The position numbers were made by a program, and so were the translations under genes. Positions 1 to 57,696 of a stretch of DNA of 57,696 nucleotides are shown here, piece after piece. The notes under the pieces were generated by a model. It had not been told where the DNA came from. It saw nothing but the letters and a program-made list of their open reading frames with translations, and did not search any database. The number at the start of each line of letters is the position of its first letter. Position 1 is the stretch's first letter. Source of the stretch: Candidatus Krumholzibacteriota bacterium (GTDB taxonomy: Bacteria; Krumholzibacteriota; Krumholzibacteriia; Krumholzibacteriales; Krumholzibacteriaceae); contig JAUWCL010000022.1 in assembly GCA_030609325.1 (NCBI GenBank), positions 1-57,696 on the forward strand, given 5' to 3'.

Positions 1-1
1 C

Positions 2-157
2 GGCGTCGAGCTGGACCTTCTGAAGGAACATCCCGGCTGGGAGGAGACTCTCGAGGAACTGCTCGACATCTCCCTCGTGCGGATCGAAGACGATCGAACG
101 GTCCCGACCGTCGAGGGATATCTCGTTGCCGACCAGCTGCCGCTGCTGTTCATGTAG
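2..157 (+). CDS. 3' end of a gene, possibly HemW/HemN-like
   Basis: An open frame enters from the left edge and stops at TAG 155-157, giving 51 residues. The tail is acidic and helical, followed by a short wing-like segment (VRIEDDRTVPTVEGYLVADQ). That arrangement, helix then 'gly-leu-val x glu-asp x-arg-x-x-x-thr x-glu-gly x-leu x-ala-asp', resembles the C-terminal winged-helix of HemN/HemW-type radical SAM proteins, but the match is only by eye over 50 residues. No catalytic part is in the window. The downstream DNA is AT-richer and broken up by an IS fragment, so this gene marks the edge of intact sequence. Confidence 0.45.
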   Translation, partial: GVELDLLKEHPGWEETLEELLDISLVRIEDDRTVPTVEGYLVADQLPLLFM

Positions 158-559
158 GAAAAGGAGCTCGAACGTTGATATGCTCGGCCTGTCGCAGGGG
201 GGCTGTATCTGATGCTTGATACTCGGCATGAGAAGGCTTTCAATCTCCTTGCCGCTCAAAGGCGACATCTGCCAATGACCATTTAACTGGAATGAGTTAA
301 CAAGGAGACTATATTAAGAACGGGAGTTGCCGGGTTGTTCCAGGACGCAGATTTACTTCTTTGCTGGTAAATGTGAGGGAATAGGATATTGTAGACGCCC
401 CGTGTAATTAAATGAATTGGAGTTGATTGCACATATAACAATTCCTTTGAGATTTCTATCTTTGTCTATCCCGGCGATATATGACAAAGTGTGCTATGGA
501 ATTGTACTTTCGGATCGAGGACTGCCTGGCGGGAAACAATGAGAGCATTAACGTACTGT
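158..559. other. Non-coding stretch, no gene recognised
   Basis: About 400 bases lie between the partial gene and the IS630 fragment. The base composition is clearly more AT-rich than the neighbouring genes, and no reading frame has both a ribosome-binding site and a recognisable product. It may be the decayed 5' half of the truncated methyltransferase locus or old insertion debris. Confidence 0.4.
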
Positions 560-907
560 AGTTCCACGGGCCTTATCTGCCAGCAGGCGCAGCGACCATC
601 TCACATACCCCGGCGGCGGCTTACTGCAACTGAGTGCAACCAAGTGCGCCTCAAATTCACCGTCGGCTTTCTTCTCATATGCCCGCTGACCTTTGTGCCC
701 ATTCAATGCGATCTGGAGCCCTTCGTCCACAAAGCGCCGCTTCACACGATACAGTTTCATGGCGCTGATTTTCAGCACGTCTGCTATGTCCTGTTCCCTG
801 AACATCCGTGGCGTTGGTGCATTCTCGTCGCAGTTCAGAAGTATCAGGGCATTGAGTGCTTTCTGCGCGTTGTGCTTGCCCTTCGACACAATGGCCTCAA
901 GCTCCTC
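560..907 (-). pseudogene. IS630-family transposase fragment (N-terminal part)
   Basis: Read on the minus strand, the frame begins in mid-protein near 907 with EELEAIVSKGKHNAQKALNA and runs through a helix-turn-helix (DIADVLKISAMKLYRVKRRF) to WSLRLLADKA near 560. This is the N-terminal DNA-binding part of IS630/ISxac-type transposases, which continue for another 200 or more residues with a DDE catalytic domain. The initiator region and the whole DDE domain are missing, so this is a dead remnant. Its 5' boundary abuts a truncated methyltransferase reading frame on the other strand at about 908-910. Confidence 0.75.
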
Positions 908-909
908 TA

Positions 910-1413
910 GAGATTAAAAATGGAAGAGCAGAAGAGTTGCCATATGAAGATGAAACGATCGACATTGTGATATCCACTTCTGTTTTAGAACATGTCGATG
1001 ATTTGGAAGTATCAATATCCGAAACATATCGGGTCCTCAAACCGGGAGGTGTTTTTTGGTTCAACTCTGCTAATTCCCTTTGCCCTCGAACGTCCGAGAT
1101 TTCTGGCTTCCCCCTTTTCGGATGGTATCCTGATTGGCTCAAGATCAGGATAATGAACTGGGCGAAAAACAACAGACCGGAACTGATTGGATATACAGAG
1201 AATCCCGCCATACATTGGTTCACTCCTTGGAAAGCGCGAAGAATTCTGAAGAAGCATGGTTTCAGGGAGGTTTATGACAGATGGGACGTCAGCAGGGCTT
1301 ATTCAACAACTGGCGCTAGAGCCCTTGTATTTAGAGTGATTGCATGGGTGGGGGCTACAAAAATTCTCGCTGATGTGCTCAGGAGGGGATGCAATTACAC
1401 TGCAATTAAATAG
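910..1413 (+). pseudogene. 5'-truncated class I SAM methyltransferase
   Basis: From about 910 to the stop at 1411-1413 the frame reads like the second half of a UbiE/Methyltransf_11 domain: GRAEELPYEDETIDIVISTS (motif II region), VLEHVDD, and RVLKPGGVFWFNSAN (motif III). It then continues with the C-terminal extension common in methyltransferases of polysaccharide loci. The first strand and the glycine-rich SAM loop (GxGxG) are absent. The only in-frame ATG upstream (856) lies in the antisense of the IS630 fragment. The gene was therefore cut by insertion or deletion and is most likely non-functional. Confidence 0.75.
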
Positions 1414-1520
1414 TTATCCACCTCTCAGCCTCCGCGGTCGGTACTTCCACCTTTAGTAAAGGCGGATTCCTTGCCTGAGCCAGAGGTAAGGCGGACGAAA
1501 TGTTCGGAAGGCGCACCTTT

Positions 1521-3110
1521 TTATGGCCGCCGGAATCTCCAAATGAGAAAAACCGTATCGAATGCCCCGTCGAAATAGATTGGGGAACGGTAGACTTCAG
1601 CGTCTCGAGTTAATTCCAGTGCGTCTCCCGATCCGTCAAACTTCCTGCTCGGGTATTCCTGGCTATAGGCTGCGTATTCTCCGGTCACGACATCATTGCG
1701 GTGCCAGATAGCGTGCTGAGCGATATACTGGACGTTGCAACTCCCCAGATATTCATTCAGGCGCCCTTCCTTAAGCACTTTTTGGAACTGGGTGTTGTTT
1801 ACGACGCCGTCAAGATTGACCACCTGCCGTTCGCTGAAAAAGCCGAAAATGCCACAGTCCTTCATCGCGAAGATATCATCCGGTCCAGTATTGCTTTTGG
1901 CCCAGAGCGATGCTTCGTAGCTCTGTAGGGTCCAGTCGTACGGTCTGTACATCTTTCCCTTTATAATGAAGGCCCCGGTGACGAGAAGGACAAGTAGAGT
2001 TGCCGACCAGGCAATTTTGGAGAACCTTCGGGGGAGACTCGGTAGAATGAATTCAACCGGCTCGCTCAGGACGAATGTTCCGAGAACGCTGTATGTGACA
2101 AAATGCCATCTGAAAACGGCCCATTTCATAAAGAGGGCAGTGTGAAGGAAATGAAGGAGAACCGCTACACCTAGCATGGCAACAGCGCCCCTGAAGTATT
2201 CTCTTTCGCGATGGCCTCGTCCTCGTCCAGAGCGGAAATACCACACCAAGTAGAGAGCCGCAGCGGAGATCTTTCCCCAGTCCCTTGTGCTCAGGTGCGA
2301 CAAGCCGTAACCGGAAGTCGATATGCGGGGAAAGGTGGATTTTAAGGCTCCACTTATCGGCATGATGCTTCCTGTGTCAATGAGGTTGGAAAGCATGTAT
2401 GGAGTAAGGACGAGGGCTGATCCTGCCCCTATCAGAACCAGTCTTTTTATTTTTACATTGGTGCCTGTACGGCCTCGAATAATATCGAACGTGAGATAGA
2501 ATGCCAGTGTAATAGCAATGAAAACGGCATCGAGGCGGGCGAGGACTGTCAGGCCGAGGATGATTCCAAAAAGGAAGTGCCACCCACCTGGACTGGTTGA
2601 GAAGATCCGTCTTTTCCAGCCGGTATAGAGGAGCAAAGCAAGCATAAAAACAAGGAGCGCCGACTCCATTCCGTTCAGACAGGGGAAAAAAACGAAGACG
2701 AGGAATGCAATAACACTAATCAGTCCGGTTTTTCGAGAGAATGCTCCGGAGTGAATCCGGTAGAAAAGGACACCGGCCGAAAACAGGAGAACTGCTTGAC
2801 AGAGGACACAAGCCCTCAGCATGGTTTCGGGTTTTCCACTTATTATTGCATGCAGAGCAGCCAGCAGATATAGCCACAGTGGCTGATACCCGTTAGTATG
2901 GCCTATTCCGTCGAACGTGAATCCTGCTCCACCGGCGACGTTTTCAGCTATCTCGAGATAATATCCGGAGTCGTCAGAAACAATCGTTACTATTCTCCGG
3001 ATGTCGGAGAAAAGGCAAAAAATAGTTGCTGTAAGAAAAGCGAGAGCAAGTAAGAGGAAAACGGTTCTCTGTGTAGTGATGCTGCCGTATGTCTCGATAT
3101 TACCACGCAT
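1521..3110 (-). CDS. GT-C fold membrane glycosyltransferase
   Basis: A 529-residue polytopic membrane protein with about ten hydrophobic segments. Just after the first membrane helix there is an acidic pair in a periplasmic loop (SDDSGYYLEIAENV, Asp46-Asp47), followed by GIGHTNGYQPLWLYLL. This is the pattern of the polyprenyl-phosphate-sugar-dependent GT-C transferases (PMT/ArnT/AftB superfamily), in which the loop acid is catalytic. A soluble C-terminal part of about 150 residues follows the helices. The ATG at 3110 is preferred over an upstream TTG at 3146, which has no ribosome-binding site. Acceptor and sugar cannot be read from the sequence; a surface glycan or glycoprotein is likely given the neighbours. 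Confidence 0.75.
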   Translation of the reverse strand: MRGNIETYGSITTQRTVFLLLALAFLTATIFCLFSDIRRIVTIVSDDSGYYLEIAENVAGGAGFTFDGIGHTNGYQPLWLYLLAALHAIISGKPETMLRACVLCQAVLLFSAGVLFYRIHSGAFSRKTGLISVIAFLVFVFFPCLNGMESALLVFMLALLLYTGWKRRIFSTSPGGWHFLFGIILGLTVLARLDAVFIAITLAFYLTFDIIRGRTGTNVKIKRLVLIGAGSALVLTPYMLSNLIDTGSIMPISGALKSTFPRISTSGYGLSHLSTRDWGKISAAALYLVWYFRSGRGRGHREREYFRGAVAMLGVAVLLHFLHTALFMKWAVFRWHFVTYSVLGTFVLSEPVEFILPSLPRRFSKIAWSATLLVLLVTGAFIIKGKMYRPYDWTLQSYEASLWAKSNTGPDDIFAMKDCGIFGFFSERQVVNLDGVVNNTQFQKVLKEGRLNEYLGSCNVQYIAQHAIWHRNDVVTGEYAAYSQEYPSRKFDGSGDALELTRDAEVYRSPIYFDGAFDTVFLIWRFRRP

Positions 3111-3285
3111 CGCCCATTTTCTATAGCAACAGCCGAACAAGGTCAAGATGTTTAATCAGGATTCGGCTTGGCGAGTATTGCAGAGCAGCCTTCACATCTC
3201 CGCAAGGAATAACCCGGCTGACAGAATCTCGGATCACTCCAGGGCCGGGTCACACTTATAACTATTTACTCAAAAGAGACACATA

Positions 3286-5295
3286 TCAGCGGAGCAGGAT
3301 CATCTTTCTCGTAAGCGCCTGTTCGCCGGCGGTCATCCTGCAGAAATACACGCCCGAGGAAACGTATTCGCCGTTATCATCCGTCCCGTTCCAGGTCGCT
3401 TCATGCGAGCCTTCTCCGAGACGACCGTCGACGAGCGTCCTTACCAGCGCACCACGCACATCGTAGATCCGGAGCTTCACCTCTCCGGGACGCTCGAGCC
3501 CGAACCTGATCGTGGTTAAGGGATTGAATGGATTGGGCCAGTTCTGCGAGAGGAACGGCATCGCGGGAGTCGGCTCGTAATCCGACGTGACGTTGGCGGC
3601 GTCGCAAAGGATCCAGTCGTCGGGATCGAACTGCACGCCGGTCACCAGTTCCATGGTCTCGAAGAGGAACGATTCCTCCGTCTCGTCGAGCCAGAGGACG
3701 GTGTCGGCATCCACCGTTCCACAGGAGATGCGGAAATCGACGGGCATAGTGTACGGCGGATCGACGAGCTGCATGACGTATATCGACAGGTACGTGCGGC
3801 CTTCATTCTCCCATGAGTTCCACTGCCATTCGTAGGCGAGCCTGTCCACGCGGGTCAGCCAGGGATCGAAGAACCAGTCGAGCTGGCCGCCGTAGAAGTC
3901 CTCGAAAAAGGTCTCGAACTGTTCGCTGTCGGCGGTGCCGTAACTGAACTGTGGATCGGCGAGATATGCCCTCGTGGCGTCGAAGAACGCCTGGTCGCCC
4001 ATCACGTGCCTGAGCATGTGCACCACCCACGCGCCCTTGTCGTAGACGACACGGTCGAAGTAGTACCAGGGATCGTTGTTGTCGGGATCGCGAAGGACCG
4101 GGCCGTGCCAGTAGATCGGCGTGTCCATCGTCTGCATGTAGGCATGCAGGTCGCCCGGGCCGCCGAGGTGCTCGAACCAGAGGGCCTCGGTGTAGCTCGC
4201 CCAGCCCTCGTTGAGCCAGATATGGGTCCAGTCGGCGCAGGAGACGCGGTCGCCGAACCACTGGTGCCCAAGTTCGTGTATCCAAAGCCAGTCGTACCTG
4301 TGATCGCCGGTCAGGAGCGTAGATCCGTAGCTGGTCAGGGTCTGGTGCTCCATCCCGCCGCCTATTTCGCAGATCGCGACGCCGTATTTCTCGTCGACGA
4401 AGGGGTACATGCCGTAGAGGGTCGAGAAGAACTCGAGCGCAGGAACGGATATATCGAGGTCTGTTGCCGCCTCCGTGACCAGGTCGGGGTAGACATAGTT
4501 GGTTACCTGCATCGTCTCGCCCGGGGCATAGATAAACTGATCGGTCATGAGGACGTACTCCGATGCCGCTATCGAGAAGAGATAGGTCGGCATCGGGTAG
4601 TTTTCCCTCCACGTGTACCGAGTGAACGGCTCGCCCCAGCGTATCGTGTCGGCCTGGCCGATAAAGTCGCCGTTCGAAGCGGCGAAGAGGCCCGGTTTTA
4701 CCGAGAGGGCGATGTCGAATGTGGCCTTGTCGTCGGGATAATCCTTGCAGGGCCACCACGTCCTGGCGCTCCACGGCTCGCTGAGCGTCCAGATGACGGG
4801 TGCCAGGTTGTGCGTTCTGATAAACAGCCCTGTGTGCGCAGCGGCGGTCGGATCGCCTTCGAAGAAGATCGTCAGGGTCGTGCTCTCTCCCGTTGCGAGG
4901 CCGATCGGGAGAGGAATGCTGACGACATCGCCGCTGCGAGAGTAGACCCAGGTCCCGATCCCATCCAGCTCGACGGACAGGATCGCCAGAACGGGATCCG
5001 CGTTGAAATCGATCTGGAACAGGGAATCGACGGTGCTCTCGACCAGGGCGGCGACTCTTCCCTCGACCAGGCCTGTGGTTTCGTCGAAGGCGATGTCGAC
5101 GTCGTAGTGGATCACGTCGGACAGCATCTGGTCGGGGGTGGGCTGAGGCGCGAGCAGAAGCGGCCGGCCGGCATCTCTCCGGGGCCTCTCCATCTTCAGC
5201 AGCAGATCCCTGTCTATAGTTCCGAACTTGTCCTGGGCCCCTGAGCTGGAGGCCGCCAGCAGAATGATCATAATTGTAAAAACGGCTCGTCTCAT
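3286..5295 (-). CDS. Secreted M1 family metallopeptidase with C-terminal sorting domain
   Basis: A 669-residue exported zinc peptidase of the aminopeptidase N (gluzincin) family. A signal peptide (FTIMIILLAASSSGA) opens the protein. A beta-sandwich N-domain precedes a GGMEH exopeptidase-type motif (313-317) and the zinc site HELGHQWFGD (340-349), with Glu363 of NEGWASY as third ligand. About 90 C-terminal residues start at the linker SQNWPNPFNPLTTIRFG and form a FlgD-like beta-sandwich ending TRKMILLR. This is the type of tail used for type IX-like export or surface anchoring in FCB-group bacteria. The ATG at 5295 is chosen because GAGGGAG lies 6 bases upstream; the TTG at 5310 overlaps that site. 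The gene stands alone and is transcribed away from the flippase. Confidence 0.9.
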   Translation of the reverse strand: MRRAVFTIMIILLAASSSGAQDKFGTIDRDLLLKMERPRRDAGRPLLLAPQPTPDQMLSDVIHYDVDIAFDETTGLVEGRVAALVESTVDSLFQIDFNADPVLAILSVELDGIGTWVYSRSGDVVSIPLPIGLATGESTTLTIFFEGDPTAAAHTGLFIRTHNLAPVIWTLSEPWSARTWWPCKDYPDDKATFDIALSVKPGLFAASNGDFIGQADTIRWGEPFTRYTWRENYPMPTYLFSIAASEYVLMTDQFIYAPGETMQVTNYVYPDLVTEAATDLDISVPALEFFSTLYGMYPFVDEKYGVAICEIGGGMEHQTLTSYGSTLLTGDHRYDWLWIHELGHQWFGDRVSCADWTHIWLNEGWASYTEALWFEHLGGPGDLHAYMQTMDTPIYWHGPVLRDPDNNDPWYYFDRVVYDKGAWVVHMLRHVMGDQAFFDATRAYLADPQFSYGTADSEQFETFFEDFYGGQLDWFFDPWLTRVDRLAYEWQWNSWENEGRTYLSIYVMQLVDPPYTMPVDFRISCGTVDADTVLWLDETEESFLFETMELVTGVQFDPDDWILCDAANVTSDYEPTPAMPFLSQNWPNPFNPLTTIRFGLERPGEVKLRIYDVRGALVRTLVDGRLGEGSHEATWNGTDDNGEYVSSGVYFCRMTAGEQALTRKMILLR

Positions 5296-5431
5296 GCGCA
5301 ACTCCCTCAATTACATCCGGTTGTGCTTATAATTATACTATTTCCGAGTCCCCGGCGCAAATGCTCTGGAGTCCCTTTGCTCTTTCAATGTGCGTGGACC
5401 TTGCATATAATCCCATTCCGGTCAACGGGAT

Positions 5432-6895
5432 ATGGGCGTTGAGTTACGCCCGGCCCGTACGGAAGGAGCGGAGGCCGCATTGATCATCGACAGGTTCAGA
5501 GTCAGCAGCACCCTCAGGGAGATAATCGAGAACACCGGATGGCTGTTCGGATTGAGGATCCTCAGGATCCTCTTCGCCCTTTTCGTGATGGCCTGGGTGG
5601 CGAGATATCTCGGCAGGGAACAGTTCGGCATCCTTCAATACTGCCTGGCATTCGTCGGGCTTTTCGGCCCGCTGGCCATTCTCGGCCTGCAGGGGATAGT
5701 CGTCAGGGATATCGTCCGCGATCCCGGGGCGAAGGACGAGATTCTCGGCACAACGGTCGTCCTGAGGCTGGCCGGCGGCCTTACCGGTTTCATTCTCGTC
5801 CTGCTGGCTATCTATTTCGTCAGGCGAGACGATTCACTCGTACGCATGGTCACGGGGATAGCCGCTCTGACCCTGTTCCTTCAGGCATTCGACAGCATCG
5901 ACATGTGGTTCCAGTCGCAGGTCCAGTCGAAATACACCGTCATAGCGAAGAGCGTGGCACTGGTCGTCGCCAACCTGTTGAGGATCCTTGCAATAGTGAT
6001 GGAGGCTCCGGTGACGGCCTTCGCGGCGACACTGGTCGTCGACGTGATTGTTGCCGGGAGCGGCCTCGTAATCGCTTACAGGTCGCAGGGGCATCGCCTG
6101 AGGGACTGGCGCTTCAGCATGGCCAGGGCGAAAAGCCTGCTCAGCCAGTCCTGGGCGCTGATACTTTCCGGCGCACTGGCGATCATCTACTTCAGGATCG
6201 ACCAGGTGATGCTCGGACAGATGGCGGGCGATGAGGAGGTCGGTGTCTATTCGACGGCGGTGCGTCTCTCCGAGGTGTGGTATTTCATCCCTGTCGCCAT
6301 AGCCACTTCCGTATTCCCGGCCCTTATCAAGGCCAGGTTGAGAGGCGAGGAGATCTACTATACCAGGCTGCAGCAGCTCTACGATTTAATGGCGTGGCTA
6401 GGGCTGGTCGTAGCGATATTTTTCACCTTTGCCTCGGACAAGGTGATCGTCCTGATCTTCGGAGAGGAGTATGCGGCGGCAGGCCCCATCCTCTCTGTCC
6501 ATATATGGGCGGGGGTGTTCATATTTCTCAAGGTGGCGATGAGCCGGTGGCTGATCAACGAAGGCAAACTGAATTTTCTTTTCATAAGCAGCGGTCTGGG
6601 GGCGGTCGTCAACGTCGCGCTCAACCTGGTCATGATCCCCCGGTACGGAGGCATGGGAGCGGCGGTGGCCACCGTGATATCTTACGCCATCGCAGGACTT
6701 TTCTCCTGTTTCCTGTACAGGCCGACCTGGAGCAACGGATGGATGATGATAAAGGCACTGCTGATCCCGTTCAGGGCGCTGGCGCACATGGCGAAGAGGG
6801 GCGGAGGCAAAAGCAATGGCGGTGCCGGCAGGGACAGCGGCGCTGATAACGGCCCCGGTGAGATTAGCGAAATCGATAACGGGCACGATGAATAA
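5432..6895 (+). CDS. Oligosaccharide flippase, Wzx/RfbX family
   Basis: A polytopic protein of 487 residues with about 14 hydrophobic segments, opening with the typical TGWLFGLRILRILFALFVMA and WVARYLGREQFGILQY. These match the polysaccharide_synt (MATE/MOP) exporters that flip undecaprenyl-pyrophosphate-linked repeat units to the periplasm. The tail is hydrophilic (Gly/Asn/Asp-rich). ATG 5432 is taken as start, but TTG 5480 has a better-placed GGAGG (about 5470) and sits closer to the conserved N-terminus. It heads a four-gene cluster (flippase, GT-C, Wzz-type, O-antigen ligase), with its stop overlapping the next start (ATGAATAA). Confidence 0.9.
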   Translation: MGVELRPARTEGAEAALIIDRFRVSSTLREIIENTGWLFGLRILRILFALFVMAWVARYLGREQFGILQYCLAFVGLFGPLAILGLQGIVVRDIVRDPGAKDEILGTTVVLRLAGGLTGFILVLLAIYFVRRDDSLVRMVTGIAALTLFLQAFDSIDMWFQSQVQSKYTVIAKSVALVVANLLRILAIVMEAPVTAFAATLVVDVIVAGSGLVIAYRSQGHRLRDWRFSMARAKSLLSQSWALILSGALAIIYFRIDQVMLGQMAGDEEVGVYSTAVRLSEVWYFIPVAIATSVFPALIKARLRGEEIYYTRLQQLYDLMAWLGLVVAIFFTFASDKVIVLIFGEEYAAAGPILSVHIWAGVFIFLKVAMSRWLINEGKLNFLFISSGLGAVVNVALNLVMIPRYGGMGAAVATVISYAIAGLFSCFLYRPTWSNGWMMIKALLIPFRALAHMAKRGGGKSNGGAGRDSGADNGPGEISEIDNGHDE

Positions 6896-8831
6896 AAATA
6901 ATGAAAATAACTGCACCGCGATGAGGGGTGGGGAGAGGCATCGATGGGCTTCCATTGTCATGCCGGCGATCCTCGCTGTGGCCGCTGTCGTAAGGATCGT
7001 TTTTCTCGTTCAGCTGTCCCGAAGCGATCTCGGAGAAATACTCCCGCTCGATATGCGCTTTTACCACGATCTCGGGTCCGCGCTGGCGTCGGGAAGAGGA
7101 TTACCGCAGGGAGGGTTGACATTCAATCCCCTGTATCCAGTATTCCTCGCGTTCGTCTTCAGGATATTCGGCGACGGGTTTCTGGCGCCGAGGATCATCC
7201 AGGTCATTGCGGGTCTTGTCACGATCTGGCTGGTATTCGTGTCTGCGAGGTTGCTTGCCGGCGGTGGGGAAAGAGACGGCCGGCAGGGAAATGTCTGTGG
7301 CACCATGCAGGAGAATGTGCGGGGGAACATAGCCGGGATCACGGCCGCCGCGCTCGTATTATTCTATCCGCAGCTGCTTCTCTACGAGGGGAGTCTGCTC
7401 GCGACTTCTCTCGTCACGTTGATCATGGCCGCTTCCTTCTCCACGGCTCTCACCCTGTCGCGCACTCTGCGGGGCGGCGGCGACATGAAGCTGTCCGGAC
7501 GAACGGTGCCTCCGGCGGCGGCAACCGTATTCCTTGGAATCCTCACAGGGGCCGGAATAATGGGCCGTCCCAACATCTTTCTTTTCCTCGCTCCACTGCT
7601 GGCGGCATGGCTGTTCGCTGTCTCGGAAAAGGGCAGGAAGAAATGGAGGCTACCCCTGCTGTATGCCGCCGGGCTGACCGTCATGCTCGCCCCCGCGTCG
7701 ATCTACAACGCCTCGCGGGCCGGGACTCCGGTGCCCGTGACGTCTCACGGGGGGATCAACTTCTACGCAGGCAACATGAAGGGCGCCGGAGGGCTGTACA
7801 ATCCACCCGAGGGCATGAGACGCGACATGCGCGGCCTCATCGAGGACTCGAGGATTGTCGCCGAAAGAGCCATGGGCAGACAGATGACCGATGCCGAGGT
7901 GTCGGTGTACTGGTCTGAACGTGCCCGTGAAAGAATAGTGACCGATACAGGCGGCTGGCTTCGCCTGCTCGGCCGCAAGTTTCTGCTTTTCTGGAACGGG
8001 GGAGAGTTCGGCGACATCGTTGACATCGTGCTCATGAGACAGGAATGCCCGGTGTTCAGGCCGCTGATCATCAGATTCACGCTAATATCGACGCTGGCAT
8101 TTGCCGGGGCTTTCCTGGTCATATGGCACAGCTCCGGGAAGTGGCCGTTCATGATTTTCCTCGCGGTGTCGCTGGCGGCGATAGTGCTCTTCTACTTCAA
8201 CACAAGATACAGGCTGCCGTCGGTTCCGGTGCTCGCCGCATCGGCCGGATATTTTGTTGCATGGGCGGCCGGAAGGATATCGGTACGCAGGTGGAAGGAA
8301 GTCGCCGCTGCAGCAGTCGCCGCCGTCCTCTTCTTCGCATTTGTCTCTGGGAAGGAGATGTTCGGAGTGAACAGGAGCGCCACATATACCTTCCTCGGCA
8401 ACCATTATATAAGCGAGGGTCGGGAAGACAGGGCGCTGGAGGCTTTTTCAGAGGCCCTGAGGCTCGATCCGGATAGCGTTGAGAACAGGATAAACTTCGC
8501 GAGGGTGTTGAGCAGGACCGAAAAAAAAGAACGGGCACGCGAATATTACGAGCTGGCCTGGGAGGCCTCCCCGAATTTCCCGAGGCTGGCTCTCGAATAT
8601 GGTTATCTTCTCGATGAACTGGGGATGCGCATCGAGGCCCGGAAGTTGTACAATCATGCGTGGAACTCCGGGCGGAGGAGTGAGATGATCGTGGCCTGCA
8701 AGCTCCTCTCGCGGATGGCATACGCCGAGGGGCGCGGTGATGCGGCGATCATGTGGATCAGAAGGGCGATCGAGCTTGTTCCCGGAGACGAAGAGCTCCT
8801 GAAGTTGCTGCAGAGGCTCGAGGGTTCCTAG
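6888..8831 (+). CDS. GT-C membrane glycosyltransferase with C-terminal TPRs
   Basis: A 647-residue protein. Hydrophobic helices fill roughly residues 23-490, with a first periplasmic loop carrying acids in LPLDMRFYHDLGSAL (Asp55, Asp61), as in PMT_2/ArnT-like transferases. The last 130 residues are tetratricopeptide repeats (NHYISEGREDRALEAFSEAL, LDPDSVENRINFARVL). The membrane part probably transfers a sugar from a polyprenyl phosphate, and the TPRs probably bind a partner. ATG 6888 overlaps the flippase stop, which suggests translational coupling; a second possible ATG is at 6921. Confidence 0.75.
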   Translation: MNKNNENNCTAMRGGERHRWASIVMPAILAVAAVVRIVFLVQLSRSDLGEILPLDMRFYHDLGSALASGRGLPQGGLTFNPLYPVFLAFVFRIFGDGFLAPRIIQVIAGLVTIWLVFVSARLLAGGGERDGRQGNVCGTMQENVRGNIAGITAAALVLFYPQLLLYEGSLLATSLVTLIMAASFSTALTLSRTLRGGGDMKLSGRTVPPAAATVFLGILTGAGIMGRPNIFLFLAPLLAAWLFAVSEKGRKKWRLPLLYAAGLTVMLAPASIYNASRAGTPVPVTSHGGINFYAGNMKGAGGLYNPPEGMRRDMRGLIEDSRIVAERAMGRQMTDAEVSVYWSERARERIVTDTGGWLRLLGRKFLLFWNGGEFGDIVDIVLMRQECPVFRPLIIRFTLISTLAFAGAFLVIWHSSGKWPFMIFLAVSLAAIVLFYFNTRYRLPSVPVLAASAGYFVAWAAGRISVRRWKEVAAAAVAAVLFFAFVSGKEMFGVNRSATYTFLGNHYISEGREDRALEAFSEALRLDPDSVENRINFARVLSRTEKKERAREYYELAWEASPNFPRLALEYGYLLDELGMRIEARKLYNHAWNSGRRSEMIVACKLLSRMAYAEGRGDAAIMWIRRAIELVPGDEELLKLLQRLEGS

Positions 8832-8845
8832 GCAAGGAGATACGG

Positions 8846-9958
8846 ATGCTGTCATTCCTGTCGGTGATTCTGCGCAGAAAGAAGACGATAGCGCTGGCGG
8901 CGGTGGTGGGATTCGTCATATCCATTGTCCTCAGCCTCGTCCTGCCTGCGAAGTATATATCGCTGGCCGCCTTTATCCCGGGAGGCGTCGAGCAGGAGCT
9001 GACCGGATCGAACAGTTTTCTCTCTCGCCTGGGAGCCTTCAGCGATTCGTACGCCACATTAATCCGTGTCAGAAGGAATTACATCATCGACTACATAGTG
9101 CGCAGTCACAGGATGGCAAGCCTGATGGACTCGCGGTTCGATCTCAGGGAGATGTACGGTAAGGATTCCATCACGGAGGCGAGACGGGAGCTCCGTGAAA
9201 GGACGTACGTGAACGTCAGGGACGAAGGAGTCCTGGAGATAGCGGTCGAGGCGCCCGACGCGGTCCTCGCGAGGGATATGACCGCTGCCTACATAGAATT
9301 CGTGGACAGTATCCTCCTGGAACTCATCATCGATAACGCCGAGGCAAAGGTGGCGTACCTCGAAGAGGCGCTTGCCAAAGGAGAGCAGGCCAGAGCGGCC
9401 TCGGACTCGGTTCTGAGCGGATTCATGGCTTCCAAAGGTATATTCGAGATCGAGAGCCAGGCAAAGGCTGCATTCCAGATAATCGGTGCGCTTACTGCCA
9501 GGGTGAGCGCCCTCGAGGTGGAAAGAAACATGCTGAGCATGACGCGGCGCGAGGGCTCCCCCGATCTCAGGAAACTCGACCTGGAGATCGAGAAACTCAG
9601 GGTGGAGATTGACAGGGCCACCGGGACGGGAGGCGGAGAGGGCCTTTTTCCGCCTCTTTCCGACATGCCCGGACTGGCTGCCGAATATCTCGGCATGGTA
9701 GCTGAGAGGATGGCGCAGGAATTCGCCCTGGCATATATAAGAATCAAACTCGAGGATGCGAAGATCTCAGCTAAAAGCAGGGTCAGCGCCATCCGTGTCA
9801 TCGATCCGCCTGTAGTCCCGGAGAGAAGGAGCTGGCCGAAGAGAAAGCAGATCGTGATAATACTGACCATGGCGAGCGTATTCTGGGCCTGCTTTATCAT
9901 AGTGGTTCGTGAAAAGATATCGGCTGAAAGTGGCGGCTCAGAGGAAGCGGGCGGATGA
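8846..9958 (+). CDS. Wzz-type polysaccharide chain-length determinant
   Basis: A 370-residue inner-membrane protein with one helix near each end (about 14-34 and 336-356). Between them is a large periplasmic part with long heptad-rich helices (residues 160-270). The proline motif before the second helix is present (IDPPVVPERRSWPKRKQI), as in Wzz/PCP co-polymerases that set glycan length. There is no cytoplasmic tyrosine-kinase domain. ATG 8846 is chosen for AAGGAGA 6 bases upstream; the longer frame to 8753 lies inside the preceding gene. Its stop overlaps the next gene's ATG (ATGA), so the group is probably one operon. Confidence 0.85.
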   Translation: MLSFLSVILRRKKTIALAAVVGFVISIVLSLVLPAKYISLAAFIPGGVEQELTGSNSFLSRLGAFSDSYATLIRVRRNYIIDYIVRSHRMASLMDSRFDLREMYGKDSITEARRELRERTYVNVRDEGVLEIAVEAPDAVLARDMTAAYIEFVDSILLELIIDNAEAKVAYLEEALAKGEQARAASDSVLSGFMASKGIFEIESQAKAAFQIIGALTARVSALEVERNMLSMTRREGSPDLRKLDLEIEKLRVEIDRATGTGGGEGLFPPLSDMPGLAAEYLGMVAERMAQEFALAYIRIKLEDAKISAKSRVSAIRVIDPPVVPERRSWPKRKQIVIILTMASVFWACFIIVVREKISAESGGSEEAGG

Positions 9959-11388
9959 ACGGCGATTCGCCATATGTCAATTGCAGCGGTGGGGATAACC
10001 ATGTCAGGGGTGGATCCGGCGGCGGAGCGGATGACAGCGGATCGCGCAAAGTCCGCCGGAGACTTGCCGGCGCGTTTCTCGTCACGGCGGTGTTGATCAC
10101 GGCGGCGGCCGTACTGCTTCCGTCCGGGGCGATAATACTTCTGCTGCTGGCCGTCCTTGCGCTCCCGGCATTTTTTTTCCTTATGGCGAGGCCGGAGTAT
10201 GTACTGGCGATTATTCTGTTCATGACGTTCACCAACTTCTACATCTTTCTGCCGATGGGACTGTTCAGGCCTCTGTCCCTTCTGCTGGTGACCGCGCTGC
10301 TCGCTGTCTGGCTCGATGGACGCAGGCTGGTCTTTCGAGATCGGTTCCTTTCGACGCTGATATTCGCCTTCTTTCTGATTGCGTTTCATTCGATGGTGTT
10401 TGCCGAGGATTTCCCGTCATCGATAGACGAATTCGAATCCCTGACGGGCGTCCTTGTGATTATTGCGACGGTGCTGCTCCTGGCAGATTCCAGGAAATAC
10501 TTCCTCGCATTTCTTATAGTGCTGACCCTCGCGACGATGATCAGCAATTTTTTTCCATTCATTATTCCACCGCCAAGCGAGTTTGCATCAAAGACGCTCA
10601 TGTGGGAAGAAGGCGTCCTTCGTTACGAAGGTTATCAACTCGAGGCGAACTACTTCGCCTTTCACCAGGTGTTCATAATCCCCATCCTGCTCTTCCTGCT
10701 GGTAAAATTCGACAGGCCGAGGTGTGTCAGGCCCTTGATCCTGGCCGCTCTGGCCGGTACGGTCTTCGTCCTGATGCTCAGTTTCTCACGGGGTGGATTC
10801 GTGGGCCTGCTGGTGATTCTCGCCGTTCTGCTCGTCGTCGAGAGAAGGAACCGTGCGGTCATGACGATCGCGGTAGTGGGCATGGCCATCCTGACAGTGG
10901 CGGCACCGGCGTTGTACTGGGACCGCATCATCTCTCTGTACGAGGCGGCGAAACACGTCTCGCAGGATCATGCGATCATGGTGAGGGTCCAGACCCTGAG
11001 GGTCGCTTTCATCCTGGGATTCGAGAATCCGGTTTTCGGTGTAGGAATAGGAAACTTCATCTACCATTCTGCACGTTTTATTCCCTTCACGAAGGTCGTT
11101 CACAGCGCGTTCCTGCAGATTTTCTCCGAGCTGGGCCTGCCCGGCCTGCTTGTCGTGTCGACGATCTTCATCAGGAATCTCTTCATCATACGGTCGATGA
11201 TGCGTTCTGACTCGAACGGGGAGAGGGCCCAACTGGGCAGATTCCTGATGGTTCAGCAGATCGCCATGGCGGCCAACGCGATGTTTATTCCGATCGGGTA
11301 TGAGTTCATCTTCTGGATCCCGCTCGTGATACCGTCCCTCGCGAACCTCGCCTATTCGGAAAAGGCGGGCGAACCGGAACGTCTATAG
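9955..11388 (+). CDS. O-antigen ligase/polymerase family protein
   Basis: A 477-residue polytopic protein with about 12 hydrophobic segments. The Wzy_C/WaaL signature is visible: a cytoplasmic SFSRGGFVGLL turn, then a periplasmic loop and NPVFGVGIGNF with a histidine-containing helix (VVHSAFLQIFSELGLPGLL). Such proteins either polymerise repeat units or ligate the finished glycan to a carrier. With Wzx and a Wzz-type protein immediately upstream, polymerase (Wzy) is the likelier role. The 40-residue N-terminus before the first helix is hydrophilic and may be over-called. Its last 37 bases overlap the convergent gene on the other strand. Confidence 0.82.
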   Translation: MNGDSPYVNCSGGDNHVRGGSGGGADDSGSRKVRRRLAGAFLVTAVLITAAAVLLPSGAIILLLLAVLALPAFFFLMARPEYVLAIILFMTFTNFYIFLPMGLFRPLSLLLVTALLAVWLDGRRLVFRDRFLSTLIFAFFLIAFHSMVFAEDFPSSIDEFESLTGVLVIIATVLLLADSRKYFLAFLIVLTLATMISNFFPFIIPPPSEFASKTLMWEEGVLRYEGYQLEANYFAFHQVFIIPILLFLLVKFDRPRCVRPLILAALAGTVFVLMLSFSRGGFVGLLVILAVLLVVERRNRAVMTIAVVGMAILTVAAPALYWDRIISLYEAAKHVSQDHAIMVRVQTLRVAFILGFENPVFGVGIGNFIYHSARFIPFTKVVHSAFLQIFSELGLPGLLVVSTIFIRNLFIIRSMMRSDSNGERAQLGRFLMVQQIAMAANAMFIPIGYEFIFWIPLVIPSLANLAYSEKAGEPERL

Positions 11389-12983
11389 CAGGAGAGGAAG
11401 AATCCCCCGCCCAGAGACAGGTTCATGAACTCGTAATCGGAGCTGAAACGCGAATCAAATATGATATCTCTTTCCTGGACCTTGATTCTTTCAAGGTCCT
11501 CCGGCCGTCTTCCGCGATGTATCTGGATATTTCCGAGCAGCAGCAGGTCGGGCTTCCTGTCCAGGACATGCGATCCCAGGGTTTTCATGTGCCCCGGCTG
11601 ATTCGATACGATCTTTCCCTTTCTGGCAATTTCCGGTTCGGTGAGCCCCAGGATGTCGATGATGGGCAGGCCGCTGTAGTATCCGATCGCTCCGGTAGAT
11701 CCGCATCCGAGGATCGTTCCTTCGGGCAGCCGGGCGCCCAGCGTCTCGCCGACCCGCCCGAAGGCCTTGACGGCAAGCCGTTCGCGGACAAAGCCGTCGT
11801 AACCGGATGAGCCGGGGGCCATCGCGACGCTGGCGAATATTACTGCGAGCGCGACAGACTGCCAGGCGCAGCTCTGGCACCGTTGTCCTGTTCGCTGAAG
11901 CATCGTGGCGCGGGGGATCGCTGCCGCGGCCATGACGGCTATCGCCGGGAGGCATGGGACGAGAAGCCTGTACTGCGGCATCCAGTCCCCGCCGAGGACC
12001 GTCACAATGATCCAGTTGAGGACGATGATCGAGAGCGGGACGACCGCCCGCCCGAAGTAGCGACGGTGGTGATGAGGGTCCCGCGCGGTATTTTCGCTGC
12101 TCACTGCGGTGCTGTCGGTATGCTCGTCGCTGCAGCCGTTGCGTTCGCTGCCGCCGCGAAGGAAGAACAGCGCCGCCGCGGGGAGCCAGATATACCATGC
12201 GGCGAAATGCCCCGTATAGGCGATCCCGTTACGGAGCTGGATTGCTGGTGCGCCTGTCTTGGCGTAGAAGGTGTTGGGCAGGACACCGCCGAAATAGGAG
12301 ATCTTCCATAAGAGGTAGGGGGCGAGGAGCAGCGCCGCTGCGAGGATTCCCTCGGCTGCGACCCTGCGCGTCTTCTCCCCGCGCACTATAAGGAGAACGG
12401 CAGCCAGCAAGTAGTAGGCGGCGCCTTCAGGTCGTACGAGCGTGAGTACGGCGAAGACGGTAAAGACGGGGCGGGGTCCACGGCCTGTCGAGAGCAGCAG
12501 CATTCCCGCGGTGAGGAGGAAGGTGAACAGGGGGATCTCGGTGCCCGAGAGGGCCCACGTGGCGAATGGAGCCGATGCAGCGAGGATCAGCGGTGCGGCC
12601 ATCGCGACGCCCGCTCCGGACCATCTCTTTTCCCCGGGAGATATCGCGGTATCGCAGGCGCGCCAGGCAAGCACGAGCGTTCCTGCCGAAAAGAGCAGCC
12701 CCAGGATCCTGGCACCCTGTACGAGCGGAATGCCTGCCCTTGCTGCAGAGGCCAGAATGATGACCCAGAGAAAATTCGTATAGCCCTCTACCCGTTCACC
12801 GGGATTGAAGACGAGGCCCTCGCCGCCGGCCGCGTTCCTGGCATACCTCATCCCTATGTAGGCGTCGTCAGGCATGTAATGGAACCACCAGAGGCCCCCG
12901 GCAAAGATCGCTGCTGCGGCAACGGCCAGAATGACGTTTCTCAGTGCGGGATTCAATCCTGTCCTCCGGGTCGACGGGGGCAT
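11352..12983 (-). CDS. GT-C membrane glycosyltransferase, AftB-like
   Basis: A 543-residue polytopic protein. After the first helix comes MPDDAYIGMRYARNAAGGEG (Asp39-Asp40), then VFNPGERVEGYTNFLWVII. This block is diagnostic of the family that includes mycobacterial terminal arabinofuranosyltransferase AftB and many unnamed bacterial homologues using polyprenyl-phosphate sugars. The C-terminal 130 residues are soluble and periplasmic. A low-complexity hydrophilic loop rich in Ser/Asp/His lies near residues 275-305. It converges with, and overlaps by 37 bases, the O-antigen ligase gene. The sugar and acceptor are unknown. Confidence 0.8.
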   Translation of the reverse strand: MPPSTRRTGLNPALRNVILAVAAAAIFAGGLWWFHYMPDDAYIGMRYARNAAGGEGLVFNPGERVEGYTNFLWVIILASAARAGIPLVQGARILGLLFSAGTLVLAWRACDTAISPGEKRWSGAGVAMAAPLILAASAPFATWALSGTEIPLFTFLLTAGMLLLSTGRGPRPVFTVFAVLTLVRPEGAAYYLLAAVLLIVRGEKTRRVAAEGILAAALLLAPYLLWKISYFGGVLPNTFYAKTGAPAIQLRNGIAYTGHFAAWYIWLPAAALFFLRGGSERNGCSDEHTDSTAVSSENTARDPHHHRRYFGRAVVPLSIIVLNWIIVTVLGGDWMPQYRLLVPCLPAIAVMAAAAIPRATMLQRTGQRCQSCAWQSVALAVIFASVAMAPGSSGYDGFVRERLAVKAFGRVGETLGARLPEGTILGCGSTGAIGYYSGLPIIDILGLTEPEIARKGKIVSNQPGHMKTLGSHVLDRKPDLLLLGNIQIHRGRRPEDLERIKVQERDIIFDSRFSSDYEFMNLSLGGGFFLSCYRRSGSPAFSE

Positions 12984-13220
12984 TCCGGGTCGATCAGTTC
13001 TCGAGGAATATCACATTTAATGAGTACGAAGGCTTTTGCTCTCATACGAGCTCCCTTTCTGTACCGCGTCGATGTTCTCTCCCTTCGGTTCGAAATTATC
13101 GCAGGCACCCCGCGACGGTCAATACGATTTGGGATGACACCGCCGCGTCGAGGGATGTATTCTGGCCGGTGGACCGACCTTTTATAAAGGATGCGGCACG
13201 GCGCACGGCAGCGGCCTCTC

Positions 13221-15587
13221 ATGAACCGTAAGACATTCGTCATACTGCTCCTTCTTCTCCTCTGCCTCGCAAATCTGACGAGATGGGCGTACAGGTCACG
13301 CGTGAGTGGTGAACGATTCTCCGCCGAGAGCGCGGCCCATTTCCGCTATACGCGGATGATCGCCTCCGGAGAGATGGTTCCCCGCCTGGATACCGACGCG
13401 CAGTACCCGGAGGGCCTGAAGGTCTTCGAGGAGACCTCCATCGGGATGGAATATCTCTACGGCCTCGCGTGGAGACTCATGCCGGCGGGAAAACCCCCGC
13501 TGGACGTGTTCGTCCGCTGGTTCTCCGTCTTTCTGTTCACGTTGGCGGCCGTACCGCTCTCTCTTCTGTCAATCGATCTGTGGGGCAGGAGGAGCTCGGG
13601 GATAGTAACGGCCTTCCTATTCGCCGTCGCCCTTCCCGTAGCTGGCAGGTCGAGCGGATTCGATATCATCAGGGAGAATCTCACTCTGCCTCTCATCGTC
13701 TTTCACGCGTGGTTGCTTGTAAGAACGTTCCGGACCGGAAGCCGCGGCACTGCGGCCCTGTCGGCGGCTTTTCTTTTTCTCGCGCTGGCCTCGTGGCAGG
13801 GAACGCAGTTCTATCTCGTCCCTCTCGTCCTCTTTCTGGCGGCTCGGGCCGTGTCAGGAAAGAATCTGGAGAGTGAGAAAAAACGGGATAGAGGAAATGG
13901 AGAGACGGCCGCCGGTTGGGCAGTGGTCGCGGCAGCCGCCGCGGCAGCCGCTGTAGTCCCGTTTCTCAGGGCGGGCGGATTCCCGACATCCCCGACCGCC
14001 GCGCTCTGCGCCGGCCTGGCCGGAGCGATGCTGGCCGGCAGGTATGCCGCGCCGGGCAGGAAAGGCCTGGTGCCGCGCCTCGCGGCCTCGGCGGCGGGCG
14101 TCGGCGCCGTCTTAGTACCGGCACTGATCTCGGGAAGATACTTCGCCGCCTATTCACATTTTCTCGGATTGATCGCATACAAGCTGAGGTATATATACAA
14201 GCCGCACGATCCGGCCATACTGCCGTTCGATGTCAGGGCTTTCTGGGTGGGTCCGTTCCATTCGCCGGACCTTCTGCATCTCTTCGTCTTCGCGCTTCCG
14301 CTGCTGCTCCTCCTGCCCGTACCCCTGGGGCGTCTCGTGGGACGGGTGAGAGAGGGCGATTTCACCGCCGCCCTGACGGGCTGGCTCGCGGCGGTGTTCT
14401 TCGTCCTCTTCCTGCTGATGATGAGGATGCTGCCGTTCTTCGGAGTTTTCGCGATAATAATCGCAGGGGGGCTGGCCGCCGTAGGATCGACCGGACCTGC
14501 AACCGGAGAAAACGATCGGGCAGGCAGAGGAATGAGGATCGCCGGACACGCGGCGGCCGCGGTCATCGCCGTCGTGATGATTCTCCAGGTGCTGTTCTGG
14601 GAGGGACGGGCCGATATCTGGAGGCACGCTTCGAGAGTACTGGACCTCCCGCGCAGGTCGAAATATGTCGTATTTCCCTTCGGCCGCGATCCGGCAGGGG
14701 CGATGCTCGAGTGGATATCGTCCAATACGGATCGGGCAGACGTAATCATGTCCCTGCATTACCTGTCGCCCCAGATCCTCACCTATACGGGAAGGCCCAC
14801 GAACCTCAACGATTTCTTCGAGGCTCCGCGCATTCGGGCAAAGGCGAACGCGATGCTGCGCAGCCTCTATTCGAGCGAGGAGAGATTTCTCTCGTTCTGC
14901 GGGGAAAACAACAGCGACTACCTCGTGCTCAGCGCGGCTGTCGGATGCGATCCGACGCGCGACTCACCCCTGTACCAGGCGGGATTCGATCATATGCCCC
15001 CGGGATGCGCCGCCTATCGCCTGATGTTCGAGCCGCGGAAGCTCAGATCGTTCGATCTCGTATACGAGAACGAGATCTACCGTGTTTTCAGGGTCGGAGA
15101 GCCGCCCGTGGAGAGGCGGCGGACGGCATCCCCGCTTTTCTACAGGGGCGACCTGCTCCGGCGCTCCGACGGAGACATCGAGGAGTTCTACAACACGGTG
15201 AGGTACATGTATGCCGTGACCGTGCGTTCGTCGAGGCTGATCGGGGCGGGGGCGGAGGCAGAGGCGGAGAAGCTGCTGGCCGGCGTTCTGAAGATCGAAT
15301 ACTTTCACCCGGCCTGGCGGCTGCTCGACCTGCTCTACAGGAAGCAGCGTCTGACGCTCGAGCGGCTCGCGCTCGCCGAGTTCGCATGGTCCAGCGATCC
15401 GTGGCGCCCCGGGGTGTGCCTGTCCCTGGCCGGGAGCAGGCTCGCTGCCGGCGACAGGGACGGCGCGCGGGAAGCGCTGGGAGTCTGCTCCACCCTTTCG
15501 ATGACGGAGGGGGAGACAGTTCGGTTCAAACGCCTCGCGGAGCACGTAGGATTGAAAGACGCGGCTGGTACCGAACAGGGTGAGTGA
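13221..15587 (+). CDS. Large GT-C membrane protein, STT3/PglB-like topology
   Basis: A 788-residue protein with a membrane part of about 12 segments (residues 1-480) and a soluble C-terminal part (about 480-788). The first loop reads SAAHFRYTRMIASGEM then TDAQYPEGLKVFEETSIGME, close in layout to the first external loop of STT3/oligosaccharyltransferase-like GT-C proteins. The soluble part contains a segment (ISSNTDRADVIMSLHYLSPQ, then TGRPTNLNDF) like the periplasmic domain of STT3, and ends in helical pairs that could be TPR-like. ATG 13221 is chosen; a GTG-type extension to 13191 has no support. A glycosyl or oligosaccharyl transferase role is inferred. Confidence 0.65.
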   Translation: MNRKTFVILLLLLLCLANLTRWAYRSRVSGERFSAESAAHFRYTRMIASGEMVPRLDTDAQYPEGLKVFEETSIGMEYLYGLAWRLMPAGKPPLDVFVRWFSVFLFTLAAVPLSLLSIDLWGRRSSGIVTAFLFAVALPVAGRSSGFDIIRENLTLPLIVFHAWLLVRTFRTGSRGTAALSAAFLFLALASWQGTQFYLVPLVLFLAARAVSGKNLESEKKRDRGNGETAAGWAVVAAAAAAAAVVPFLRAGGFPTSPTAALCAGLAGAMLAGRYAAPGRKGLVPRLAASAAGVGAVLVPALISGRYFAAYSHFLGLIAYKLRYIYKPHDPAILPFDVRAFWVGPFHSPDLLHLFVFALPLLLLLPVPLGRLVGRVREGDFTAALTGWLAAVFFVLFLLMMRMLPFFGVFAIIIAGGLAAVGSTGPATGENDRAGRGMRIAGHAAAAVIAVVMILQVLFWEGRADIWRHASRVLDLPRRSKYVVFPFGRDPAGAMLEWISSNTDRADVIMSLHYLSPQILTYTGRPTNLNDFFEAPRIRAKANAMLRSLYSSEERFLSFCGENNSDYLVLSAAVGCDPTRDSPLYQAGFDHMPPGCAAYRLMFEPRKLRSFDLVYENEIYRVFRVGEPPVERRRTASPLFYRGDLLRRSDGDIEEFYNTVRYMYAVTVRSSRLIGAGAEAEAEKLLAGVLKIEYFHPAWRLLDLLYRKQRLTLERLALAEFAWSSDPWRPGVCLSLAGSRLAAGDRDGAREALGVCSTLSMTEGETVRFKRLAEHVGLKDAAGTEQGE

Positions 15588-15609
15588 GGCGTGATGATCG
15601 ATGGTCGGT

Positions 15610-16557
15610 TCAGAAGCGGTAGGCGGCGGTTACCCTGGTCTGCCTGCCGAGATCGTTCTCCGGGTCGAATCCGAATGCCAGCGCCAGCCTGGCGCCGCCG
15701 AACCCGGCGGAGACACCACACCACGGTATCGTCCTGCTGTAATTGACGGTCCGGACGTCCGCCCCGGCCTGCAGCCAGAGGATGTCCCTGATCAGGGTCA
15801 GCTCGCCTCCGAGACGGTAGCTGTTCAGCTCGCTATCACGGAAGACGACGTCGAACTCGGCCGAGAAACGCTCGTGAAGGAATTTCTCGAGCGAGGCCGC
15901 CAGGACGATGGCAGGATCGATCTCCCAGACGCTGTGCGGGTAATGGACCGTGCTCCAGACGTCCCTTAACATTGCCGCGAGCCACATATGCTTGCTCAGC
16001 CTCGTTGTGAAAGCGAGATCGATGGATGATCCCCAGGCCCCCGCGTCGTCGATATCGGACCAGCTCTTCATCGCTCTCCAGCCGACGCCGATGAAGCTGT
16101 ACGGGTTGAAGCTGAACGCGGCCGAGAAGCCCACGGTCCCCTCGTTCCAGCCCGATCCCTCGGAGAGTTTCAGCCCGAGATGAGATATCGTCATCGCCAC
16201 GGCGAGACGTCTGACCTCGACCGTGCCGTCCACCGAGGTTCGTGAATCGAGAAGACCTGTGCCGGCTGAAACGACTGTGTACAGATTGTCCATCCCGGGG
16301 ATCGGCCTGGTCGTTCCGATGCCGATGCCCGGCGTAGTGAGAAACACGAGGTTGGCCGGGTTCCAGTAGGCCGCCGCCTCGTCGCGGACGAGGATCGTGC
16401 CGGCGCCGCCGAGCGCCTGGCCGCGCGCATCCCATCCCAGCGGCAGGAAGGTTCCTCCGCGCGATCCCTCCCCGGCCCGCAGGGCGGGCGGATGCAGCAG
16501 TACGATCGCCGGAAGAAGCAGCAGGATCGCTGCCGTTATGAGAACACGCCTGACCAT
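15610..16557 (-). CDS. PorV/PorQ-like outer-membrane beta-barrel protein
   Basis: 315 residues with a signal peptide (LITAAILLLLPAIVLL) and alternating beta-strand character to a C-terminal aromatic (TRVTAAYRF). The N-terminal hallmark of the PorV/PorQ/UPF0164 family is clear: ARGQALGGAGTILVRDEAAA followed by YWNPANLVFL. In Bacteroidota PorV is the shuttle that receives type IX cargo at the Sov translocon. The start codon follows the stop of the upstream Ig/FlgD-like gene with no gap (TAG then ATG at 16557), so the two are almost certainly co-translated. A similar pair occurs at 33.4-35.3 kb. Confidence 0.85.
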   Translation of the reverse strand: MVRRVLITAAILLLLPAIVLLHPPALRAGEGSRGGTFLPLGWDARGQALGGAGTILVRDEAAAYWNPANLVFLTTPGIGIGTTRPIPGMDNLYTVVSAGTGLLDSRTSVDGTVEVRRLAVAMTISHLGLKLSEGSGWNEGTVGFSAAFSFNPYSFIGVGWRAMKSWSDIDDAGAWGSSIDLAFTTRLSKHMWLAAMLRDVWSTVHYPHSVWEIDPAIVLAASLEKFLHERFSAEFDVVFRDSELNSYRLGGELTLIRDILWLQAGADVRTVNYSRTIPWCGVSAGFGGARLALAFGFDPENDLGRQTRVTAAYRF

Positions 16558-18153
16558 CTATCTCACCACCGCGATGAATGCCTTGTCGACGGTCCTGCCT
16601 CCCGAGTGCTCGATAGTGATCACGACGAGGCAGGGGCCGTTCTTCACAGTTTCCCCGTCGTCGTTGGTAAGGTCCCACGCGATGTCGAAGCTCGTCCCGG
16701 GACCGGGCACGGCGATCCTCCTGATCCTCTCGCCCCTCATGTCGTAGATCTCGAGGGTCACGGAGGAAGCAGTCTTAGCGGAGACGACCTGGAATATATT
16801 GGGACACCTGAAGACCTCGGGATATGTGATACCCGTAGTCGGGTCGAGAGTGGTGTGTACCGTGTTGGAACTCGCACTTTCATTGCCCGCGTTGTCCTTC
16901 CCGACGGCCCGGAACTCGTTCAGCCCCTCGCTGAGGGTGAGCTCGAAGGGCTCTCCAGGCGCCAGACCGGCTGTTATGAACCAGGTGCTGTCGATGGAGC
17001 CGCCCGCCTGCCGGTAGACGAACAGGGAATCGGTGTCGTCGTCGTACTGGATGTAGAGGTTGAGCTCGAGCTGTATCATCCTCTCGGGAGGATCCGCTAT
17101 CAGGGGTGGTGTCGGAGGCGTCCTGTCGAGCTTGAATGAGATCTGCTTGTTCGACTGGTTGCCGAACGGATCCCCGGCGAATGCCTTGAGCATGTAGCCG
17201 CCATCGACGAAGCCGGCGTCGCCGTTCACAGTGTCGGGTGTGTCGAATCGCCAGTATAGGGTGTCGGCGTCGAACCAGGTCGAATCGGCGGGGAACCGGT
17301 TGCTCTCGACCATGTCGGCGCCTGTCCACGAAAGCTCCAGTGAGCTGACACCGCTGTGGTCGAATGCCCGCCCGATGATCTCGTGCGGGACCTCGCGCGT
17401 GTTTGAGGGCACATCGGTGAGTATCTCGAGCTCAGGGCCGTCCGAATCCACGAAGACACTTCCGCTGTCGGCGTCGGAGTTTCCCGCTTCGTCGTCCACC
17501 GTGATCGTGATGACGTGGAAGCCGCTCTCGGCGGCGGCGGGTTTCCAGACGCCGGTCCACTCGCCGTCGCCCTGGACGTCAACCGGATCGACCGTCTCGA
17601 GATCCGAAGGATTTCTGACGGTCATTCTCGCCGACGCTCCCGTCTCCCAGCCCGATACGCTGAAATAGACGGTAACCGAGGCGGAAGTGTCGGGCCATCC
17701 CGGCGAGAAGACGCCGGGCTCTATCCGTTCGATGTTCACCTGCGGCGATGTGAGATCGATGATGACGGTCCTCAGGATACTCTCGCCTGTGCTGCCGGTT
17801 GCCTCGTAGAGGTGGAGGTCGTACTCGCCCTCGGGCAGGACGGTGCCTGTCCAGTCGGTGCCGCCCCAGAAGGCCGCGCGGTTGCCCGCGGCGGCGGAAG
17901 TCTCGAACATAAGGGTATCATATACGGTCGGCGCCGTTTTGTCCCTGACCGTCACGATCAGGGTGTCGACCTGGGCCGAAAGGTTTACTGTGACGGTCAT
18001 CTCGTCCCTGACGCCGTCACCGTCGGGCGATATCGAGGGGAAATTTATGAAGAGGGAGGCGCTTCCCGCCCAGGCCGCAAGAACGGCCGCGGAGGAGATC
18101 GCCAGTATTGCATGAATTGTCCGGATCGTGCGGCGCACGGGTACACCTCTCAT
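16558..18153 (-). CDS. Secreted multi-domain Ig-like protein with FlgD-like C-terminus
   Basis: 531 residues. After a signal-type helix comes INFPSISPDGDGVRDEMTVT, the motif that starts FlgD-Ig-like and gliding-motility-like repeats. Several beta-sandwich units follow, each with LTSPQVNI, DRTPPTPPL or DNAGNESA-type Ig/Big signatures. The end is a FlgD-like domain (VTLEIYDMRGERIRRIAVPG, WDLTNDDGETVKNG). No enzyme motif is visible. It is most simply a surface or secreted structural protein exported by a type IX-like route. The adjoining PorV-like gene may be its dedicated outer-membrane partner. It is divergent from the Na/Pi symporter across about 350 bases. Confidence 0.75.
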   Translation of the reverse strand: MRGVPVRRTIRTIHAILAISSAAVLAAWAGSASLFINFPSISPDGDGVRDEMTVTVNLSAQVDTLIVTVRDKTAPTVYDTLMFETSAAAGNRAAFWGGTDWTGTVLPEGEYDLHLYEATGSTGESILRTVIIDLTSPQVNIERIEPGVFSPGWPDTSASVTVYFSVSGWETGASARMTVRNPSDLETVDPVDVQGDGEWTGVWKPAAAESGFHVITITVDDEAGNSDADSGSVFVDSDGPELEILTDVPSNTREVPHEIIGRAFDHSGVSSLELSWTGADMVESNRFPADSTWFDADTLYWRFDTPDTVNGDAGFVDGGYMLKAFAGDPFGNQSNKQISFKLDRTPPTPPLIADPPERMIQLELNLYIQYDDDTDSLFVYRQAGGSIDSTWFITAGLAPGEPFELTLSEGLNEFRAVGKDNAGNESASSNTVHTTLDPTTGITYPEVFRCPNIFQVVSAKTASSVTLEIYDMRGERIRRIAVPGPGTSFDIAWDLTNDDGETVKNGPCLVVITIEHSGGRTVDKAFIAVVR

Positions 18154-18503
18154 ATGGAGTTCGGTGCATTATATGCAATTACAGGGGGATGGGCAAATGA
18201 ATTATACCCCCGTGGCGGTGGGGAGTTCCCCCTGTTTCCACCCCGAAAATAGCCAGAATCGTGCCTGCGGGGCGACATTCATGCGGCCGCAGGGTGCCGG
18301 GAGGCATTATTTTCGGTCCAGCCTCCGGAAAAACCGGCAAACCGGCCTCGAATCCTTCAAATATTCTTGTCGCAGGGGGACTGTTCGATTATTGTTAGGG
18401 TCCTTTCGCTCGTTGGAGTTGATTCGAAGATTATGCAGGCGTCAGCCGGGCGAGGCCCGGTCGGGTCCATGCACGATATCCAGGCAGATTGAGGAGACAA
18501 GTC
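18154..18503. other. Divergent intergenic region with an inverted repeat
   Basis: About 350 bases separate the minus-strand Ig-like gene from the plus-strand symporter and should hold both promoters. A perfect 9-base inverted repeat, ACAGGGGGA at 18181-18189 and TCCCCCTGT at 18227-18235, lies in the half nearest the Ig-like gene. It could be a leader hairpin or an operator. No PhoB-box direct repeat was recognised upstream of the symporter. Confidence 0.4.
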
Positions 18504-20159
18504 TTGTTTCAGGATCTGACTTTCCAGCTGATCGGCGGTCTCGGCTTCTTTCTCTTCGGCATGAAATTCATGTCCGAGGGCCTGAGAAAGGTGGCGAGCG
18601 ACCGCATCAGGAACATCCTCTCGCACCTGACCAGGAACAGGCTCATCGCGCTTCTCGTGGGGACGGGGGTCACAGCCCTGATCCAGAGCAGCAGCGCGAT
18701 GACGGTGATGGTGGTCGGATTCGTCAACGCGGGTCTGCTCACATTCAAGCAGGCCATTCCCGTCGTCTTCGGCGCCAATATCGGAACTACCTTTACCGCC
18801 TGGCTGGTGAGCTTCTTTGCGGTATTCAAGATCACGCATTACGCGCTCCCTGCGGTCGGCATAGGGTTCTTAGCGATGGTAGTAGCGCGAAAACCGGTCG
18901 TGCGCCAGTGGGGAGAGGTCCTGTTCGGATTCGGCGTTCTCTTCGTGGGGATCGGGTTCATGAAGGACGCCTTCGTGCCGCTCGAGAGCAGCCAGCGGAT
19001 CATGGATATCATGGTCAACTTCAGCAGGTATCCGATTCTAGGCGTGTTGGTGGGGACCGCCGTCACGGTACTTCTCCAGAGTTCCAGCGCCACGATCGCC
19101 CTTATCCAGATACTCGCCCTCAATGGACTGATCGACTTTCCGTCGGCGATCCCGATTATACTCGGCGACAATATCGGTACCACGATCACTGCGCAGATCG
19201 CCAGGATCGGGGGCACAACGGGGGCGAGGAGGGTCGCCTGGTCGCACACCCTGTTCAACGTGTTCGGTACGCTGTATATGCTGATCTTTCTGTATACGGG
19301 GTGGTACAGTCGTTTAATACGGTGGATGGTGCCCGGGGAGCTCGGTCCGAACAATATAATGTTTCATATCGCTCTCGCCCACTCGGTCTTCAACGTCTTC
19401 AACGTTTTGATCTTCTTCCCGTTTATCCCGGCGATTCAAAAGGTGGTCGAGAGGTTGATCAAGCCAACGGGGGATGTGGTCGATTTCGAACCGCAATACC
19501 TCGAGAAACATCTCCTCGAGACGCCGACGATCGCGCTCGAGCAGAGCAAGAAGGAGATCGTGCGGATGCTGGGCCTCTCGGGAACGGTCCTGGAGGACGC
19601 TTTCGAGATGTACAGGTCGGGAAGGGCCGAGCTGGTGAGGAAGGTGGACCGCTGCGAGCAGGCCGTCGACAACCTGCAGACCGAGATCACCCGCTACATG
19701 ATCGACATATCGATGGAAGGGCTGGAGAAGGAGGAGGCCGAACAGATCCCTGTTTTAATCCATTCGGTCAACGACATCGAGCGGATCGCCGACAATGCAG
19801 TCAACATCGTCGAGCTCGGCCAGCGCCGCAGCGACAAGGACCTGAGATTCTCGAACATGGCGATAGATGAGCTCGACGGTATGTACAAGATCGTAATCGA
19901 TATGCTTGCGGACGTGTCCATGGGACTGGAGACGGGCGATCTCGATGCCGCAAGGGAAGCCCTGATCAAGGAGGAGAAACTGAACGGGCTGCAGCGCTCG
20001 CTGCGGAAGTCTCATGTGAAGAGACTCAACGAGGGCTCCTGCAATATGCTCTCCGGAATAATCTTCATTGACTGCGTCGACTGTTTCGAGAAGATTGGGG
20101 ACCATCTGTCCAATATTGCGGAAGGATTGATCGGCGGGCTCCGCTGGGAATCTTCCTGA
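18504..20159 (+). CDS. Na+/phosphate symporter family protein (PNaS) with PhoU-like tail
   Basis: 551 residues in two parts. The membrane part carries two inverted Na_Pi_cotrans repeats with the paired substrate motifs QSSSA at 61-65 and 192-196. The cytoplasmic tail (about 340-545) is helical, of PhoU type (RCEQAVDNLQTEITRYMIDI). It is expected to import inorganic phosphate with sodium, the tail gating uptake. TTG 18504 is preferred because GAGGAG (18491-18496) sits 7 bases upstream; a TTG at 18489 is also possible. It converges with the TPR membrane protein with a 4-base gap. Confidence 0.88.
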   Translation: MFQDLTFQLIGGLGFFLFGMKFMSEGLRKVASDRIRNILSHLTRNRLIALLVGTGVTALIQSSSAMTVMVVGFVNAGLLTFKQAIPVVFGANIGTTFTAWLVSFFAVFKITHYALPAVGIGFLAMVVARKPVVRQWGEVLFGFGVLFVGIGFMKDAFVPLESSQRIMDIMVNFSRYPILGVLVGTAVTVLLQSSSATIALIQILALNGLIDFPSAIPIILGDNIGTTITAQIARIGGTTGARRVAWSHTLFNVFGTLYMLIFLYTGWYSRLIRWMVPGELGPNNIMFHIALAHSVFNVFNVLIFFPFIPAIQKVVERLIKPTGDVVDFEPQYLEKHLLETPTIALEQSKKEIVRMLGLSGTVLEDAFEMYRSGRAELVRKVDRCEQAVDNLQTEITRYMIDISMEGLEKEEAEQIPVLIHSVNDIERIADNAVNIVELGQRRSDKDLRFSNMAIDELDGMYKIVIDMLADVSMGLETGDLDAAREALIKEEKLNGLQRSLRKSHVKRLNEGSCNMLSGIIFIDCVDCFEKIGDHLSNIAEGLIGGLRWESS

Positions 20160-20163
20160 GTGA

Positions 20164-22308
20164 TTACGGCCGGGGGACGGCCTCCCCGGCCTTTCTCATG
20201 AGCCTCTCGATATGCTCGTTCGAGGGCGGGTTGAACCTGTCGAGCCGGGCCGCTTTCCGCAGGTGCTCGAGCGCCTGCCCGTATTCGCCGAGATTTTCCA
20301 GGACAACGCTCATGTTGAAATGAAGCTGAGATATCTGCGCATGTTCCTGCAGCGCTCCTGCCAGTATCTTCCGTGCCCCTCCCCATTCACCGAGCTCCAT
20401 CTCCAGAGTGGCGAGGTTGTTCAGCGAGACCCAGTCGGCCGGGTAGAGCCGCCTTGCATACCGGTACATCTTCCTCGCGCCGTCAAAATCCCCGTTTTTC
20501 TGGAGCTCGGCCCCCCTGTTCAGGACGGCCGATGTGAGGTTCCTGGCATATTCCCTGCTCTCCGGATCGAGCTCCAGGGCCCTTTCGTAGGCCTCGACCG
20601 CCCCCGGATACATGTTGCCGTGATTACGGGCGTAACCGAGGCGCGTCCACAGCCTGGCGCTGTCGGGGAATTCCGATACGAGTGTCTCCAGCTCCTGCGA
20701 GGCTTCCGTGAACCACCGGTGCTCGATATACGCCTCGGCCAGGGCCGTCCTGTAGACGTGGTTCTCCGGGTCGATCTTGGACGCCCTGTGAAAACAGGTG
20801 ATCGCGTCGAGCGGTTCCTCCAGCTTCATCTCCGCCATGCCGAGCCTGTGCCAGATTCCGGCGTTCTCCGGATCTTTCCCGGCGGCGGCGGACCACCATT
20901 CGGCGGCTTTCCCGTAATCCCTCGCGTACCAGGCCTGGGCTCCGATCACCGTCTCGGCCTTCCCGGCCTGGAGCGGCAGGTCGAGGATCCTTTTCTCGCC
21001 CGCCTCGAGCGAGAAGTTCGTGACGACGACCGGTATCAGATGGAAGAGGCCGAGAGCTGCCAGTACGGCGGCGGCAGCGTTGAACTCCTTCAGGGATGCG
21101 GCCCTGCTTCGCAGAGCCGCGGCTGCATAGACCGCCATGGCGGCAGAGGCGGGGACCGCGAGCTCCCACCTCAAGCCTCCGCGGATACTCGGTGCCGCCA
21201 GAAATATGAATACGGCGGCGGAGGCGGCGGTAACCAGGAGGAATCTCATGGTCCCCGGTCCCGGGCCGTCTGAAGAAGATCCGTATCCGGTGGTAGCTCC
21301 GCGTCTCCCGCTTCTCGAGACGGCGAGGACGACAGCCAGCAGTGCGGCGGGGCCCGCCAGAACGAGTGAATTGAATGCGAGCGACAGCGCCCCGGCGGTT
21401 CCGGTCCCTGCCAACGAGGAGAAGGCGCGTGAGGCGGTGCCCGCCAGGTGCGACGATACTCCGGGAAGACCCGCGAGCCGCTCTGCGGTGAGGTCGACGG
21501 CGATCCAGCAGGCCGCTATCGTTCCGGCGGCGGTGGCGGCCTCGAGGCGGCTTTCCCTGAGCCGCGCCGCGGAAAGCAGGAGGTACAGCAGTGGGACTAT
21601 CAGGAAGATGTTAGAGACGTGGAGCAGGATGGCGGCGGTGGCCGCAAGTGCGGGTACGACCAGGGGGATCGCGCCGCTGTGAAGACGAATGATCGAAAGC
21701 CAGATGAACAGCCCCGTTCCGGCAGCGGCGAGCGGAGAGGCGCCGCCGAAGCCGAAGAATACGACGAAGTAGCCGCCCGCGAGCGTGAAGGCCGCGGCGG
21801 GGAATGTGCCTTTTGAGGCGGCGCCGAATGAGGCCCGGACCGATGCGGCGAAGAATATGCCGGCGATGACGCTCAGCAGGGCGGAGGTCTCGAACGAGTT
21901 CCAGAACAGCAGGCGGTTGAGCAGCTCGAAAAATCCGCGCGACAGCGCTGTGGCCAGGGGAGCGGAGGGCAGCGCTGTGACTCCCCGCTCGACGGCGAGT
22001 CCCATCGAGTATCCGTCACCCCAGAGGAAGTGCCTGCTCCGCAGCAGCCACAGCAGCACGAAGGCGGCCGCTGCCGCGGCGACGGCCGCTTTCCTCGAAA
22101 ACCTGTCGGGGATCTCGAGTGCCTTCGCGAATCCGTTTCGGATCCTGCCTGTCAGCAGCAGGAGAAGCGCGGCCGCAAAAACCGTGGCCGCCGTGAGCGA
22201 GACGCCCCTCCACGAGCTCGCGCCCCAGAGCAGCGTCTCCTGCGAGGCCGATGCCGCGATCAGCAGCACGATAAACGCGACAAAGAAGATCCGGACCGTC
22301 AGGTTCAC
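20164..22308 (-). CDS. Polytopic membrane protein with C-terminal TPR domain
   Basis: 714 residues. The first 420 or so are hydrophobic helices (about 11) with an early loop RHFLWGDGYSMGLAVERGV that may be the acidic loop of a GT-C-like fold. The last 250 are TPR repeats (WHRLGMAEMKLEEPLDAITC, LWTRLGYARNHGNMYPGAVE, EAYERALELDPES). GTG 22308 is chosen for GGAGGAAAG just upstream; it overlaps the symporter stop as GTGA. The frame's further extension to 22719 is antisense-like arginine-rich translation inside dctA and is rejected. The function is unknown; a membrane glycosyltransferase or an envelope assembly scaffold is possible. Confidence 0.7.
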   Translation of the reverse strand: MNLTVRIFFVAFIVLLIAASASQETLLWGASSWRGVSLTAATVFAAALLLLLTGRIRNGFAKALEIPDRFSRKAAVAAAAAAFVLLWLLRSRHFLWGDGYSMGLAVERGVTALPSAPLATALSRGFFELLNRLLFWNSFETSALLSVIAGIFFAASVRASFGAASKGTFPAAAFTLAGGYFVVFFGFGGASPLAAAGTGLFIWLSIIRLHSGAIPLVVPALAATAAILLHVSNIFLIVPLLYLLLSAARLRESRLEAATAAGTIAACWIAVDLTAERLAGLPGVSSHLAGTASRAFSSLAGTGTAGALSLAFNSLVLAGPAALLAVVLAVSRSGRRGATTGYGSSSDGPGPGTMRFLLVTAASAAVFIFLAAPSIRGGLRWELAVPASAAMAVYAAAALRSRAASLKEFNAAAAVLAALGLFHLIPVVVTNFSLEAGEKRILDLPLQAGKAETVIGAQAWYARDYGKAAEWWSAAAGKDPENAGIWHRLGMAEMKLEEPLDAITCFHRASKIDPENHVYRTALAEAYIEHRWFTEASQELETLVSEFPDSARLWTRLGYARNHGNMYPGAVEAYERALELDPESREYARNLTSAVLNRGAELQKNGDFDGARKMYRYARRLYPADWVSLNNLATLEMELGEWGGARKILAGALQEHAQISQLHFNMSVVLENLGEYGQALEHLRKAARLDRFNPPSNEHIERLMRKAGEAVPRP
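20168..20194 (+). terminator. Possible hairpin terminator of the symporter gene
   Basis: GGCCGGGG (20168-20175) pairs perfectly with CCCCGGCC (20184-20191) across an 8-base loop and is followed by TTT. It lies 9 bases after the symporter stop, inside the last codons of the convergent gene. The T-run is short, so efficiency is doubtful. Confidence 0.4.
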
Positions 22309-23582
22309 CAGCTTTCCTCCAGGTTCTTCGGCTCGCCCAGCTCGCCCTCGGTGGAGGCGACTATAACTGCGGCGGAGGCGTCGCCGGTGACATTGACGGC
22401 GGACCTGAGCATGTCGAGTATCCGGTCTACCCCGAGTATCAGTGCGATTCCCTCGAGGGGGATGCCTATCTGCTCGAGTACCATCGCGAGGGTGATGATG
22501 CCGACTCCCGGTACCCCGGCCGCGCCGATCGACGCGAGTGTTGCCATAAGCACGATCGTGATCTGGTCGCCGAAGGAGAGGCCGATCCCGTAGACCTGTG
22601 CGATGAAGACCGCCGCCACGCCCTGGTAAAGGGCCGTTCCATCCATGTTGATCGTGGCTCCCAGCGGAAGGACGAAGCTCGTCACCTCGTCGGAGACACC
22701 GAGGTTGTCCTCGGCGCACTCCATCGTCACCGGCAGGGTGGCGCTGCTCGACGACGTCGAGAAGGCGATCAGCTGCGCCGGCCTGATTCCGCGGAAGAAG
22801 TCACGCGCCTTCATACCCGAGAAGAGTCTTACGGCGGAGGAATAAACGAAGATCATATGTATGAAAAGGCCTGCTGCGACGACCAGGGAATAGCTCAGCA
22901 GCGAGATCAGGATATCGACGCCGAACTGACCGACCACCGCCGCGATCAGGGCCAGGACTCCGAGCGGAGCGAGTTTCATGACCATGTAGACGATCCGGAT
23001 CATCGCCTCGCTGACCGCCTCGAAGAATACGATCAGCGGCTTTGCCCGGTCCCCGGGGACGAGGGTCGCCGCGACCCCGAATATCAGAGCGAAGAATATG
23101 ATCTGAAGCAGGTTCCCCTCCGCGAGGCTCTCGAGCGGGTTGAGGGGGACGATCTCGATGAGCGTATCGATCACTCCGGGCTTCTCCATCGCTATCTCGA
23201 TCTTCTCACCTGCGGCGCCGCCGTATGAGCTCATCAGGCCGTCCCTCGTCGCGGCGTCGATGTTTCTGCCCGGCCCGACGGCGTTGGCCAGCAGAAGGCC
23301 TATCGTGATTGCCAGCGCGGTGGTGCAGAGGTAGTACCCCATCGTCTTCAGGCCTATCCGGCCGAGCTTGCGGATATCACCGAGGCTCGCCGTCCCGACG
23401 AACAGGGAAGAGAAGACCAGCGGTATGACGATCATTCTGATAAGGCGTATGAACAGGATCCCGACAGGCCTGATGTACTCCGCCTTCGGCCCGAGGATAA
23501 GGCCGAGAGGGATGCCGAGGATCATCGCGATGAGGATCTTCGTGTGCAGTTTAGTCTGTCTGAACCATATGAACGGGTTCAT
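22305..23582 (-). CDS. Dicarboxylate/amino acid:cation symporter (DAACS)
   Basis: 425 residues with the complete family signature. The serine-rich re-entrant loop reads FSTSSSSATLPVTMECAEDN. It is followed by LPLGATINMDGTALYQGVAA with the NMDGT substrate/sodium site, and the second hairpin AAGVPGVG. Members (GltP, DctA) import glutamate, aspartate or C4-dicarboxylates with Na+ or H+. The upstream 137 bases would hold its promoter. The downstream TPR gene starts within its stop codon, so the two are co-transcribed although no functional link is apparent. Confidence 0.92.
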   Translation of the reverse strand: MNPFIWFRQTKLHTKILIAMILGIPLGLILGPKAEYIRPVGILFIRLIRMIVIPLVFSSLFVGTASLGDIRKLGRIGLKTMGYYLCTTALAITIGLLLANAVGPGRNIDAATRDGLMSSYGGAAGEKIEIAMEKPGVIDTLIEIVPLNPLESLAEGNLLQIIFFALIFGVAATLVPGDRAKPLIVFFEAVSEAMIRIVYMVMKLAPLGVLALIAAVVGQFGVDILISLLSYSLVVAAGLFIHMIFVYSSAVRLFSGMKARDFFRGIRPAQLIAFSTSSSSATLPVTMECAEDNLGVSDEVTSFVLPLGATINMDGTALYQGVAAVFIAQVYGIGLSFGDQITIVLMATLASIGAAGVPGVGIITLAMVLEQIGIPLEGIALILGVDRILDMLRSAVNVTGDASAAVIVASTEGELGEPKNLEESW

Positions 23583-23722
23583 GGAGGATCCTCCCGGGGG
23601 TGAACGCGGCTCCGGCGGCCGCCGACCGTATCCGGACTCCCTGAATTGCCTTGAATTCCCAGATAAGGTAAGCCAGAATCCAGTCGATTAAAAGGGTTTT
23701 CACCCGCAAAGGGGGACAGGTG

Positions 23723-24451
23723 ATGTCGAATACGCGTATTGGAGCCCGCGCCGCCGCCGTCCTGGTGTTTCTGGCGGCGCTGCCCTGCGGATGTTCGTCA
23801 GGCGAGCAGGCCTACGCGAAGATGCGCGAGCGGATGGTCCGTGAGGATATCGCCGCGAGAGGGATCTCCGACCAACGCGTCCTCGAATCGATGATGCGGG
23901 TGCCGCGCCATCTCTTCGTACCGGTCCGTCTCAGGTATGCTGCATATATCGACAGCCCGCTGCCGATCGGAGAGGACCAGACAATCTCCCAGCCCTACAT
24001 CGTCGCCCTGATGACCGAGTCCCTCGGCCTGGGGGACAGCGCGAGGGTGCTGGAGATAGGCACCGGATCGGGGTACCAGGCGGCTGTGCTGGCCGGGATA
24101 GCCGATTCGGTCTATTCGATAGAGATAATCCCCGCGCTTGCCGAAAGCGCCGCGGCCCTTCTCGATTCACTGGGCTACGGAAACGTCGCCGTGCGAAGCG
24201 GCGACGGCTATTTCGGCTGGCCGGAGAAGGCGCCGTTCGACGGCATTATAGTGACGGCCGCCGCCCCCGGGCTGCCACCGCTGCTGACGGAGCAGCTCGC
24301 CGAGGGAGGGAGGCTGGTGATCCCCGTCGGGGACAGGCGTCAGGACCTTCACACATACGAAAAGACTTCGTCGGGATTGAAGCTGCTCTCATCGCTGCCG
24401 GTGAGGTTCGTGCCGATGACGGGGAAGATATGGAGGGAAAGCGAGGAATGA
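23723..24451 (+). CDS. pcm: Protein-L-isoaspartate O-methyltransferase, exported form
   Basis: 242 residues. The Pcm fold is intact: PRHLFVP, DSPLPIGEDQTISQPYIVA, the SAM loop VLEIGTGSGYQAAVLAG, and IIVTAAAPGLPPLL. The enzyme methylates isoaspartyl residues to start their repair. Unusually, about 25 residues precede the domain (ARAAAVLVFLAALPCGCSSG), a hydrophobic stretch followed by Gly-Cys-Ser-Ser that looks like a lipoprotein signal, although the lipobox is imperfect. A periplasmic location is inferred. ATG 23723 follows GGGGGACAGG; GTG 23720 is an alternative. The stop overlaps an ATG that opens onto the broken M48 gene. Confidence 0.85.
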   Translation: MSNTRIGARAAAVLVFLAALPCGCSSGEQAYAKMRERMVREDIAARGISDQRVLESMMRVPRHLFVPVRLRYAAYIDSPLPIGEDQTISQPYIVALMTESLGLGDSARVLEIGTGSGYQAAVLAGIADSVYSIEIIPALAESAAALLDSLGYGNVAVRSGDGYFGWPEKAPFDGIIVTAAAPGLPPLLTEQLAEGGRLVIPVGDRRQDLHTYEKTSSGLKLLSSLPVRFVPMTGKIWRESEE

Positions 24452-24524
24452 ACATATCGACTTCGAAACTCAGCTTCAATGGGATCTGGTTCAACAAGCT
24501 CCGGTTCAATAAGCTTCGTTTCAG

Positions 24525-24899
24525 ATGGACGGTGCCCGGATCGCGGTCGGCCTGCTGCTGGGGGAGAACCCGAAGGAATACCAGATGCTCATAGCCAATA
24601 TCTTCTCCACGACGGGATTCCTCGCTTACAGCCGGGCGAACGAGTTCGAGGCCGACAGGCTGGGGACGTCGTACACCTCGCTGGCCGGATACGATCCCGA
24701 AGGTATGGTCGAACTGCTCGGCAAGTTCATCGATACCGAATCGAGGGAGCCGTCGAAGCTCGAGGGGTGGCTCTCGACCCATCCGCCCACCAGGGACAGG
24801 ATCGGCAAGGTCGACGTGCTGGCCGCCGGCCTGCCGATGGCGGGGGTCGGTGAGAGGAACGCCGCCCGATACGCTGGGATGAAAGCCCGCCTGCCGTAG
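24525..24899 (+). pseudogene. C-terminal fragment of M48 (BepA/LoiP-like) metallopeptidase
   Basis: The frame carries the C-terminal half of an M48 peptidase: FLAYSRANEFEADRLGTSY with the third zinc ligand (Glu in NEFEAD), AGYDPEGMVELLGKF, and WLSTHPPTRDRI. The HEXXH helix that normally lies some tens of residues earlier is absent. A TAA at 24510 closes the frame just upstream. Bases 24448-24520 encode an unrelated repetitive peptide (WFNKLRFNKLRF) in another frame. It is probably a 5'-deleted gene. Translation as a stand-alone 124-residue protein cannot be excluded, but it could not be a protease by itself. Confidence 0.75.
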
Positions 24900-24904
24900 G
24901 TCTG

Positions 24905-25903
24905 TCACAGCGACGGATAGCGTATCCCGAATCTTTTCCCGTAATAGATCCGCGTCAGGATAATCACGACGGCGAGAAGAGGGATGTAGGCCGGAAAGAG
25001 GAACCCCGCCGCGAGCGAGTAGGCGAGCGTGGAGACCTTCGCCGGAAGCAGTATGCCCGCCCCGAACGACTTCTTCCCCTCTGATACCGAAGTGACGATG
25101 AAGAATGGCAGCGATGCGATCGACGCGTAGAGGGCCGGATCGTTCCCCGCCGGCGCCGCGACGGCGAGCGAGCCCGCCATGAGGACCGTTGAGATGATGA
25201 TCCCCGTCCTCCGCCCGAGCACCACACCGCTCGTCCTGAGGCCGCACGCGCGGTCGCCCTCGACGTCGGCAAGGGTCGTCGAGAGGTGGACCGCAGCCAC
25301 GGCGAGAGGGTAGGGGGCCAGGATCCCGAGCCCCTCGAGCGGCGCTCCGATCGCCGCCCAGCCGGCGAGCGTGTTCAGCACCCCGTTTGCCAGCGAGTTG
25401 GCCAGAACGTCGAGGACCGGTCTCTTCTTGAGCCTCAGCGGCTCCAGCGAGTAGGCAGCGCCGAGAGCCCCGCCGGCCAGGAGGATGCAGACGAATTCTC
25501 GCGGGAGCAGCAGCGCCGCCGCCGCGATCGAGGAAACGATGAGGATCCCCGTCTCCGCCCGGGCCGCCGGCAGCCCGATCACGCCGTGGGATATCAGGAA
25601 GAGTTTTCCCGACGCCCTGTCGGTCGCGCGGTCTGTTATCTGGTTGATGATGTAGGCCGCCGCGACCATAGCGGTAAAGGAAGCGATGCCGGCGAGAAGG
25701 AGAGTCCTGTCGAGAGGTGTGCCGGTCGTCCTCGAGCCGTGCCACGCGCCGAGCAGGCAGAAGGTCCAGACCGGTATCAGGATCATCGGGCGAAGAAGGA
25801 AGAGGTAGTCCGCCGGCGAGGGCTTTTCCGGCACCCTCGGCCGGGGCCCGCCCGATTGCGGTCGAGGATCGCTTATTTCGTTTTGCTCTATTCCTCGGTC
25901 CAT
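24905..25903 (-). CDS. UbiA-family prenyltransferase
   Basis: 332 residues with about nine membrane helices. The two metal-pyrophosphate motifs are present: N87-D91-D95 in INQITDRATD, and D213-D217 in LADVEGD. The YSLEPLRLK element (151-159) is typical of UbiA, chlorophyll synthase and DGGGP synthase relatives. It should transfer a polyprenyl chain to an aromatic or glycerol-type acceptor in the membrane. A 25-residue proline/arginine-rich N-terminus precedes the first helix. It is the last gene of the nine-gene minus-strand operon and overlaps the acyl-CoA synthetase by 16 bases. No quinone pathway genes are nearby, so the acceptor is unknown. Confidence 0.85.
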   Translation of the reverse strand: MDRGIEQNEISDPRPQSGGPRPRVPEKPSPADYLFLLRPMILIPVWTFCLLGAWHGSRTTGTPLDRTLLLAGIASFTAMVAAAYIINQITDRATDRASGKLFLISHGVIGLPAARAETGILIVSSIAAAALLLPREFVCILLAGGALGAAYSLEPLRLKKRPVLDVLANSLANGVLNTLAGWAAIGAPLEGLGILAPYPLAVAAVHLSTTLADVEGDRACGLRTSGVVLGRRTGIIISTVLMAGSLAVAAPAGNDPALYASIASLPFFIVTSVSEGKKSFGAGILLPAKVSTLAYSLAAGFLFPAYIPLLAVVIILTRIYYGKRFGIRYPSL

Positions 25904-27612
25904 TTGACGAGGTGGCGCTTCAGCTTGCGCGTCGGCGTCTTCGGAAGTTCCGTGTCCCTTATCTGGAATTCATGTATGTGCTTGTAATCGGGGAGATCGG
26001 CGCAGATCCGTTTGATCTCGTCCGAGATCAGTTCACGGATCGTCTCCTCGTTCACCGGCCCCGTGCTTTCATGCACCGAGACGATCGCGTCATAGTCGGG
26101 AACGATGACAGCACCGGGCCGCGGGTTGCCTTTACGGTCCTCGACCGGCATGACGATGCACTCGAGGATCAGCCTGCTCGAACCGAGGAGCGATTCGATC
26201 TCGTCGGGATAGACGTTCTTCCCGCCGGCCGTGACGATCACCGATTTCTTCCGACCGACGATCGTAAGGAATCCGTCGGCGTCGAGGCGCCCGAGATCTC
26301 CCGTGTACAGGGCGCCGTTCCTCAGCACGTCGGAGGTGGCCTCCGGATTCTTGTAATAGCTTTTCATCACGTTTCCGCCGTGAACGACGATCTCGCCGAC
26401 TCCCTCTTCGTTGGGAGAGTCGATATCCACGAGGATATTCGGCAGGGCGAGCCCCACCGTGCCGGGCCGGGGATCCTTGAGGGGATTTAATGAGACCACG
26501 GGGGAGGCCTCCGTCAGTCCGTATCCCTGAAGGACCTTCAGTCCGGCTCCCGTCAGGGCAGCTTCTACGTCCCTTCTCAGGCCGGCCGCGCCGCTGACGC
26601 ATAACCGGATCTTCGACAGGGCGGCCGCAGGGGCAGCCTGCCTGCCGCCGCCGAACAATTTCCCGAACAAGCCCTTTATCTTCGCGAACAGGCCTTTCTT
26701 TCCGCCGGCCGCCCCCGCCGCGCCGGCGAAGAGCTGAACGATGTGCTCGAAGAGAAGGGGGACGCCGATTACGAGGGTCACCCCTTCCCTCTGTATGTCC
26801 TCGAGGATTATGCGCGGCTTGAACGAACGCGCGAACGCCACCGTCGACCCGCGGAAGACGGGCACGAGGAAGTTTGTCATCGACGCGAATGTGTGATGCA
26901 GCGGCAGGACGGACAGGAATACGTCGTCAGGCGATATGTACACCCGGCTGTGGAGAGATTCGAGGTTGGACATCAGGTTGCTCTGGAGCAGGACCGCTCC
27001 CTTCGGCGTGCCCGTCGTGCCCGAAGTGTAGCAGATCGCGGCGATGTCTTCCGCGCGGGTCTCCGACTTTCTCTTGAAGAATGCAGCGTCGCCGCTGCTG
27101 ATCTTGTCTTTCCCCGTAGCCATCACGAGGCCGAGTGTCAACGTTCCGGGCGGCATGTCCTCGTCCCCCATTACGATAGTCTCGATGCCGCCGAGGTTCA
27201 TCTGCTCGATCGATTCGACGAATACCTTCCGCGAGGCGATGATGAACTTCGCCTCCGAGTGGATCATCAGGTGACGGATCTCGTTCTCCTTCATACGCGG
27301 CTCGAGCGGGACTATCACCCCGCCGCACGAGGTCACCGCGGCGTAGACGAGAATCCACTCGGGGCTGTTCTCGGCGATCAGGATGACCCTGTCGCCCTTG
27401 TCGAGTCCGGCTTCGACGAGGCCGGCGCCGATGAACGATATGAGCTTGCCGAACTCCTTGTATGTAATCGACTGGTAACCCCACGGATGATGTTTCTTGA
27501 GCAGGACGGAGGGACCGAACATGCTGATCGCGTAATCGTAAAGGTCGGGAAGTGTCTCGAGTCCCAGCTCGTCGAACTCGCCCGGACTGATCACGTCATT
27601 TTGTATCGACAT
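25888..27612 (-). CDS. AMP-dependent long-chain acyl-CoA synthetase
   Basis: 574 residues of the ANL superfamily. The phosphate loop is AICYTSGTTGTPKGAVLL (YTSGTTGTPKG at 195-205), followed by LQGYGLTEASPVVSLN (A5), YTGDLGRLDADGFLTIVGRK (A8) and a C-terminal lysine motif in ELPKTPTRKLKRH. It activates a fatty or aryl acid to an acyl-AMP and then a thioester. Between residues 296 and 331 there is an odd insertion rich in Ala, Gly and Lys with GLFAKIKGLFGKLFGGG, which looks like a cationic amphipathic helix. It lies between the small unknown gene and UbiA in the operon, so it may supply an acyl group to the same product or to phospholipids. Confidence 0.88.
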   Translation of the reverse strand: MSIQNDVISPGEFDELGLETLPDLYDYAISMFGPSVLLKKHHPWGYQSITYKEFGKLISFIGAGLVEAGLDKGDRVILIAENSPEWILVYAAVTSCGGVIVPLEPRMKENEIRHLMIHSEAKFIIASRKVFVESIEQMNLGGIETIVMGDEDMPPGTLTLGLVMATGKDKISSGDAAFFKRKSETRAEDIAAICYTSGTTGTPKGAVLLQSNLMSNLESLHSRVYISPDDVFLSVLPLHHTFASMTNFLVPVFRGSTVAFARSFKPRIILEDIQREGVTLVIGVPLLFEHIVQLFAGAAGAAGGKKGLFAKIKGLFGKLFGGGRQAAPAAALSKIRLCVSGAAGLRRDVEAALTGAGLKVLQGYGLTEASPVVSLNPLKDPRPGTVGLALPNILVDIDSPNEEGVGEIVVHGGNVMKSYYKNPEATSDVLRNGALYTGDLGRLDADGFLTIVGRKKSVIVTAGGKNVYPDEIESLLGSSRLILECIVMPVEDRKGNPRPGAVIVPDYDAIVSVHESTGPVNEETIRELISDEIKRICADLPDYKHIHEFQIRDTELPKTPTRKLKRHLVKWTEE

Positions 27613-27705
27613 ACCTGATACCCCCTCGATATTCCGCGGACATTCACGGGATCGGGTTCAATCTAGCACCAGCCGATTCCGGCGGGCAATCGTTATTCCA
27701 GTCGG

Positions 27706-28005
27706 CTAGTCGCCGGGTTTGTTCTCGAGCTTCTTCCAGAACTGGTTGGTGGAGGTAAGCCCCCGGACGTTTCTCGACGTCTTCTTGCGCGTTTTGCCTA
27801 TTCGTCCCTTCATCCCGGACAGTTTCCGGCCGATTTTCGAGTGCAGGGTCCGGATCGGGTCCTTCGCCCTGCGGCATTCGTAGAGTGCGTAGGTATACTC
27901 TCTCGGAAAACGCCTCATCATCGCGAAGATGAAGTCGTGAGACTCGAACTCGTCGTTCATCCGGTCCAGGACCGTTTCGAAGACATCGTCTCTCAGCAGT
28001 TCCAT
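27706..28005 (-). CDS. Small conserved-looking protein of unknown function
   Basis: 99 residues. The N-terminal half is acidic and helical (MELLRDDVFETVLDRMNDEF, ESHDFIFAMMRRFPREYTYA). The C-terminal half is strongly basic (SGMKGRIGKTRKKTSRNVRG). It has no membrane segment and no cysteine pair. The two-part charge pattern suggests a nucleic-acid or membrane-surface contact, but no family is recognised. It sits inside the operon, 49 bases after the nitroreductase and 93 bases before the acyl-CoA synthetase. Confidence 0.6.
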   Translation of the reverse strand: MELLRDDVFETVLDRMNDEFESHDFIFAMMRRFPREYTYALYECRRAKDPIRTLHSKIGRKLSGMKGRIGKTRKKTSRNVRGLTSTNQFWKKLENKPGD

Positions 28006-28054
28006 CTTGAATCCTTCTTCTGTGTTTCATCCGGCCGGCGCCGCGATGGGCCGG

Positions 28055-28564
28055 TCAGTCGTTCCGCCATCCTTCGCGGTGTATGCGGGATTCGTCGTAC
28101 TGCGTCCTCGCTTCCTTCTCCTCGGCGGGATGCCCGAGGGCGATGAGGCTCAATATCCCGATATCCGCGGGAATGCCGAGAACTGCCTTGATGGCCGCAA
28201 CCCGTTCCTCCCGCGGATGGCACCCGAGCCAGCAAGAGCCGAGCCCGAGAGCAGCCGCCGCGACGAGGATGTTCTCCGTAGCGGCGGAGCAGTCCTGTAT
28301 CCAGAAATCGGGTGAGATGTCGATCTGGCCGCATACAGCGATAGCCGCTGTCGCTTCGAACAGCATCTTTCCGTACGGGTGGGCTTCCGCAAGCCTGTCG
28401 AGGGTCTCGCGCGAGGTCACCGTCACGAAATGCCACGGCTTGAGATTCCGGCTCGACGGCGCCGCCATGCCGGCCTCGAGGAGCCTGACCATATCCGCGT
28501 CGCTGACGCGCTCTGCGGTATACCTGCGGATGCTTCTCCTCGATAGTATGATATCTATGGACAT
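28055..28564 (-). CDS. Nitroreductase family protein
   Basis: 169 residues, an FMN-binding oxidoreductase of the short NfsB/Frp type. The N-terminal ILSRRSIRRYTAERVSDADM, the substrate/FMN region AAPSSRNLKPWHFVTVTSRE, and GLGSCWLGCHPREERVAAIK near the end are diagnostic. These enzymes use NAD(P)H to reduce nitro groups or quinones or, in some cases, act in biosynthesis. ATG 28564 is chosen; the frame to 28615 overlaps the upstream methyltransferase. In this operon it may be a tailoring reductase/oxidase rather than a detoxifier (inference). Confidence 0.88.
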   Translation of the reverse strand: MSIDIILSRRSIRRYTAERVSDADMVRLLEAGMAAPSSRNLKPWHFVTVTSRETLDRLAEAHPYGKMLFEATAAIAVCGQIDISPDFWIQDCSAATENILVAAAALGLGSCWLGCHPREERVAAIKAVLGIPADIGILSLIALGHPAEEKEARTQYDESRIHREGWRND

Positions 28565-28611
28565 GAGGATTCCTTTCTGGAATGTCGCTTCGACCAGCCC
28601 GGAACGCTGCG

Positions 28612-29412
28612 TCAACCGGACCGGAGCCTCTGTCTGAGAGCTTCGTAGAGCAGTATCGCGGCCGCCGCCGAAACGTTGAGCGAATCGGCCGCGCCCCTCA
28701 TGGGGATTTTAACCCGGACGTCGGCCGCTTTCAACCACTCATCGCCGAGCCCCCTGTCCTCGCTTCCGAGAACGATTGCCGAGGGCGATGCGAGGTCGAT
28801 GTCGCTCCAGGGAGTTCTAGCGTCCGGGGTGGTCGCCATGATTGCTATCCCGTTCCCCTTCAGCCACGATATGACGTCCGCCGCGGGGGCGACCGCCTTC
28901 GGGACTGAGAATACCGTTCCGAGGCTTGCGCGGATCACGTTCGGATTGGAGATCTCGGCGGACGGATCGCTGACTATTACGCCCGTGGCGCCCGCTCCGT
29001 CAGCCGACCGGAATATGGCGCCGAGGTTTCCCGGCTTCTCGAGATGGTCGACGACGAGCAGCAGCGGATTGTCGCCGGTTGGAATATCTTCGAGCGGATG
29101 ATCCCGCCGCTCGGCGACTGCGAGGATCCCGCCGACGCTCTCTCTGTAGGCGATCTTCCCGAAGACCGCACTGGAGACCTCTGTCATCTGCGCGCCTGCA
29201 GCGGCGAGACGTTCAAGCAGTCTTCCTTCCTGTTCGCCATCCGCGATATCGGGGCAATAAAAGACCTCACGGAATTCGACACCCGCATCTGCGGCCCTGG
29301 AGATCTCCCGGACGCCCTCGACGGGCATCAGCCCCGTGCGTGTTCTCTCGCTCCTGCGGCCGAGCCTGATTACGGATTTTATCCTGGGGTTGGAGGGACT
29401 GGTGATCTTCAT
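28612..29412 (-). CDS. SpoU/TrmH-family RNA 2'-O-ribose methyltransferase
   Basis: 266 residues. The N-terminal substrate-binding part opens with SPSNPRIKSVIRLGRRSERT. The SPOUT trefoil-knot domain shows all three motifs: DHLEKPGNLGAIFRSADGAG (motif 1), AIVLGSEDRGL (motif 2) and KIPMRGAADSLNVSAAAAIL (motif 3). It resembles RlmB/TsnR-type 23S rRNA methyltransferases. It probably serves ribosome modification and is only a passenger in the biosynthetic operon. It begins 6 bases after the PP-loop gene stop. Confidence 0.88.
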   Translation of the reverse strand: MKITSPSNPRIKSVIRLGRRSERTRTGLMPVEGVREISRAADAGVEFREVFYCPDIADGEQEGRLLERLAAAGAQMTEVSSAVFGKIAYRESVGGILAVAERRDHPLEDIPTGDNPLLLVVDHLEKPGNLGAIFRSADGAGATGVIVSDPSAEISNPNVIRASLGTVFSVPKAVAPAADVISWLKGNGIAIMATTPDARTPWSDIDLASPSAIVLGSEDRGLGDEWLKAADVRVKIPMRGAADSLNVSAAAAILLYEALRQRLRSG

Positions 29413-29418
29413 CTTCTG

Positions 29419-30414
29419 TCAATCCATCTCGAGGCGCTTCTCTACGTAGGCGACCATGTCCTCGTCCTGTTCCTTCTCGAGGCGCTCGATCGCTTCGTCG
29501 CGGTCCATGTATCCCTCCCTGACGAGCTTGGCCAGCTCGAAAGCGTAGGGATTGTAGCCGAACCTGTCCATGTGTATCTTGTTGGCGAACGCGTTGAGGA
29601 GACAGTTGGTCGAGTTCGGGTCCGTATCGGTCGGCCTCTCCCAGCCGAGCTTCCTGATCGAATCGTGTATCTGGGCCTCATCGTACCGGAGGAAAGCGAG
29701 AGGGCTGATGTTGTGGGGGAAGCGCTCCTCCATCGCGAAATGCTCCTCGGTGAGGAAGTAGTTCTCGAGTCCTGAGCCCGCCGCCTTGTACATCGGATCG
29801 AAGAGGGCCTTCTGCATGCTCCTGATCATCGACGGGTTGTTCTTGAATATCGACGCGGCGATCGGGGCCTGGCCGGGCGACCAGCCGTACACGATGAACG
29901 GGATGTTGCTCTCGACGGCCATGCGAAGCGCGATGAACTTTACTATTCCCATGCAGCTCGTGCAGATCGTGCTTGCTCGCTCAAGAGTCTTCCGCGCGTA
30001 CATCTCCGATTTCTCCGCCTCGCCGAAGAGTTTCCTGAGGATGTCGAACCTGGGCTTGTAGATTATGAGGTCGACCCCGAGCCCCTCGACGACATTACGG
30101 ATGTTTTCGAGCGATCTCGGTGAGATGAATCCGTTGTCGATGGTGAGGGCGAGGATCGAGAGATCGTACGTCTCCTTGAGCACGGCGAGAGTATAGGTCG
30201 AGTCCTTCCCGCCGCTGTAGGCTAGGAGGCAGTCGTGGCCGCCATCCCGCCGACGTTCGTCGAGGAGTTTCTCGAAGCGTTTGCGGTACTTTTCGATCGA
30301 TCTGTCGAGGTGTTCCTGCCCGCGGAAGCTGCGGCAGAAATTACATACGCCTTCATCGTCGTACGATATGCCCGGGAACGTCTCGGGCAGAACACATCTG
30401 GTACATCTTTTCAT
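29419..30414 (-). CDS. PP-loop ATP pyrophosphatase, WbpG/PseA-like amidotransferase family
   Basis: 331 residues. Two CxxC pairs at the N-terminus (Cys4, Cys7, Cys24, Cys27 in MKRCTRCVLPETFPGISYDD and GVCNFC) can bind zinc. The ATP loop is LLAYSGGKDSTYTL (SGGKDS 67-72), and a third CxxC lies in STICTSCMG. This layout is that of the 'N-acetyl sugar amidotransferase' group, which adenylates a carboxylate or carbonyl oxygen before amination or thiolation. No HisH/HisF-type partner is encoded next to it. It lies 24 bases downstream of the NadE-like gene, so the two ATP pyrophosphatases are probably made together. The substrate is unknown. Confidence 0.75.
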   Translation of the reverse strand: MKRCTRCVLPETFPGISYDDEGVCNFCRSFRGQEHLDRSIEKYRKRFEKLLDERRRDGGHDCLLAYSGGKDSTYTLAVLKETYDLSILALTIDNGFISPRSLENIRNVVEGLGVDLIIYKPRFDILRKLFGEAEKSEMYARKTLERASTICTSCMGIVKFIALRMAVESNIPFIVYGWSPGQAPIAASIFKNNPSMIRSMQKALFDPMYKAAGSGLENYFLTEEHFAMEERFPHNISPLAFLRYDEAQIHDSIRKLGWERPTDTDPNSTNCLLNAFANKIHMDRFGYNPYAFELAKLVREGYMDRDEAIERLEKEQDEDMVAYVEKRLEMD

Positions 30415-30438
30415 CTTTCGTCCTTTTCGTTTCCGAAA

Positions 30439-31407
30439 TCAGAATTCTGTCGTTGGCGGCAGTTCCCTCAGGTGGCGCGTCGCTTCGCGCTTGCGGGCGA
30501 GATCTTTCCACCCGCGCTCTATCTGCTCGACCGTCAGGTCGAGCGCGGCCGCCACTTCCTCCTTCGGAATGTTGTTCTCTACGCCGTACAGGATATAGTC
30601 GAGTTTGTCGTAAGGCATGCAGAAATAAAAATCTTCGTCGCTCACCACGTAGCTGTACGTGTCTGGGCTCGGAGTCCGCGAGAGTATCTCCTCGGGAACG
30701 CCGAGATATCGCCCGAGGTCGTATACCTGCTTCTTGTAGAGGTTGGCGATCGGCTCGATATCGACGCCGCCATCGCCGAACTTGACGAAGAAACCCTGGA
30801 TCATCTCCGACAGGTTGGTCGTTCCGCATACTATGTAGTGTCGTTTCTCCGCCTCGTAGTAGAGCTGTATCATGCGCGTGCGCTGCTTGATGTCATTCGC
30901 TGCCATCAGCTCGAGGTAGTCCTTCAGAGGAAGGCGCTTCTTCTTCACGGTGCCGTCCTCGAGGAGCACTTCGATCGAATAGGCGTTGATCCTGTCCTCG
31001 TCGAGCAGGTTCTGCGGAAGCACGAGCCTGAACTTGAACGGCTCGGGGATGCCGGGAAAGAGCTTCCTCACCACGGTGTCTCTCTTCTCATAGACCCCGA
31101 AGGACTCGAGGTAGGGGGAGATGTTGACTTCCTTGTACTCGATGCCGAGCTGTTCGGCCTGCATGGCGCCGTACTCCCGGCTGACCGGGCTCGAATCGGT
31201 CTCGGGCAGAAGCATCCCGAACACCTTGTCAGCCCCGAGGGCGCGTACGGAGAGGGCCGCGGACACGGCCGAATCGAGCCCTCCGCTGAGGCCGATCACG
31301 ATGCCCTTGCGGTTGAAGTAGTCGGAGACCGAGGTCTTTATCATCTTCTCGATCTTCAGGCACGCTTTCTCAGGATCGATATCAAGAACGCTCCTGCTGA
31401 ATGCCAT
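30439..31407 (-). CDS. NAD synthetase-like ATP pyrophosphatase
   Basis: 322 residues. The P-loop is VIGLSGGLDSAVSAAL (SGGLDS 41-46). Downstream motifs are CGTTNLSEMIQGFFVKFGDG and GVDIEPIANLYKKQVYDLGR, as in ammonia-dependent NadE. There is no N-terminal nitrilase/glutaminase domain. It could be the cell's NAD synthetase, but its position between an AMP ligase/ACP pair and a second PP-loop enzyme suggests an amide-forming step on a pathway intermediate (inference). A charged insertion (LLEDGTVKKKRLPLKDYLEL) around residues 147-167 is longer than in typical NadE. Confidence 0.8.
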   Translation of the reverse strand: MAFSRSVLDIDPEKACLKIEKMIKTSVSDYFNRKGIVIGLSGGLDSAVSAALSVRALGADKVFGMLLPETDSSPVSREYGAMQAEQLGIEYKEVNISPYLESFGVYEKRDTVVRKLFPGIPEPFKFRLVLPQNLLDEDRINAYSIEVLLEDGTVKKKRLPLKDYLELMAANDIKQRTRMIQLYYEAEKRHYIVCGTTNLSEMIQGFFVKFGDGGVDIEPIANLYKKQVYDLGRYLGVPEEILSRTPSPDTYSYVVSDEDFYFCMPYDKLDYILYGVENNIPKEEVAAALDLTVEQIERGWKDLARKREATRHLRELPPTTEF

Positions 31408-31437
31408 CTCCAGTCATCCTTTCAGTATTCTGTCTGA

Positions 31438-32973
31438 TCAAAGCTCCTTTTTTGTTATCTTTCCCGAAGAGGTCTTCGGCAGGGAATCCCTGAACTCCAC
31501 CGTCTTCGGCACCATGAAATCCTCGAGATGCTTCATACACCATGCGAGGATCTCCTTCCCGGTGCGTGTCGACCCTTCCTTCAGCACGACGAAGGCCTTT
31601 ACCGCCTCGCCGAGTATCTCGTCCTCGACCCCGACGACCGCCGCTTCGACGATGTCGGGCATCTCGTAAAGTACACTCTCGACCTCTTTGGGGCTTACCT
31701 TTTCGCCGCGACTTTTAATTATATCATCTTTTCTTGACAGAAAATAGAGATACCCGTCCTTGTCCATAGTGAAGAGGTCGCCCGTGTAGAGCACCTTTTC
31801 CCACGGGCAGGGCCCGGGCCGGAGCATCCGGTCCGTCTCTTCGGGAAGTTCCCAGTATCCCTTCATCACGTTGGTACCCCGCACGACGAGCTCTCCAAGG
31901 GTGTCAGGCGCGGTTATGACGTTGTCGTCCTCGTCGACGATGTAGACCTGTTCGTTGGGCATGCCCCTGCCGACGGAGGTGGGACGCGTCTTCAGCTCGG
32001 ACGGCGGGAGGTAGGAGACCCTCTTGCATTCGGTCAGGCCGTACATCGAATAGATCGCCGCGTCGGGGAATATCTCCTGGAGCCCGAGGATGTGCGAGAC
32101 GGGCAGTGCCGCTGCGGTATTCGTGAGGTACCGCAGGTGAGGGAAGCTCTCCTCCCTGAGCTTTTCGAGCTGCAGGAGGATCGCCGATATCGTCGGCACG
32201 ATCGGCAGGCCGGTGACCCGCTCCTTCTTCATCAGGTTGATGACTGCGTACGGATACAGAAAAGATCTCTCGAGGACGAGCGTTCCCCCGAATTGCGCCG
32301 CCATGATCGCCTGGTAGAGGCCATAGTCGAACGAGAGGGGAAGGACGCTGAGGATGATGTCATCCTCGACGTTCTCGAGATATGTCGTTATCGAAGTCGA
32401 CGCGGATACCATGTTCCTGTGCGTCAGCATGACGCCCTTCGGGTTGCCCGTGGTTCCCGACGTGTAGATCAGCGAGGCGAGGTCGATATCGATCGCCTTT
32501 CGGGGCGGTATCGATATGTCGCCGTTCTCCGCGGCATCGTCCCAGGACAGGACCGCATGGGAGGCACCCTCGATCTCGACGGGATCTCCCGCGACGATGA
32601 CGGTCCTGAGCGATTTTGCCGAGGCCGCCGCTCCGCCGGCCGTCGACCATTTGCTGCTGTGCGTTATCAGCGCTGTCGCCCGGCAGTTGTCGAGGATGTA
32701 CGCGAGCTTTTCGGCCTTGATCGTCGGATTAAGGGCGACGAAGACGGCGTCGGCCTTGAGGATGCCGAATATCGAGATCACAGTCTCGGGCGAGTTGTCC
32801 ATCAGCACGGCGACCCTGTCGCCGTACTCGACACCGGCGCCGGTCAGGGACCGCGCAAGGCGGTTTGCCCGCGTCTCGATCTCACCCCAGGTCAGGCGAG
32901 CGGCGCCCGCGATCAGTGCGGTCTTCTGCGGGAGCCGTTCGGATGTGTTTTCCAGGAATTCCTGTAGCAGCAT
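31438..32973 (-). CDS. AMP-forming acyl/aryl ligase acting with an acyl carrier protein
   Basis: 511 residues of the ANL superfamily. The motifs are LASLIYTSGTTGNPKGVMLT (A3), YSMYGLTECKRVSYL (A5), YTGDLFTMDKDGYLYFLSRK (A8) and the C-terminal lysine in LPKTSSGKITKKEL. The overall sequence recalls the acyl-CoA ligase type found beside exosortase-A EPS loci, which are also paired with a stand-alone carrier protein. The gene follows the ACP gene by 32 bases. The simplest reading is that it adenylates an acid and loads it on that ACP. Confidence 0.85.
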   Translation of the reverse strand: MLLQEFLENTSERLPQKTALIAGAARLTWGEIETRANRLARSLTGAGVEYGDRVAVLMDNSPETVISIFGILKADAVFVALNPTIKAEKLAYILDNCRATALITHSSKWSTAGGAAASAKSLRTVIVAGDPVEIEGASHAVLSWDDAAENGDISIPPRKAIDIDLASLIYTSGTTGNPKGVMLTHRNMVSASTSITTYLENVEDDIILSVLPLSFDYGLYQAIMAAQFGGTLVLERSFLYPYAVINLMKKERVTGLPIVPTISAILLQLEKLREESFPHLRYLTNTAAALPVSHILGLQEIFPDAAIYSMYGLTECKRVSYLPPSELKTRPTSVGRGMPNEQVYIVDEDDNVITAPDTLGELVVRGTNVMKGYWELPEETDRMLRPGPCPWEKVLYTGDLFTMDKDGYLYFLSRKDDIIKSRGEKVSPKEVESVLYEMPDIVEAAVVGVEDEILGEAVKAFVVLKEGSTRTGKEILAWCMKHLEDFMVPKTVEFRDSLPKTSSGKITKKEL

Positions 32974-33005
32974 CGCTCTCCACGGGGCTATCTGCCTCTA
33001 TCGAT

Positions 33006-33254
33006 CTAGTTCCCGATCTTCCTCTGGGTGTAAGCGGCAAGCTTCTCGATCGAGTCGAAGTTATCGGGAATGAGTTCCTCGTCTCCCACCTCGATCTCGA
33101 ACTCGTCCTCCACGAACGCGACGAGCTCGAGGATGCCCGTCGAATCGATGATCCCCTTCTCGAGGAACGAATCGTCGTCGGCTATCGACTGATCGGCGGA
33201 ACCGAGGAGAATATTTTCCATGATGTATGTGCGAATCTGATCTTTCATCTCCAA
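33006..33254 (-). CDS. Stand-alone acyl/peptidyl carrier protein
   Basis: 82 residues, acidic, four-helix profile. The phosphopantetheine site is GIIDSTGILELVAFVEDEFE with Ser38 in DST; the usual DSL is changed to DST. Helix III (EELIPDNFDSIEKLAAY) is typical. It is the first gene of the nine-gene operon, so the pathway probably begins with loading of this carrier by the ligase just downstream. It is distinct from housekeeping AcpP, which would read DSLDTVELVM. Confidence 0.88.
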   Translation of the reverse strand: MEMKDQIRTYIMENILLGSADQSIADDDSFLEKGIIDSTGILELVAFVEDEFEIEVGDEELIPDNFDSIEKLAAYTQRKIGN

Positions 33255-33440
33255 ACCGGACCTCCCTGGAACTTCTTATATAGGTCTCTTATGCAACAAC
33301 GGTCTGACGTCCCCGTATAAAAGCGCGAAATTCTGCTGAATAGGCCGCGCAAAGCCGCTGTGGCGCTTTCCGGCGACAAGCAACCTTACGCAGAAGATGT
33401 ACCAATCTTCAAGATAATATTATTTCAGGGAGTCTGCCGC

Positions 33441-34382
33441 TCAGCGTATCCCGAAATAGAGCGAGATTATATGCTGGAGTCCCAGGTCGCCGTAGGGAGT
33501 GGCCGCGTAATCTACGGCGATGCGATTGTCCAGGTCTACTCCCGCTCCGAACGTGAACCCGTCCCCGGCCCGGCTCTTCCTGCCGCACCAGCCGCCACGG
33601 ACGGCGACCGTCCCGGCGATCGTGAGCTCGACCCCGGCGCCGATGTATGAGTCCTCAAACCTCGGCTTGACGAAGTCCAGGCCGAGAGAGAATCCGACGC
33701 TGCCTGCCGCCGCCTTCGTCGTGTAGACCGCGCCGGCGCGGATCGTTGTCGGAAGAGGCTCCTCTTTCTCGACGAACTTGATGTCGGGTCCCATATTCTG
33801 GACGGTGAGGCCGACCTTAGTGCCGACCACGGGGATGTCGTAGAAAGCGCCTATATCGACTCCGTAGCCGCCCGCAGACCACTCGGAAAGCGTTTCCCTG
33901 AAATACTTCAGGTTGACGCCGGCCGAGAAGTTCGCAGTCGGGCCGAAGCCCAGGCCGACAAGCGCCTGGTAATTGTAGTTCTTGAGGGGATCGGTCATCT
34001 GACCGGATTCGTCGTATCCCTGAATGTCGTTTCCGTACTCGTAGACCAGCCCGCCGCCGAGCGTAAGCCATTTCGAGACGCGGGTGTTGCCCGACAGGCT
34101 GGTGTACCTCGTATCCATCAGCCACTCGGAATGAAACAGGCCGAAGCCGCTTCGCTTCATCGACGGCAGTGTTGCCGGATTGGAGAGCCAGTTGAAGGGG
34201 TCGTCGTCAAGCGCTGCCTTGACCTCACCCATCGCTATCGACTTGGGGCCCACGGGTCTCAGGAGATAGCCGGCGCCGGCGCTGCCCGGTCCGTCGTTGG
34301 CTCTGACGGCCGGCGCCGAGAATATCGATGCCATGAGGAGCGCCAGGATTATCGCTGTCTTGTATGCTCTGTGACGTCTCAT
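33441..34382 (-). CDS. PorV/PorQ-like outer-membrane beta-barrel protein (second copy)
   Basis: 313 residues. A signal peptide (AIILALLMASIFSAPAVRA) is followed by LLRPVGPKSIAMGEVKAALD and WLSNPATLPSM, the PorV-family N-terminus, and then alternating beta-strands to the end (IISLYFGIR). It follows the Fn3/CTD gene by 21 bases. A near-identical but truncated copy of its first 49 codons lies at 54587-54733. Role by family: outer-membrane receiver/shuttle for C-terminal-domain cargo, or a plain outer-membrane lipid-transport barrel. It is only distantly similar to the PorV-like protein at 15.6 kb. Confidence 0.85.
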   Translation of the reverse strand: MRRHRAYKTAIILALLMASIFSAPAVRANDGPGSAGAGYLLRPVGPKSIAMGEVKAALDDDPFNWLSNPATLPSMKRSGFGLFHSEWLMDTRYTSLSGNTRVSKWLTLGGGLVYEYGNDIQGYDESGQMTDPLKNYNYQALVGLGFGPTANFSAGVNLKYFRETLSEWSAGGYGVDIGAFYDIPVVGTKVGLTVQNMGPDIKFVEKEEPLPTTIRAGAVYTTKAAAGSVGFSLGLDFVKPRFEDSYIGAGVELTIAGTVAVRGGWCGRKSRAGDGFTFGAGVDLDNRIAVDYAATPYGDLGLQHIISLYFGIR

Positions 34383-34403
34383 ATGCTATCCTGTTTCCTC
34401 AGG

Positions 34404-35309
34404 TCAGTTGACAATCATAATGGGCCGTTTGTCGAATACTTCGCCGCCCGAATCTGTCGTCACGACATAGTAGACGCCGCTCATGACCTGGCTGCCGTTC
34501 CGGTTCTCGCCGTCCCAGTACATCGCGTGCTGCATTCCGATGTCCTTGCTCCATACCTCGAGCCCGTTTCCGTCGTAGATCGCCACTTTGCCGTTCTCGG
34601 GCAGGTTCATCAGGCTGAGACTGCTCGTACCCGGATGATACGGAACCGGGAAGATGCTCAGCGCCGGCGCCGACAGAGGGGTCGGGTTCTCGCCGGTGAA
34701 GACGAACGTATCGACCGCCGACACGATCATGCTGTTGTCGTTGTCATAGGAGACGGCTCTGAGATAATACGTCGCTGGAGCGATGAGCTCGCCTGTCGTG
34801 CTCGAGTGGGCCTGCTCGTAACTGGCGTCGTCCCAGGTCGACATCGAGTCGAGCGTGGCGTCGTTGTCGTACTGGATGAACCCTATCGTCGGGAGCTGGG
34901 TCTGCCAGTCGACGTCGAGGCCGTCCGTGCCGGCAGGCTGGATGTCAGTGATCTCGCAGAGGCTTTTAGTTCCCGCGTCCGCGTCCTGAGGGATGGTCAT
35001 TCCTGAGACGAGATTGGAGAAGAGACCTCTGGTGCCTTCGGCGTCCTTTGCCTTCAGGCGGTAGAAGTAGAATGTGCCCTTCTGGAGGTCCGTATCCACG
35101 TAGGTGGTCGTCGAGACATCGACGCTGTCGATTGCCTGGAAACCGGCGTCCGAGGAAAAGGACCTGAAGATAATATATCCGGCTACTTCGGGCTCCGGAT
35201 TCGGAGCCCAGCTGATCATGTAGCTCGTCGTCGACTGGGCCGCCAAGGGTGCCAGAGGGACTATGATAAGAAGAAAGATCAATGATGCTGTCCTGGCGAT
35301 TCTTCTCAT
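34404..35309 (-). CDS. Secreted fibronectin-type III protein with C-terminal sorting domain
   Basis: 301 residues. A signal peptide (TASLIFLLIIVPLAPLAAQ) leads into an Fn3 domain (SWAPNPEPEVAGYIIFRSFS) and a second beta domain. After the linker GENPTPLSAPALSIFPVPYH comes a FlgD-like tail (MNLPENGKVAIYDGNGLEVW) ending VFDKRPIMIVN. It is typical surface/secreted cargo of a type IX-like system, and no catalytic motif is visible. ATG 35309 is chosen for GGAGAG upstream; the longer form uses TTG 35345. It precedes a PorV-like gene in the same operon. Its last 64 codons recur in decayed form at 54361-54554. Confidence 0.8.
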   Translation of the reverse strand: MRRIARTASLIFLLIIVPLAPLAAQSTTSYMISWAPNPEPEVAGYIIFRSFSSDAGFQAIDSVDVSTTTYVDTDLQKGTFYFYRLKAKDAEGTRGLFSNLVSGMTIPQDADAGTKSLCEITDIQPAGTDGLDVDWQTQLPTIGFIQYDNDATLDSMSTWDDASYEQAHSSTTGELIAPATYYLRAVSYDNDNSMIVSAVDTFVFTGENPTPLSAPALSIFPVPYHPGTSSLSLMNLPENGKVAIYDGNGLEVWSKDIGMQHAMYWDGENRNGSQVMSGVYYVVTTDSGGEVFDKRPIMIVN

Positions 35310-35965
35310 GGTCTTTCTCTCCGTCTTACTTTCGATGCTGCTCAAAGGATGAATTTACAGTGCTCTGCAATCCGATTATGCCGTCAGATTGCATTCTGTG
35401 ACACTCGTTGCATTATCCTCCATTTCCGTGGGGCTGTGATCCGGAGAATAGCGTTCCTCATCGTTACCTTCCGTTGTTCATCGAATCCGATGTTGTCCCA
35501 TGCGACGGGTGGATTCCTTGATTCTTTTCTTAATCTGAATGACCGGTAAGCGCAAGCGCAATTTTGCTGCCAAGAAGAAACGACAGTCGGGTGCGGGAAT
35601 CCTGAAGAACAAGCCGGATTCGGATAAGATTGCGTAACTGTTCATCTTAAGGAGAACAAGTCATCCAGGATGTCATGGCAGCGGATGGGGCAATAAAAAT
35701 AAGGAGAGTCCCTCATGACCTTTAACGTCCCTGTGCTGCAGGATGCCGGAACCCGGCTCGTGGAGAAGTACCCCGTGGAACAGGTATCCGAATGTCCCTG
35801 AAAAACGGTAGTATTCGGGAAAGGACCGTGATATGCTTGGTCGTAGACTGAATATCCTGTTATTGCAATGGCTTACATAATCGATGATTGGGCCGACACT
35901 GATGTCCGGGATGATGTCCCGGGCATCATTTGACTGTCTGAAAGAGCTTGGGGAGCGTAGACACC
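35310..35965. other. Intergenic region with small ORFs and a hairpin
   Basis: About 650 bases without a convincing gene. Two tiny frames have partial support. 35539-35637 encodes 32 residues, very Lys/Arg-rich (MTGKRKRNFAAKKKRQ). 35715-35801 encodes 28 residues (MTFNVPVLQDAGTRL) behind AAGGAG at good spacing. A stem GATGTCCGGGA (35901-35911) / TCCCGGGCATC (35917-35927) with a 5-base loop lies just before the acetyltransferase gene and could be a terminator or leader hairpin. Confidence 0.35.
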
Positions 35966-36925
35966 GTGTCAGGATTTATAGACAGGATTAAGCAGATGCT
36001 GCCATCCCCGGTGAGGAGATGTGTGAGGGCGGCGAGGTGTCCCGTCCGTTCTCTCCGGTGGCGATTGGCAGGACACGTCACGAATGAAGATCTTGTCGAT
36101 GGGCTTCATGCCCTCGGTCTGGGAATCGGTGATACTGTCATGGTCCATAGCTCGCTGAGTCGACTCGGACATGTGGAAGGAGGATCCCGGGCGGTCGTTC
36201 AGGCATTGCTCGATGCCGTCGGCAGTGAGGGGTTGGTGGTCATGCCGGCGTATCCCATCAATCGTTCGACTCTTGAGTATCTGGGAACGGACCCTTTGTT
36301 CGACCCTGACGAATCCCCGTCCCGCATGGGAAAGATCACCGAAGAACTCCGGCTGTGGTCCGGAGCAGCGCGCAGCATTCATCCCACACACTCGATCTCT
36401 GCAGTCGGCCAAGATGCGGGAGAACTCGTGCGGGATCATTATCGGGCGGTCACACCTTTTTCCCTGGAGACCCCGTTCGGGAAGTTGCTGGAACGGGATG
36501 CCAGGGTGCTCTGCTTGGGCGTCGGTCTGGAGCCCACGGTTTTCTATCACGTGTTTGAGGATGTTACAGGCGGTTACCCGCTTTCCGTCTACCGGCCGGA
36601 ACCTGAGCGTACCCGGATCTTGGTGGATGGAACCGAATTGACAATCGAGATTCCAGTTCACGATCCGGAACTGGCACGGTTCAGGATCGACCATGATGAC
36701 CAAGTCAGGGATCGAATTACGAAGAAGCTGTCGGAATATGGGCTTCTACGGAGGGGAAAAGTGGGCCATGGCGATTCTTACCTTATCCGGGCGAGGGATC
36801 TGATGTCCGGCCTCGAACGGATGCTGAGCGAGAAAATTGTCATATACAATACTAATCGGATGGAGAGGGAGGGATGGGAACTGCCCGCAGAACTCAGAAC
36901 CGGGCTGGAGCGGAAGACTCCATGA
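35966..36925 (+). CDS. AAC(3)-family N-acetyltransferase
   Basis: 319 residues. Family features are in order: MVHSSLSRLGHVEGGSRAVV, LVVMPAYPI, RMGKITEELRLWSGAARSIH, PTHSISAVGQDAGELV and TPFGKLLERDARVLCLGVGL with the acetyl-CoA site. Despite the name, relatives inside surface-glycan loci are thought to acylate amino-sugars rather than antibiotics. GTG 35966 is favoured because GGGGAG (35950-35955) lies about 10 bases upstream; TTG 35948 overlaps that site. It is the first gene of the second polysaccharide block. Confidence 0.82.
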   Translation: MSGFIDRIKQMLPSPVRRCVRAARCPVRSLRWRLAGHVTNEDLVDGLHALGLGIGDTVMVHSSLSRLGHVEGGSRAVVQALLDAVGSEGLVVMPAYPINRSTLEYLGTDPLFDPDESPSRMGKITEELRLWSGAARSIHPTHSISAVGQDAGELVRDHYRAVTPFSLETPFGKLLERDARVLCLGVGLEPTVFYHVFEDVTGGYPLSVYRPEPERTRILVDGTELTIEIPVHDPELARFRIDHDDQVRDRITKKLSEYGLLRRGKVGHGDSYLIRARDLMSGLERMLSEKIVIYNTNRMEREGWELPAELRTGLERKTP

Positions 36926-36996
36926 CTGTCTGGACCAAGGGAACTGTGAAGCTCACGGGAATATGTTGAGATTCTTCCATCCGGACTAACGGGACA

Positions 36997-38223
36997 ATGA
37001 CGATGTCATCAGTGTCGAAACTGCTAAAAACGATATTGCGCCCATCCCGTGCGGCGTTTATTCTCCATGACCTGTTCAAGCTCGAGCGCTCGGTAAAAGA
37101 AGATAAGGAACATCTGGCCGAAGCGTTCGCCTGGCTCTGCCGTGCCCAGGATGCTGGCGTCACAGGCGGCGTAGCCAGCGGATACTATCCCCCTTACGGA
37201 GGCTGGCTTGAGCCATACCCGGAAACGACCGGGTACATCATTCCGACGCTTCTTCTGTACGGCGAGCGAACCGGTGATTCCGGGCTGGTCGAGCGATGTG
37301 TCAGGATGGGGGACTGGGAGATCGGGATCCAAATGGAAAGTGGGGCAGTGCGTGGTGGAGTAGGAGTCAAGACCTATCCGATTGTCTTCAACGCGGGACA
37401 GGTGATCCTCGGATGGGTGGCGCTATTCAGGAAGACCGGCGAGCAGCGCTTTCTCGAAGCTGCGAAGCGGGCTGCCGACTGGCTCGTGGACATCCAGGAT
37501 CCGGACGGCAAATGGAGCATGCATACACATTTCGATGTCCCTCACACGTATCATTCAAGGGTGGCGTGGCCGGTTCTCGAGATTGCCGATCTGACCGGCG
37601 ACCGCCGGATTCACGACTGTGGTCGAAGGAACATTGAGTGGGTGCTGTCACAGAGGCGCGAAAACGACTGGTTCGATTGCATGGGCTTCAAAAAGGATGA
37701 TTCGCCCCTGACCCACACTATTGCTTACACAATCCGGGGCCTCATCGAAAGTTCCCGGTTCCTCGATGAAGAATCGAAGCGCAAGACGCTCGACGCTGCG
37801 GGAAAGGCCGCCGCACGGGTGATGTCACACTACCTACACCACGATGCGTTCCCGGACGGAGACTCGTCCACGGATATGAGACCACCGCCCCTGCCGGCGA
37901 CCTTCGATTCGGACTGGGAATCCGTGGATAGGTATTCCTGTATAACAGGCAATGCCCAGATGGCGATCAACTGGCTCAGGCTGTACCAGCTTGAAGGGGA
38001 CGCGGGACTGCTGGATGCTGCGAGAATGATCATCGATCAGATCAAGCAGACGCAGTCGCTGACCTCGGGCGATCCCGGCATCCGTGGAGCCGTTCCAGGT
38101 TCCTCTCCCTGTTGGGGAAAGTATAATCCCTTCTCCTTTCCCAACTGGGCGACAAAGTTCTTCGCCGATGCTCTGATGCTTCAGGAGTCGGTTCTGCAAT
38201 CGCGGGAAGAATCGGGGGTTTGA
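36997..38223 (+). CDS. Alpha/alpha-toroid protein of a polysaccharide locus
   Basis: 408 residues, soluble, with repeated helix pairs. Each carries small-aromatic turns such as GGWLEPYPETTGYIIPTLL, LEAAKRAADWLVDIQDPDGK and GDRRIHDCGRRNIEWVLSQR. This is the (alpha/alpha)6 fold shared by terpene cyclases and several glycoside hydrolase/lyase families. Homologues annotated only as hypothetical occur in EPS clusters. No signal peptide is seen, so it may act on lipid-linked sugars in the cytoplasm. Catalytic residues cannot be assigned with confidence; Trp/Asp/His-rich patches are candidates. It lies 71 bases after the AAC(3)-like gene. Confidence 0.6.
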   Translation: MTMSSVSKLLKTILRPSRAAFILHDLFKLERSVKEDKEHLAEAFAWLCRAQDAGVTGGVASGYYPPYGGWLEPYPETTGYIIPTLLLYGERTGDSGLVERCVRMGDWEIGIQMESGAVRGGVGVKTYPIVFNAGQVILGWVALFRKTGEQRFLEAAKRAADWLVDIQDPDGKWSMHTHFDVPHTYHSRVAWPVLEIADLTGDRRIHDCGRRNIEWVLSQRRENDWFDCMGFKKDDSPLTHTIAYTIRGLIESSRFLDEESKRKTLDAAGKAAARVMSHYLHHDAFPDGDSSTDMRPPPLPATFDSDWESVDRYSCITGNAQMAINWLRLYQLEGDAGLLDAARMIIDQIKQTQSLTSGDPGIRGAVPGSSPCWGKYNPFSFPNWATKFFADALMLQESVLQSREESGV

Positions 38224-38327
38224 TCCGGATATCCTTGAATTTAGTTGAAATTTTTCCGGAACTCTTGATAAAACAGGGAGTTACCGCCCAGGGATCTAAC
38301 TGATCAGATGTTATCCGGAACCGGCAG

Positions 38328-39041
38328 CATTCAAACAATCTCATCGAAGGCAATATCATCACAAACTGCGGCGAGACGACGACATTTGGTAAGCCCGGTA
38401 TCCATGTATCGGGCTCGAACAACACGATCCGTAAGAACGTCATCTACAACTCGGGGAGCCAGCCGATCATAATGAAGACACAGGTTGTTATAGGCACGCT
38501 TTTCAGCGCAGATGACAAATACATCTACAACAATACGATATTCAACTGCTGGTATGGTTTCGGGCTGCTAGTCAAGAACAACGTCAGCCCCGAGTGCTCG
38601 GCGGAGGGCAACGCCATATTCAACAACTGCATCAGGCGTAACGCACAGGGAGCGGACAACGCGATCCTCATCAGCTGGGCCAGAGACGCGGATTACGGAG
38701 GTAGATGGGTCGAGTGGAGACTGCCAGAGGTCCAGGTGAACGATTCGGGCGCATGGGGTGGCAGCATAGGGAACGATCCGCTCCTCAGGAGCGAATCCCC
38801 CAAAACATCCGGACTGACTAACGACTGGTAGCATTTTCAGGAGACGAGTCCCTGCGTGAACGCAGATATCCCCGTCTATGATGAGATCGGTGCCTACGTG
38901 TCGTTACTCAATCCCGAATATGGATGGGGGAATCTTATCTATGTCGGTTCGGCACCCGACATCGGTGCATTCGAGTTCGACGGGAAGAATCCCGCGCCGC
39001 TTTCTTGGCTGTTCATCAGGATATCACCGACAAACCGTTGA
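38328..39041 (+). pseudogene. Decayed beta-helix protein, paralogue of the gene at 54830-56581
   Basis: The frame starts mid-protein (NNLIEGNIITNCGETTTFGK), without a signal peptide or start. It aligns by eye with the C-terminal 280 residues of the beta-helix protein at 54.8 kb. About 60 residues between GNAIF and NNCIRRN are deleted, and there is an in-frame TAG at 38829-38831 (TNDW stop). After the stop the same frame continues (NADIPVYDEIGAYVSLLNPE, APDIGAFEFDGKNPAPLS) to 39041. It is a relic. Confidence 0.85.
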
Positions 39042-39131
39042 CGCGGCAACTGATTCATGACATGCAGGTAAGCGGTATTCTGCATGTGATCCGCGATCCG
39101 TTCAACAGTGTGCGCGCCTGCTCTCGGCCTC
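39011..39131. repeat. Copy A of a 120-bp duplication (inverted partner 54737-54860)
   Basis: This segment covers the 3' end of the beta-helix relic, the spacer and the last codons of the convergent glycosyltransferase. It is nearly identical, in inverted orientation, to 54737-54860; only scattered substitutions and a 3-base indel are seen by eye. Confidence 0.8.
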
Positions 39132-40262
39132 CACGACCAGCTTCGAGATCTCCTCGATCTTCGTTTCCCATGTCTCGGTCCGCGCCACGCGGTCGATCTC
39201 TTCACTCGAGGCCAGATGGCGTCCGGACAGCTCTTCCTTCAGCGCAACGTCGAACGCGTCCCGGTCAGGTGCGATTCGTACGACGTTACTGTAGACGCTG
39301 ATCTCCGGCAGGTCGACCGAGACGACCGGTATCCCCAGGGCGAGGTACTCCTTCATCTTGATCGGGTTGACGTTGATTGTGAGCTCGTTGATCTTGAAGG
39401 GGATCAGCCCGATGTCGAACCGCCTCGCGTATTCGACGAGTTCCCCATATTTCTTCTGACCGAGAAAGTGTGCGTTCGGATGAGCGGCTACCTGCCCGAC
39501 ATCGACCGAGCACTCCCCGATGAACACGAAGCTCATATCTGGATTCCGCGCGACAACGAATTCAAGCAGCTCAAGGTCGATCCATTCGTGGATCAGCCCG
39601 AAAAAGCCCGCAATCGGCCTGCCGATCGCCTCGATATCGGGAGGCGGGGGCGAGCCGCTCATGCGCCCGTTGTGGAAGTAGTGGTAGTCGACTCCGTGCG
39701 GCAGGTAATAGGTATATTCGTTGTACGGCTTCCTGCTGTCGTAGAGCGACCGTGCCGAGGCGAGGACGAGATCGGACATCCGGCAGAGCTCGTGCTCCTG
39801 ATCGACGATGGTCCCGTCGATGAAGGAGAACTTGCTCCATTCGTCGACGCAATGGTACACGACGAGCCGTGGATCCATCCTCCTGATGATGTAGCTGACG
39901 TTTGGCATGTACGACCAGTAGATAACATCACGCATGCGGAGCTTCCGGATGTAATGATCCAGAGACGTCTTGAGGACCGCGGCGTTGATCTTCCTCGCAA
40001 TCCCGGAGCGATGAAACGGTATGATAACAGGCGTGAAGATGTACAGGTCGTCGTGGATCCGCTCGGCCCCCTCGGAGAAGGAACGGAGCTTCCCGGCGAT
40101 TCGCCGCAGGTCGCGACCGCCGAGCCCGGGCCGCCGCAAACCTATTGAGTTTATCCAGAGGACGCGATTACGCGTCGAGAGCAGCCGCATTATGTGGTGC
40201 TTGCTCGTCGGGTCACCGTGCCATTCGTTGGCGAAGCAGATGATGTTCCTTCCTTCGATCAC
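39102..40262 (-). CDS. Glycosyltransferase, GT1/GT4-like (TuaH-like)
   Basis: 386 residues, soluble GT-B fold. The N-terminus is IICFANEWHGDPTSKHHIMR. The acceptor half has VVYHCVDEWSKF and YYLPHGVDYHYFHNG. The donor half has GFFGLIHEWIDLELLEFV, FLGQKKYGELVEYARRFDIG, INPIKMKEYLALGIPVVS-like NPIKMKEYLALGIPVVS and DLPEI. This is the pattern of TuaH and related teichuronic-acid or EPS transferases. The donor sugar cannot be told. It is the only minus-strand transferase in this block, convergent with the beta-helix relic. Its last codons recur at 54737-54766. Confidence 0.85.
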   Translation of the reverse strand: MIEGRNIICFANEWHGDPTSKHHIMRLLSTRNRVLWINSIGLRRPGLGGRDLRRIAGKLRSFSEGAERIHDDLYIFTPVIIPFHRSGIARKINAAVLKTSLDHYIRKLRMRDVIYWSYMPNVSYIIRRMDPRLVVYHCVDEWSKFSFIDGTIVDQEHELCRMSDLVLASARSLYDSRKPYNEYTYYLPHGVDYHYFHNGRMSGSPPPPDIEAIGRPIAGFFGLIHEWIDLELLEFVVARNPDMSFVFIGECSVDVGQVAAHPNAHFLGQKKYGELVEYARRFDIGLIPFKINELTINVNPIKMKEYLALGIPVVSVDLPEISVYSNVVRIAPDRDAFDVALKEELSGRHLASSEEIDRVARTETWETKIEEISKLVVEAESRRAHC

Positions 40263-40430
40263 GGTTCGCTCCTTCTCTGGTACGGGGATTGCGACTCATC
40301 GAAGTACAGCCGAAAACCAGCGAATGCGTCAAGGGCAATTTTACGCGAGGTCAGGAGGATATAATCGTTGTCCACTTGTTTTCCGTGGAGTAAGGTGTTG
40401 GCGTTTGCTAGGCCCTGAAGGAGAGATCGG

Positions 40431-41531
40431 ATGACTACTGGAAAGGTGCTAATGGTCGGGCCCTATCCGCCTCCCGAAGGCGGCTGGTCGACAGCGATTC
40501 GCGAGGAGCGTGAAGAGCTCGAGAAACGCGGAGTGGATTGCCGCGTGCTAAACATCGGCGAGAGCAGGCGGGAAGCGAACAAAGAATACATCTGCGTCCA
40601 CAGCGGGACGGATCTCATCGTAAAGCTGCTCCGGCACGGATTGTCCGGCTACAGGTTCAGGCTCCACATGAACGGGGACTCGCTGAAGGGCATGGCGATC
40701 GTGATGGCCGCCAGTCTGATCAGTGCAGTATGCCTGCGCCGGCCCTGTCTTTCCTTCCATGCGGGGATCGACCAGCGGCACTTTCCGCACCACGGTAATC
40801 TGCTGCGCTGGATCGTGTGGACGCTGGTTTTCAATCTTTCCCGGATAATAATCTGCGACAGTAACGAAATCAGGGACCGCATCCTCGTATACCGAATAGG
40901 CAGGCGGGGAGTGTACGGTGTGTCACCTTTCTCGAGTCGCAGGGTGGCCTATGTCCCGGTTACGCCTGACGCCGTGGTGCAGTCGTTTCTGTCCAGCCAC
41001 GAACCGGTCCTTTTCTCGTACTTTGCCTACCGGCCGGAGTACGATATCGGCATGCTCCTCGAGGCCGTGAGGCGCCTGCGGGACAGATCCCCCGGGCTCG
41101 GGCTCCTCGCAGTGGACGACCGTTCACATCCGGATCCTGCGGTTACGAAAGCTGCGCGGGCCCTGCTGGAGGGGGATCAGTTGCGCGGAGCAGTGTTGAC
41201 GACCGGCGAGGTGGGCAGGGACGAGTTCCTGACCCTGATGAGCATGTCGCATATCTATGTCAGGACGCCCCTGACCGACGGCGTCTGCTCCTCCGTCCTA
41301 GAGGCGCTTTACATGCAGGTGCCCGTCGTCGCGGCGGATAACGGGACGAGGCCGCCCGGGGTCGTGACGTACAACGGCTCCAGCATCGAAGATATGGTAT
41401 CAACTATTGACAGGGCGATCGAGGACCGCGAACAGCTGAAGGAATCTATCGGGAAGCAGGCCCCGCAGGTCGAGGACACGGTTGCGCAGCTCGCCGACAT
41501 CGTGCAGGATAACTGCGGAATGAAGAGCTGA
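40431..41531 (+). CDS. GT4-like glycosyltransferase
   Basis: 366 residues. It opens with KVLMVGPYPPPEGGWSTAIR, the nucleotide-sugar-transferase N-terminus with a glycine loop. The C-terminal half includes AVLTTGEVGRDEFLTLMSMS, IYVRTPLTDGVCSSVLEALY and MQVPVVAADNGTRPPGVV, the donor-binding region of GT4, with the E-x7-E type acid in SVLEALY. It probably adds one sugar to the lipid-linked repeat unit. It is divergent from the GT at 39.1 kb and 51 bases upstream of the next transferase. Confidence 0.85.
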   Translation: MTTGKVLMVGPYPPPEGGWSTAIREEREELEKRGVDCRVLNIGESRREANKEYICVHSGTDLIVKLLRHGLSGYRFRLHMNGDSLKGMAIVMAASLISAVCLRRPCLSFHAGIDQRHFPHHGNLLRWIVWTLVFNLSRIIICDSNEIRDRILVYRIGRRGVYGVSPFSSRRVAYVPVTPDAVVQSFLSSHEPVLFSYFAYRPEYDIGMLLEAVRRLRDRSPGLGLLAVDDRSHPDPAVTKAARALLEGDQLRGAVLTTGEVGRDEFLTLMSMSHIYVRTPLTDGVCSSVLEALYMQVPVVAADNGTRPPGVVTYNGSSIEDMVSTIDRAIEDREQLKESIGKQAPQVEDTVAQLADIVQDNCGMKS

Positions 41532-41582
41532 TCTCTCGGGAGCCCGATCGGATGCGCCCGTGGAAACAGTAAAGGTGGAAGT

Positions 41583-42707
41583 ATGGATGAAGGTGCTAAG
41601 ATACGGGTGATGTTCGTTACACCGTGTTTCGGCTACGGCGGCCTCGAGCGCGTTATGCTTGATATCGTCGCCAATCTCGATCGGTCCCGCTTCACGCCCT
41701 CGTTCTGTACCCTGCTCGCCCCCGACGCCGAGATGTTCCGGAAGCTCGAGCGGCTCGACATCCCCTGCACGGTGCTCGACAAGGGGGAAGGCGTAAGCTG
41801 GTCGCTCGTCTTCAGGCTCGCCCGCCTTCTGCGCAGGAAGCGGATAGACCTCGTCAACTCCCACGATATAGGGGCTACACTCTATGCGGCCCCCGCCGCG
41901 AGGCTCGCCGGCATCGACACTGTCGTACATACCGACCACAGCCAGATTCTCACGAAGAAACGCCTTCTACCCGTCTACAGGTGGATAATGCAGCACCTCG
42001 TCACCAGCTCGGTCACAGTCTCACTCGATCTCGAGGAGTACATTGCCAGCGAGATGCGCGTCGACAGGAGCAGGATCGAAACGATTCCCAACGGAATCGA
42101 TGTGACGAGGTTCTCCGTCGCCAGTGACAATTCCACCCTGAGGAAGGAACTGGGGATCGAAGAGGGATCAATGGTGATCGGGACGGTCGGAAGGCTCACC
42201 GAGCAGAAGGGGATGGTATTTCTGATCGATGCCTTCGGGGAGATCTCGAGGCGCTTCCCCGGAGCAGTCCTCGTCATTGTCGGTGACGGCGAGCTGCGGA
42301 CCGATCTGGAGGACCGTTCAGTGAGTAAGGGCCTGGGGGACAGGATCATTTTCACCGGCGTCCGCGACGACATACCGCGGTTGCTCGGCCTGTTCGACGT
42401 ATTCGTACTACCGTCACTGTGGGAGGGACAGCCGATAACAATAATGGAAGCGATGGCCTCGGGCAGGTCGATTGTTGCGACCGATGTGGGGGGTAACAGT
42501 GAGATACTGCGATCGGGAGAATTCGGGCTGCTTGTTCCTGCGAAGGATCCTGGCGCTCTGGCTGGAGCGGTAGGTCGGCTGCTCGACGATACGACACTGG
42601 CGGTAAAGATAGGGGAGAAGGCCAGGGCGCATGCCGTGGCCGAGTTGAACAGCACCTCGATGACGAGGCGATACGAGGACGTATTCATATCCTGCCTGAG
42701 CGTGTAG
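41583..42707 (+). CDS. GT4 family glycosyltransferase
   Basis: 374 residues with the whole GT4 signature: FVTPCFGYGGLERVMLDIVA, HTDHSQIL, IPNGIDVTRFSV, IGTVGRLTEQKGMVFLIDAF, VIVGDGELRTDLE, VFVLPSLWEGQPITIMEAMA and ATDVGGNSEIL. Retaining transfer from a UDP- or GDP-sugar is expected at the cytoplasmic face. It is preceded by GGTGGAAGT near 41572-41580. It works in the same block as the flanking transferases. Confidence 0.9.
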   Translation: MDEGAKIRVMFVTPCFGYGGLERVMLDIVANLDRSRFTPSFCTLLAPDAEMFRKLERLDIPCTVLDKGEGVSWSLVFRLARLLRRKRIDLVNSHDIGATLYAAPAARLAGIDTVVHTDHSQILTKKRLLPVYRWIMQHLVTSSVTVSLDLEEYIASEMRVDRSRIETIPNGIDVTRFSVASDNSTLRKELGIEEGSMVIGTVGRLTEQKGMVFLIDAFGEISRRFPGAVLVIVGDGELRTDLEDRSVSKGLGDRIIFTGVRDDIPRLLGLFDVFVLPSLWEGQPITIMEAMASGRSIVATDVGGNSEILRSGEFGLLVPAKDPGALAGAVGRLLDDTTLAVKIGEKARAHAVAELNSTSMTRRYEDVFISCLSV

Positions 42708-42729
42708 GTGCGGTCATCCTGACCCGTTA

Positions 42730-43605
42730 CTATCTGCCCGTGACGTTCGTCTCGTCCCCGCGACCCTCTATCACGTCGACGATCCTCCGGCAGAGATAGG
42801 GGGCGATGGTCTTCGAATACTCCGTCCCCGGATGCGAATTCCCAGGCGCTTCGGCAAACTCCTTCTTCAGGAAGATCCCTCCCTCTGTGCCTAGTTCGAA
42901 GAAATCCCAGACGAAGATGTTATCGCCCGGTTCGTCCCATTCGGACCGCACCCAATCGGAGAAGGCCCTGGCACGTTCGGCATTTGCCTTCTGTACCGAG
43001 CCTCCCTTCAGCAGGGCCGACAGCTTTGCCTTCCAGGATGTGATCTCCACCCGCGGCGCGCCCGTCCATACGATGAATCTCGTGTCGGGGAAAAGTCGCA
43101 TCTTATCCCTTAGCGCGTTGTACTGGAGCTTGTAGTTCTCTAGCCGCTTCTCGATCGAAGCGACATCGGGGCTGCCAGTATCCTCGAGGACGTCACTGAC
43201 AGGGAAGCAGTGTTTGAAGACTATCATGTCGAAGGTGCCCGTCAGCATCTCGAGTGTGGACTCCTCCATGAATGGCTCGTCGCCTCCGTTCTCAACCCAG
43301 ATCTTCCAATAGTCGAACGGGTAGTTGTTCCAGCCGTACGGCGACTGCTTGGGGAAGGTCCTCTTCTCGATCCGGTAATGAGTCCCTTTCTCGCGATTGT
43401 ATGTCTCGAACCATTTGGGGACTCCGCCGTTCCAGATATTCTCCCCCGTGCTGTGATGCAGAAAGAGTATCCTCATGCTTTCTTCCTCCGGCTCATCTCC
43501 GGTCTCCCGGCTGTGTATCCCCGGCGCAGCGGCGGCCGCCACAAGAGCGCACACCAGGACCGATATGATGCCGTCGGCGATCTTCTTCATGATTACGCTG
43601 TTCAT
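42730..43605 (-). CDS. Exported SGNH-like protein of unknown substrate
   Basis: 291 residues with a signal-type N-terminus (IISVLVCALVAAAAAPGI). The mature part opens with MRILFLHHSTGENIWNGGVP, in which Ser of HHSTG is a candidate nucleophile. It closes with NSHPGTEYSKTIAPYLC, an SHPG element reminiscent of block V His in SGNH/GDSL esterases. A sugar O-acyl esterase or acyltransferase acting on the exported glycan is possible but not shown. ATG 43605 is chosen because the longer frame runs into the divergent promoter region. It is convergent with the GT4 gene, 22 bases apart. Confidence 0.55.
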   Translation of the reverse strand: MNSVIMKKIADGIISVLVCALVAAAAAPGIHSRETGDEPEEESMRILFLHHSTGENIWNGGVPKWFETYNREKGTHYRIEKRTFPKQSPYGWNNYPFDYWKIWVENGGDEPFMEESTLEMLTGTFDMIVFKHCFPVSDVLEDTGSPDVASIEKRLENYKLQYNALRDKMRLFPDTRFIVWTGAPRVEITSWKAKLSALLKGGSVQKANAERARAFSDWVRSEWDEPGDNIFVWDFFELGTEGGIFLKKEFAEAPGNSHPGTEYSKTIAPYLCRRIVDVIEGRGDETNVTGR

Positions 43606-43873
43606 TGTATTACCGCCTTTTGTTCCGGCACGAGCGGTCGGTGCCGTTGCCCCGTTACGGACGAATAATATCACGGTAATATCCGGTTTCGTGATATTTT
43701 ATTATATAGCGGTCCCTTGAAACGGTTCCGGCTAAAAAAGACTGGACAGGGGCGCATCGTGTCGTAAGATGAGCGGTAGCCGTAACTTAATGTGTTGTAT
43801 GGCATAACTCCATTATTTGCACAAGGCGGGATTCCGCCTGAATGCCGCGGGAGATGAGGCGGCCGAGAGGACT

Positions 43874-44902
43874 ATGGCTTCATTCAGCTATATTCGTACC
43901 GACGATCCCTTGCGATACGGCGATCAGATCGTCCGTTTCTGGGAGGCGTATCTTCCAGGGACTCCCTCCGAGCGACTGAAGTGGATGCAGACCGGCAATC
44001 CCGCGGGGCCGTCCTCATGGTTTCTCGCGTTCGAGAAAGGGAGTGACGAGATTGTCGGAACGATGACGATCATGCCGAGGAGGATTTACTACCGGGGCAG
44101 GGAGTTGCGTACTGGGATCCTCGGTGATTTCATGGTCGATGCGAAATACCGAGTCTTCGGGCCCAACCTGATGCTGATGCGCACCTCGACCGATGCACTG
44201 GACGACCTGGGGCTCTCGTTCCTGTACACGGTTCCGAACGAATCGTCCAGAAAGGTGGCGGAAAGGATCGGAATAAAATACATAACGGAACTCGACTGTT
44301 ACGCGAGACCGCTGAATTTCAGGTTCTACCTCGAAAAGCGCCTTCCCGGTCCCGCCGCCACCATTCTTGCGCCTGTGGTCGGTGCTCTCTTCCGGATCTC
44401 TTCCAGAGAGACATGGTGCTCCTTCGATGGGACTGTCGAGGAAACGCAGGATGTCGGAGACAGGTTCGATACGTTCTGGCAGAGGTTGAGGGACGTGTCC
44501 TCCTTGATTATAGGCGACAGGAGCGCCGAATATCTCAGGTGGAGATATCAGGACAATCCCCTCTACCGCTTCAGATTTCTCGTTTGCAGGAAGAAGGGAG
44601 ATCGGGAAATATCCGGATACGCGGTTTTCTGCACCCGCGAAGAGAACAAGATCGATATCTACGATATGCAGGCTACCAACGGCGGATGCCTGGACGGCCT
44701 CGTCAGGCGCCTGACAGCGATCGGGCGAGCGGAAGGCAGCCAGGCGCTGTACTACATAGCGCCCAAGGGAAGCCCTCTTTTCGAACGACTCAAGATGTTC
44801 CGGTTCATCGACACCAGAGATACGCTTCAACTTGGATTCTACGGCGACCCGGATATTCCCCTTGAGAACTGGGATTTCACGAACGGCGACCGTAATATCT
44901 AG
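43874..44902 (+). CDS. GNAT-family N-acyltransferase
   Basis: 342 residues. The acetyl-CoA fold is visible in GSDEIVGTMTIMPRRIYYRG, TGILGDFMVDAKYRVFGPNL and LYTVPNESSRKVAERIGIKY. The second half has a further GNAT-like unit (YLRWRYQDNPLYRFRFLVCR, ISGYAVFC), so it is a double-GNAT or FemAB-like protein of the sort common in EPS loci. A cytoplasmic sugar N- or O-acyltransferase is inferred. ATG 43874 is preferred (GAGAGG upstream); the frame from 43817 is longer but unsupported. Confidence 0.75.
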   Translation: MASFSYIRTDDPLRYGDQIVRFWEAYLPGTPSERLKWMQTGNPAGPSSWFLAFEKGSDEIVGTMTIMPRRIYYRGRELRTGILGDFMVDAKYRVFGPNLMLMRTSTDALDDLGLSFLYTVPNESSRKVAERIGIKYITELDCYARPLNFRFYLEKRLPGPAATILAPVVGALFRISSRETWCSFDGTVEETQDVGDRFDTFWQRLRDVSSLIIGDRSAEYLRWRYQDNPLYRFRFLVCRKKGDREISGYAVFCTREENKIDIYDMQATNGGCLDGLVRRLTAIGRAEGSQALYYIAPKGSPLFERLKMFRFIDTRDTLQLGFYGDPDIPLENWDFTNGDRNI

Positions 44903-44955
44903 CGAGCAGTCACGGCGGCGCTGAGCTGCTGTCGGTGACAGACTGGGCAGATGAC

Positions 44956-47313
44956 ATGGCCAGGAACATTCGAAGATTGCATTCGATGACTCACTCAGAG
45001 ATCTCATGGAGGATGGGAGAGGCGCTGCGCACGGTCGCCGAGAGGTTCGGCGATCCGGGCCACTACCTCGGCCGCGCCTGCCGACTCGATGGCGGCGATG
45101 TGCCCGTGCCGCGCCTGCCTTTCGCCTCGCTCCAGGACATCGACACGACTGTCGAACTCTGGCGTGAGCTCTTCCCCGATTCGGCAGAACGGGCCGTCGA
45201 GGAGGCGGAGGGAATACTCGACGGCAGGATTCCAGTTTTCTCCGGGACCGTTAACCACGGTGGTCCGATCGACTGGCACAGAGGGCCTGACGCGGGATGG
45301 CGCCCCCCACTGAAGTTTTATCGCGACATCGATATGCTCGATCCCGCCGGTGTAAAGAACATAAAGTATATCTGGGAGCTGAACCGCTGCAATTTCCTGG
45401 TCACACTCGGACAGGCGTATCTCGCGACCGGCGAAAGACGATTTTTCGACGGATGGCGCGGTCTCGTCTCGTCATGGATCAACGCCAACCCTTACAACCG
45501 GGGAATCAACTGGGAGAGCTCGCTCGAGCTCGCAATACGTGCCATAAACTGGATATGGTCGGGATGTCTCTTTGCGCAGGAACTCGATGGCGATCCGGAG
45601 CTTACTGGGCGCATGCTCGATACACTTTGCCTGCACGGTCGGCACATCGAACGTCACCTCTCGCGCTGGTTTAGTCCAAACACACATCTCACGGGAGAGG
45701 CTCTGGGGCTGTTATTCCTTGCTTCGGCCTACCCACACACCGGGTCTGCCGGTCGATGGAAACACACCGCCGAATCGATTCTCGAGACCGAGCTACGCCG
45801 ACAGATCCTTCCGGACGGCGGATACTTCGAGATGGCGACCTGGTACCACAAGTATACGATTGATTTCTATCTCCACTACCTGATCCTGTCGGACCGTCCC
45901 GAAACGGAAACACGATCGAGAGTACATGCGGCCGTACGGCACCTCGCCATGCTCGCAGGGCCGGGCGGTACGATCCCTCTGCTCGGCGACTCCGACGGGG
46001 GACGGCTCCTGGCCCTCTCGCCGTCGAAGGACAGTATACTTGGGGCATGCTGCTCGGCTGCGGTCATGCTCGATAACGGAGAGCTCAAGGCGCTCTGCGG
46101 CGGGACCTTCGACGAGGAGACTCTTTGGCTCCTGGGCAGGGAAGGACTCTTGCGGTTCCGGGAACTGCGAGAAGAGGAACCGCGGACTTGGCATTCGGTC
46201 AACCACGATACCGGCCTTTTCTGCTTTCGCACCGGGATGGGGAAGGCCGATTCCCTCGTGACGGTCGACTGCGGCCCGCACGGCTGGAGCGGCTGCGGCC
46301 ATGCCCACGCCGACATGCTGAGCTTTGTCTTCTCGGCGGGCGGAGGCCCCGTAATAGTGGATCCCGGGACGTTCACATATTCGGGCTCGCGGAAGATCCG
46401 TGATTCCTCGCGCAGCAGCCAGAGCCACAATACGATTACGATCAACGACACCTCCCAGTCCATACCGGGAGAAACGTTCGGATGGCGCAGCATAGCGTGT
46501 CCGCGTGGCGCGTTCTGTCGTACGGACGGTGTCTTCGGATATTTCGAGGGCGGGCATGACGGGTATGATCACTTCGATTGTCGGCACATGCGCGTAGTCC
46601 TCTTCTTCGGAGGGGGACCGACGATGATCGTCGACTTTGTAGATGCCGGGCTTCCCATTACATCGCTTCTCTACAACCTGCAGTTCGCGGAAGGGCGGCT
46701 CGAAGAGATCGACAGACTCAGCTACCGGTTCACGCGAGACGAACGGGAGTTCTTCGTCCTGCTCGGTGCCCCAGACGGTGCATCGCCGGAAATTGTGCAG
46801 GGGTATATTTATCCCGACTTCCACTTTTCCGTTCCGGCGCCGCGCCTTAGGCTTCACGAACGGAATGTAAAAGGCACTAGAAGGATCGTCACACTCCTTT
46901 CGGAGGACGGGGAACTGGTCGGACGGACTTCCTTTGACAGCGAAGGGTACATGCGGGCATCATCGGACCGGACCTCCTTCGAGCTCCGAACCGTTGCGGT
47001 TCCGGCTCACCGGGACCGGGCGGATTCCGGCGCGTCAGAGATCGAGATCTCTGTGTTAGTCCGTGACCGAGGGCGGACGTTCGCCATCCTGCGCAATTCC
47101 GACTGTACGCCCGCATCGGACGGGGCCGAACGGTTTAAGGCGCGGGACAGGGTTCCATTCCTTGCGGCCCGGTGGGAGGGGGGCACGCTGAATGTGTCGG
47201 TGGACGGCACTCTCTCACCCTTGTGCGTGCCTGCGGACATACGCACGATGATCGTAAACGGCGCGCCTGTTTCGTTCGAGCAGCGCGATGGATGGGTACA
47301 TATCGTCACGTGA
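44956..47313 (+). CDS. Heparinase II/III-like polysaccharide lyase
   Basis: 785 residues. The N-terminal alpha-toroid has FLVTLGQAYLATGERRFFDG, WESSLELAIRAINWIW and HLSRWFSPNTHLTGEALGLL with the SxNTHL catalytic neighbourhood. The beta-sandwich part has DTGLFCFRTGM, GCGHAHADMLSFVFSAGGGP and IVDPGTFTYSG. Together these make the Hepar_II_III family. Members cleave acidic glycans; in biosynthetic loci they trim or release the cell's own polymer. No signal peptide is apparent, which is usual for locus-associated members. The start is ATG 44956, or GTG 44935. Confidence 0.85.
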   Translation: MARNIRRLHSMTHSEISWRMGEALRTVAERFGDPGHYLGRACRLDGGDVPVPRLPFASLQDIDTTVELWRELFPDSAERAVEEAEGILDGRIPVFSGTVNHGGPIDWHRGPDAGWRPPLKFYRDIDMLDPAGVKNIKYIWELNRCNFLVTLGQAYLATGERRFFDGWRGLVSSWINANPYNRGINWESSLELAIRAINWIWSGCLFAQELDGDPELTGRMLDTLCLHGRHIERHLSRWFSPNTHLTGEALGLLFLASAYPHTGSAGRWKHTAESILETELRRQILPDGGYFEMATWYHKYTIDFYLHYLILSDRPETETRSRVHAAVRHLAMLAGPGGTIPLLGDSDGGRLLALSPSKDSILGACCSAAVMLDNGELKALCGGTFDEETLWLLGREGLLRFRELREEEPRTWHSVNHDTGLFCFRTGMGKADSLVTVDCGPHGWSGCGHAHADMLSFVFSAGGGPVIVDPGTFTYSGSRKIRDSSRSSQSHNTITINDTSQSIPGETFGWRSIACPRGAFCRTDGVFGYFEGGHDGYDHFDCRHMRVVLFFGGGPTMIVDFVDAGLPITSLLYNLQFAEGRLEEIDRLSYRFTRDEREFFVLLGAPDGASPEIVQGYIYPDFHFSVPAPRLRLHERNVKGTRRIVTLLSEDGELVGRTSFDSEGYMRASSDRTSFELRTVAVPAHRDRADSGASEIEISVLVRDRGRTFAILRNSDCTPASDGAERFKARDRVPFLAARWEGGTLNVSVDGTLSPLCVPADIRTMIVNGAPVSFEQRDGWVHIVT

Positions 47314-47333
47314 AACTATGCAGGAGAACTGCG

Positions 47334-48449
47334 ATGGAACGAGCTTCCGACTCCACTTCGACTTCGCCGATATACACTGCGAAACCGACGGGCGTGAAAT
47401 TATACCTCGGCCTTAAGAGGTTGTTCTACCGCCTCTGCAAATGGATCGGCCTGTTCGCTCTGGCCCGCCGCAGGACGAGAGACGGGCTGCGAATTCTCTG
47501 CTACCACGGGTTCTCTCTGGAGGACGAGAGCGTATTCAGCCCTCGCACATTCATTGAGCCGGGTACCTTTGAGTCTCGGATGAATCACCTGAAACGCCGT
47601 GGTATCCCGGTCCTCAGGCTCGGCGAGGCCCTTGAGCTGCTCGACTCGTACGACCTGCCGCCGAACGCAGTCGTCATAACGATAGACGATGGATTTTACA
47701 GCAGTTACAGCCGCGCGTTTCCTCTGCTTCGAGCGCTGTCATTCCCAGCGACTGTATATGTAACGACCTATTACGCAGTCAAGAAGAGACCGATATTTAG
47801 ACTCGTCGTCCAGTACATGTTTTGGAAGACCATCGAGCGGAGTCTCGATCCGTCCGGGCTCGGCATCTCCGGCGACCGCCACGTGCCGATATCGACCGAC
47901 GCGGAGAAAAGTAACGCGGTATTGAGGGTCATCCGTTACGGCGAGAACTCGTGCGATGAGCGGGGCCGTGCGGCCCTGGCCACTCTCCTCGGAGAGAGGC
48001 TGGGGGTCGATTACGGTTCCATGGTAGAGAGCAGGATCCTGAGCATAATGAGCTCCGGCGAGATAGCCGAACTCTCATGCGGTGGAATCGATATCGAACT
48101 GCACAGCCACCGTCACAATCTCCCGCTCGACCGCGAGGCGGCCATGCATGAGATAGAGGAGAACCGCGCCGTGCTGGAGCCTCTGACAGGAGGGCGGCTG
48201 GTGCATTTCTGCTACCCGAGCGGATTCTACAGGGAGGAGCAGTTCCCGTGGTTAGAGGAAGCAGGCATCGTAAGCGCCACCACGTGCGAGCGGGGATTCA
48301 ACTACGCCGACACACCAAAGCTGCGGCTGAAGCGATTCCTGGACGGCGAGGATGTCTCGTTTATCGAGTTCGAGGCTGAGATCGACGGTTTCTCGGAGAT
48401 GATGCGCACGTTTTCCACCGTGCTAAAGAAGATAGTGGGAGGGAACTGA
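47334..48449 (+). CDS. Polysaccharide deacetylase family protein (CE4)
   Basis: 371 residues. NodB-type motifs are present: LCYHGF, VVITIDDGFYSSYSRAFPLL (TIDDGF 116-121, catalytic/metal Asp pair), IDIELHSHRHNLPLDREAAM (metal His pair) and HFCYPSGFYREEQ. The fold removes N-acetyl groups from glycans. About 50 basic residues precede the domain, with a weakly hydrophobic stretch. ATG 47334 follows GGAGAA; the frame back to 47172 lies in the lyase gene. It is 20 bases downstream of the lyase, consistent with joint modification of one polymer. Confidence 0.86.
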   Translation: MERASDSTSTSPIYTAKPTGVKLYLGLKRLFYRLCKWIGLFALARRRTRDGLRILCYHGFSLEDESVFSPRTFIEPGTFESRMNHLKRRGIPVLRLGEALELLDSYDLPPNAVVITIDDGFYSSYSRAFPLLRALSFPATVYVTTYYAVKKRPIFRLVVQYMFWKTIERSLDPSGLGISGDRHVPISTDAEKSNAVLRVIRYGENSCDERGRAALATLLGERLGVDYGSMVESRILSIMSSGEIAELSCGGIDIELHSHRHNLPLDREAAMHEIEENRAVLEPLTGGRLVHFCYPSGFYREEQFPWLEEAGIVSATTCERGFNYADTPKLRLKRFLDGEDVSFIEFEAEIDGFSEMMRTFSTVLKKIVGGN

Positions 48450-48499
48450 TAATTGAAGGAAGCAGATAGAACGGACGATTACACAGACAGGACCCCGTG

Positions 48500-50362
48500 A
48501 TGTGCGGAATATTCGGAATACTCAACAGAAACGGGCGCCCCGTAGAGCTCGAAGAAGCGCGGCGGATGCTCGACATCCTCAAGCATCGCGGTCCGGATGG
48601 ATCCGGATATTACCACGATGACAAGGTGTTCCTCGGGCACCGGCGCCTCAGCATCGTCGACGTAGCGGGAGGAATGCAGCCGCTCTACAACGAGGACCGG
48701 AGCATTGTTGTCATTGCCAACGGGGAGATATACAATCATCTCGAGCTGCGCCGTGAGCTTGAGAAAATGGGGCACCGGTTCAGGACCAGGTCCGACACAG
48801 AGGTGCTCGTCCACCTCTACGAGGAGGAACGTGAGGGATTCCTCGGCCGGCTGAACGGGATGTTCGCCTTCGCACTCTACGACATAGGCAACGGGTCGCT
48901 TTTTCTCGCGCGTGACCGGATCGGGATTAAGCCGCTATACTATTACGTCGACGACGACAGGATGATTTTCTCCTCCGAGATCAAGGTAATCGCGCAATCG
49001 GGTCTCGTGCCCCTGGATATCGACGACCGGGTTGTCTACCAGTACCTTACACTGCATCACTCGGTCCCTCCAGACACGCTCCTCAGGGGAGTGGTGTCCC
49101 TTCGCCCCGGGCATTACCTGTCTGTCGGCCGCGAACCGATCGAACAGACACAGTGGTGGGATATAGAATCGAACGAGGGCGAGGAGACTCTCACGCCCGT
49201 GGAAGCGTTCGAACGCACAGAGAAACTCCTGCTTGATTCGGTCGATAAGCGGCTGATGGCGGACGTGCCTCTCGGGCTCTTCCTCAGCGGCGGAGTCGAT
49301 TCGAGCCTCATCGCCGCGCTGATGCACAGGATCGTCGGACCAGGCATCAAGACGTTCTCGATCGGGTTCCTTGAGCGCGACTATTCCGAACTTCCTTACG
49401 CGCAGCAAGTGAGCGAGATGATCTCATCCAACCATACCGAGATCATCATGACTCCCGGCGAGTTCATGGAAAATATTGAAACGGTGATCTGGTACCGCGA
49501 GACACCGATTCTGACCTCGGACATCCCTCTCTATCTGCTCAGCAGAGCAGCGGCAGAGAAAGTCAAGGTCGTCCTCGCTGGCGAGGGGGGAGACGAAGTC
49601 TTTGGTGGATACAGCAAGTACGTTTTCGAACGTATGGCGAGCCGGGCCGGTGCACTCGGTCTATCACACCTGCGGCCACTGATGCGCAGCAGGGCAGCGG
49701 AGGCCGTCATACCGCAGCGCTGGCTCACAGCCTTCGAGCTCTTCTCCGATCCTGACCGGTTCCATCGGTACTACCGGTGGTTCAGCTGTTTCCGCCACGA
49801 GGAGCTGGAGCGCATGCTGAAGCCCGACAGGCACGGGCTGCTCGATGTGGGCAATGCTTACGCCGGGGTGATGGAAGGGAAACGGTTCAGGACGAACCTC
49901 GACGAGATGCAGTATCTCGACGTGAAGGCGTGGTTGCCTGACAACCTCCTGCTCAGGGGGGACCGCATGTCGATGGCGGCCGGTCTCGAAGCCCGGGTAC
50001 CGTTTCTGGACCACAGGCTCGTCGAGCTTTCGTACACTCTGCCTGACCGGCTCAGGGTACGTGGGGGCTCAGGTAAATACATCATCAAGAAGATCGCCGA
50101 AAAGTATCTCGACAGAAATATCATATACAGGAAGAAAGTTGGATTCGCTGTACCGGTGTACAGGTGGTTTCGTGATGACCTCAGAGAGATGATGACGGAG
50201 AATATCCTTCGTGGTGATTCGTTCAGCCGCGAATATTTTGAGGGCTCCGAGCTCGAGCGGCTGGTCGATGATCACGTGTCTGGCAGGCGGAACAACGACA
50301 AGAAACTCTGGATGCTTCTCAACCTGGAACTCTGGCGCGACAGGTTTGTTCCCCGAGGGTGA
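48500..50362 (+). CDS. asnB: Glutamine-hydrolysing asparagine synthetase-type amidotransferase
   Basis: 620 residues. Cys2 of MCGIFGILN is the class II glutaminase nucleophile, followed by HRGPDGSGYY and NGEIYNHLELR. The synthetase domain has GLFLSGGVDSSLIAAL (SGGVDS 263-268), VLAGEGGDEVFGGYSKYVFE and LRGDRMSMAAGLEARVPFLD. Homologues inside EPS loci amidate uronic acids rather than free aspartate. ATG 48500 is fixed by the need for Cys at position 2; a GTG lies immediately before it. Transcribed with the deacetylase and the hexapeptide acyltransferase. Confidence 0.9.
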   Translation: MCGIFGILNRNGRPVELEEARRMLDILKHRGPDGSGYYHDDKVFLGHRRLSIVDVAGGMQPLYNEDRSIVVIANGEIYNHLELRRELEKMGHRFRTRSDTEVLVHLYEEEREGFLGRLNGMFAFALYDIGNGSLFLARDRIGIKPLYYYVDDDRMIFSSEIKVIAQSGLVPLDIDDRVVYQYLTLHHSVPPDTLLRGVVSLRPGHYLSVGREPIEQTQWWDIESNEGEETLTPVEAFERTEKLLLDSVDKRLMADVPLGLFLSGGVDSSLIAALMHRIVGPGIKTFSIGFLERDYSELPYAQQVSEMISSNHTEIIMTPGEFMENIETVIWYRETPILTSDIPLYLLSRAAAEKVKVVLAGEGGDEVFGGYSKYVFERMASRAGALGLSHLRPLMRSRAAEAVIPQRWLTAFELFSDPDRFHRYYRWFSCFRHEELERMLKPDRHGLLDVGNAYAGVMEGKRFRTNLDEMQYLDVKAWLPDNLLLRGDRMSMAAGLEARVPFLDHRLVELSYTLPDRLRVRGGSGKYIIKKIAEKYLDRNIIYRKKVGFAVPVYRWFRDDLREMMTENILRGDSFSREYFEGSELERLVDDHVSGRRNNDKKLWMLLNLELWRDRFVPRG

Positions 50363-50491
50363 TCCAGTTCTTTTCGTGGACATTGCACGGTTTATGCTAT
50401 TATCATTTTTTCGCCGGGTGACGACAGCGTGATGCCCGGGTGGAATCCAGTCGGGTGGGTGGTGCCGTTACCGTGCCCGGAGAAAGAAAAA

Positions 50492-51268
50492 ATGGGACTC
50501 GATAGCTTCATAACGAAGATTCGCATGGCCGAGACACCTTTCTACGCGCGCCTCAACCGCATGGCTAAGGGGATCAGGTCATTCGAGGCCCCGGTCATCC
50601 CGCCCTGGCACGGATTTCTCTACAGGGAGCGCCAGCTCCGATTCCACCTCTGGCGCGATTTCTGGCGAGTGATGTACTACCAGCCGATGTTCCGGACCCG
50701 GTGCGATTCGTGCGGCAAGGGCCTCTACCTCTTCCATTCGGGCCAGGGGATACCGTATCTCATCGGGGACCTGAGCATCAATATCGGCGAGAACGTCAAG
50801 ATCTACGACCGGATCGCCCTTGCGGGCCTCACTGTGGGCGAATGTTCCCGGCTGGAGATCGGTGACAACACCGAGATCCCGAACCAGATATCGATCTTCG
50901 TCGCCAACGAGGTTACAATTGGCTCGAACTGCCTCATCGTCAGCAGCCTGATCGCCGATAATCCCGGTCATACGATGAACTACGATACCCGCCTCACCGA
51001 AAAGGTCGACATCGGGCGTGTCGGCAGCGTGAGAATCGGGGACTACGCCTGGGCGGGGCACTCCTCGATAATCATCGGAAACGTTGATGTAGGCGCCGGC
51101 GCGGTAATAGCAGCTCGCGCCGTCGTGACCAGGGATGTTCCCCCGTTCTGCGTCGCCGCTGGAAACCCCGCGCGTATCGTCAAGAAGCTCCCCTTCCCCG
51201 CCGAGATGAGAGAAAAGCTCGGCGAGGAAGAATTCAGAAGGTACAAAGAGGTGAAAATAATCAGATAA
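50492..51268 (+). CDS. Left-handed beta-helix acyltransferase (hexapeptide, WbbJ-like)
   Basis: 258 residues. After a basic N-terminal part come hexapeptide turns (LIGDLSINIGENVKIYDRIA, LEIGDNTEIPNQISIFVANE, VTIGSNCLIVSS) and the C-terminal IGDYAWAGHSSIIIGNVDVG, AGAVIAARAVVTRDVPPFCV and AAGNPARIVKKLP. These are the marks of sugar O-acetyltransferases using acetyl-CoA. A CDSCGK pair near residue 72 is unusual and could bind metal. ATG 50492 follows GGAGAAAG; the frame from 50429 lacks a good site. It converges with the O-antigen ligase gene. Confidence 0.85.
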   Translation: MGLDSFITKIRMAETPFYARLNRMAKGIRSFEAPVIPPWHGFLYRERQLRFHLWRDFWRVMYYQPMFRTRCDSCGKGLYLFHSGQGIPYLIGDLSINIGENVKIYDRIALAGLTVGECSRLEIGDNTEIPNQISIFVANEVTIGSNCLIVSSLIADNPGHTMNYDTRLTEKVDIGRVGSVRIGDYAWAGHSSIIIGNVDVGAGAVIAARAVVTRDVPPFCVAAGNPARIVKKLPFPAEMREKLGEEEFRRYKEVKIIR

Positions 51269-51283
51269 CAGCTGGGCGCAGGT

Positions 51284-52663
51284 TCAGATGTACACCATCG
51301 CGAGTACTTTATACCCGATGATGCTGAACCCCATAAGAAAACCTATCTTCCATATTTCGCTGATCGAAAGAAAGCGCGGGAATCTGCGGGTGACTTCCTT
51401 GTTATTGGCTGTAAGCGTAGTAAGGGCGATGAGAATGTACAGGGTGGGCATATAGGTCTGCGAGAGAAATGCCGCACTGCCAACGAATCCGATCAGAGCG
51501 AGCTGAATAATTCCCGCATATCTCGAATAGCTTGTCTTGGGGCCATCGGCGACCTTCATGTTATCCACGAAACTCGTGTAGAGAAGCGCCATCCAGAAAA
51601 AATACCCGATCAGTCCGAGCTCCGCCATGCACTTGATGAAAGCACTGTGCGCTGCGATCCTGACGTAATCAGGAAAATTCTGGTAACCTACTCCCAGGAC
51701 CGGATGCGCCTTGAGAAGAACGAGGCCATCTATCCACGCGTTGACTCTGCCTGCCGCGGAGGCCTCGTACGGGGAGAGGCTCCCCATCCTGCTCGGTGCG
51801 AGAGCGAATACAACCACGAGAAATAAAGTGCCTACCGCGAATCCTTTGATTATCCCCCATCTTTTCACTGCGAATACAGATATGATCGCAATGAAGGCGA
51901 CAAATCCGCCGCGGGAATCAGTGAAGAAGAGGGTAGCGATCGAGATTGCGCCGGCGGCGAACAGGAGAATCTTAATTGGTTTGCTGATCTTCTTGTCGAA
52001 GAAACCGACGAGTATGAAAGGGAAAAACGAGTTGATTGCGAGGGCATAGTCATTGGGATCGCCGAAAATGCCGATCCATATTACGCGGGTCCCCGCAATC
52101 GGCATCGTCCCGGCAAGTCCAGTGCCGCGAAAATACATGATGATGCCGTTAATCGATATCAGAACTGTCAGGATGACGAGTGTCCAACAGACCTTACGGA
52201 ACTTTTTATAGTCGTCGGCTATGTTTACAATTATAAAGAAAAGAAGGAAAACGGTCAGAAATTCGTTCAGCGCATCGTACGACTCTGCAAACCGTCCATT
52301 GACTATATCGCTGATTGGGACGATCAGGAGGAGAATGAACATGAGGATGTGCTGGCGTGTGGCGAGGAAAGCGATCTTCTCCCGCCGAATCACCTTGTGT
52401 ATGAAGAAAGTGATGAGCACTACTACCGCCAGGACCAGCATGACGCGCATCCGTTCCATGGCAGGGATAAAATCCTGCGGCCTTATGTAGAGCATCACGA
52501 GGTAAAAGATCAAGCCGTAGAAAGGTTTGAAAAAGATTATTGCGATGGCTGCGAGACCGAACGCCCCAGCCAGTGCGAATTTGATCGATAAGAGGCTGAG
52601 AGCCGACAGTACGATAACTGCCAAAATGCAGGCAGTCATTATTATCGCTTCGACTCTTTTCAT
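51284..52663 (-). CDS. O-antigen ligase family protein (second)
   Basis: 459 residues, about 12 hydrophobic segments. The N-terminal third has FFKPFYGLIFYLVMLYIRPQ then DFIP, a feature of the ligase subtype found with exosortase-type EPS loci. The Wzy_C region has FFTDSRGGFVAFIAIISVFA and HPVLGVGYQNF, then IAAHSAFIKCMAELGLIGYF with the conserved histidine. It polymerises or ligates the glycan made by the 36-51 kb block. It differs clearly from the ligase at 10 kb. A 64-codon frame ends 9 bases upstream of its start. Confidence 0.85.
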   Translation of the reverse strand: MKRVEAIIMTACILAVIVLSALSLLSIKFALAGAFGLAAIAIIFFKPFYGLIFYLVMLYIRPQDFIPAMERMRVMLVLAVVVLITFFIHKVIRREKIAFLATRQHILMFILLLIVPISDIVNGRFAESYDALNEFLTVFLLFFIIVNIADDYKKFRKVCWTLVILTVLISINGIIMYFRGTGLAGTMPIAGTRVIWIGIFGDPNDYALAINSFFPFILVGFFDKKISKPIKILLFAAGAISIATLFFTDSRGGFVAFIAIISVFAVKRWGIIKGFAVGTLFLVVVFALAPSRMGSLSPYEASAAGRVNAWIDGLVLLKAHPVLGVGYQNFPDYVRIAAHSAFIKCMAELGLIGYFFWMALLYTSFVDNMKVADGPKTSYSRYAGIIQLALIGFVGSAAFLSQTYMPTLYILIALTTLTANNKEVTRRFPRFLSISEIWKIGFLMGFSIIGYKVLAMVYI

Positions 52664-52989
52664 ACGGTCTGCTCACTCCGTCTTCGGGTCGAGTTTCGTG
52701 GCTTGTATCTCAATCCACGGGACCATTCCCCAGCTTGAGTCATACCAACCGGTGCAGTGTATCACAAAACCGGATCGGACAATCAGGAGAAGACAGGTCA
52801 CCCCTGCCTGCGGCTGCGGAGATTCCCAGATTGCAACCGGAGGCGAATTGCTCTTGTTGAGTGGCATGCCCTAGACAATATAGATCCGGCTGGACCCTTT
52901 AATTATCGTGGGTTAGTCTGGGACTAACAGCGTTCCAACTAGAGCCACATGAGTGTTAGCACACACTCAGCAATGAAAGGAGCCCAGCC
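52664..52989. other. Region upstream of IS110 transposase, with hairpins and a small ORF
   Basis: 52673-52867 on the minus strand is an open frame of 64 residues (VIHCTGWYDSSWGMVPWIEI) ending 9 bases before the ligase gene. It has no recognised family and may be a remnant or a leader. Closer to the transposase are two perfect hairpins: GTTAGTC (52912-52918) / GACTAAC (52922-52928), and GAGTGT (52951-52956) / ACACTC (52963-52968). They probably belong to the left end of the IS110 element. The exact left terminus is not visible. Confidence 0.4.
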
Positions 52990-54099
52990 ATGAGCGATTA
53001 TATATGGGTTGGACTGGATGTGCACGTGGAATCTATCACCGCCGCCATACTCGAGGGGGGCAGCCATGAGCCTGAGGTACTCAAGCTCAGCGGCGACCTT
53101 AACAAGGTCCGCCGCCTGATGCGACGTCTCTCGAAGAAGGGGCCGGTGCGTTCTTGTTATGAAGCCTCGGGAGCAGGCTTTGTCCTTCACCGCAGGCTCA
53201 AGAAGGACGGCTTTCACTGCGAGGTGATAGCGCCGTCTCTTATACCGAGAAAGCCAGGAGACCGGCGCAAGTGTGACCGTCTCGATGCCGTGATGCTGGC
53301 AAGACTCTATCGCAGCGGTCATCTTACGCCTGTGCATGTGCCCGATCAGTGGCAGGAAGCTGTCCGCCAGTTGATACGTCTTCGTTGCTCGTACCAGTGG
53401 CAGACCAAGTCCACGAAGCATCGTATCTACGGTATCCTTAAAGCTCATGGGTATATCTATCGCGAAGGCAAGACGCTCTGGACGAAGAAACACAAGATGT
53501 GGCTTGCGAAGCTTCGCAGAGAGCTTGAGGGTCCGCTGCATACGGTGCTGGTGACCGAGCTCGAGCACTTCGAGTACCTCGAGATGCAGCGGGGAGCTCT
53601 CGACGGGGAGATCGACCGGTATGCACAGCAGCCGCCTTACCGTGGAGCAGTCGAGGCGCTCTGTTGTCTTCGGGGAGTAAAGACGCTTACGGCGATGACG
53701 CTACTGAGCGAGATAGGGGATATAGACAGGTTCCCCACCCCGAGAGCTCTTATGGCCTACTTCGGCCTTGTGCCCACCGAACGCTCGAGCGGAGAGAGGG
53801 AGAGAAAGGGACCTATCACCAAGGCCGGCAACTCGCACGCAAGGCGCATACTGATCGAAGCCGCCTGGAACAACAGGCACAGAGCCGGTGCAGATCTTAT
53901 CATGAGCAGGCGCAGGCAGGGACAGCCTGCAGAAGTTGTAGCAATCGCGATGAAGGCGCAGCACCGCCTCTCGAAGCGGTTCTACCATCTCGATCAGAAG
54001 AAACACAGAAATAAGGTAGTTGTTGCAGTGGCAAGAGAACTCTGTGGCTTCGTCTGGGCGATAATGAAAGCAGCGCCCCGCTTGCGGGACGCTGCATAG
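52990..54099 (+). CDS. IS110-family DEDD transposase/recombinase
   Basis: 369 residues. The RuvC-like DEDD domain has Asp10 (WVGLDVHVES), Glu58 (SCYEASG), and Asp96/Asp99 (KCDRLDAVMLA). A helical spacer is followed by the Tnp_20 domain (LLSEIGDIDRFPTPRALMAY, FGLVPTERSSGE, GPITKAGNSHARRILIEAAW); the serine of SSG near 266-267 is the likely recombination nucleophile. In studied members a bridge RNA from a non-coding end guides target and donor choice. AAAGGAG precedes ATG 52990. Full length and uninterrupted. Confidence 0.92.
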   Translation: MSDYIWVGLDVHVESITAAILEGGSHEPEVLKLSGDLNKVRRLMRRLSKKGPVRSCYEASGAGFVLHRRLKKDGFHCEVIAPSLIPRKPGDRRKCDRLDAVMLARLYRSGHLTPVHVPDQWQEAVRQLIRLRCSYQWQTKSTKHRIYGILKAHGYIYREGKTLWTKKHKMWLAKLRRELEGPLHTVLVTELEHFEYLEMQRGALDGEIDRYAQQPPYRGAVEALCCLRGVKTLTAMTLLSEIGDIDRFPTPRALMAYFGLVPTERSSGERERKGPITKAGNSHARRILIEAAWNNRHRAGADLIMSRRRQGQPAEVVAIAMKAQHRLSKRFYHLDQKKHRNKVVVAVARELCGFVWAIMKAAPRLRDAA

Positions 54100-54106
54100 A
54101 AGATCA

Positions 54107-54277
54107 AACGAGAGGAGGGCGCTCGATAGGAGAATCCTCGTTTAAAGTATGCGGCATGAACAATAAGTTCTAACCCGCGGTCCTAGTGAGAGGCAGCTCC
54201 GGACGAACATAGTGAAATGCGGTTGTGACCCGCGGATATCAGTCTGATGATCGTCGACAAACTGCCCTCCTCTCGTT
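54107..54277 (+). ncRNA. Candidate bridge RNA region at the right end of the IS110 element
   Basis: Directly after the transposase stop, AACGAGAGGAGGGC (54107-54120) pairs perfectly with GCCCTCCTCTCGTT (54264-54277), enclosing about 143 bases. Inside are two near-repeats around ACCCGCGG (about 54173-54180 and 54228-54235). In the IS1111 branch of the family the guide RNA lies downstream of the transposase. That this stretch is transcribed as a bridge RNA is inference; the pairing is directly visible. Confidence 0.4.
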
Positions 54278-54354
54278 CTTAAATTACGGTTGACACCAGC
54301 CGGATCCATATCATTTTATCATTCCACGCTCTCCGTCCAACGTTTGTTGTCCCT

Positions 54355-54554
54355 TCAGCCTGATGAACCTGCCCGAGAACGGCAGGGTGAAAATCTACGA
54401 CGGAAACGGGCTCGAAGTGTGGCGAAATAAAATTGGCACGCAGGCTGCTATGAACTGGAACGGCAGCCAGGTCATGAGCGGCGTCTTTTATGTGATAATG
54501 CCTGATTCAGGTGGCGAAGTGTTCGACAAGCGGCCCATCATGATAGTCAACTGA
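54355..54554 (+). pseudogene. C-terminal relic of an Fn3/sorting-domain protein
   Basis: 54361-54554 encodes 63 residues that match the last 66 or so of the secreted Fn3 protein at 34404-35309 (MNLPENGRVKIYDGNGLEVW to VFDKRPIMIVN), with one small internal deletion (the DGENR step before NGSQVMSG). Nothing of the signal peptide or Fn3 part is present upstream, where the IS110 right end lies. It is the CTD half of a decayed cargo gene. Confidence 0.85.
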
Positions 54555-54586
54555 CTCGAGGAAACAGGATAGCGTAAGGATATAGT

Positions 54587-54766
54587 ATGAGACATCACAC
54601 AGCATACAAGACAGCGATTATCCTGGTGCTCCTCATGGCATCGATGTTTTCGGTGCTGGCCGTCAGGGCCGACGACGGATCGGGCAGCGCCGGCGCCAGC
54701 TATCTCCTTAGACCCGTGGGTCCCAAGCCGATCAGGGAGGTCGAGAGCAGGCACGCACACTGTTGA
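54587..54766 (+). pseudogene. Chimeric ORF: PorV-like N-terminus fused to a glycosyltransferase tail
   Basis: 59 codons. Residues 1-49 (signal peptide AIILVLLMASMFSVLAVRA, then LLRPVGPKPI) copy the start of the PorV-like gene at 33441-34382. The remaining ten residues (EVESRHAHC) copy the last codons of the glycosyltransferase at 39102-40262, in frame to its stop. The junction is at about 54733-54737. It follows the Fn3 relic in the same order as the intact cassette at 34 kb. Confidence 0.85.
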
Positions 54767-54860
54767 ACGGATTGTAGCGGATCACCTGCAGAACGCCGCT
54801 CACCTGCATGTTATGGATCAGTTGCCCCGTCAACGGTTTGTCGGTGATATCCTGATGAAC
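54737..54860. repeat. Copy B of the 120-bp duplication (inverted partner 39011-39131)
   Basis: Reverse-complementing this stretch gives almost the same sequence as 39011-39131: the beta-helix 3' end, the spacer and the last codons of the glycosyltransferase. It is the boundary piece that joins the PorV relic to the beta-helix gene. Confidence 0.8.
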
Positions 54861-56581
54861 GGCCCGGAAAGCGGCGCGGGATTCTCCCCGTCGAACTCGA
54901 ACGCACCGATGTCGGGTGCCAAGCCGACATCGGTGAGGTTCCCCCATCCATATCCGGGATAGAGCGATTCTACATATGCACCGATCTCATCGTATACTGG
55001 AATGCCTCCATCAATGCAAGGACTGGCTTCTGCTACGTGCCACCAGCCGTTCGTAAGGCCATAAGTATCGGGGGATTCGCTATGTAATAGCGGATCCGAG
55101 CCGTGGTTGTTTGCCCATGCAACCGGATTGCTGTCCTCGAGGGCGCCCAGAGTCCAATCGGTCCAGCCGCCTCCGTAATCCTGATCCCTAGCCCATATGA
55201 CAAGCTGGTTATAATTGGGACCAAGGCTGTTCCTGCGAATACAGTTATTGTGAAAGGTATTGCCGCCCCAGTTCGACCCGTGAGGGAGGCACCCGGACTC
55301 GTTTGGGTCGCACCAGTTGTGGTTGTCGTTGGCATCATAGAGCCAGAACGCCATTTCCGGCTGCTTGCCGTCCGCGATCACACCGGTTCCGAGATAAAAG
55401 ATATTGTTGGCGATTGTGTTATTTTCGGTCGAACAATCAGGGCTCCCCCCATTTTTTACAAGAAAGTAAATACCGTATGGACTGGTAAATACTGTATTAT
55501 TGTATATAAGGTTGTCATCCGCGATAAAGTGATAGCCGATTACAGTCTGTGCTTCCAGGCGGATCGACTGGTTGTTCGGATTATAAAGGACATTCTTTCT
55601 CAAAGTATTGTTCGAGCCTGAGAGTTGGATACCGGGCTTGGAGAAAGTAGTTGATTCTCCACAATGTGTGATTAAGTTGCCTTCGATGAGATTGTGATGC
55701 GGGTTAGGAACCAAGTATATCCCCCCCCCGTAATGTTGGTCGATGATGTTATTAATGATCTTGCAGTATCGTGAAGGATGACCGTCCGGGCGCATTAGCT
55801 CCATCTCTATCGCTCCATGATTACAGCGTTCGATACGATTGGAATAAACCGTAAGCAATTCGCAGCTAAAGAGATATATGCCGTGGCCTGAAGATTGAAT
55901 GCGATCCGAATTGTCGCCGGGAAAGATATCGCCGGTAGGATGATGAATATGGTGGATGTAGTTATCCTCAAATTTTGAGCGTCGACAATACTGCAAAGCT
56001 ATTCCGATAGTTACATCATCGGAACCTCCGCTGAATCCACTTGTATGCCCACCGTCGATCTCGACACCCTTGACTACAATGTTTTCGCAATAGTTGCTCG
56101 AACCGCCGAAGAATTTTATTAGGGCGTGGGAATTTTCATGACCTTCAAATTTAAGATATAGGGATTGCTCAGAGTCCAGATAACTATATCCGTCGATGAC
56201 AATATGGTCATTTCCATATGAATAAAACAAAAAATAGGATCTTGCGTAGAAACCAGATTCATGTGGCCCCGTAGAGGTAAATACTGCCACAGCGTCGCCA
56301 TATGCCTTAAAAACTAGCGGGCTGCCTTCACTCCCGTTGATTGCACCAACCTGGTCGAGAAAATACTGCGCATTGGTGTACGTGCCCCCCATGATAAAGA
56401 GTGTGTCACCTGCGCCAAGCCCCGAAGTTCTTGCATGCTGGAGGGTTGCCCATGGCTGATCGGGAGACGTTCCCGCGTACCCGTCATTTCCATTAGGAGC
56501 CATGTAGAAACTTTCAGCATATATGCTGAAGGATGAGAAACAAATAGTCATTATAAACGCTATCAGAAAAACTCTAGCCAT
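54830..56581 (-). CDS. Secreted right-handed beta-helix protein
   Basis: 583 residues. A signal peptide (VFLIAFIMTICFSSFSIYA) precedes FYMAPNGNDGYAGTSPDQPW, the usual start of pectate-lyase-like/NosD-type solenoids. Rungs with N-x-I-x-x-N asparagine ladders follow (CKIINNIIDQHYGGGIYL, NNTLRKNVLYN). The end is APDIGAFEFDGENPAPLSG plus a short basic tail. The GENPAPLS linker resembles the GENPTPLS linker before the sorting domain of the Fn3 protein, so a C-terminal domain may have been lost. It probably binds or cleaves a polysaccharide. ATG 56581 follows CGGAGG. Lower GC than the rest suggests transfer. Confidence 0.8.
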   Translation of the reverse strand: MARVFLIAFIMTICFSSFSIYAESFYMAPNGNDGYAGTSPDQPWATLQHARTSGLGAGDTLFIMGGTYTNAQYFLDQVGAINGSEGSPLVFKAYGDAVAVFTSTGPHESGFYARSYFLFYSYGNDHIVIDGYSYLDSEQSLYLKFEGHENSHALIKFFGGSSNYCENIVVKGVEIDGGHTSGFSGGSDDVTIGIALQYCRRSKFEDNYIHHIHHPTGDIFPGDNSDRIQSSGHGIYLFSCELLTVYSNRIERCNHGAIEMELMRPDGHPSRYCKIINNIIDQHYGGGIYLVPNPHHNLIEGNLITHCGESTTFSKPGIQLSGSNNTLRKNVLYNPNNQSIRLEAQTVIGYHFIADDNLIYNNTVFTSPYGIYFLVKNGGSPDCSTENNTIANNIFYLGTGVIADGKQPEMAFWLYDANDNHNWCDPNESGCLPHGSNWGGNTFHNNCIRRNSLGPNYNQLVIWARDQDYGGGWTDWTLGALEDSNPVAWANNHGSDPLLHSESPDTYGLTNGWWHVAEASPCIDGGIPVYDEIGAYVESLYPGYGWGNLTDVGLAPDIGAFEFDGENPAPLSGPFIRISPTNR

Positions 56582-56654
56582 AAGTGAACCTCCGTTGGTC
56601 GTATTACCCCGGACAAAATCGACGCAAACAGCGTGCCGGAAAAGTGAACGAACT

Positions 56655-57192
56655 CCACGGGCTAAAGCCCGTGGCTTCCGACCTCGTATAATCCGCCCTT
56701 AACTTTTTTGCTCGCGGATATACTTTCGAATCATGCTCTCATCCGAAACACCAACTGATTCAGCAAAATATCCATCCGCCCAAAGGCTGTCTCCCCACAA
56801 AAACTCCTCCAGCTCGGGAAACTCCGCCAGGAGCACCTTGCTGGTTCCTCCCTTGAATATCTGAACTACCTTTGATAACGCTTTATCAGGTTTAACCTGC
56901 ACGAGCATATGAATATGATCCTTCATTATGCTTAATTCTTCGATACTCCAGTTATTCACCTCAGCAGCCTGATAAAGCAACTCCTTCAACCGCATTACGA
57001 GTTTCCCGATCAGAACTCGTTTTCTATACTTGGGGATCCATACTATGTGGTACCTCAGCTTGTGTTTCGTATGAGCGCCCGTCCAATATGTGCTCTTTGT
57101 AGCCATATGGGCGGATTATACATCTATCTCTCAGGCCTGCAAAGCAGTCCTGCGAATTTATGCCATTCATCCCCATGCTTAAAAGCATGGGG
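56655..57192 (-). mobile_element. IS200/IS605-type insertion sequence
   Basis: The single-gene element is bounded by subterminal hairpins. On the tnpA-upstream side CCCCATGCTT (57171-57180) pairs with AAGCATGGGG (57183-57192). On the downstream side CCACGGGC (56655-56662) pairs with GCCCGTGG (56667-56674). Such hairpins are what TnpA recognises on single-stranded DNA. There is no TnpB gene, so it is of IS200 type. Cleavage sites lie somewhat outside these limits. Confidence 0.75.
56699..57106 (-). CDS. tnpA: IS200-type TnpA (Y1 HUH transposase)
   Basis: 135 residues, close to the usual 130-150. The start HTKHKLRYHIVWIPKYRKRV, the HUH pair His64-His66 (MKDHIHMLVQV) and the C-terminal helix with the likely nucleophile Tyr129 (DESMIRKYIREQ) are all intact. 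It cuts and joins single-stranded DNA, moving during replication. The gene is complete and lies between the two end hairpins. Confidence 0.92.
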   Translation of the reverse strand: MATKSTYWTGAHTKHKLRYHIVWIPKYRKRVLIGKLVMRLKELLYQAAEVNNWSIEELSIMKDHIHMLVQVKPDKALSKVVQIFKGGTSKVLLAEFPELEEFLWGDSLWADGYFAESVGVSDESMIRKYIREQKS

Positions 57193-57345
57193 TTTTCCGG
57201 CAAAGATTTATAATAGCACCTAAATTGAGCGATTTCAATGATTGAAAAACTCCACCTGCTAGTGGGGTAGTGTCCCATGATTAACTTGCATATATATCCC
57301 TCCCATGATACACTTCTCCTCACAAATGAAAAGGAGGAGAATATA

Positions 57346-57696
57346 ATGGCACGTGGACGACCGATCCCACCAATTGTCCTGTCCCCAGAGATCCAAAGAC
57401 AGCTTGAGACAATAGCACAGTCACGATCGCTTCCGCATGGACTTGTCAGGCGCGCAAAAATAGTTCTTATGGCAGCAGAAGGGATGAATAACAAGACGAT
57501 CGCTCAGAAGATCGGTCTCTCCAATGCCTCCGTTGGAATGTGGCGAAAACGCTTTCTTGATCAGGGATTTCCGGGCCTTTATGACGAAATGAGACCTGGA
57601 GGGCCCCGATCGATCAGTGATGAACAGATTGTCCGGCTCATTCGAAAGACCCTCAAGACCAAACCGAAAAACGGTACGCACTGGACATGCCGAACC
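57346..57696 (+). CDS. IS630-family transposase, N-terminal part (runs off the window)
   Basis: 117 codons are visible to the window edge. The HTH part reads RRAKIVLMAAEGMNNKTIAQ then KIGLSNASVGMWRKRFLDQG, followed by GPRSISDEQIVRLIRKTL, all typical of the IS630 N-terminus. The DDE domain would lie beyond 57696. AAGGAGGAG (57331-57339) precedes ATG 57346. About 80 bases upstream, the sequence GGTAGTGTCCCATGA (57266-57280) may contain the element's left end next to a TA target. Different in sequence from the IS630 fragment at 560-907. Confidence 0.8.
   Translation, partial: MARGRPIPPIVLSPEIQRQLETIAQSRSLPHGLVRRAKIVLMAAEGMNNKTIAQKIGLSNASVGMWRKRFLDQGFPGLYDEMRPGGPRSISDEQIVRLIRKTLKTKPKNGTHWTCRT

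Follow-up and report, generated by a model that had tools for sequence, protein, structure and literature searches.

Background

Two kinds of described gene pair in type IX secretion (T9SS) come closest to the pairs considered here. The P. gingivalis proteins PorU and PorZ, which retain their C-terminal sorting domains (CTDs), stay bound to PorV and PorQ at the cell surface (PMC5562754, PMC8545088). A type B substrate of F. johnsoniae needs an SprF-like barrel, encoded directly downstream, for its secretion and location (PMC12618676), and barrels of the PorP/SprF type act as anchors (PMC9143113). Type A CTDs are said to share one PorV (PMC12618676), and a review has proposed that cognate PorV-like barrels shield the CTD from cleavage (PMC10202324). 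Private shuttles have previously been described mainly for type B/SprF pairs, which involve another barrel family and belong to Bacteroidota. Further PorU/PorV-like families are already named in NCBIfam as PorU2/PorV2 and a T9SS-dependent inactivated M6 protease (NF052324, NF052325, NF052323); a literature search found no paper describing PorU2 or a PorU2/PorV2 pairing, and none on PorV in Krumholzibacteriota. To our knowledge, the T9SS of Elusimicrobiota is little described.

The window analyzed here is a stretch of 57,696 nucleotides from a Candidatus Krumholzibacteriota bacterium. It has two intact gene pairs, E and F, in which a CTD protein is followed on the same strand by a PorV-like barrel (Table 1). 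Like PorU-PorV and PorZ-PorQ, such cassettes join a CTD surface protein to a barrel of the PorV/PorQ family, and the host genome has a clear PorU directly before a barrel, a pair already known from Bacteroidota. The P. gingivalis papers describe two pairs, whereas here there are about seven classes per lineage, a genome can have as many as some 30 barrels, and the cassette cargo bodies are unrelated to PorU or PorZ. The type B/PorP-SprF pairs of F. johnsoniae have in common with the cassettes the substrate-then-barrel order, several paralogous pairs per genome and orphans of both kinds. They differ in that the cassette barrels lie on the PorV/PorQ side of the superfamily, with no match of the window barrels to PorP/SprF models (TIGR03519, PF11751) up to an E-value of 0.1, and in that the hosts are Krumholzibacteriota, Elusimicrobiota, Calditrichota and others rather than Bacteroidota. 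Pairs E and F are also outside the NCBIfam PorU2/PorV2/M6 families.

It seems reasonably likely that the cassettes encode cognate pairs: the barrel would take its CTD partner from the SprA translocon and hold the CTD at the surface uncleaved.

Table 1. Features of the window and cassettes of the host genome
Feature	Window coordinates	Strand	Description
P0003, barrel gene of pair F	15610..16557	-	divergent PorV-like barrel
P0004, upstream gene of pair F	16558..18153	-	signal peptide, Ig-like domains, C-terminal FlgD-type CTD
P0001, barrel gene of pair E	33441..34382	-	PorV/PorQ-family outer-membrane barrel
P0002, upstream gene of pair E	34404..35309	-	signal peptide, fn3-like domain, C-terminal FlgD/CHU_C-type domain (CTD)
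IS110-family transposase beside decayed copy	52990..54099	+	NF033542 249.7 bits, cut-off 140
Decayed partial duplicate of pair E	54355..54732	+	end of cargo gene and start of barrel gene
Cassette A			PorU, then barrel, then a second, M6-like CTD protein
Cassette B			850-aa protein upstream of barrel
Cassette C			M6-like protein upstream of barrel
Cassette D			CARDB-repeat protein, then barrel with TPRs
Cassettes E, F			the two intact pairs of the window

The gene pairs of the window

The first-pass annotation had described both intact pairs, and its coordinates, strands and gaps (0 and 21 bases) are all borne out. In pair E, P0002 comes first, and the 21-base gap holds a purine-rich ribosome-binding stretch ahead of P0001. 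An alternative TTG start of P0002 is also open at 35345. In pair F the TAG of P0004 is followed at once by the ATG of P0003, the junction reading ...GATAGATG.... Signal-peptide-like stretches are found at the start of all four proteins (P0001, P0002, P0003 and P0004).

Both cargo proteins had been assigned a FlgD-like C-terminal domain, and Pfam FlgD_ig confirms it in P0002 (30.0 bits) and P0004 (56.6 bits, cut-off 27). The same stretch of P0002 matches CHU_C (PF13585, T9SS type B CTD) with 28.7 bits, just above the cut-off of 27. The CHU_C score of P0004 is 18.7 bits and is located at the N-terminal Ig domain; this protein also has a Big_13 domain (37.3 bits). The type A CTD models are under their cut-offs in P0002 (TIGR04183 17.5, cut-off 23; PF18962 13.5, cut-off 27) and have no match in P0004. 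An fn3 match in P0002 (21.9 bits) is under the Pfam cut-off. The C-terminus of P0002 is similar to the end of PorZ (E 1.7e-7), and the best equivalog matches of pair E are PorQ for the barrel and the PorZ CTD for the cargo, both far under cut-off.

The barrels had been placed in the PorV/PorQ family, which stands for P0001 (NF033709 136.9 bits, cut-off 90) but not for P0003, which scores 34.7 bits over its N-terminal part only. Both are under the equivalog cut-offs of 250 for PorV proper (NF033710; 52.4 for P0001, 25.6 for P0003) and 220 for PorQ proper (NF033711; 86.4 and 19.3). AlphaFold models built from orthologue alignments predict a PorV fold for each. The model of P0001 (pLDDT 82) has PorV 6h3i_F as its best PDB match, with a TM score of 0.76; that of P0003 (pLDDT 72) is closest to PorV 8gl6_F (TM 0.70), followed by 6h3i_F (TM 0.65). 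Since its family score is under cut-off and its TM scores are 0.65-0.70, P0003 is PorV-like by predicted fold and not a family member. The two barrels are only distantly alike, as had been noted from the start, and the nearest named relatives of P0001 are in Candidatus Krumholzibacteriota genomes.

FadL-type channels are also among the best fold matches, and a class B cassette adjoins what looks like a TonB-dependent receptor. The pair might form a transporter, in which a nutrient channel of the FadL type is served by the CTD protein as substrate-capturing surface subunit and the use of the T9SS by the exported half is incidental. This is very unlikely, since both barrels have their highest TM score in the PDB against PorV, P0001 is above the PorV/PorQ family cut-off and the cargo domains are very varied across classes.

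Polysaccharide-type genes lie around pair E (window about 28284-50400), and those near it include a WbuX-like sugar amidotransferase, an exosortase-A-associated-like acyl-CoA ligase, glycosyltransferases, a GNAT, a heparinase-like protein, a PgaB-like deacetylase and an asparagine synthase. Because PorZ of P. gingivalis binds anionic polysaccharide, a link between pair E and these genes is conceivable by analogy. Pair F is adjoined by a convergent gene for a Dpy19/STT3-like membrane protein with TPRs (window 13191-15587), and several relatives have a similar-sized gene in the same orientation beside pair F (L096, L098, L102, L111).

In one relative (G006), pair E is 76-83% identical to that of the window and the F barrel 48%. 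Transfer of the two genes of pair E on their own was considered and rejected. The SpoU-methylase gene directly beside pair E in that genome (L077, G006:C186, compared with window 28284-35473) shows 88% DNA identity as well; therefore, any transfer would have taken in a longer stretch than the pair. The ligase, NAD-synthase and amidotransferase genes (window 29.4-33.4 kb) are missing between pair E and the SpoU-methylase gene in G006.

A third, decayed pair had been listed at 54355-54766 as a separate case. It proves to be a partial duplicate of pair E, with 81% identity to 34618-34237 over 394 columns with 28 gapped positions, and is therefore no independent case of pairing. The adjacent IS110 transposase is possibly linked to the duplication.

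Type IX secretion in the host genome

The host genome (2.63 Mb, 95% complete) encodes an SprA/Sov translocon (TIGR04189, 482 bits with frame neighbours, one frame being of 2163 aa) and a PorU sortase (NF033707 544.8 bits, cut-off 420) directly upstream of a PorV-family barrel. Cassette cargo would probably be secreted through SprA. The model for GldM, part of the T9SS motor, had no match in five genomes and likewise none in any of the controls; therefore, nothing follows from it on the motor, and its absence was dropped as a finding.

Eight places in the genome match the PorV family, and there are 39 FlgD_ig domains. A same-strand CTD gene immediately precedes six of the eight barrels; the two unpaired ones are PorV2-like and BamG-like. 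Counting Pfam FlgD_ig matches alone, a match lies just upstream of 4/8 barrels, for which P is about 4e-6 given about 38 FlgD_ig genes among an assumed 2400 genes. Most of the other CTD proteins (about 30) are not paired with a barrel.

The class C cargo matches NF052323 with 191.5 bits and one barrel (C50) matches the PorV2 model with 129.8 bits, both under cut-off, and the class D barrel (C33) is the sole one above the Pfam PorP_SprF cut-off. Some cassette barrels have extra C-terminal parts (L042 5733-7622; L123 5860-7140; L139 2644-3909), which are TPRs in class D and a FlgD-like domain of its own in class G. At locus L040 (1778-10238), PorU, a PorV-like barrel and a second, M6-protease-like CTD protein stand in a row, followed by two small genes.

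Adjacency in relatives and other phyla

The expectation that the CTD/PorV adjacency would be enriched in relatives holds. Among the Krumholzibacteriota regions (88 barrels), some of which were picked as orthologues of E and F, a same-strand CTD gene occupies position -1 in 60/86, +1 in 2/86 and -2 in 2/70. A subset of five genomes (the host, G008, G009, G019 and G028), which took in every listed barrel bar one weak match, has a CTD gene at -1 of 37/51 barrels. The effect extends to other phyla. Loci fetched through the barrel alone have a CTD gene at -1 in 24/41 and at +1 in 0/42, and a census of four genomes (Elusimicrobiales, Calditrichaceae, Neomarinimicrobiota and Coatesbacteria) counted a CTD protein upstream of 38/61 barrels and downstream of 3/59. 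The Fisher P values for upstream versus downstream are 1e-22 for Krumholzibacteriota, 3e-10 for the barrel-fetched loci and 6e-12 for the census. These counts cover phyla other than Bacteroidota and rest on mechanically called ORFs in genomes that are mostly MAGs. Host-genome CTDs, unlinked ones in the large majority plus the linked ones, served as seed of the CTD profile, which was then iterated without using position; this seeding could favor linked CTDs somewhat, but the effect in the host genome is already visible with Pfam FlgD_ig alone.

Cassettes occur in Krumholzibacteriota and at least five other phyla, with about seven pair classes per lineage, and the classes are kept across the bacterial class. 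In nearly all relatives with both genes on the contig, the CTD neighbour of the P0003 orthologue is the same. Many cassette junctions overlap by 1 or 4 bases. Apparent CTD-barrel fusions in long open frames (G013, G024) were rejected as read-through in GC-rich DNA, because a separate start and signal peptide mark the barrel and no CTD match lies within the long frame.

Large expansions of PorV-family barrels, with 30-38 matches per genome, are seen in FCPU426, Calditrichaceae, Poribacteria and Elusimicrobiales (G036, G037, G040, G042). The FCPU426 genome has 38 matches and the Elusimicrobiales genome 32, and 15 of the 20 barrels read in the latter are paired. An SprA-like protein was found in 17/17 genomes of other phyla tested, 4 of them above the model cut-off. 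Those of Elusimicrobiota (G030-G035, G038, G039, G042) are diverged, mostly in frames of about 1350-1830 aa, and are under the SprA cut-off.

Matching of CTDs and barrels

When each non-self barrel and, independently, each CTD was assigned to its nearest reference cassette, the two classes agreed in 48/53 pairs. In the CTD tree, classes A, B, E, F and G each form one clade in at least 57/60 bootstraps. Of the 17 genomes with a P0001 orthologue, 16 also have a P0002 homologue, as against none of the 13 without (Fisher 1.2e-7, a value that ignores kinship). In eight of the co-occurrence genomes, a longer P0002 homologue is found elsewhere or not directly beside the barrel gene, so that the partnership is independent of linkage. 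These patterns would agree with private binding of the CTD by its neighbouring barrel. Against it, only 6/15 non-self class E barrels have the adjacency, the other 9/15 being without an adjacent CTD gene. Co-divergence of cargo CTDs and barrels, which the first-pass annotation had proposed as a check, is unsupported across the paralogous classes, where their distances are uncorrelated (Mantel r=0.12, exact permutation P=0.41); therefore, between classes the sequences give no sign of partner co-evolution for specificity.

This lack of correlation would also fit if the cassettes were only duplicates of an old PorU-PorV operon, kept adjacent for co-expression with T9SS output and supplying interchangeable shuttles for many CTD proteins. 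PorU-PorV is itself among the cassettes, most host CTD genes have no barrel and unlinked P0002 homologues persist, all of which agree with such an inherited neighbourhood. It is nevertheless unlikely. The N-terminal parts of the cargo are unrelated (C25, M6-like, CARDB, fn3, Big), yet the class of the CTD continues to agree with that of the barrel. Gain and loss of P0001 go along with gain and loss of P0002, also in genomes where the two are unlinked. Moreover, with 8 to 38 paralogues per genome the barrels are more numerous than a general shuttle would require.

With a local support of 0.994, the linked CTDs (that of PorU among them) split from 26/27 unlinked CTDs of the host genome, but the exact split is recovered in only 19/60 bootstraps. 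An unlinked CTD that groups among the linked ones (L022) was looked at and dismissed, no barrel following it. The split bears on whether the barrels might be dedicated shuttles without anchoring, each collecting only its neighbour from SprA and passing it on to PorU for cleavage of the CTD and for attachment or release of the cargo. PorV acts in this way for type A cargo (PMC5562754), and PorU is encoded in the host genome. A recycled shuttle, however, needs no one-to-one gene pairing, and the known stoichiometric gene pairs (SprF/SprB and PorP/PG1035) are anchors (PMC12618676, PMC9143113). The linked CTDs, moreover, group with the PorU CTD, which is reported to be uncleavable, and not with the unlinked CTDs, a split that is weak by bootstrap. 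Dedicated shuttling of this kind is thus quite unlikely.

Proposed function and significance

The interpretation of the cassettes as cognate, surface-retained pairs would work as follows. The cargo would be an exported protein that carries a CTD for type IX secretion. Both genes are probably on one transcript, and their stop and start codons often overlap or abut. At the SprA translocon the PorV-family barrel would take over its own partner and hold its CTD, keeping the partner at the cell surface. A CTD held in this manner would not be cut off by PorU, so that the partner may be retained without CTD cleavage. The CTD proteins without a barrel of their own presumably use a shared PorV. The original suggestion of cargo-dedicated receivers appears partly supported, and by analogy with PorU-PorV and PorZ-PorQ, holding of the partner at the surface may fit the known paradigm better than a shuttle does.

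Many exported proteins of these bacteria probably have a private receiver or anchor. A wider generalization is more doubtful and is offered tentatively: outside Bacteroidota the T9SS may run largely on the basis of one surface protein to one PorV-family barrel, with dedicated receivers (some 30 per genome in Elusimicrobiota, Calditrichota and others) holding uncleaved cargo, and a single shared PorV with sortase release would then be a special case.

The dozens of natural CTD/PorV-barrel pairs in at least six phyla provide ready matched and mismatched partners for finding the determinants of specificity. They also allow a test of the proposal that a cognate barrel protects its CTD from cleavage (PMC10202324). 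Finally, the cassettes would allow a simple prediction of which exported proteins remain on the cell surface in uncultured phyla.
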